From Gonapodya prolifera JEL478 (Eukaryota; Monoblepharomycota; Monoblepharidomycetes; Monoblepharidales; Gonapodyaceae), in assembly GCA_001574975.1 (NCBI GenBank), contig KQ965899.1, forward strand, positions 2,045-42,036: DNA of 39,992 nt, written 5' to 3'. Of the stretch, positions 1-39,992 are shown one piece after another. The translations under genes and the position numbers were made by a program. Position 1 is the stretch's first letter. Each line of letters starts with the position of its first letter. The notes below the pieces were generated by a model that saw only the letters and a program-made list of their open reading frames with translations, was not told where the DNA came from and did no database searches.

Positions 1-910
1 GCATCCTAAAGCGCTTTTCGAATAGTCCTTATCTTCATCCTACGATGGATCTGTCCAACCGTCNATGGCAATGTTCGTCCAGTCCAAACATCTCTCGCAA
101 ATCGACAGCCGAATCCATTGACCATATCACCGATTCGCCCAGGCGGGTCCAGCACTCGAAAAATGAAGTATCCACGATGCTCGGTCCGAAGTNTTGGTAC
201 CGTACGAAGGTTGCAGCGGTTCAAATCAATGGAAGGAATGCACCGGGTTGGATGTGATCACAGTCAAAGGTCAACCGCAACCCACCAGCGAGGCGCTCAA
301 GTGATATCACTCTACGGACTCAAGTTTCACCTCATCCATTGTCGTATAGGGGCGCAGAAGGGGAATCGGTTGGTGGAGCGAAGGGGTGCCAACGAGCACA
401 AGAACCGACATAACCGTCGGTCGGTATTGGCGTGTCAGAGCACCCAATACTCAGGGCCGGACGGAACACTTGCTATTCAGGCGGACAACGAACTCGTACC
501 AACCCAGTGCCGTTCTCCCGAACTGGCTGACCGGGGACGTTCGAATTCCGGGACCGCCGACGAATGCCAAACTACTACACGTAGCCTGTAAATTTCACGG
601 CACCTATGGCCTCTCTCGCGCAAGTGTGACCTTGCGACTGGCTGTTGACAACCCCTGGTGCGGGACAGTCCGACGTTTCCAAAGGCATCCGGCCAGCACG
701 CCACGGCGAACGAAAGCCTTCCGCCCACAGCGGAGCCCATGAAAACATACGAGACAATTGTGAGATTGTGGTGTGCGTGCGCGAAGGCAGCGCGGTTGCT
801 GGGTTGGAAGAATCAATTCGGGGATGGATGAAAGTGAGTGGAGCCAGAGACAACCAAAGCAAACAACATTACTACTTGAAGAGTAGTAAGACTTCAGGTA
901 GAAAATCACA
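1..910 (+). repeat. Left inverted terminal repeat (about 0.9 kb)
   Basis: This stretch is the reverse complement of the right end of the window. Bases 1-741 match without a mismatch, including the ambiguous bases at 64 and 193, which are mirrored at 39929 and 39800. From 742 inward there are scattered substitutions (742, 761, 766, 772 and one near 832) and a 9-bp length difference near 849-868. Homology ends at about 910. Internal structure includes the palindromes AAAGCGCTTT (8-17), TGTGATCACA (253-262) and AGTGATATCACT (300-311), a hairpin at 424-450, and an inner-edge hairpin at 869-889 with an 8-bp stem and 5-nt loop. ORFs are short, overlap on both strands and match no family I know, so I read it as non-coding repeat DNA. 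It may be a dispersed repeat at both contig ends or the terminus of a large element. Confidence 0.93.
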
Positions 911-1177
911 CAACGAAACTCGCCACTGGGGCATATGTAATTAAATTAGTTCTCACTTCTTTCGTTGCATCAACTTCTCAATGCAGATGTTCAGTTTCAC
1001 TATGAGCGCACATTTGTCAAATACCGTTGTCTCCAAGCCCATATTCTGCTTCCTACCATAGCGTCAAACTTGAAGTGTCTTCATGTCAACCGTACCAATC
1101 CTAATCGGTTCGGATGTAACCATTGTGCCGATTTTTCGAGATCTTCTCTCCGTTTCACCACGGAAGCTTATCTGCCA
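911..1177. other. Intergenic, upstream of the CoA synthetase
   Basis: No gene is supported here. It lies between the inner edge of the left repeat and the chosen start codon of the acyl-CoA synthetase, so it should hold that gene's promoter and 5' UTR. The reading frame of the first coding exon stays open back to an ATG at 965, so a longer N-terminus cannot be excluded. Confidence 0.5.
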
Positions 1178-3786
1178 ATGGCGCAAAATCGAGTGAGTCG
1201 AAGCCTGGGTGACCATCTTGCCGCTTCGTGTTCTCAATCACTTCGACATCAACAGATCGAGCAAGTTCGGAGGCATCTGGAACCCAATCGCACAGTTGCA
1301 TATGGTGAGCCAGACCCGCATGACTCCTGGAGAAAACACGTGCTGCAATCATCTTTTTCCGCCCAGAACTTCCGGACTCTCCAATTCTTCGTGCGATCGC
1401 TGCTTATCCGAACAGACCGTCCATCACCGCTGGAGGAAGGGAGTACTCATACGCGCGCCTAATGCGCGATAGCATGCGATTGAGGGACACCGTATGGCGA
1501 AAACACGCGGAGGTCAACGGTCTTACGCCGACTTCTGGAGCGGAAGGGTTGCGTTTCGCCGACAACGACCTCAAAGAAAGACGAGTTGCACTCCTCTTCC
1601 CACCCGGCTACGAAAACGTTGTGGCGTTTGTTGCGGCGATGGCTGCAGGTGGAGCTGTGGTGGGTGCGGTGATGATGTGTGATGGAAGCAATCTAGCTGC
1701 ACGTCTCCGAAAAAGGTTCCGCTGTCACCATCGTACCCCCAAGCGGAGCTTTCCTACTTTATATCAGACTCAGAGCCCTCTGTCTTTATCATACACACTT
1801 CTCTTGTTTCAAAGCTCTCTCCCATCCTCGAACAAATAAAGCGACAGGAGCTGCTGCCAGACGCTCAGGGCAAAGTAGCAGTGATAGAGGTTGGGGACTC
1901 CCCGAAGACTGAGGGCGATGAATTCGATGTCGTACCGCGATTTGTGGAGCTCGATGAAGGGCGAGACGCTCTGTTCATTTACACCTCAGGAACTACCGGT
2001 CGTCCTAAAGGTGCTGTTCGTGACTGGAGGACTCTGTACACGATGTCTATGTGGTGAGGTTTGAATCAACTTGTTCTTTCGCCTTATCTGACGTTCTGTG
2101 CACCTCGCAAGTATGTCGTCACTTTTTGAGACAACGCCCGATGATGTACGTTGCCTGCCCAACTTCACGCAGTTTCCACTTTCCTTCACCTCCTCCCTCA
2201 CGACTCTGCCAGAAACTCCTCCACGTTCTCCCCCTCCACCACGCAAACGGCATCGTCGTATGCCTCCTCGGCCCTCTCTCCCACTCGGCGCAGGTTGAAT
2301 TCATGCACCCCTTCACCGCCGAGTCCGTTTGGAACCGTATTGTCTCCGGGAATCCCTTACAGGGGGGCCGAAGAGATGTGACCATATTCGCGGCCGTTCC
2401 GACCATCGTGGCTAGACTGATTCGGTTCCACGAGGAGATGGCCGAGGCGAAGAAGGACGAGGCAACAAGGGCATGGAAGAACGTCAGGGTGGTTACGAGT
2501 GGCAGTGCAGCGGTACCGGATAAGTGCGTGCCAGTGGAGGGATGGGAGGTGTCACGGATGTTTGCTCACGATGTTAATCGGAATACAGTCAGTTCAACGC
2601 GTTCAAGCGGGTGACCGGCCACGAGTTGGTGGAGCGATACGGGTGAGCGGCTTTGTCTCGAATTGGTCCAAAGCGAAACTGAGAACGGCATGTGGATATA
2701 GCTCGACGGAACTCGGAGTGTGCCTGAGTGAGTGTGACCAAACCAACATCAGCCCTTTCCTATGTGTAAACAAATCGCCACAGCGAATCCATTCCGAGGC
2801 GCCAGAATACCTGGATCAGCAGGTGCGCACAAGTTCATTGCTGTTTCTGTGCCCATCACGATGACGCCACGTCCATTGTAGGTCTTCCCATCCCTGGAAT
2901 TCAGATCCGCTTGTGGGACCACGGGACTAATCAAGCGGTGCCCGAAACCGCCGTTGATGTGCCTGGAGAGATCCAAGTAAAAACGACGGCGCTGTTCAAG
3001 TACTACTGGTACGTTGGGGCTGGGAGGAGTATTTAGGTGACAAAAAAGCTCACGATGGTTCAGGAAACGTCCGGAGGCGACAGCAGAGTTCTTGCGCGAG
3101 GATGGGTGAGACGACGCTGTTATTTGTGGGGGCAATGACGGCCACGAGGCTGATCAAGTCCTTTGCGGGTGCAGATGGGTCAGAACAGGCGATGTAGCCG
3201 CGAGGATGGAAAATGGATATTATAGAATCCTCGGGAGAGAGTCGACGGACATCATCAAGGTGGGTTCAGGTTGAATCTTGTTCGCAGGTAACCACAAGGC
3301 CAAACTTGTCCTTTCGACTACTCAGACAGGCGGTTATAAAGGTATACTCTTTTTCGAGATTGTCGATACCACCCGCACATCGTTACTTTTCATCTTTTAG
3401 TGTCAGCGCTCGAGTGCGAACGAGAGGTCCTCGACTACCCGTTGGTGGAGTCATGCGCCGTCTTTGGCCTTCCTGACGACGAATATGGCGAGCGTGTTGC
3501 GCTGGCGATTGTGCCCAAGGATGATCTGTCGAGGGCTGCACAGAGCGGGGACTTGACGTTGAAGAAGTTGAGAGTGTTTTTGAAGGAAAGACTTGCAGGA
3601 TACAAGGTATGTTATCCGCCAAACTAGCGAACTCTGAGTGTCAATTCTTACATGTTCCAGGTTCCGACACGTCTATTGCTTCTCAACGAGTCTGATATGC
3701 CCAGGACTGCCCTTGGGAAGGTCCAGAAGCGTGACTTGAGGGACATTTTCAAACGAAGGATGGAACAAGTTGACACAGAAATGTGA
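1178..3786 (+). CDS. Malonyl-CoA / acyl-CoA synthetase (ACSF3-like)
   Basis: ANL-superfamily adenylating enzyme that would activate malonate or a related short acid to its CoA thioester with ATP. Fourteen exons are inferred: 1178-1304, 1367-1659, 1716-2053, 2112-2145, 2213-2523, 2589-2642, 2702-2727, 2784-2822, 2882-3008, 3064-3105, 3175-3259, 3326-3341, 3401-3606 and 3661-3786. They total 1824 nt (607 aa) with all phases consistent. Family motifs occur in order: the ATP loop YTSGTTGRPKGA, LPLHHANGIV, a SGSAAVPD core, RYGSTELG, the TGD adenylate aspartate motif, GRESTDIIKTGGYKVSALE, and the C-terminal catalytic lysine in MPRTALGKVQKRDL. The LPLHH, SGSAA and IIKTGGYKVSALE forms are those of ACSF3. 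The N-terminus is Arg-rich and acid-poor, so mitochondrial import is possible, but the first exon is the least certain part. Substrate is inferred from family only. Confidence 0.87.
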
Positions 3787-4660
3787 CATCAACAAAAGTG
3801 GGGGAAATTAACTAAGGACTTTTAAACCTAAGTCGGTAAGGTTTAGATAGATATTAGAGCTCGTAACTGATAACTCAACAGGCCTCTTCAGACCCTGTTG
3901 CATTTCAAATTCAAAAACAGTTCTTTTGTAAACTACAAATGTTCCCTTGTTTGACCGTAGCAACATTCCGGGCACCCAACTTTCCCAACCGAAAACCAGA
4001 ATCAAAACGGCCCCCTCGACCCTCCCCTCCTGTGCCCGGCGTCACCGCGAGACACACGAGGACAGACCGCACTGCGTTATCTAATGGCATGCCCAGGAGC
4101 CGATCTCCAGGACCTCGTCCATATGGGCGCCAACTGCGTGTGTTCGAGCGAGCCGCACCAGCATTTTAGTGCTGTGACTGTCCAGGCCAGTGGGAGTGGC
4201 AAGGAGCGCAACGTTCCCGGAGACGGGGTTAGAAGGACGTGGACGTGGGGACGAGGTGAGTGAATCTCCTTCTGCGCCGTTTGCGGAGCACATCGGGTCG
4301 GCCTCCACGTGGCGTGCTCTGGGAGTCTGGGCAGGACGAGGAACCAGACTGCGAACGGGACCCGCTACTGCCGTCTTCTCCTTTGAACCCCGCCTCAGGT
4401 GACATGGGTCTCCCGGTTCTTATGGCAATCATCTCAGATCTGTTCTATGTATCGATAGCATAACCTGTATCATGGCAAATAAACATCCTCTCACAATATG
4501 TTCCGTTGTGCGCGTGTTTCTCTCTCCGTAGTCGCAAAGGCGACTGGACTTCCGAACCTCCGCTTTGGGTACCCAGTGTCCATTCTCTACCCACCATTCC
4601 TCCACCCACGGAGCCGTCCTCTCCTTACCATCGACCGATCCCTTCCACTCTCACTCCTCC
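3787..4660. other. Intergenic, with a possible short ORF
   Basis: About 870 bp between the CoA synthetase and xylulokinase. An ATG at 4086 opens a reading frame of about 60 codons that runs into a donor-like GTGAGT near 4255, and another open stretch follows to about 4463. Neither resembles a family I know and no clear join links them. An AATAAA-like signal lies near 4478. Pyrimidine-rich sequence just before 4661 looks like the 5' leader of xylulokinase. Confidence 0.4.
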
Positions 4661-6765
4661 ATGCCCGCCCAACCTTCCCTCCCTCCCGATTCAGATCGCA
4701 ATCCGCGATTATACGCCGGGCTCGACCTCTCAACCCAATCACTCAAGCTCGTGGCCCTCCGTGGGTCCGACCTGACCTTGGCATGGACAGAGAGCGTCAC
4801 CTTCGACGCGGACGTTGGCGGATTCGGGTGGGTGAAGCGCCGCGAGGCGTGGGCGGGGTGGGGGTCAGGCAGAACTCCAAACCAAGTTCGTGTCATCGCT
4901 GATGGCTGTAACGTGCAAGAACGACCAACGGGGCACTGTACTCCCACGACAGACGGACGGTGACGGCTCCGACGCTAATGTTTGGTGCGTGGGTCCTTGG
5001 GAGCGGACGACGATCACTGTTTAAAGTGCTCTCCACACCATTTCTCATTCCCTGATCCTTTCCCGCCCGCGCAGTAAAAGCGGTCGACGTCTTATTCGAC
5101 CGGCTCAAATCCCGCGGCTTCCCATTAGCCTCAGTCGCCGCACTATCCTTCTCCGCGCAGCAACACGGCACCGTCTTCTGGTCCCACACGGGCACGTCGC
5201 TCCTTCCCCACCTCGACGCCTCTCACCCCCTCGCCACCCAACTCTCCGACGCGGGCGCGTTTTCCATCCCCGCGGGCCCCACATGGCAAGACACGTCCAC
5301 GACGGAGCTCTGCCGTGACATCGAGACTTTCGTGGGTGGGGCACCGCGTCTGGCCACGCTGACGGGATCCCGCGCCCACGAGCGGTTTCCCGGATCTCAG
5401 TTTGGCAAGATCGCGCGTGAGAACAGTGTCGCGTACGACGCAACCGCGCGCGTGTCCCTCCTTTCGAGCTTCCTCGCGTCGCTGTTCTTGCAAGACGTGT
5501 GCGGCGTGGACGCGGCGGAAGGGTCGGGTACGAACTTGATGGACTTGCGAGAGCGCGTGTGGGACGAGGCGTGTTTGCGCTGGGTCGTGTGGCCGCTCGT
5601 GGAGCAGGAGCAGGGCCGGGATGAGGCCAGCGCGGTCGAGGAGCTCAAGAGGAAGCTGGGCGAGGTGGTCAAGAACGGGTGGAAGCCTGTGGGAGAGATT
5701 GGGCCCTACTGGCGGGAGCGGTATGGGTTTAACGGTTAGTTGCGTCGTCCCTCTTACCCTGCTCTCCGCTCTGGTGGGCATATCTATGTTGTGCGGTTTG
5801 ACCACAAGTTCGCCGCCTTCCGTGTCCCCTCACCGCATCCCACAGTCATCCCCCTCCTCCCACCCACGGGCGACAACCCATCCACGCTGACCTCTCTTCC
5901 CCTCCCACCCGGCTTCGCCGTGCTGTCCCTAGGCACGTCGGACACGCTCTTCCTGCCCCTTCCTTACCCACCCCGCTCTTCCGCGCTGCCGACGGACGCG
6001 CACGTCATGTGCCACCCCCTCCAGCCGGCGCGGTGGGCGTTTGCGATGATGGTGTATAGGAATGGAAGTCTTGCGAGAAGGGCGGTGAGGGATAAGGTGT
6101 TGGGCGGGGGTGGCGGCGGCGGGGGGGCTGAGGCTGGAGCTAGCGCCACGTGGCGCGATTGGGACGACGCGGTCCGCGCGGCGCCGGCGGGGTTGGAAGG
6201 GCACGTGGGGTTTTACTTTCCCGAGCACGAGCTGATCCCGCCAGGGGCGCGGGGTGCATTCCGGTTTGACGCTGTCGGTGTACCTGTACGGGCTCTGCCC
6301 GACCCGCGGTGGGACTGCCGCGCGGCGCTGGAGTCGCGGTTCATGTCCATGCGGGTGCGCGTGCGGGACCTTCTTGGAGATGCGGCACCCTTGCGAGGCG
6401 TGGTAGCGGCGGGAGGCGGTGCGGGATCGATTGCGGCGCTTGAAGTGGCGTCTGCAGTGCTTGGGTGTCCCGTGTACAAATGCGACGCTGACGGGGAGGA
6501 AGATGGCGGAGCTGGAAACGAAGCGGCAGTGGGTGCGGCGATGCGGGCGCGGTTTTGGGGGGAGGTGGTGCACACCCTGGATGGTGCCGGGGAGGAGGTG
6601 GACGTGGTGGAAGCGTATGCGAAAATGTTTGAAGGGACGTCGCGACGGTTGAGGGAGGTTGTGCCCGGCCCGTCGGCGGCGGTTGCGAGGGTGTATGAGG
6701 CGATAGAGAGCAGGTTTCGCGAGGTTGAGGCTGGGCTGGAGGGGAAAGACGTTAGGTGGGAGTGA
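4661..6765 (+). CDS. Xylulokinase (FGGY family)
   Basis: Phosphorylates D-xylulose to xylulose 5-phosphate with ATP, feeding pentose catabolism into the cytosolic pentose phosphate pathway. Four exons are inferred: 4661-4827, 4920-4984, 5075-5734 and 5846-6765, giving 603 aa, close to the usual eukaryotic length. The N-terminus carries the phosphate-binding YAGLDLSTQSLK. LSFSAQQHGTVFW and the substrate-side WQDTST motif follow, then TGSRAHERF, the second-domain signature TGDNPSTL and LSLGTSDTLF, LGFYFPEHE, and a GGGAGS ATP loop near the C-terminus. These match the animal XYLB / fungal XKS order. Exon 4 has a poly-glycine insertion (around 6105-6129) absent from usual homologs, probably a surface loop. 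The next gene starts only 89 bp after the stop codon. Confidence 0.92.
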
Positions 6766-6854
6766 CGTAATAAAGAAATGGAAAAAGTCTTCGTTTCTGT
6801 GGTCGATCATCCCTGATCACTCCCCCCCTCTCCCATGTCCCCTGTTTCTCCCCC

Positions 6855-9357
6855 ATGACTGACACTGCATCCGATCTGACGTCCCTCCCGCCGCTTCCGT
6901 CTTCCAATCCGCCAGACGAGCCTGCGGGCGATCCGCGGGCGGCAGGCGACGGGGGAGGAGCAGAGGGTGCGCACAAGGACAAGACGCTGCGGGCGGAGAC
7001 GGGGCCAAAGTTGGAGATAGATCCGGCAAGACAGGAGGTTGCGTATGGCAGGAGAGCCGTGCCCAAGTTGGTGCGTAGGGCTCCGTGCGCGACGGTTGGA
7101 AGAAGCCTGGGGTTTGGGATTGGGGTTTGGCACATTCGCTGACCGACCAGAGGCGAATGCACCGCGAAGCACGCGAAGCGGACTACTTCCGCGGAGGAGG
7201 GAGCGTACGCCGCGAAGCGAGGTCGAGGGTTTGAGAACCCGCGGGTGGGATTTGGGGCTTGGGTTTGGCCAGAGCCGGGAGCGCATTTTATCGCCGGAGA
7301 CGGATGTATCGCGGAGCGTACACCGCGAAGCGAGGTCGAGGGTCTGAGAAGTCGGGGGTTTGACACGTCGGCTGACCGAGAAAGCGACACGCCTCCACCC
7401 CCAGATCTCCACCCTCTCCGACCCCTCCCCCGCCGCATCCCTCTCCGCACTCACAATCCTCTCCACCCTGCTCCACCACCCGGCCCACCTCTCGTCCGCT
7501 CTCTGCGCATCCCTCTTGCCCTCCCTGGCGCCCCTCCTCGCTTCCCCGGACCCCGCGACGCGCCTTCTTGCTGCGCGGGCCTGCGTCACGGTCTGTGGGC
7601 AGGCCGTGGGTAGGGCCGCCGTGGCGGAGGGCGCGGTCGGGGGGTTGAAGAAGCTCGCGGTCGAGGATGAGGATGGGAGTGTCAGGGAGGCAGCGTATGA
7701 GGCAGTGAGGAGAGTGAGCGGGGAGAAGCATGGTGGGTTCAGATGCGAGGTGTGGAGTGCGGAGCACGGAAGACCTAGCACCGAGGCCTAATGCCTCTAG
7801 GGGCTGACCGAGGACACGAGCGTAGCGAGTGTGTTCCCGCGAAGCGGAATGCTCCTCGCGGAGAGTGGTCGAGCCTTACCTCGAAGTGATCACCGAGGCC
7901 TAAGCGCGGAAGCGTTGACTGAAGAGTCCGCCGGAGGCGAATGATCCGCAGAGCACGGCGCACAATACTTTTGCGGTACGAGGACGAGGCCTACGCACGA
8001 AGTGATGGCCGAGGACACGAGCGCAGCGAGTGTGTCTGTCGGAGGCGAATAATCCTACGCAACGCGTGGGTATATCTCGCGGTACCATATTGAGGCCAAA
8101 CCACGAAGCGCTGACCGAGGCTGTGAAGCGAAAAATCTGCCGGAGGCAAATATTCCACGTGGAGGAATATCCCAAAATATTGAGGTGTACGTGGGAATCG
8201 CTGACCGCTTGCCCACCTTGCACCCAGGCGTCGAATCTCTCCTCCGCCACGCAATGCTGCGCCCACTTGTGTCCCGCCTTCGTACCGAAACACTCGCCGT
8301 GCAGCACCTGGCCCTTCACACCTTGTACAATATTCTCCGCACCGGCGTCCCTCCTAAACGCGCACCAACGAACCCCGGGTCCGCTCTCTCTCCCACTTCT
8401 GCTTCCCCTCAAACATTGACCGCTCCCGCAGACACCACCGACACGTCCTCACCTGACCAACTTGTCCCCGCGACGTCCACGTCCGACCCTGCACCTACTT
8501 CTGCTTTCCCTCCTGCACCCACACTCCGCCCCGACGTGATCCCCGACGACGCGCTGGACCCGGCCGTGGGGCTCGTGGCCACGCTGAGGGATTTGGCGCG
8601 GCAGGGCATGCCCGAGGTGGTCAAGGTGTGGTCGTGCAGATGTATCATGATGCTGAGGTGCGTCGTGTGTTGGCCCCGCGGTCGCTATACTTCGAATTGC
8701 ATGGATTTTTATACAACTGCCACCCGTGGGACTGACACCGTTTGGAAAACCTCCGCCCCCCACCCACTACCACCTCCAGCTTCTTCCCCGACGGAAAGCG
8801 CCTGGCCGTGAAAGAGAACCTGCTCAAACCGCTCATCGCCTTGCTGAGGGACAGGAGGTCCGAGGTGCGCGCGGCGGCGGCGGGGTCCATCATGAGGTGA
8901 GGTGGTGTCAAGTTTTGATCGTGGCAGGTTGAGCTGACGCTCAGTCCTCGCACAAACCCCATACCCCACCCCCTCCCCTTCACTGCTTTTTGACTCAATT
9001 TTATTGTAGCATCACGGTCGACGTGGAAGCCAAGAAGCAAATGGTGCGTGAGAACGCCCTCCCGCTTCTGGTCGATCTGCTCTCGGGTGCGGACCGCAAC
9101 GAGGAGGCGCTCCTGAACGCGTGCCGGTGCATTGCAAATTGCGCAGAGGATTATAGAGGGAGGTTTCAGCTCAGTAGCTGCTTGAAGAAGGTGGGTCAGG
9201 GGTTGTGGTGTGGTGCGCAGCGCTTGTGTGTGTGTTCTGACGCGTTGTTGTTACTTCTGCTGTTTGGCTATAGCTTGAAGAACTCAAGGGTCATCCCAAT
9301 ACCCAGTTGGGGGATGCGGCAAAGAGGGCGATCGAGGTGATTACGTGGAGGCCGTGA
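6855..9357 (+). CDS. Radial spoke head 14 homolog (armadillo-repeat, flagellar)
   Basis: Putative component of the axonemal radial spokes, which pass signals from the central pair to dynein arms. Six exons are inferred: 6855-7070, 7405-7732, 8228-8657, 8780-8896, 9010-9190 and 9274-9357. They sum to 1356 nt (451 aa) with all phases closing. Features shared with animal RSPH14 are the N-terminal DPARQEVAYGRRAVPKL, a run of armadillo/HEAT-type helical repeats (LLASPDPATRLLAARA, LLRDRRSEVRAAAAGS), a DGK motif before the fifth repeat and the ending AIEVITWRP. It is longer than the roughly 350-aa animal protein because of a Thr/Ser/Pro-rich insertion encoded at about 8360-8530. Introns 1 (334 nt) and 2 (495 nt) are unusually long and repeat-filled. 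Family match is by recalled sequence pattern; no search was run. Confidence 0.8.
7071..7404 (+). repeat. Repeat-filled intron 1 of the RSPH14-like gene
   Basis: A 334-nt intron starting GTGCGT and ending in a pyrimidine-rich CCCCCAG. It contains degenerate direct repeats built on a GCGAAGCG core. A copy reading CCGCGAAGCGAGGTCGAGGG lies near 7210 and an almost identical one near 7322, each followed by a TGAGAA stretch. A second motif, GGCTGACCGA with variants, occurs near 7135 and 7367. Confidence 0.7.
7733..8227 (+). repeat. Repeat-filled intron 2 of the RSPH14-like gene
   Basis: A 495-nt intron (GTGGGT to CACCCAG) made largely of degenerate GC-rich repeats. The near-palindromic unit GACACGAGCGNAGCGAGTGT appears twice, near 7813 and 8015. 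CCGGAGGCGAAT-type units appear near 7930, 8041 and 8131, and CTGACCGAGG units near 7802 and 8110. The motifs are shared with intron 1, so both introns were probably filled by the same repeat family. Confidence 0.7.
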
Positions 9358-9551
9358 GGGGATGTGGGAACGGCGGGCGGTGTGGAGATGCGTCACGATA
9401 TGAAGTTTTGATGTATTGTGTGGTCAGCGGGAAGAAGATACTCGGTTACATGGTTAGTTTCTAAAATGTTCGATTTATTTCTGTCAAATCTCAACCGCCA
9501 CAGCTTGACTTGAGAGGTTGGGGCCATGACTTGTGGAATGATTCAGCTCCG

Positions 9552-11197
9552 ATGGAAGCTGCTACCACGGACCCCTTCACACCAACCAACGCCCCGCCCC
9601 CCGTATTCCTCTCGTTCCTCGCATCACAGGGGCTGACACTGGAAGACTGTCTTCCCGATGCACCAACGAACAGATTCTTTCGCATCCGCGCCGATCCGTC
9701 CCAGCACGACGAAATCGTGCGCGAATTGGAGAAGGAACTCGAGTGTACGCCTGCGCCCGTTGCCTGGCTGCCGAATTTCTACTCGATTCCGGCGGATGTC
9801 AAGATAAGCTCCACTGAAGCTTACAAGAAAGGTGGGGAGTGCATTACAGCTCCTTTTACGACCGCATCCCCTTTCATCAACCACATGAATCGCCCATGTA
9901 GGATTCATTTTCGGTATGGATGCGTCCTCGGGGGTGGCTGTCATGGCACTCGATGTTCAACCCCACCACCACGTTCTTGACCTTTGTGAGAATCATTCTG
10001 CCTCAGTTTTTCTCTCGTCTCAAACTTGAGCTGTCGTCTCTCCCTTTTGGTCTTCAATCTCCTGACGGCGATGCCCCGGCCAATCAGGCGCCGCACCGGG
10101 CGCGAAACTCTGTCTCATTTACGACACAATGCTGGCACTCGCTTCCTCTTCCCTTTCCTCTTCCTCGTCCCCTTCTTCGCAAACCGCGTCTTCCTCTCCC
10201 GATGTTTTTCCCGGCACCATCACTGGCGTGGATATCAGCAAGGACAGGTTGGCGACCTGCAAATCCATACTAAAAAAGTGCCGCGTCAACAGGGCGAGAT
10301 TGTATGCCACTGATGGCACAACGTTCGATGTCGGCGCGCCTGTTTTGGTGCGCAGGAGAGCTGCTGTGGGCGCCTCGTTACCCAAAGCTGGGGACTCTGA
10401 CGATGCTTCGCCGAATATCTCATTGGGGGAAGATGAGGACGATTTGGCACATCCTGTCCAGCAGATAGATACCCAAAATACGCCAGCACCGCTCCTAACC
10501 AGCAACGACACCTCCGCAAAAACAGTCTCCGACCGCACCACACCACCTGCCTTCAGTCACCAAAAACCTTTCCACATACCACGTCTTCTCCGACTCCCGC
10601 CATCTCCCACGCCCATCCTGTACGATCGCGTCCTTGTGGACGCCGAATGCACACACGAGGGCTCGTCGGTCCATCTGCGAAAGTACACAGGGTGGTGGGA
10701 CTGGTCCCGATTCGAAGAGAAGTTCTTCGGTGAAGGAAGGGTCGAGGGGCTGCCGGAGATGCAAGGGAGGTTATTGGAGAATGCGTGGAGAATGGTCAAG
10801 CCGGGGGGTTTGGTGGTATACAGTGAGTATAGTGAAGGGTGACAGAGGGTTTGGGGGCGGGTCGCTGGCGGTTGGGACGGGGACCACTGGCTGAGGGAAA
10901 AGCTTAGAATGGGGGCAGCCTTTATAAGCGTTCTATTCAGCCTCTCACACAGGCACTCACATGTCCCCCACCCCCACCCATCCAGGCACGTGCTCCCTCG
11001 CTCCCACGCAAAACGAGCATGTACTCCTCCCCTTCCTCCACGCTCACCCCACTGCCCGCTTGGAACGCATCCCCGGATGGGAGGACCGACCCGCAAGTCA
11101 GCCAAAGGCGGACGGGCTTGAGGGTGCGGAAAGGTTCGAGTGGAGGAAGAGTGGAACCAAGGGGTTCTTTGTTGCGAGAGTGAGGAAGCTGGAGTAG
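9552..11197 (+). CDS. NOL1/NOP2/Sun family RNA (cytosine-C5) methyltransferase
   Basis: SAM-dependent RNA m5C methyltransferase. Four exons are inferred: 9552-9831, 9902-9985, 10088-10822 and 10986-11197 (436 aa, phases consistent). In order: an N-terminal region with PVAWLPNFYSIPADVK; the entry motif GFIFGMDASSG; the SAM loop DLCAAPGAKL; the acidic SAM contact GVDISKDRL; motif IV DAECTHEGS with one catalytic-site cysteine; and KPGGLVVYSTCSLAPTQNE with the second. The two-cysteine arrangement is the hallmark of the family. The THEGS variant after the first cysteine resembles a fungal/plant subfamily rather than NOP2 or TRM4, so the target RNA (rRNA or tRNA) is not assigned. A long Ser/Thr-rich low-complexity insertion sits between the SAM loop and GVDIS, and an acidic linker follows the TDGTTFD region. 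Confidence 0.85.
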
Positions 11198-12008
11198 GAG
11201 AGGGCCTGCAACGTCGGGTCAGGCTGTATGTGAACATTCTTCTGTGTCTTGCTTGCCTTCCATTTGGACCTCGTGGATTGTCTGTTGGACGTTTTCGCTT
11301 ATCGAATGGCTTCTTCACACCTGATTCCACTACATTCCTGTCTGATGATGCATTTCCAAATAAGTACAGGCAATACGACAGACTTGTTGTCAGAGCGTAT
11401 AATATTGTGCAGGTGCAATTGAAGTTGGACGCCGACTTCGGTTTTGGAACTTAAACATGTATAACGAATTTCAGTTGCTCTTTGGGATCCATGAGCGATG
11501 CTTTGGGAGCAAGATCTTATACCTTAACCGAGACAGAAAGAGATTTCATATTTGTTCGTAATTTCAGATATTAGGGACCTTGCGCAGAATTTCCTTCAGC
11601 TATCTTCACTCATGTAAAAAATAGTTATTCTCCTCCATTAAAGCAGCAGCTTCATCAAGTATACTCTAAACTATTAATTAAAACATATTCGAATTTATCC
11701 TCATTCCGAAATTTCTCACCCTGCGTCTTGGCAAATTGTTTGACATCAGTGAAAAGTGCCGAATGATATTGGGCGCAAGGTCCCTATTGAAAAGGGGTTC
11801 GTTTTCGGCCGTTTAGCACCGTTTACAGTAACGTCGTGTTATGTGAACTTAAAAGGAAAGGGTCGACAGTTTGTGGCAAGGTTTATGATGGAAACATTAC
11901 AGAGCAAGATTATGTAAGGATTTCTAATTCAATGGCAATTTTTTTCTCTAAAATTTGGACGCGTTTACTGCCCGGGCCAGGTTTGCGTCGACATCGAAAC
12001 TTGAACCA
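11198..12008. other. AT-rich intergenic region
   Basis: About 800 bp with no supportable gene. It is visibly richer in A/T than the coding blocks to its left and holds only short scattered ORFs. It marks a change from very GC-rich genes (4.6-11 kb) to genes of more balanced composition. It should include the promoter of the downstream forkhead-like/F-box gene. Confidence 0.5.
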
Positions 12009-15000
12009 ATGGACTTTGACATCGAGCAAGACGGCTTTCCCCCACTCGCGACAGAGGATCATTCCGTAGCCTCCATTGATAAGGACGATGCTACTCCATC
12101 CGAGCCCCGAAGCGACCTTCGTCTCATCCTTTCCAGAGTCAATGGAACACCCTTGGATAAGGAGTTCCTCGAGGCTCTTGCGAAAGTTGCGAAAACTTAT
12201 GGACACAAAATCGACGTTTCTGATGCTCCAGAGAGAGGAGAATGCGATCCTGTGAGCTACCCAAAGGGTCACCGATCCGACAACACATTCGCACGAAAAT
12301 TTACTTCTAAACCGATGTTTTCCCCACTTGAAACTCAATTCCCCATCACTACTATGTACGTTGGCTGCTGTAGGAAACAGATCTCATCGGTAAGTGACTC
12401 AGACCATCTCCATTAAATCATGTTCCATCTTCACGAATTGTACGTGAAGTCCCAGCGACCCCTCAACTGAAGTCATCTCCAAAACATGACTCCCTGATAC
12501 AAAACAATCTAGGTACCGTGGGGAACGCAACTGGGCCGAGAAAACCGTCTGACATTGTAAGTGGAGTGATTCGCGCGGAAACCCGTTGTCTAATATTATG
12601 TCTCCAAGGACTCCCGAACCACGACAAGAGCAAATAATATCGTCTCAATTGGCTCAGAGCCAATACCAGTAGCCGACTGTTCTCGTGCTCACGCTCTCCC
12701 GGACACGGGTGACATGGAATTAGCAACTTTTGACGTCACCTCGGATTCGTATGGTGAGAGTTATACTTGTTTGTCCAAAATACTCATCACGTTGAGTGTG
12801 ATGTGTTCTGATCCGGCTTTCAGTTCCTACAGCCATTAGTAACCAACGTAGCACTGAAATGATCACAGTGCCGATCCCGAGCATATCCATTGAAGAAGCT
12901 GTTCATACCGCTTTGACAGCCACAAATCGGCTGGCCACTTGCCAAAAAGTGATCGAGTGGATATCATTCAACGTGCCAGGATATCCCAGGGGTGGCGCGT
13001 GGGAGGTGAATTCGGATATGAGCGAGAAGAAAGCGATTCCCATTGTTTACATTTACCTTCCAGCGAGTGATGCCATCCGTCACGAACAAGTACAGGCAAA
13101 AGCACTTCCTCAATAAAAATGGAGAGCATCCCTCTCCCCCCGTCCATTCCATCAACGTTCGACACGCCCCAGCAGGTGAGCTCCTCTATGTTGCTGGTTT
13201 GGTGGTGAAGCCAAGAGCTCCCCCTTTCTGCACTCCACAAAGACCTTCATGTTGCGCAAGTAAAACGGACCGTGCTTACGCCCTCTCCAATTATGGGAGC
13301 TATCGCCGTGCAGAGACCGAAAGCCCTCCGTGAAACTTTGGAGCAGTCCGCCGCCTGTCTGAAATCACCTGAGGCAAAACTTACACCCCTTCTTCAAAGG
13401 ATTACAGATACTCCTCCTTTCCAAGCGACCCAAGCTGTTCCGATTGTATCTCAGAGTTTGGACGTAGTTGAAGTGCCGTCTGCACCGGTTTCTGCCTCTA
13501 CTCGAGAACAAGATCTTGCGGAGATCAGACATACAGCTTCGTCCACGCCGCCACCTCACGATAGTGCACATAATGCTGCTAATTGTGTTGAACGGAATGC
13601 TTCCATTGTATCATCCGTGGATTCACCTTCAGGCGAAGAGACAACTAAGAGCTCTCATGTACCGAGCGCCGCGAGGATGCGCACAAAAGCCACAAATAGG
13701 AGGCAAAATTCATCGGCATATGCAATGCAGAAAGCTCTTCTTCACCTACCCGACCAGATGGGAACAAACGCACAGATCATCGAATGGATTGAAAACAATA
13801 TGCCCGAATATTTCCTCGGAAAGCGTGAGTGGAAGGTAGGTGAGGCATGTCTCCACCGTATCAAAGATTAAGAAGCATTTCTCTTTCCTTTGATGACATG
13901 CATAGAAGGGGCTCAAACCAAAACTCCACTTTGATTTGGTCAGCAGAAATCGTCGTGTGTGGAAGCTTCGTCCTGGTACTCAGATCCCCCATCATGATTA
14001 TGACGGCGATGAGGTGCTGGAAGATGCCAAAGATAGAAGCAGCGCTTCAACGCAAGTCGAGGAACCCTGCGTATTGCATCATATGACAGCCTCCAGTGAG
14101 GGTTGTAACAATAACTCGGTCTCGGAAGACTCGGATGAGCCAGATGGGCCTAAAATATACGCAGCACTTGTTTCCCACGCCGTACGACTTGCTTTTCAAG
14201 AGTTGCCCAATCAACAAGGCACCGTGGACCAAGCCATGAGGTGGATCGAGCATAGAGTGACGGGATTGGATGTTTCAGGAGCTCAATTGAGAGTGAGTCT
14301 TGAGAAAGTAAAACCCCATTCAAGTCCTTTGCAACAACTAAACGTGCTTGTGTAAAGGTAAAAGTCCGAAGCTTTCTTCGCCAAGCAAAAGGATTTGTCC
14401 GTGTGGGCAACCGCACACCGAGTGTGTATAAACTAGGTCGGAGCACTTCCCAAAGTGAGCCACGTCAAGCTGCTGCAATCTTTTTGTGCCCTTTATTTTC
14501 GTAACATGCGATGCCGCTAGTTCTCGATCTTCCACGATCTGCACTCTTGGAGATAATGAAATTTATGACTCCTCGCGACGTCAAGCGATTTTGCTCCACG
14601 AACCGAACTGCATTCGAGATTGGAATGAGTTTCGATGTGGTTCGTGTTTGAAGCTGTTCATCATAGATATCCTCTTTATACAAGCCAACACACGTGTTTT
14701 TAAACAGGCTTACTGGAAGTCACAGGTTGAGCGTGCTGGAGTCTTGGGGATTATCGAAAGAATGGGCTGGAAGCAGCAGTATCGAATGTGGAGGTGGGTT
14801 CTAGTTGAGACCATGAAGTCGTCACGGAAAAGAAACCGATTTTTTGACCAATCTTCTAGTCAAATATTTGACATCACTGTAGGAAGCAAAAATTGCGCCG
14901 AATGTGGGGCGTTTACCACCATTGTTTCCGGAACCACTTTCGAGGTTTGTTCTGCTAAAATGTCTCGCGAGAACTCCGATTCACAAGTACCCGCACGAAT

Positions 15001-15619
15001 CAGAGGCTTTGCATGACCTGCCTCAATATCGATGACACCACCGCTATAGCCGACTCAATGATCTCTAATGCTGTCGATTTGAAAAAGTGAGTGACCTTTT
15101 GAATCTGAGTGTAGTGGGAAGACAAATTGACAGCCACCTTGCCACACAGGTACATTGATCCCGATACACTCGAGAGCGACACAGCGGTCGAGTGTACGAT
15201 ATGTCAGCGAAAGCTCGCGCTGTCTCAGCTCACATTTCCAATTGGAGTATCGGAACGGGTTCCGTGCAGCATGCTCGAGAAGCATCTTGAACAGCACGAG
15301 ATGGAAATACGCATTTTGGAACAAGAGGTTCTTTGATGGTGTAGAATATTCACTCTTTCCTTTTCATTTAACGTGTCCTTCAATTTTCAAGGTTAAGAGA
15401 CTTCCTGTTGGGGAAAATTTATCTCCGAGCGAAGACTTGTGAGTCGAACATATTTGCACGGTCGGATTCGGCATTGAAAGATCTGCCGCTCCCTCCGATG
15501 ATGCTGAAGTGCCAGAAATTGGGGATTGCTTGATGGAGGAGGTTCCTTCTCAATACGAAGGTGTGGGTGATGGTGCCAAGGAGCTAGAAGAGTATGAATG
15601 GTGGTTCTTTCCGATTTAG
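12009..15619 (+). CDS. Forkhead-like winged-helix repeat protein fused to an F-box
   Basis: I do not recognise a named family. Fifteen exons join with consistent phases into 905 codons. After a low-complexity N-terminus come three related units, encoded at about 12859-13120, 13715-13975 and 14150-14440. They share a spaced pattern of A..AL, then QxIxWIE, then P.Y, then W, then a final VWKL or VYKL, which resembles a forkhead/winged-helix fold (inference). An intron at 14455-14520 (GTGAGC to CTAG) then joins to an F-box-like helix, LPRSALLEIMKFMTPRDVKR, followed by WKSQVERAG, a CAEC pair, RLCMTCL and CTICQ: a Cys-rich region that could bind zinc. Without that join, the first part stops at 14502-14504 and a separate F-box gene starts at 14511, only 6 bp later, which is unlikely for two genes. 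Roles could be DNA binding plus SCF substrate recruitment, but this is speculative. Confidence 0.62.
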
Positions 15620-15844
15620 CCGCTCCTTAATACTTGTACAAGTCGGTTTCTATTGTGTATGAACTCTGTAAGAGCTGAATGGAGACTGAGGGTTCTTGAT
15701 GTGCGGATCTCAATCGGCTGAAATGGATGAACAACGGCCGCAGGATAGGTTGACACACTCACGAGTTGTGAATTCAAATCGAAGTTTTTGTTTGAAACAT
15801 CAAGTTTGCTTCTGCGTCACAAGGGATCTCACGTGGAATCACCA

Positions 15845-17887
15845 ATGTCGGCGGACCATAACCCTTCTCCCTCGAATCCCCTTCGTGTAGCAATCGTGGG
15901 GTCCGGCGTGGCAGGCCTTTCCACCGCGTGGCTGCTGACACTTCCCGAGAACAGAGCAAAGTTTGATGTCACCGTGTTTGAGAACGAATCGTGGCTCGGG
16001 GGACATGCCCACACTGTTGAGGTTGGCGGAGGGGCAAAGTTCCCTGTCGACGTCGGATTCATCGTATGCAATGAAGTGGTGAGCAGCATTTGTTCCTCCA
16101 TCGATGATTTAATCGTCTCAACTCGAATATTTTCGCCCCTGTCTTCTCAGACCTACCCAAACTTCCTCCGTGTGCTCGGACAACTCGGTGTCTCCTATGC
16201 CCCGTCAAACATGTCGTTCTCTGTCTCCCGCGATAGAGGGAAACTGGAGTGGGCTGGATCTTCTCTTGGGAGTGTCTTTGCGCAGCCCGGCTCTCTCTTT
16301 GACGCGAGAATGTGGCGAATGGTTTGGGAGGTCATTCGATTCGATGCTCTGGCAGACCGGATAGCGCGCGAAGAAGAGGAAAGGGAACTAAAAGGTGACA
16401 AAATTGATGGTGAGCGTTCCAGCGGGGCCGGAGGGTCAGATGGCTGGGGAGATCAATGGCCCTTCTTTCTTTTCTGTGAGAGATCTTACACGTCCCCGCC
16501 CACCTAGAATCACCTTACGCGCGAACAACTCTGGGAGAATTTTTTACACGCGAGGGATTCTCACACTTCTTTTTCGAGAACTATGTGCTGCCAATGACGG
16601 GTCAGTGCTGTTACGATTGCGGCAACATTGACTGGCAACCTAAAGGATGGCGTCCATCTCAATCTGATCGTTCGACTGGCTTTGTTACCATTCTCTATGC
16701 TCAAACCTTTCCTTCCTTCCAGCTGCCGTTTGGTCAACCCCTCCCACTGTCGCCACATCCTCCTTCCCCCTCCTCACCTTCCTGCGCTTCTGTCGGAATC
16801 ACCGCCTCCTTCAAATTACCGATCGCCCGGAGTGGAAAACCGTCGCCGGAGGCTCGCGGGCGTACGTCTCAGCTATCGCCAAGCAAATCGGTGCGGAGCG
16901 ATGTCTGACCGGCGCAAGCGTCACGAGGGTCGTTAGGGAACGGGGTAAATCCATTGGAGGAGTAAAAGTGTATTTTAAGGGCACCAACGGGGTGGAACAG
17001 GAGCGCGTTTTCGACCACGTGGTGTTCGCAACTCATACGGACACCACGCTGGAAATTCTTGGACTGGACGCGACACCAGAGGAAGTGGACGCGCTTGGAG
17101 GGGTGAAGTTCTCCAAGAATCAGGTTGTGCTGCACGGGGACTCGAATGTGAGTCCTGGTCCCTGTCTTTACTTAATGTTTAGAAACCTCATCTCGGGACA
17201 TGGCCCCCCGACGCAGCTCATGCCTCGTTTACCTATTTGCCGCTCTTCGTGGAACTATATTACCCTCAGTCCACACGGGGCAGAAACTAAATCAGGCTCG
17301 TTGTGTCTCACATATTGTATGAACGTGCTTCAGCCCTGGATTGACAAAGCTGGTATTGGAGACATCCTGGTTACCGTGAACCCAGTCTTCGAACCCGAAA
17401 AGTCGAAGGTGTGGGGAACCTGGGAAAAGACACATCCTGTAGTCGATGCCGACGTGAGCCCAAAACCGTTTTCCTCATAAAACGCGACTCACAATCTTCT
17501 TGGTCTCATAAACATTAGCTTTTGCGTGCGCAAAGATTGCTCCCAACTCTTCAATCTCTCCCCTCCACGAACACAAATTTCATTGGCGCGTGGACTCACC
17601 ACGGATTCCATGAGGATGGTTGCACCTCAGGCCTCCTGGCGGGGCTTTCGCTCGGTGCAAAGTGCCCGTTTCCCGTGGAGCTTAACGGAGGATTCCCCAC
17701 TGCACGCCGAGGTTGGAGGAGGAGAGGGGACCCCGTGGACACGACAGAGAGCTCTGTGGGCGTCGGAAAGGGTATTTGGCCGGGTGGAAAGGGTCGTGGT
17801 GAGATGGAAAAGGAATGGCTTATGTGGGGCCTTGCCGGGGTTGTTGGAGTGGTTGGAGTTGCAGCAGGCTTCTTGTTGAGCCGTTGA
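15845..17887 (+). CDS. Tail-anchored FAD-dependent amine oxidase-like protein
   Basis: Flavoprotein of the NAD(P)/FAD-binding amine oxidase superfamily, the group often found beside cyclopropane fatty-acid synthases. The start at 15845 places the dinucleotide loop AIVGSGVAGLSTAWLL about 14 residues in. Then follow FENESWLGGHAHT, DVGFIVCNEVTYPN, SNMSFSVS, FFFENYVLPMTAAVWST, WKTVAGGSRAYV, VVFATHTD, LMPR with SSWNYIT, and the C-terminal FAD-closing segment FIGAWTHHGFHEDGC. At least five introns interrupt it, including 16079-16150 and a long one inside 16585-16725. The protein ends with a hydrophobic segment, WGLAGVVGVVGVAAGFLL, followed by SR, which looks like a C-terminal membrane anchor. The substrate is unknown; an unsaturated lipid or an amine are both possible. 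It converges on the SPX-RING gene. Confidence 0.83.
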
Positions 17888-18187
17888 CATTTTGTCCTTC
17901 CGCTGCTATGTATGCTGGGAATACAATCAGAGAGATATTATTTATACTTTAATGTGGCGAAGGGAGGAGAGAAGGGGGGGAAAGATTTTGCAGCATGATG
18001 CTGTCCGAGATTACAAGGCGATGTAACTTCCGAAGAACTCTCCGTTCGACACGAAGACAATTGTAAATATAACAATACATGAACTAAAGCAACGAGCGTA
18101 GTACATAATAATGTGAATGTACGTTCTTGTACGCTATTTTACAAATATTTGCATCACCTCAACTGTGCAAGCTACTCATCACTCTCA
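17888..18187. other. Convergent intergenic region
   Basis: About 300 bp between the 3' ends of the amine oxidase-like gene (+) and the SPX-RING gene (-). No ORF is supported. It is AT-rich with several TATAATA/AATACA-like stretches that could serve as polyadenylation signals for either gene. Confidence 0.5.
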
Positions 18188-20304
18188 TCACATAATGGAG
18201 CACGCTCGAGGTCGTCGGGCATTTCGTTGTCTCACATCGAAGCCCATCACCAGCATCATATTCTCGGCTTCAATTCGACCGGCCTCGATGTCAAGTTCTT
18301 GCTGGCGGGCTGCTACCTCTTCGGGAAACCACCTGCAGGGTAAAGTTTACCGATCTTAAGGAATAATGATTGAATCAACATCGCTCATGGACACTCACTT
18401 CTTCATCACTTCCACCTGAGCCTGGTCGATATTCTGCAACCCCGCATCGTGGAGGGCGTCTGGAGCACGGCAGATCGGACAGTCACGTCGACCACCAGTA
18501 ACTTCCGACTTAATGACGCAGCTAGTTTGAGGTAGAGGTTAGATGGTATACAAATTTTGAAAAGGCTGCAAAAGCACTTACGTGTGGCAGAAGCTGTGCC
18601 CGCATCGAAGTTTCACGGGTCTCCAAAGAATTTCGGAGCACACAGGACAAGAGTAGTCGTCTGGTTGAGGTATTACAGTGACGAGATTATCAGCGATTGC
18701 GGAGACAAGGCGACGGAAAGGAGTGGTGGTGAAAAATGGGTGCGTGCTGAGGAGTGAATGGAACGGGTCGGAGGCGCTACAAAAGCGAAGTGTACCATGG
18801 GTTAGAGGGAGCGTCCGCTGTATCGACACAATCGATTGGGACACGTACTGCAGATTGGTACGTTTGTCGTGCTTCTTAAGGATCTTCGTGATGGCCCGCG
18901 AGTTAAGGAATTCAAATTTTCGCACTCGCACGCATTCCCAATTCAAGCGTAAGAATGCGTCAAGAAGCAGTCGGCTCGCGTTGGCGCTGAAGTCTTGAGC
19001 AATATGTGAGGCTTTCTGTTCAAATTCCACGAGACCTTCGGATACCACATCCAAGGGTCGTTCGCGGAGCGTAGACGGTTCAAGAAAGGGTGATATAGAG
19101 AGGTAGAGAGCGAGTAGAGCCCGCCAAGTGTACAGCTCTTTATGGTTGTGGTCGTGTCCGCCAAAGTGAAGAAAGCCGGCGAACCGCTTTCGAGAGAGCG
19201 CCGCGTGTGGTTCCGTACTTGCTGTGCCATGCAGCAGCTGGTCTTCGCCGGTGGACGGGATTTTGTGGAGCTCCTCGTTCAACCGCCGAAGTTGTTCCTC
19301 TACATTCCCCACAGCCATGTGGATGGACGATCCTCGGCTGCGGTCTGAGACTGCAATCATCGCCTTCGCCATCTTGTCAATATGCTCTCCATATCGCTGT
19401 TGCAGAGCGGCTTCGAATGCAGAAATCTCTTGGACTGTTTTGGCCAAGTTGGTGAGAAACGACGAGTCTCCGGGAAGCGACAACGTGGCTGGTACATGGG
19501 GTAGAATGGGATTTGTGGCGTCAAGCGATGTCGCTTCAAAAGTGCTCGCCGCTTCTGTACTGGTCTTGGATACGGCAACAGAGTCCATGGAGTCGATAGA
19601 ACGTCGCCTCGCTACGGACCCGAACGAGGCCTGGGAGCTTAACCGACGAAACATTTCGCCCTCAGAAAAGGTGGCCGATGTAGCATCGATTGTTGCTCGT
19701 CGTGGGCGTGAAACTGGGACCGACAAAGTTCGTGTTACATCGGAGCCCGAAGGGAAGCTCGATTGAGCGGGAGCGCTCGACGATAGAACGATGTTTGGTC
19801 CAGACTTGTCGAAAGGCGTGCTGGTGTGATTGGAGTCAGTCTCAGCGCTCTCAGCGAGGGTCAATCGGGCAAGGGCTGAAAGGTCTATGGATGATTCCGC
19901 ATCAGTCGTATTCCGGACGGCCAGGAAAGCCTGGATAGCGTGGTCTGGCTCCACTAAAAAGTCAAGAAGTCATGAGAATACATGGTATGCGATATGTTGA
20001 CCTGGCACGGAAGCAAACGAGAACGCACACGTTGTGAGGGTATAGACGACCTCCGCATCCTCTGGAAGCTCTGCCAGCTGTTCCTCTACAGCACGCTGCA
20101 CCAGTTTGATCGACTTCTTGAGCTGTGGGAGGATCAGAGGGAGGACAATCCGAAAACGTTTATGCCAAGATTCGACCGGACCATCAAGCGCGGCTGTCCC
20201 GGAGGGAGAGCGATAGCTCTTACCTTTTTGTAGTCCACTGCGTGCGTTCGCCATTCAATGGGGAGTCCTTCCACCTCCCGCTCGAGCTCCTTTGCGAACT
20301 TCAT
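18188..20304 (-). CDS. SPX domain-RING finger protein with a CaaX box
   Basis: Probable ubiquitin ligase with a phosphate or inositol-polyphosphate sensing SPX domain. Translation starts at 20304 with MKFAKELEREVEGLPIEW and, after a short intron, DYKKLKKSIK, the conserved start of SPX domains. A long Ser/Thr-rich insert follows, then the remaining SPX helices with KILKKHDKRTNLQYVS, whose lysine cluster is the family's polyphosphate-binding surface. A C3HC4 RING comes next: CPVC, then CGHSFCHTC, then CPIC. A helical tail follows. The last four residues are CSIM, a good CaaX prenylation motif, preceded by the basic stretch RNARRPRA. SPX-RING proteins are known in fungi; a prenylated one is unusual. 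The exact number of residues in the middle exons was not checked. Confidence 0.85.
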
Positions 20305-20877
20305 AACAACGGTGGGTTTCCAACGTGAAGGCTGGCAACTCTGTCCACGACGGCTTGCAGATGCTGCGAAGTCAGTCTCGAATCGCGAATGTGCGATGGA
20401 GAAACCCCGGCACGGAGGTTCGGAGGCAGATGGCGGGTTTTAGGGAGGGTGACAAATCGACACAAGGCATCCCTCGCCTCGGTCAAAGGTGGGTCCAATA
20501 AAGAAAAAATTCATTTGCATTCTTCTCTCCTGTACTTTCCACGATGTAGACACGACTATTTTCGTACTGATGCGCCCAAGATACATCCGCGATTGGAGGT
20601 GATTGTTTTGAAAGGAACGTGCCAATGTGAGTCATTTAGGTGGCGACAATACTGATGGCCAAATAATGAGACACGAAGCAAAATTGATCATGATCAGTAC
20701 GAAGTCGTAAAAATCGGTCACGACTTTGCAATCGGTTCGGGAGACGGGAGACAACTTGGACGGTAACGAATGTATCAAAATCAGATTTACAATTGAGGTG
20801 GTTTTTACGAAAAACCAATGATTTCCCTCCTTAATTATCCACGGTGGGAGTGGAAAAGCGTATCCCCTTCAACCAGT
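20305..20877. other. Intergenic between SPX-RING and H2B
   Basis: About 570 bp. It should carry the SPX-RING promoter and the 3' UTR of H2B, both on the minus strand. Only short overlapping ORFs occur and none looks real. Confidence 0.5.
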
Positions 20878-21678
20878 TTACTTGGAGCTGGTGAACTTGG
20901 TCACAGCCTTGGTGCCCTCAGACACGGCGTGCTTGGCGAGCTCTCCGGGGAGGATCAGACGGATGGCGGTCTGGACCTCGCGGGACGAGATAGTGGAGCG
21001 CTTGTTGTACGAGGCTGAGGAAGTGGAAAAGACGCGTCAAGATTATGATCGGTGGAGAGAGAATGTGGTTGGACTCACCAAGACGAGAAGCCTCAGTGGC
21101 AGCACGCTCGAAAATGTCGTTCACGAACGAGTTGAGAATGGACATGGCCTTGTTCGAGATACCAGTGTCGGGGTGGACTGGCAAGGGAGGTACAGGTGAG
21201 TGATTCAGAGAAGCCCGGTAACATGAGCGGCCTCAACTCACCCTGCTTGAGGACCTTGTAGATGTAGGAAGAGTAGGTCTCCTTCCGGGACTTCTTCTTT
21301 CCCTTCTTGTCTCCTCCGGTGGCCTTCTTCGCGGGAGCTGCAGGGAGAGAAAGACACGTCGAATGAGAAACTAGTCCGTGTAATAAAAAGTAACATGAGA
21401 ACTCACCCTTTCCGGCGGGCTTCTTCGCGGGGGCTGCAGTAGTTGAAAGGATGGCGGTGGATGAACAAGGCCAGGTAACAAGCAGGCGGAGGAATCAGCA
21501 ACGAAGACGAGGGAACGAATCAGCATCGAATCGTGAATCGAAAGAAACGAAAATCCATCGACGAGGCGAGGTCGATCGGCTCCGCGGTCCCAATTGCCTG
21601 GGCGACAAGTCTGCGACACTCACCCTTCTCGGCGACGGGGGCCTTCTCGGCGGATTCTGCGGCTTTCTTGGGCGGCAT
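20878..21678 (-). CDS. Histone H2B
   Basis: Core nucleosome histone, nuclear. The start at 21678 gives [14 protein letters not shown] and a Lys/Ala/Pro-rich tail split over three small exons. The fold region follows: [67 protein letters not shown] and [17 protein letters not shown], ending TKFTSSK. The C-terminal lysine of AVTK corresponds to the Bre1 ubiquitination site in fungi. At least four introns interrupt the gene, which means it is likely a polyadenylated rather than stem-loop histone mRNA. It is divergently paired with H2A across 250 bp. Confidence 0.96.
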
Positions 21679-21928
21679 GACGATGATTCTTCGGTTGGAG
21701 AGTTGGAAAACTTGAAGCGACGGTGATGGTTCGAATGGGTGTGTGGCCTGCCTTTATACGAGCGGCCGCTGCCCTTGCGTGCCCCACCCGGATAACTCGC
21801 AGTGGGCCCCTCTGCGCCACAGTGCGCGCATTCATAAACCTTGGTCCGTCCACCGCCAATTTTCATCACGCTCGCCGTCGAAAACTCTCGCACCTTTTCG
21901 TCACCGCTTTCATCAACCTTCAATCGTC
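21679..21928. promoter_or_regulatory. Bidirectional H2B/H2A promoter
   Basis: A 250-bp spacer between divergent histone start codons. A TATA-like CGTATAAAGG reads toward H2B at 21751-21760, about 75 bp from its ATG. A CATAAA element reads toward H2A at about 21834-21839, about 90 bp from its ATG. A shared promoter is the usual arrangement for fungal H2A-H2B pairs and keeps their expression coordinated. Confidence 0.7.
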
Positions 21929-22658
21929 ATGTCTGGTGCGTCGCCGCCCGAATTCTGGTGGAATCGGACTCGTAACTGACCTCGATTCTTCCCATCCCCA
22001 CCCTCTCTCACCACGGAACGTCTTGCGATGCTTCTTTTTCCACCAATCAGGAAAGGGAAAGGCAGGAAAGGCAGGAAAGGCATCTGACTCCAAGTCCAAG
22101 TCCAGGTCCGCAAAGGCCGGACTTCAGGTGCGTTGCAGGCTTTCTTCAATCTGGACCGCTCTTTCCGATGCTGACCGCAACACTCTTCTCCTGCACCCTC
22201 TCTCGGACTCGGATCTTGTAGTTCCCCGTCGGTCGTATCCACCGTCTCCTCCGCAAGGGCAACTACGCTCAGCGTGTCGGTGCCGGTGCGCCCGTCTACC
22301 TCGCCGCCGTTCTCGAGTACCTCGTCGCTGAGATTCTCGAGCTCGCCGGAAACGCCGCGAGGGACAACAAGAAGACCCGTATCATCCCCAGGCACTTGCA
22401 GGTGAGCTTTCACTCCAACGTTTCCACTCTAACATTTTGTTGACGGTTTCCCTTCCTCGCCTCGCCTTGCCTCGACTTCACTCGCAGCTCGCCATCCGTA
22501 ACGACGAGGAGCTGAACAAGCTTCTTGCCGGCGTCACCATTGCCCAGGGTGGTGTGCTCCCCAACATCCACTCGGTGCTCCTCCCCAAGAAGACCGACCT
22601 TCCCGGAGCTCCCCCTCCCCGCGCTGGCAAGGGTGGAAAGGCTAGCCAGGAGGCTTAA
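21929..22658 (+). CDS. Histone H2A with an SQEA tail
   Basis: Core histone H2A. It starts [14 protein letters not shown] after a 5' intron that splits codon 3. The fold follows: [57 protein letters not shown] and [20 protein letters not shown], then [20 protein letters not shown], ending GKASQEA. Introns lie after codon 3, after GLQ and after RHLQ. The final SQEA places a serine-glutamine at the position phosphorylated by ATM/ATR-type kinases in fungal H2A and animal H2A.X, but with alanine as last residue where a bulky hydrophobic one is usual. Confidence 0.96.
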
Positions 22659-23085
22659 GGGCCCGGAGCTGACTGTATCGACTTGTAGTACATCCGGAGG
22701 GTAAACCTCTTGGTTCTGTCAACGGAATTTTTAAATTCCACCTTATGACACTTGTAAATACATCTTTTTGTCTCGATTTTCATTGGGCAACCTTCTGTCC
22801 GTTCTCGATCCACACCAATTATTTTGATTAGACCGCCCGCCCGGCCTTGCCGTTGAATGTTGCTGGCGACATGTGTACTTTTGAAGCCCAGAAGTGGGCT
22901 AGACAGACCATCCCTCCGCCACTTTCGTTTGTGTAAGTGAACGTTTGCAGCCCTCCACGCACCCTGTGGTCTCTCCAGCCTAGCCCGGAAGAGGAAAGTG
23001 CTTTGAGTTGATATGATGTGCGCAATATTCAATTAATAATCTAACAGCCTGTACAGTAATGCACCGAATCAATAAACATTTAAAT
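22659..23085. other. Convergent intergenic region
   Basis: About 430 bp between the 3' ends of H2A (+) and the Zn-cluster regulator (-). Nothing coding is supported. I see no metazoan-type histone 3' stem-loop immediately after the H2A stop codon, which agrees with intron-containing, polyadenylated histone genes. Confidence 0.5.
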
Positions 23086-26000
23086 CTAGATGAGCCCTTC
23101 CCCCATTCGACGCAAAGTCATGTAATAGTTGCCTCCAGCACCTATGAAATCAGACTTCAGATTGGTTTAATCGCAACCTCGCCCCCATTCCCCTCACTCA
23201 CCCCAGCAATGAGCCATCCTCCTGAGCATTTCCAAATGAACCGTCAGACCTTCCTCCGTTCTCTGGATAGCGGCCGCAAGGAGATCCCCTGGAGTTTTGC
23301 TTTTGAAGTGTGGACCAACAATGCTGTCCAAGTAATCATCTATTGGAATGGCAGACTGCAGCTCATGTCGGCATAAGGCGTGGACTGCGCCGCACTGAGA
23401 GAAGGAAGAACAGGGTGGTGAAAAAAAAAGATCCAAAATACTTGTGCCTGTGAAATCCTCACCTGGAACACGGGGTGGAAAGCAAACGTGTTCACCCGTG
23501 AGCAATCGGGGTTCCGCAAAAGCAGTCGAGTCACAATAATACTGCTTTCATATGCAGTACTGTAGCAGATCTCCTGCGAGCGTGGGGTGGGCCACACCAA
23601 CGAAGGACCCCCATCTGGGGAGACAGTTGCCGAAGGTCGATGCAAGAGAACACGCGCGAGACAAAACTGGTGTAAAACAAACGCCATGGGTTAGTGAACG
23701 CTGACAAAAATATTTGAGCCAAATTCACCATCAATCTCAGGAAATGCGCTGCATGGAACACCATCTCTTCCTGCTTGGGTACGCCATCATCCTCGGCCTC
23801 CTGAGGAGACACTTCCGATCTCAAGGCATTCTTGATGTATTCCGGCAGCGCGGCTTCCCACTTCGACAATGCCAGCTCGAGCGATTCTACCGTGTCCTCA
23901 CACGACGCATCCGGTCGGCCGGCCTTCAATTTTGCAAAAGTTCGTACACGGTGGAGAATTCGGTACATTTTACATCGCTCCAGGAATCCGTATGAGGGGA
24001 AGCGGTGCTGCAGGTCCCGAGGATTGGAGGGGTCGGAGAGTGGAACAGGGGCGCATAAGCCGCGAGAAGAGAGATCGGATACAATAGCTTCGGCAGGGGT
24101 TCCCGGAATAGGGTGGCCAAGGTCGTCGACTAAGCAAATTATGAGTGAGAACATTACAAACGGAATCGGTTGGTCAAGAAAGACAGCCGACACTCACGTC
24201 CATTCCATAACTCGTCACTCGGGAGTGGAAGGCTTGCAAAGGCGTCCAAAGAAGGTTGTGGGTGAAGAGCATTCTAGAAGAGATTGTTATGCACGAAACA
24301 ATTGTGCACCATCCAAGAGGACATCCTTACATCATAGTTGAACGCGTAGTCCACCGCAGATATATAAAGAAACCAAGGAATTCTGGTTCGGAACTCATAC
24401 TCCAGTGGATTGAGCAGACGAGGGGGGGGCGAAGAAGGCGGTAGAGTGCTGGCAGGTGGGGGAGGGTGCTGGAGGCCCATTTCAAGTGCCTTATAGAGTG
24501 CAAGAACGGTCCAAGCGTGCCCCCATGAACTCTTTCCTTGGTCACCGGCGTAGGAGCTAGGCACAACGGTAAAACATTGTTCGGACAACAGATCTTGTAG
24601 GGAGTCCAAAAAAACTGAACTTACCCCATCATGAACACAGCGCGAACAGTTGTCAACGACAATTCGTCAACGGACGCGAGGACTCGCTTGGCCCTTGCCA
24701 AAAAAATCTCCGCCTGCCTGCGTTGCCTGAGGTACCTAAATCCGTACGCGAGCGACATATTCAAAAGCAAGGGATTCTTGACGGCATTAGGTCCGAGCAG
24801 AAGAGCAGCCGGCATCTTACACAAAGTATGACGAGACAAAAATTCAGGTGTCACGTGGACGCTTCACTACTTAATCGGCGACTCACCCCAATCGAACACC
24901 AGCATACCGAAGTACCCAAGTACTTTTCCAAAATATATTTGGTCTCGTCCTCCGACAAGAGTGCCGGATTCAGTCGCGTCATGATGCTCAATAATTGCGG
25001 AAGGGGATCCACCCGAAGAGAAACCAAGAGATCCTCGTCCGCCTGAAACCCTTCCTCCTCCGGCCAAGTAGCTTCTTTAGGGCGATTTCCGTAAGAGGTC
25101 GCCTCAGATATGATGGTGGAGACTGGCTCGAGGGTCTTAATCTCCACATTTGGTAATTTTGGCGACTCCGAGGTGGGCGATGCGGACTGGGCCGGCGGGG
25201 ATCCTCCTTGTTGGAACGCAACCGCTTGCAGCTCCTGAACAAGGAGTTCGACCTCGTCTACACACGACTGGAGCTCCTCGCGGGACTTCTGCGTGAGGTA
25301 CTTCGTGTCCCTTGCAAGGAGGACAATATGGGACAAGGGGCTCGGTGGACTGGTAGAAAGACCTTCGTGAGCGGTGGAAGAAGTGAGGCTGAGTGACGTT
25401 GGAGACTTGGACAGCTTTGCATTTGTCGTAGGCGGGGTGTACGGCGATGGCTTCGCTGCAGAACTTCCGACGGATTCAGTGCTCCGGGAAGGCATTTGCG
25501 CAGGGATGGGAACAGCCGGGGAGGTCTCGCAAAGCGTCGACATGACCTCGTCCACATGTTGGGACTCCAGCATGCCGAGACCAAGTGAGACGGGGTCAAG
25601 GTTCACGAAAGGCTCAAAAATATCGTCCGTAGCCTCGGAAGTACCAATCAAGTGGTACATGTCCACGTCCGCGGCAGGAGTACCGGAAGAAGCAATGTTG
25701 TATGGAGACATCATCCAATCCGCGTGATCTTTATTGCAATATGGTGGTCAGGGGAGACACAAGTGTATTCGACACAACAAGTGGCTCACCTTCTGTCAGT
25801 TTTCTCTTCTTCGAAGTTACCGGAGGCAAAAGGTCCGCATCTGGTTGAGATGTGTAATAAGTGTCCCCACTCAACCCTCGCCCATTGAAATGTGCTGAAT
25901 GTCCGTTCTGCCCTCCAGATCCTATCATCGGAGGCATGGCCATTAAGTGTCTGGCATTTTCTTCGGTGATCTGCGCCCTCCATGCAGATACGTCCATATT

Positions 26001-26606
26001 GAGAAGCGTTTCGGTGTCTGCAGTGACAAGGGTGGGTGACGGCGAGCGTTCCGGGCGATTGACGGAAGTGGTGCCGTCCGGTACCAAATTGAGCACAAGA
26101 GATGATGTAGCAGCGAGGAGGGAAGAGAGGTTGGGCGTGGCATCGACTGCAGTCGGGACTTGAGCTCCATTCTCCAGGATCTTGCCAATGCGGGTCATCC
26201 TGGCGAATTGATGGATCGTGACACGTGCGATCACAAAATATCCAGTAAGTCGGAGAATAGTGACTTGACCGAGAAGGGATTGGTAACTCACTGAGTGACC
26301 AGGTCCGATAAGAGTTCTGTTGACACTCCATTGCCAGTCCCGCCAGAGCTCACACCAGGAGGCCGTTCGTAAGTGCATTTCCTCCTGGGACCACAGGTCG
26401 CACATGGTTGCTGCCCATCACAGCGGCGTTTGAGAGAATGGCATCTGGATTAACTTCGGGTCAGCTAGGTGCGGATGCCCCAACCTTCCAGGTGACAAGT
26501 ACCTATCGCAGGCCTTCTGAACTTTCTTTGAGGCTAAGTTCCGTGGGTAAAGATTGGAAAGTGATCGGGACTCGATAAATCGGCGGGGACAACCTACAGA
26601 CAACCA
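23086..26606 (-). CDS. Zn2Cys6 fungal-type transcription factor
   Basis: Gal4-type sequence-specific DNA-binding regulator, nuclear. The zinc cluster forms when two exons are joined (around 26520 and 26440): KACDRCHSLKRRCDGQQPC and then ATCGPRRKC, with cysteine spacing C-x2-C-x6-C-x5-C-x2-C-x5-C. A basic KKRKLTE follows near 25800, then a Ser/Pro-rich region, then the fungal_trans middle homology domain with LLLNMSLAYGFRYLRQRR, SSWGHAWTVLALYKALEMGL and TRIPWFLYISAVDYAFNYD. Helical C-terminal parts follow. The last exon reads through a splice at about 23190 to RRMGEGLI and a stop at 23086-23088. The initiating ATG was not resolved; the first coding exon may lie slightly upstream of 26606. Target genes are unknown; the divergent CMD genes are the nearest candidates. 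Confidence 0.82.
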
Positions 26607-27214
26607 TCACGTACCATCGGTGACATTTCTCTTGTCTAAACGCTTCGCACTTTTCTTCGCCGCAGTCTCCGCACCAATTCCGTTCATTCCCTTGCTACTT
26701 TCGTGCGATCTGTGGGGAAACAGAGCGTGTGTCCTAAGACGTTTACTGGCAACCGCCTGCTTTGCCACACATCTGTGTCCTTTTTCGGTCTGTGGCATGG
26801 AGATACTCTTATCACAAATAAAACTTTCTCACTATGCTAAAATTGGAAGTCAGAGGAGAGTCTCGAGTGGTGTGGGGAACGGGGTGAACGTATGCTCCGG
26901 GGTGTTGAGTCACCTCCGTCTGGTCACCACAGTTCCCATGTTTCATCCCCTTCCTCCTTTAGATAATGTGATTCAATGATTCAATTAAATGGTCGATGAG
27001 GAAGATTCTGCAGAGACGATTACATGCTTGAATCTTCTCATCTTCGTCCAAACACCTTCATTTCCAATCGTTACGTGTTTATGCAAGGTCGACCATATCA
27101 GGAAGTCCGTTTGTCCTGCTGTAATGGTCATTACAAGATAATAAGTGGTTCTGGTGGTGAAAAACGGCACATCGAAGACCGATTCCGACCAAAGAAATCC
27201 AAACCCAACCAACG
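26607..27214. promoter_or_regulatory. Divergent intergenic region, regulator / CMD genes
   Basis: About 600 bp between the Zn-cluster regulator (-) and the first CMD gene (+), so it should hold both promoters and perhaps the regulator's first exon. Only short overlapping ORFs are present. No convincing CGG-N-CCG zinc-cluster operator stood out on reading. Confidence 0.4.
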
Positions 27215-28216
27215 ATGGGACCCACGGCTGCCGATGCCCGCGCGATTATGGCCTTGTACAGGTGAGCTGCCCAATCAGCATTACCAGAGTATCTCAGACG
27301 TCCAAATCGCTGCCATCCGCATCGCTCTGATTGCTCCCCCTGCCATTTTCACTTCATCTTCCCCAGAGACTTGGCAGCAAAAGCTGGCGCGACCAAAGGT
27401 TTCGCGACACAAGGCGTATCGGACTTCCTGAAGGATGTGCGTTGACTTACACCTTAGAATTCGCGATAACGCTCTGCTGACTTCTTCAACATTTGATGTT
27501 AAGATTCAACAGGTGTGGTGTGAACGCGTGTTTGCTCCAGGGGTGGGAAACTGACGCTACCGTCATAACGATCCCGAAGCTTATTCCAGACATGGGTGAT
27601 TGTGAGTGCTCTCGGCGACCTCTTTCCCGCATATCCCCTGACCCTCCCCTTTCCACTCCGTGCTTTTACTTCTCCCCCGTTTCTCTCGCAGTTACTATCC
27701 ACTACATCGCCAAAGTTTACGCCGCACCAGGCCTTGACCCAAAGCAGCGCGCTCTTCTGGTGCTTTCAACTCTCATAACTCAAGGCGCCGAGCCAGAGCT
27801 TGAGATTCACGTGAGCAGGAAAGGGGACGTGGACTTTGATGTTGCAGTGCGAATAATCTCTCTCTCATTCCGTTCGCAGACTCACACGGCGCTCAACGTG
27901 GGGCTCCTACCCAGAGAAGTAGCTGCAGTGCCCGTTAATTTGATTCCATGTGAGTGCAGCGTCTTCGGCCATTTCACTCCAGTGAGTGAATGAATTGCCG
28001 TATTATAATGACTCTTCGTTCCAGACGTCGGCTTTCCGTCTGTTCTGGTAAGCGACTTGACTCCCTTTCCCTCCCCAGTCTCCGTTTACTATTCGCCGTT
28101 CTTTGCAGAACGCTCTCAAAGTGATAGTCCGCGTTTTCAAAGAGCGAGGTATTGACATAGCGAAAGTAGGACTGGAACAAGCTGGTGCGCTCTTGAGTCG
28201 TCTGATTGCCACGTGA
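27215..28216 (+). CDS. Carboxymuconolactone decarboxylase-like protein 1
   Basis: Small all-helical protein of the CMD/AhpD-like superfamily. Eight exons are inferred: 27215-27261, 27367-27436, 27513-27542, 27580-27601, 27692-27810, 27880-27949, 28025-28047 and 28109-28216 (162 aa, phases consistent). The core reads GLDPKQRALLVLSTLITQGA, then ELEIHTHTALNVGL, then PYVGFPSVLNALKV, matching the CMD pattern. I see no CxxC thiol pair, so it is closer to gamma-carboxymuconolactone decarboxylases than to the AhpD peroxidase reductant; substrate unknown. The intron at 27543-27579 is only 37 nt and is the weakest join. A second copy follows 77 bp downstream. Confidence 0.75.
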
Positions 28217-28293
28217 TCGTGTTACAAAATGGCGGATCTCTCAACACAGCCCTGAATAAAACGAAACCCGCCAAAGAGCCCGGGCGGGTTATC

Positions 28294-28922
28294 ATGCGAG
28301 AATATCGTGATATGGGCAAGGCACTTGGAGCTAATGTTGTGAGTCATAGAAGGCACGAGGACATTAACTGGGGCTCACAAATCTCACTTTAGGGAATGGC
28401 GATGCCAGGTGGCCCCTCCTTTGCCAAGGACACTCGGATCATCGCACCGCAGATGCGGGGTAAGCACTGCAATCTTCCCTCAGTGCTCACTAACCCACAC
28501 CTTTGCGTAGACATCCAGGAGGAAACTGGGGACTGGATCTATGCGCGCCCAGGCTTCACAAAGCATCAGCGAAGTTTGGTGATACTAAGCTCGCTCATCA
28601 CCCAAGGCGTAAGTTCGCCTGCGTTGTCGGTCTGCCTTTGATCTGACCTTTCTTCCGCTCGACCAGGTTGACCCCGAAGTTCACATACACGTCCACACTG
28701 CGTTGAACGTGGGACTGACTGCGCGAGAAATAGTGGCGATTGGGTGGACTTTGGTGCCATGTAAGTGCTGCAATGACAGACCGTTTCGACAGAATGGACA
28801 ATATCGTTCGTGCATTTCCAGATGTGGGATTCCCCCGGTCATTCAACGGTCTGAAAGTGATGGCGGCGGTATTCAAAGAGAGGGGGCTAAGTCTGGAAGA
28901 GGTTGGCAAAGGAAAGCTTTAA
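28294..28922 (+). CDS. Carboxymuconolactone decarboxylase-like protein 2
   Basis: Tandem paralog of the preceding gene. Exons are 28294-28338, 28393-28459, 28511-28608, 28667-28760 and 28822-28922 (134 aa, phases consistent). The core reads FTKHQRSLVILSSLITQGV, then VHIHVHTALNVGLTAREI, then PYVGFPRSFNGLKVMAAVF. It shares with copy 1 a phase-1 intron just before the tyrosine of YVGFP, which supports duplication. Sequence just upstream of the ATG still encodes GRVI in frame, similar to copy 1, so the true start could be upstream on an unrecognised exon. No CxxC pair is present. Confidence 0.72.
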
Positions 28923-29305
28923 AAACAATACACGATATTGCCCATTACCCATCCATTCTTCGTTTTAACTAGAGCTAGGATCGTCCGTCCTCGGCTTGTC
29001 TACTCGTTCTCTTTCCCTCGGCTCTCTTTTACCTGTGTCGATCGCCTGACACTTGATCACGAAAATTGGGGGACATCGCGTAGACACAGGAGAGTTTAAG
29101 TGCCGTGTCGCACAATAAAAGATCACTTCTCGTAAGTGTCAACTTGGTGCCACTGGAGCAGAGATGAGGACTCGTCTGACTACGGGTGTGAATTATGCAG
29201 AAGGCAAAAAATCTGAGCCGAACGTCGCTTTGTACCACTCGTGAACCTCGGGGTGACACTGCATGGTTGGGCGACTTAAGTGGTTTGCAATCTCGCGGCA
29301 GTGAT
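28923..29305. other. Convergent intergenic region
   Basis: About 380 bp between CMD gene 2 (+) and the PIF1 helicase (-). No coding potential is supported; it should contain both 3' UTRs. A CACAATAAAAG stretch near 29110 could act as a poly(A) signal on the plus strand. Confidence 0.5.
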
Positions 29306-31974
29306 TCATTCGCATTTACCAACCATCACTTTTCTGGCGTCAAAATTTAGCACCTGTAAGGTTTCAAGCGACCTTGCGCGTGATAAAGCAACGTAGACTT
29401 GACCGGATTCACTATAGTCGTCCCGGCGAAAGGTAGGTTTGTCATTCTGTGCACACTCAGCAATCATTTCATACCTACAAGACTGACTTGAGATCGACCT
29501 TCAACCTATCAAGAGTAAGTCCTTGAGATTTATGGACAGTGGTCGCCCACGCGAGTGCGAGGGGTATTTGAGAGCGTAAGGCGACAATTTTGCCTGGGGG
29601 ATTGAAGGAATAGAAAGATCCGCACGACGTGAGATCTGGTACACCAACCATTTTCCTTGACATTCCATTCTTCTCTGTTGAGGAGAGCTACTTCTGATCG
29701 ATCAAACTCCAAAAACATGTCTGGTAAATCCAAAGTCTCGCAATAAACAAAGTGAGGTGACACACCTTCACGACAGGACACCCTGTCAGTTCGTCAAACG
29801 TTTCTACAGTCCCAACAGATCCGTTGACAAGGGTAGGGGAGAGATTCTTCAGTAGCATCACTAAGGCCCCAGCTTTCAACGACAGCGTCTCTGGTGCCAT
29901 GCAGCTTTCTAGTCGCTCTTTGCTGCCTTTATCTTTTGCCTAGAATGGAATGTCAACGCGACTCGAACCCCATCGCTTCGTCGTAACTCACGCGGAAAAC
30001 TCGCACCGTTCCTGGCAACTCTCTTAATTTCATTCCATTTTCTTCGTCCACTTCGTCTCGTCTTGAGTACAATACGCTGGGTTCCTTTCCTTGCCATGCC
30101 GTGGGGACTTTTTCCAGGCTTTGCAAGGTGGATATACTGTTGGTTGACAAATTGCCTGTCCGGATCTCGTTCAGAATGTTTATGAACTCGATGTCCGTCT
30201 GGCGAAACACAGTCTTGAGATCGAAGAAATGAACAATGGAATTCCTGAAACATGGCGATTGGAAGACTGGAGGCAAACCCCGTTTCACACATTCTGAGAC
30301 CTTATAAAGGGATTCCTACGTACGGAACCGAAGCTCCCGTTTGCTTTCGCTGCGCTCAAATGGCTTGGCAACAACTGGGGGAAGTTCTGGTATGGAATTA
30401 ATTGAGCGCGACACAGTTTGGCAACGAATACACTTCTCATGCGTAGGTACTTACGAAAGAAATCACCGGACATCACCAGTTGTATCCCTCCAAATGGTTC
30501 CAGGGAGCGACGAAGTCTGCAGGCAATTGCTTCAAGCTTCTCAAACTGTAAAACGCGTCATAAAACGTTTAGGGTTAAACGGAGCCACTCCCCTAGTGTG
30601 AAAAGGAAAGCATCCCATGGTCGAACTCACCAAGTCAGCATCCATCATGGACACTTCATCCACAACAAGAACTTTTGTGTTGATCCACTTGCGGTAAAAT
30701 CCCTTTCGTGAGCAGATAATCTTGATGAGCGTATCCACTTCCTCGTCCCCAAGGCCGATCCCTGCGAACTATGCGGACCAAGAAGGAAGGTACATCAAAG
30801 GGAGCATAGAGAGTCGAGTATTTGCGCGTACCGAATGAATGGTGGTTGCTCCGATGTTCACGGCCGCAATACCGGTAGTCGCCGTGACAGCCACTGCTTC
30901 TTCACCATGAAGCTGCTGAAGCTGCTCGACGAGGTAGCGCAAGAGGTGGGATTTTCCCGTGCCCGCCGAGCCCGTAAAGAAGACAGATTTCTGGAGACAG
31001 AATACCCATCAACCGTTTGGTTTTGCAATGCAGTGGCCAGAAAGAGCGCCCTTACACGATTGTTGAGAACGGTTTTCGCCACTTCTTTTTGCTCGTCCGA
31101 GAGTGTGCTTTCATTTATTAGAGGTTGCGCAGGATGTCGGGGTACCACCTTGGGTAAGTCCGAGACGCGGGCCTAGCAGTGTCAAGCAATTCATTGGGCT
31201 ACTATCGTTGTCACATATCAAACTCCTTCACACCTTGATGTGTGTCCGCAAATGCTTCGAAATGGCCACCTTCACGTCCGGGAATTCTGAGGCACTAATT
31301 GTACATCACGTCTAGGGAGTACATTTGATGATAACTCACTATCTCTGATTGCAAGTTCCACATCACTGTAAGCGTTTATGGGAAGCAGCCATTTCCGCTG
31401 GTCCATATCCCACCGGATGTGTCCATCAAAAGCTAGCCTCGACCATTCCGTGAACTCTTTTGATTTTTTGTACTTCAACGCGAAGAATTGTTGGTTGAAT
31501 GGCTCGAAGGTCACGCGATTCGGCAGTTGAGACGACGACGTGGGCCGGCGATGGCGGTATGCCACAGGGGAGGATTCCCGGGACGAGTGCGACAGAGCGA
31601 TCGCACTTGTGTAAAAATTTCGAGCGTCCGTGATTGCTGTCGCGGGGACACTGATGCCTGTCCCGAACCCCAGACGACAAAGAGCTCGCACGAGAGTTGG
31701 TGAGCTCCTTTTCCCGTACTCTCGTAGGGCACAAATGTACACGTTCCAATAGAGAGGTCGATGAAACTGCATTCCCTCAGAATCTCCGATGATGGACTCC
31801 ACCACCGTTGTGACGTGTTCGAGTCTGGACAAAGACGCGCGCTCCTCAGACAACGATCCGTCTACTTCCAAAGGTACCAGCCTGACCTGTACGTTGCGTT
31901 ACCGCGGCATAAGAAAGGACCGTTGCTACGAACGTATGCTTTGGATGCGGGCTCTCGGTCTTCCAACTACACAT
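29306..31974 (-). CDS. PIF1-family DNA helicase
   Basis: 5'-to-3' superfamily 1B DNA helicase for nuclear or mitochondrial genome maintenance. Motifs in order: [16 protein letters not shown] (Q-like motif), [14 protein letters not shown] (Walker A), [17 protein letters not shown] (Ia), [14 protein letters not shown] (Walker B), [13 protein letters not shown] (III), [40 protein letters not shown] (V) and [19 protein letters not shown] (VI). It ends at 29306 through an exon joined near 29417/29490. At least eight introns are present. Upstream of the helicase, an extra domain of about 150 residues contains [20 protein letters not shown] followed by [11 protein letters not shown], resembling the HARP domain of SMARCAL1 (inference). 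The first exon (31974, [10 protein letters not shown]) is tentative. It lacks Rep and OTU domains, so it is not a Helitron transposase. Confidence 0.85.
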
Positions 31975-32088
31975 TTGCCAGGTATGAGAAAGTCACTGGC
32001 ACTTCTGGCACTTCTAATTGTACTTCTGATTTCAATATAAACAAAATGAGTCAAATACATTTAAATATATACACAGTCATGCCCTCCT

Positions 32089-34300
32089 CTAAACGTGCGA
32101 CCGTTCCAGGGCTCGCAGTCGCGCCTCCATGCGGCAAATCGTCGCCCTCGTCTCCCTCAGCTCGTCTTCCAACCTACGCACGTACAGCGCATTCCCCGAC
32201 AAGTCCGCCAGCGTTCGAGCCAGCTGGCAGTTCCCATCACACAACGGCGACATTTCTATCCGAGGGGATGCGACCATGACCCAAGGCGCTCTAGAGGCCA
32301 TGAGGAGGACAGCGATGAGGATGCACAGGATGGCGCTGAGCGTGACGGTTCTGCCAAGTGGGAACAGCTGTGTGACGATGTTGAATTGAGCAACAGACAA
32401 TGTGGACGAAGGCGGAGGTGCTTGTTGTGACGGAGGAGCAGACGCGACGTTTTGGTCCCCCTTATTGGCGGACGTCGATCTTGTGAAGCTCCGTTCCAGC
32501 TCCTCGACCAGCTTCTTCGAGTAGTTTTTCTGTCCGTCGAGAACATTTCGCGTGATTTGGCCTATCAATAAGCGTGAGATCAACACCGACCAACGGCTTC
32601 ATGCCCCCAAAACTGCTCACCTGAAATCCAAACGCTCTTAATCAGATTCACGTGCATCGTGAGTAGCAGCCGCGACCTGCCGTCTCCCACACGGGTGATG
32701 CAGTATCTGTTCTCGATCGTGAACGTATCCCCAAAGGGAACTTTGGGTGTTTGGACGGACGTGTCGACGACGAACACACTGAAGGGGAGTGTGAGGCTGA
32801 GGCGCGAATTGGGACTAGCAAGAGGCGAGAGACTCACCCGTCTTGTAGCTTCGAAAGAGTTTGTTTTTCGTAGCATACCGAGCGAGACACTGTCGTGTGG
32901 GAACAGGTGAGAAAATGCAGCAAGCACACGGTACTTGTTCATAACGCAACACTCACCCATCGCCGCCTTTACGTAATACTCCAGTGTCCTACTCTTCCAC
33001 TCTCCAACTCCATACCGATCAATGTCCAGGGCCCCGAACGCTTCGCCCACCCTAACTCCATCTCGACTCCACGTCGCGACTATGGTGACCTCGGATCCGA
33101 TATGCCTTATAGCGGACAGCCAGGGCTGGTACAGAGTGTCCGACTCCCCGAATATGGAAAGGAAAAGTGTCTCGGGCGCCGCGGCGAACGTTTGGTCGAT
33201 CAGGACGGTAGAGTGGTGGGACGCGCAGGAGCAGTCACAGGCGCACGGGCGGAGGGAGAGCGTGCTTGTGCTTGCTGTGGACGTAGCGGCAGTCGCGGGG
33301 GTCAAAGAAGCAAAATCTGCCAGCTCGCGTGACGAAGACGAAGACGAAGGCATTGGCGTTGCAAGGCCCGAGCGAGGGTACGTAGCCGGTCTTCCCGACT
33401 CGGCTGAACCGATGTCCGTAGGCTCCACCAGCTTGATGAGGCTGCTCGAGTGCGATTTTCGGAAGTACGGGGTCCCCAGCGCGGCAGTGTTGTTGATAAG
33501 GGTGGTGTACGCAACGTCCCTGTCCTTGCTCGAGAACTTGAAGAAAACACGCTCGGTATCGCCGCGCTGTACGATGCGCAGCGACGAGGGGTGTGGTGTG
33601 TCGGGGCAGTCGATGGACGTAATGTCGCTCAGGGGGATGAGGATGTTGGGGAGGTGCGAGGCGTGGTAGCACTGCGGTGTGGGCGTGTGGGTGTTAAAGG
33701 CGGGGAGGTAGAGGGAAGGGAAGTGACGGATGACTTACGGCGTGTTGGTCGGTGATGAAGAGTTTGCCGCGCAAAGGGGTCGTTTCACCGTCGTACGAGC
33801 AGGAAAATTCTGAGCGGGCATGAATGAGTGGGTTCTTGCAATCGGCGCGCAGGGGGGAGAGAGGCTCACTGTACAGTTTCTTGGGTAGTGGCAGCTCACG
33901 CAGTTCCGAGAATCGTTTGTAAAACGACGACAATGCTTCCTCAGGTGAGGGGAGGAGGAGTTGGCTGCGTGTGTTTATATGGGTGAGAGGCTACGAAACG
34001 GCGACGTAGATAAGAAAACACTCACTCAAAGATGGATAGCTTGGACTTGTCCGTGAGCAAGTCCTTGCGGTCCAGGAGCAGTGTTGTGTCAGTCTTGCCA
34101 TCCGGATCAGACTGGCACCGCTAATTGCAGTCAGAAACCTCCACGCATTTGCTTCACAGTTTTGCTGAGCTCACTTCTGTTCTTTCGAGCTCGCGAGTGG
34201 TGCCATCGTCCCCGGCCAACTCGCCGTCGGGGATGGATGGTGTGGACACTCGCGTTGACGCCTCGCTTGCTGCGCTCGATTGTGCGTTGGTGCCTATCAT
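32089..34300 (-). CDS. LAM/GRAMD1-like sterol transfer protein (GRAM-VASt)
   Basis: ER-anchored lipid-transfer protein of membrane contact sites; family members carry sterol between plasma membrane and ER. It starts at 34300 (MIGTNAQSSAASEAS). A GRAM domain follows: PEEALSSFYKRFSEL, then SCSYDGETTPLRGKLFITDQ, HLPNILIPLSDITSIDC, RVFFKFSSKDRDVAYTTL. A low-complexity linker leads to a VASt/StART-like domain: DQTFAAAPETLFLSIFG, a W-containing middle with EWKSRTLEYYVKAAMG, and SRLLLTMHVNLIKSVWI. After QITRNVLDGQKNYSKKLVEE comes one hydrophobic segment, TVTLSAILCILIAVLLMAS, and then about 70 residues ending in a predicted coiled coil (LEDELRETRATICRMEARLR). At least six introns are present. The GRAM, VASt and TM order is the standard LAM architecture. 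Confidence 0.85.
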
Positions 34301-34919
34301 TGTCCAGTGGTGTTGGCTTGGCGGTCGGATGGGTTCGTTTAAGTGTGCGATCTTCTAAAATAGGCCCGATAATGGGCGGTTGTGCTGTGTGAGGAGATTC
34401 GCCGTGGTTTATCCGGCGAACCTGGAGGTGTCCCTGATCAGATTTTTTGTAAGAGGAGCAAAAAAGAACTTTGCTTTATTGGGTTTCTTTTCACGCTTGT
34501 GCGCTATGGTTTTTTAGGCTAATTAATTAACTAGCTTGGAAGATTGATTGCAATGAAATGTAAAGCATGACGTGCCCTTACCAGTATTTGTCACAGGAGA
34601 GTTTGGCGGAAGTCATATGAGCCATGCGACATTGTGCTTTGATCAAGTTGGGGTGTCCCGTTGGTATGTGTATCAGGGGGATGATGCCGGAGTGCGTGAT
34701 ATATTGAGATTTTGTAACCAATGACGAGTTGTGGACAAAGTAGTGTGAATACAGTGCGACTCTGGCAGAGAACGAAGTTACTTGGATGTGACTGTCTTGG
34801 AAAAAAGGGAGGAAGAAAGTAAGTGCATTACATAACATGGTTTCGAAAGAAGTGACCGCAGCCCTCGTCTTCGCCCACCGGCATCTTCACCCCACACAAT
34901 TGCAGCGTCCCACGCACCG
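34301..34919. promoter_or_regulatory. Divergent intergenic region, LAM / AAA genes
   Basis: About 620 bp between two divergent genes, so it should contain both promoters. It is AT-rich around 34480-34570 (TTAATTAATTAACTAG-like). Sequence becomes strongly GC-rich after about 34860. No ORF is supported. Confidence 0.45.
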
Positions 34920-35828
34920 ATGCTGTCGCAGGCACCGCACACCCGGCGGCTCCTGTCTGCGCCACTGACGTCACGCGCGACGCATCTTGGCGCGACAGTG
35001 GCCACGTGTCTGGCAAAGAATGGGGGCGATGCAGAGGGACAGGGGGGGACGCGGACCGCGCAGGGGGCGGCAAGGAGAGCGATCCACGGCGAGGCGGGGG
35101 CGAGGGGTGTGCGGGGGAGGCGCGGGCAGTGTGTGGGTGGGGCCGGGAGTGGACTCGGACTTGGGAGATGGGTTGGAGACGGAGCTGGACAGCGACGGTG
35201 GCTGCAGGCGAGCGCACACGACGACACGCTCGCCCGCGACGCCGACGCCCTGCTCGCGTCGCTGCTGACCGCGCCCCCCCCTGCGCCCCGCGACGACGCC
35301 TTCGCCTCCCTGTCGTCGCGGCACCCGCACGCGCCCCTCGACTCCGCGGCAGCCGACAAGCTGGTCATGCTGGCACGGGCGTACTTGAGCCTGCCGCACC
35401 ACTTGGCGCGACACATTGTCCTGGCGCACCCTCACCCGGGCGGCGCGACGTTGCTCGAGGACGTTGCCAGGGCGCTTGCACAAAAGGTTGGCGCCGCGTT
35501 CATCTCGCTCGAGTACGCAGACTTGGTCGAGATTGGGACGGCGGCGGCGGCGTTCGAGGCCATGCCTGGCGATGACGCAGGCGTAGCTGCGGCACACGAT
35601 AGGATGCGGACAGTGCGAGCTGCACGGTATCCCAGAGACGAAGGTCAGTATTGCAAGGGGTCGAGGTCCGCTGGAAAGTGGGACAGGGCATTTGTTCTGG
35701 AGACTTAGAGTTCCTGCAGTCTTACGCGACGCGGAGAGTGCTGTCGCTGGACTCGTGGTGGAGACACGGTGCTGGAATGGCTTTCTCTTGGGTGATGGTC
35801 CCCTTTTTAACAGGACCACCGACTGAGA
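34920..35828 (+). CDS. Presequence-bearing ORF, possible N-terminal part of the AAA ATPase
   Basis: Starts MLSQAPHTRRLLSAPLTS, an Arg/Ser-rich, acid-free N-terminus typical of mitochondrial import. A Gly-rich stretch follows, then a helical region with SLPHHLARHIVLAHPHPGG, LLEDVARALAQKVGAAFI and SLEYADLVEIG, like the degenerate N-terminal module of large fungal mitochondrial AAA proteins. A GTCAGT donor at 35644 and an acceptor at 35719 continue the frame into VLRDAESAVAGLVVETRCW and a stop at 35826-35828. Alternatively, a weak donor at 35793 spliced to 35931 would enter the frame of the big AAA ORF with matching phase, making one gene of 34920-39026. The downstream ORF has no presequence of its own, which favours a single gene, but the donor GTGATG is poor. 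I cannot decide. Confidence 0.55.
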
Positions 35829-36053
35829 GAGTCCAGAAAGTAACTAGGATTACGTGAAGGAATTTTAAATTCGAACATGGAATAGCAGGAATGGGTGGGA
35901 GGATTTGAATTTGAGGAAGGTGCACATCCAGGAACTTCATTGAAGCGTTATTCCCTTGCCCTCGCACCCTCTCACCAAACCAAATTTGCCCCCTACCATT
36001 CCCTCGAAAACCTTTGCACGACCCTCACCCCCTTCCCATCACAACCCACCCCC

Positions 36054-39026
36054 ATGCACCCCACACTGCCACCCACAGACGCCCCATCCCTTCCCTTTCC
36101 CCTAACGCCCTCGTTCCACCCATCTCGCATCCTCACTACCTCGCACACCCAACCCAGCACCGCCTCGACAACTTCAGACGTCTCGGACCCCGACACCGCG
36201 TACGAACCGGAAGACCCTGACGACCCCGAGGCCGAAGCCGAGCACGACCCGGATGACATGGACGCCGTGGACGCCGAGGACGCCGACGCCGACGCCGACG
36301 CACAGGGGGGCGCGCACCACCTCGGGCCGCCTGGCGCCCCGCCGGCGTTCCACCTGCCCGCGGGATCAACCATTGGTCCCATCACGGTACACAACTACAA
36401 CTACTTTGTCGAGCCTGGCGGAGTGGCACCACCCGCACCCGGCCGCGCGTCTCGAGGGCGCCGAAGGGGCGCGCAAAACCAACCCAACCCGTTCTTCCCC
36501 GCCCCGTCTTTCGGTGCTGTCGGGTTCGACCCGGCCCCGTCGTCCTCGCCCAGCACCGGCACCAGCAGCGCCACCACCACCACCATATCCGCGCCACCAC
36601 CACCCGCGACTCACTACACGGCGCCCATCCCCGCGTCGGCACCCGCGCAGATCAAGTCCCGCGTGGGCGCATTCCTGGCCGCGGCCGTCTCACCCGCCCC
36701 GCACGTCGTGGTCCACCTGCGCGACGCGGGCGATCTGGCCCACCACGCCGCCCTCGGGTCATCCCCCGCAGCCCGCACGCTCGCGGCGCTCATGGACGCC
36801 GTCGCGGCCGCGCGTATGGGGGGCGCGGGGGTCGTGCTCACGCTTGGTGCCGCCCCGCCGGCCAGCGCGTCCTCGCCCCCGACCCCCGCCCGCAACACGG
36901 GGCACGAGGACCCCTACGCCGCCCAGATCGCCGCGCTGGCCCGCGCCGACGCGTGGCGGCTCGCCGTGCTGGGCGCGCACCCGCGCACGGCGTCCGTCGG
37001 CGCCGTGTACGCGACGGCGTTCGATGCCGCACAGGGTGTGGCCAAAGTGTGTATCCCCCCTCCCTCCCCACCCCGAACGGCCCGTACGAGCTCGGTGGGG
37101 CAGGACGCCAGCGCCAGCGCGGGGTTTGACGGGCTGCAGAGGGATAAGGAGGCCCATGAGGCCTTTGACGCCTGGGTTGAGAAGATGGATGAGGCGTGGG
37201 CCGCGCGTGTGGCTGCCGTGAATGCACGGTGTGTCGCCGAGTGGGTCAAGGCTGCTCTGGGCCCCGCTGGGTGCGCTGTTGGGGAGGTCGAAACCGCCGG
37301 GCGGGATCATCAGACCCTGGGCGCCGAGATGCGCGATAAGGTGTGGGGCGTGGACAAGGTCGGAGAGTTGGGCGAGGCGGCAATTGGTGCGGCCGTGGCG
37401 AGAGGGGGACAGGCGGGTTGTGTAGGTGTGCAAAAAGTGGACATTGTGAACGCCCACGTGGCGATTCGGCTCGCGAGGCCCGGTGAGCGTGAGAGGGAGG
37501 CTTTGGCGAAGGCCGAGGAGAGGGATAAGGAACGGCTGGTTGCAGCAGAGAAGGAGCGGAGTGTGGGCAAGGTGAGGCGGGCCGAGCAGTCGCACGTCCC
37601 ATCGGCGGCGGCTTCGGCGGCAGCGGATCCGGCGAGTGAGGATGGGCCTAGCAGACCGGGACGTGGCGACGGTGGGGTTGCGGTTGTGGCGGACACTGTT
37701 GATAAGGGGGAGGACATTGATGGGAAGAGGGAGCACACAAGTGGGAAGGGCACTCCCAACGCGATGCACCATAGTGCTCCTCAGGCCGAGGTAGGGGGTG
37801 CGACACGAGATGCTGCATCCCCGACACCGCGGTCGACGGCGGCGCTGTTGAGTTCGCGGGGGTACCGGTTGAACCAATACGAGAAGAAGCTGCTGCCCTG
37901 CGTGGTGGAGCCCCGCAGGATGACGGTGTCGTTCAAGGATCTGGTGCTCCCGCCCGCGACCAAGCTGGCCTTGCAGGATGTGACGACGCTGCCGCTGTTA
38001 CGTCCTGAGCTTTTCGATCAGGGCATTCTGCGGCGTGCGAACTTCTCGGGAGTGTTATTGTTTGGACCCCCCGGGACAGGCAAAACCATGCTGGCCAAAT
38101 GCGTCGCTCAGGCAGGGTCAGCTCGGTTTATGAACGTTGCGTTGTCGGACGTGTTTGACAAGTATGTCGGCGAGGGCGAGAAGAACGTCAAGGCGGTTTT
38201 CACGCTGGCGCGTAAGCTGGCCCCCTGCGTTGTCTTTCTGGACGAGGTGGACGCCCTGTTTGGGCGTCGTAGGGGCGACGGGTTTGCCAGTCGGCGCGAA
38301 GTGATCAACGAGTTCATGGGTGAGTGGGAGGGGTTGCAGAGCCACGAGAACAGAGGGATTGTGGTTATGGCTGCAACAAACCGACCATTTGACTTGGACG
38401 AGGCGGTGCTTAGGCGTATGCCCAGGCGCATCTTGGTGGACTTGCCGACCGAGGCTGCACGTGAGAAGATTCTGGCCACCCACTTGAGGGACGAAGTTGT
38501 GGATGCGTCGGTATCGTTGGCCGATGTGGCCAAGGACACGCCGTTGTACTCGGGATCCGATCTCCGGAATGTTGGCATCGCGGCGGCGCTGGCTGCTGTT
38601 AAAGAGAACATTGTGCGTGAGGGAATGGGTCTGCCGTCTCTTGGGGAACAAGCCGACATTGATGCAGACCGTAGGGCCGAGGTGCTGAAAACAATCGAGA
38701 AGATCGAAGACTGGGGCACGTTTGTTGCGGATATGGATGGAGCCGAGGGGCGGAACGGTGGCGAGGGGGTACAGGCGAGGCAGACAGTGGAGCTGGGCAG
38801 GCCCTCACGAGTATTGACGAAGGAACATTTTGGCATCGCACTGCGTGAGATTCCTGCGTCCATTACGGACGAGACGGACGTTTTGGTTGAGCTGCGTAAG
38901 TGGGACAAGCAGTTTGGCAGCGGTAGCACGCCGAAAGATAAAGCGAAGCGGGTCTGGGGGTTTGCGCAAGCAGACGATGGGTTGGCGGTGCAGCGGCAGG
39001 CGAAGCGAGGAGATGAGAGACGCTAA
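36054..39026 (+). CDS. AAA ATPase, Msp1/ATAD1-like
   Basis: A 990-residue uninterrupted ORF from the first ATG (open further upstream in frame). The N-terminal third is Pro/Ser-rich with an Asp/Glu/Ala tract (about residues 40-85). A module with SAPAQIKSRVGAFLAAAV and APHVVVHLRDAGDLAH follows, then a long charged linker. The AAA core is at about residues 615-870: VSFKDLVLPPATKLAL, Walker A FGPPGTGKTMLAKC, pore-like KYVGEGEKNVKAVF, Walker B VVFLDEVDALFGRR, sensor 1 VVMAATNRPFDLD and arginine-finger LRRMPRRI. YSGSDLRNVGIAAALAAV follows, like sensor 2 of the meiotic clade. The core resembles Msp1/ATAD1, which extracts mistargeted proteins from the mitochondrial outer membrane; long fungal members of this group are mitochondrial. 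The stop codon is 65 bp from the right terminal repeat. Confidence 0.82.
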   Translation: MHPTLPPTDAPSLPFPLTPSFHPSRILTTSHTQPSTASTTSDVSDPDTAYEPEDPDDPEAEAEHDPDDMDAVDAEDADADADAQGGAHHLGPPGAPPAFHLPAGSTIGPITVHNYNYFVEPGGVAPPAPGRASRGRRRGAQNQPNPFFPAPSFGAVGFDPAPSSSPSTGTSSATTTTISAPPPPATHYTAPIPASAPAQIKSRVGAFLAAAVSPAPHVVVHLRDAGDLAHHAALGSSPAARTLAALMDAVAAARMGGAGVVLTLGAAPPASASSPPTPARNTGHEDPYAAQIAALARADAWRLAVLGAHPRTASVGAVYATAFDAAQGVAKVCIPPPSPPRTARTSSVGQDASASAGFDGLQRDKEAHEAFDAWVEKMDEAWAARVAAVNARCVAEWVKAALGPAGCAVGEVETAGRDHQTLGAEMRDKVWGVDKVGELGEAAIGAAVARGGQAGCVGVQKVDIVNAHVAIRLARPGEREREALAKAEERDKERLVAAEKERSVGKVRRAEQSHVPSAAASAAADPASEDGPSRPGRGDGGVAVVADTVDKGEDIDGKREHTSGKGTPNAMHHSAPQAEVGGATRDAASPTPRSTAALLSSRGYRLNQYEKKLLPCVVEPRRMTVSFKDLVLPPATKLALQDVTTLPLLRPELFDQGILRRANFSGVLLFGPPGTGKTMLAKCVAQAGSARFMNVALSDVFDKYVGEGEKNVKAVFTLARKLAPCVVFLDEVDALFGRRRGDGFASRREVINEFMGEWEGLQSHENRGIVVMAATNRPFDLDEAVLRRMPRRILVDLPTEAAREKILATHLRDEVVDASVSLADVAKDTPLYSGSDLRNVGIAAALAAVKENIVREGMGLPSLGEQADIDADRRAEVLKTIEKIEDWGTFVADMDGAEGRNGGEGVQARQTVELGRPSRVLTKEHFGIALREIPASITDETDVLVELRKWDKQFGSGSTPKDKAKRVWGFAQADDGLAVQRQAKRGDERR

Positions 39027-39091
39027 ACTTTTGCATAGAGATTTAAGTACACATAGAATTCCATTGCATGTCTCCGCGCGATGTCTTTCGT

Positions 39092-39992
39092 TGTGATTTT
39101 CTACCTGAAGTCTTACTACTCTTCAAGTAGTAATGCTTTTTGCCTCTGGCTCCACTCACCTTCATCCATCCCCGAATTGATTCTTCCAACCCAGCAACCG
39201 CGCTGCCTTCGCGCACGCACCCCACACTCTCCCAATTGTCTCGTATGTTTCCATGGGCTCCGCTGTGGGCGGAAGGCTTTCGTTCGCCGTGGCGTGCTGG
39301 CCGGATGCCTTTGGAAACGTCGGACTGTCCCGCACCAGGGGTTGTCAACAGCCAGTCGCAAGGTCACACTTGCGCGAGAGAGGCCATAGGTGCCGTGAAA
39401 TTTACAGGCTACGTGTAGTAGTTTGGCATTCGTCGGCGGTCCCGGAATTCGAACGTCCCCGGTCAGCCAGTTCGGGAGAACGGCACTGGGTTGGTACGAG
39501 TTCGTTGTCCGCCTGAATAGCAAGTGTTCCGTCCGGCCCTGAGTATTGGGTGCTCTGACACGCCAATACCGACCGACGGTTATGTCGGTTCTTGTGCTCG
39601 TTGGCACCCCTTCGCTCCACCAACCGATTCCCCTTCTGCGCCCCTATACGACAATGGATGAGGTGAAACTTGAGTCCGTAGAGTGATATCACTTGAGCGC
39701 CTCGCTGGTGGGTTGCGGTTGACCTTTGACTGTGATCACATCCAACCCGGTGCATTCCTTCCATTGATTTGAACCGCTGCAACCTTCGTACGGTACCAAN
39801 ACTTCGGACCGAGCATCGTGGATACTTCATTTTTCGAGTGCTGGACCCGCCTGGGCGAATCGGTGATATGGTCAATGGATTCGGCTGTCGATTTGCGAGA
39901 GATGTTTGGACTGGACGAACATTGCCATNGACGGTTGGACAGATCCATCGTAGGATGAAGATAAGGACTATTCGAAAAGCGCTTTAGGATGC
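39092..39992 (-). repeat. Right inverted terminal repeat (about 0.9 kb)
   Basis: Reverse-complement copy of bases 1-910. The outer 741 bp (39252-39992) match exactly, with ambiguous bases at 39800 and 39929 mirroring 193 and 64. The inner part differs by several substitutions and lacks a 9-nt stretch. The inner-edge hairpin is at 39113-39133 (TTACTACT, loop CTTCA, AGTAGTAA). The repeat begins 65 bp after the AAA ATPase stop codon, so that gene's 3' UTR probably runs into it. Confidence 0.93.

Follow-up and report, generated by a model that had tools for sequence, protein, structure and literature searches.

The window analysed here, i.e., the whole stretch of 39,992 nucleotides from Gonapodya prolifera JEL478 (assembly GCA_001574975.1, contig KQ965899.1, positions 2,045 to 42,036 of the forward strand), carries a predicted gene in which three mutually related, forkhead-like units precede a segment similar to the F-box and two clusters of cysteine and histidine residues. 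Numbered from the first letter of the window, the features are as follows:

12009..15619, + strand: whole predicted gene, 15 exons and 885 aa, as a hand-built exon chain.
12009-12389, 12513-12556 and 12629-12753, + strand: N-terminal region, exons 1-3, no known domain.
About 12883-13153, + strand: unit 1, the most divergent of the three, forkhead-like from shuffle tests and intron position, with intron 13006-13063 inside.
About 13713-13968, + strand: unit 2, forkhead-like, with intron 13836-13905 inside; Pfam Forkhead at 16.5 bits, E 0.0094, when searched alone.
About 14152-14435, + strand: unit 3, forkhead-like, with intron 14293-14357 inside; Pfam Forkhead at 15.3 bits, E 0.022, when searched alone.
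14455-14520, + strand: disputed intron GTGAGC...CGCTAG, 66 nt, phase 1.
14454-14639, + strand: F-box (ILDLPRSALLEIMKF...), across exons 8 and 9, from the Pfam F-box model.
14708-14793, + strand: exon 10 (AYWKSQVERAGVLGIIERMGWKQQYRMW), the stretch after the F-box, placed by the exon chain.
14894-15021, + strand: first Cys cluster, CxxC-x15-CxxC, with intron 14945-15003 inside, read directly from the translation.
15193-15297, + strand: second Cys/His cluster, CTIC...HLEQH, with BED-finger-like spacing, read directly from the translation.
15481..15619, + strand: last exon, with an acidic C-terminal tail and the stop codon, placed by the exon chain.

With the exons joined by hand, the gene opens on an ATG at 12009 and its stop codon ends at 15619, which makes the open frame 2658 nt long with the stop included; these boundaries, together with the intron at 14455-14520, are those given in the original prediction and proved correct. 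All 14 introns are of the GT-AG type and 12 of them are 58-72 nt long, the remaining two measuring 123 and 42 nt. Under a coding model trained on the other genes of the window, the frame of the gene model outscores the two other forward frames in every exon but exon 2 (14/15), in a comparison where the model frames have a slight advantage from being stop-free by construction. When the coding model was retrained locally, leaving out one exon at a time, the model frame came first among the three forward frames in 12/15 exons (exons 2, 8 and 10 failing) and first among all six frames in 8/15. Exon 2 (12513-12556) thus receives frame-score support neither from the window-trained model nor from local retraining, the splice sites and joins flanking exons 1-3 are weak, and exon 1 finds no Pfam match at E values up to 10. 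The chain is taken as good from exon 4 onwards and as uncertain over exons 1-3.

The composition of the gene stands apart from that of its surroundings, with a GC3 of 0.48, whereas the ten genes predicted by the finder in the window span 0.58-0.81. The window-trained coding model also scores every one of the 15 exons below zero (total, -99.6), and a simple gene finder trained on the window's other genes called nothing at 12009-15619. These values can be read as the mark of a decaying or non-functional gene, i.e., a formerly normal forkhead/F-box gene under weak constraint, a reading with which the unclear exon 2 and the loss of helix-3 residues described below would also agree. Against this, the GT-AG exon chain is still open over its whole length and its frame surpasses the other two forward frames everywhere except in exon 2, and decay is considered very unlikely. 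Of note, the same finder called nothing over some 9.4 kb at 22659-32088, yet open frames are present there, one of them with a match to carboxymuconolactone decarboxylase (E 5.7e-5), and genes whose codon usage differs are probably beyond so crude a finder. Further along, a long frame on the + strand at 35886-39023 matches the AAA-ATPases (Pfam AAA, E 5e-37); its best PDB rows are CDC48/p97 and it might, as a guess, be a PEX6- or AFG2-like gene. A search of the window against Rfam gave no match.

The central part of the predicted protein was originally described as three mutually related units, a description borne out by both shuffling and shared intron placement. For the pairs of units 1 and 2, 1 and 3, and 2 and 3, respectively, the local alignment scores were matched by 2, 2 and 0 of 5000 shuffles and the global alignment scores by 18, 1 and 0 of 5000, and BLASTP of unit against unit returned E values of 4e-6 and 3e-5. 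A phase-0 intron interrupts every unit immediately ahead of helix 3, namely at AWE/RVM in unit 1, EWK/KGL in unit 2 and QLR/VKV in unit 3. In a MAFFT alignment the introns of units 2 and 3 share their codon position, from which that of unit 1 lies one codon upstream, a shift against unit 3 that recurs in a second MAFFT alignment; aligned on the Trp instead, the intron site of unit 1 coincides with that of unit 2. Such near-identical sites argue for internal duplication, although the acceptor of unit 1 was chosen by hand for its open frame, which was not the case of the donors. For the same reason less trust can be placed in the second half of unit 1; the alternative acceptor that ends at 13095 was rejected since in phase 0 it runs into a stop codon.

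Kinship of the units with the forkhead domain appears at the level of the profile. A profile of the three units, from an alignment built without any forkhead sequence, listed 36 PDB sequences, of which 34 are forkheads (counting five names, e.g., AFX and GENESIS, which we take to be forkheads) and seven have E values of 1e-3 or lower, led by FOXP1 (E 3.5e-6) and FOXP4 (E 5.8e-6); the two other rows are eIF3B (E 0.25) and alpha-actinin (E 1.1). As such, the nearest PDB forkheads are FOXP1 and FOXP4, then other members of FOXP, then FOXA. Against Pfam Forkhead, with a cutoff of 27 bits, the whole 885-aa protein scores 24.2 bits (E 3.6e-5) over two stretches, and a 222-aa piece comprising units 2 and 3 plus the intron-retained tail scores 26.5 bits. 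Searched singly against PDB sequences, unit 2 has FOXA1 (hepatocyte nuclear factor 3-alpha) as its best row at E 0.075 and unit 3 has FOXP1 at E 0.54, and unit 1 alone gives no Pfam match and no forkhead among its six PDB rows. A profile of units 1 and 3 without unit 2 returns FOXP in three of four PDB rows, at E values of 0.34-1.1 that are not significant. Acetyl-CoA carboxylase for unit 1 and P450 for unit 3 were rejected as kin, their rows standing at E 0.59 or worse. Folded on its own, exon 7, which spans the second half of unit 2 and the first half of unit 3, yields a low-confidence model (mean pLDDT 46) of two strands and two helices, placed where the wing and the first helices of a forkhead would be expected. 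Profile, Pfam and shuffles together support forkhead ancestry for the repeats as originally proposed when these are taken together; for unit 1 on its own, the proposal finds no forkhead match in Pfam or PDB.

In forkheads, an Asn of helix 3 and an Arg-His pair make contacts with DNA. In the printed PDB alignments, this helix reads WKNAVRHNLS in the FOXP1 row and WQNSIRHSLS in the FOXA rows, where the window has WERVMPSVTNKYRQ in unit 1, WKKGLKPKLH in unit 2 and LRVKVRSFLRQ in unit 3. The set N..RH is kept as such in none of the three units, unit 3 retaining the Arg alone; in units 2 and 3 this helix is nonetheless still basic. The DNA binding that the original prediction had entertained is thus not supported, in the form known from forkheads, for any unit. 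The charge of the units allows a less specific role, the counts of Lys/Arg against acidic residues being 8 against 5 in unit 1, 11 against 6 in unit 2 and 12 against 4 in unit 3. Given this Lys/Arg richness, general contact with nucleic acid by units 2 and 3 is possible.

Behind the repeats, the original prediction of an F-box is supported by similarity to the Pfam model, at a score that lies near the curated cutoff (20.5 bits) and depends on the piece submitted: 21.2 bits for a 207-aa C-terminal piece, 18.9 bits (E 0.0014) for the whole protein and 19.4 bits for a form starting at the ATG at 14511 (MPLVLDLP...), the last two being below the cutoff. A single-sequence model of 14511-14639 contains three helices at a mean pLDDT of 72, and Foldseek of this 43-residue F-box model against the PDB gave no match. 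We presume that exon 10 resembles the stretch found after other F-boxes. The intron that follows, 14794-14859, is a multiple of three in length and open if retained, so that an isoform with 22 extra, Lys/Arg-rich residues is possible. Both Cys/His clusters look metal-binding from the spacing of their residues. No finger name was retained for them: a zinc ribbon was rejected with Pfam DZR at E 0.2-0.48, far below the cutoff, and a BED finger with zf-BED at E 0.27 and 11.7 bits against a cutoff of 20.6. Searched against PDB sequences, the half of the protein comprising the F-box and the clusters gave three rows at E 0.35-0.74, judged to be due to chance. A few kb from this gene, the - strand at 18578-19969 holds a reading frame of the SPX-RING ubiquitin-ligase type, in which an SPX domain (Pfam, E 5.4e-11) comes before a match to the initial half of a RING-type finger (E 6.9e-6, below the cutoff).

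Whether the forkhead-like and F-box halves belong to one protein depends on the 66-nt intron at 14455-14520, whose retention would bring in an in-frame TAA at 14502-14504, followed at 14511 by an ATG in the same frame. The donor AAA/GTGAGC stands at the 98th percentile of the GT sites of the + strand (97th in a leave-one-out model of the gene) and the acceptor at an ordinary 60th percentile of the AG sites of that strand (48th in the leave-one-out model). A GTAAC lying about 17 nt before the end of the intron is a possible branch site, and the length agrees with the 58-72 nt class. Within the range searched, five joins are compatible with the frame, all of them through the same acceptor; 14455-14520 is the best and the other four were rejected on their lower scores. 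The original claim of good splice sites with a matching phase therefore stands as regards the phase, the strength of the donor and the preference for this join over the others at the junction, the acceptor being only ordinary. As a chance control, each stop codon was paired with the first ATG found no more than 37 nt beyond it, in any frame and on both strands: of the 975 such neighbourhoods, 581 contain a compatible intron measuring 55-75 nt and 45 (4.6%) contain one scoring at least 6.5, where the real one scores 6.6, under a splice model trained on 33 introns that come, unverified, from the analysis's own gene finder. Given these 45 comparable cases, the splice signal by itself is suggestive.

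Read without splicing, the same junction describes two abutting genes, namely a forkhead-like protein ending at the TAA at 14504 and an F-box protein starting at the ATG at 14511, the promoter of the second lying within the first gene. The single in-frame TAA with an in-frame ATG 6 nt on, as well as the plausible, normal-looking F-box N-terminus that MPLVLDLP... would provide at its 19.4 bits, speak for this arrangement, but 6 nt is too short for separate 3' and 5' ends, the gaps between neighbouring genes on the + strand being 89-2046 nt (five gaps, two of which include the studied gene, with borders from the same simple finder). The continuing frame is moreover unfavoured in the stretch that would be retained up to the stop, 14455-14501 (-7.0, where the two alternative frames score -4.5 and -7.2), and a good donor is located there; this arrangement is held to be rather unlikely. 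A third possibility keeps both halves on one message, either bicistronic or subject to regulated retention of the 66-nt intron, where the spliced form would encode the fusion and the retained form a forkhead-only protein together with a free F-box protein re-initiated from 14511. An intron that is a multiple of three in length and contains both a stop and an in-frame ATG would suit such a switch, but 6 of the 14 introns of the gene share this property of length, which is thus not diagnostic. Polycistronic transcripts are reported from mushroom-forming fungi (PMC4503453), and re-initiation in fungi is reported where the spacer measures 9 bp (PMC10352335); such published bicistronic messages speak for this possibility, but both precedents concern other fungi. 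We regard it as quite improbable. Splice signals and spacing rather favour both halves being in one transcript, and a one-gene fusion across 14455-14520 is likely.

Taken as a whole, the original observation holds at the level of the sequence. The account we favour, with reasonable though far from full confidence, is that of one eukaryotic gene for a divergent F-box protein, in which three degenerate, tandem units derived from the forkhead winged helix are followed by the F-box and the two Cys/His clusters. The protein is probably a nuclear SCF receptor. In such a receptor, (i) the F-box would dock on SKP1 and hence on the CUL1 ubiquitin ligase, (ii) the three predicted winged-helix units, of which two are clearly basic, would tether the ligase to chromatin or nuclear partners without reading sequence in the classic forkhead way, and (iii) the Cys/His part and the linkers would choose the substrate. 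A bolder version, put forward as an unlikely one, would make of it a lineage-specific family of SCF receptors, where forkheads were duplicated in tandem, lost their DNA-reading residues and were joined to an F-box, turning a former transcription factor into a chromatin-tethered ligase adaptor, with the stop-containing 66-nt intron switching between fused and separate forms.

Searches for relatives in contig collections confirmed none: the half with the F-box and the clusters gave no pattern match in viral contigs and 12 pattern matches in genome contigs, none confirmed; in viral contigs, the profile of the three units gave 22 and exon 1 gave 13, again with none confirmed. Since these collections consist of viruses, bacteria and archaea, the lack of relatives says little. 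As to precedents, no fusion of forkhead and F-box was found in the literature searched for the two terms, as judged by titles and the starts of abstracts, and the view that no described family has this order of domains agrees, within that scope, with the result. The protein is read as a new combination of known parts, each half being of a known kind. If the fusion is expressed, it would represent (i) a case where a forkhead-derived module is physically and directly linked to SCF ubiquitin ligases, (ii) a second kind of fusion between a forkhead and a domain of the ubiquitin-ligase type, beside the forkhead-RING fusion of annelids, and (iii) an example of the reuse of a DNA-binding domain after the loss of its recognition residues.

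Compared with the forkhead (FOX) domain (PF00250), the repeats show a kinship in sequence, visible with profiles, that covers helices 1-3 and the wing, as well as an intron inside each unit; they differ in forming three degenerate tandem units, below the Pfam cutoff and linked to an F-box. With F-box proteins (PF00646, the SCF substrate receptors), the C-terminal half has in common the motif LP..LLEIM....., three helices as predicted by the single-sequence model and the presence of Cys/His clusters afterwards; it differs in having its F-box at a central position, preceded by the putative winged-helix repeats. KDM2A and KDM2B (FBXL11 and FBXL10) offer a likeness in uniting a DNA-binding domain and an F-box in one chromatin protein; they differ by their CXXC finger, JmjC, PHD and LRRs and, to our knowledge, have no forkhead. 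The annelid fox orphan-3, which combines forkhead, RING and RAWUL and for which the authors report RNA-seq confirmation in Owenia fusiformis, is similar in that a divergent Fox domain is fused to a domain of the ubiquitin-ligase type (PMC9539403). There, this domain is a RING and the protein belongs to an animal, whereas here it is an F-box and the forkhead-like units are three in number.
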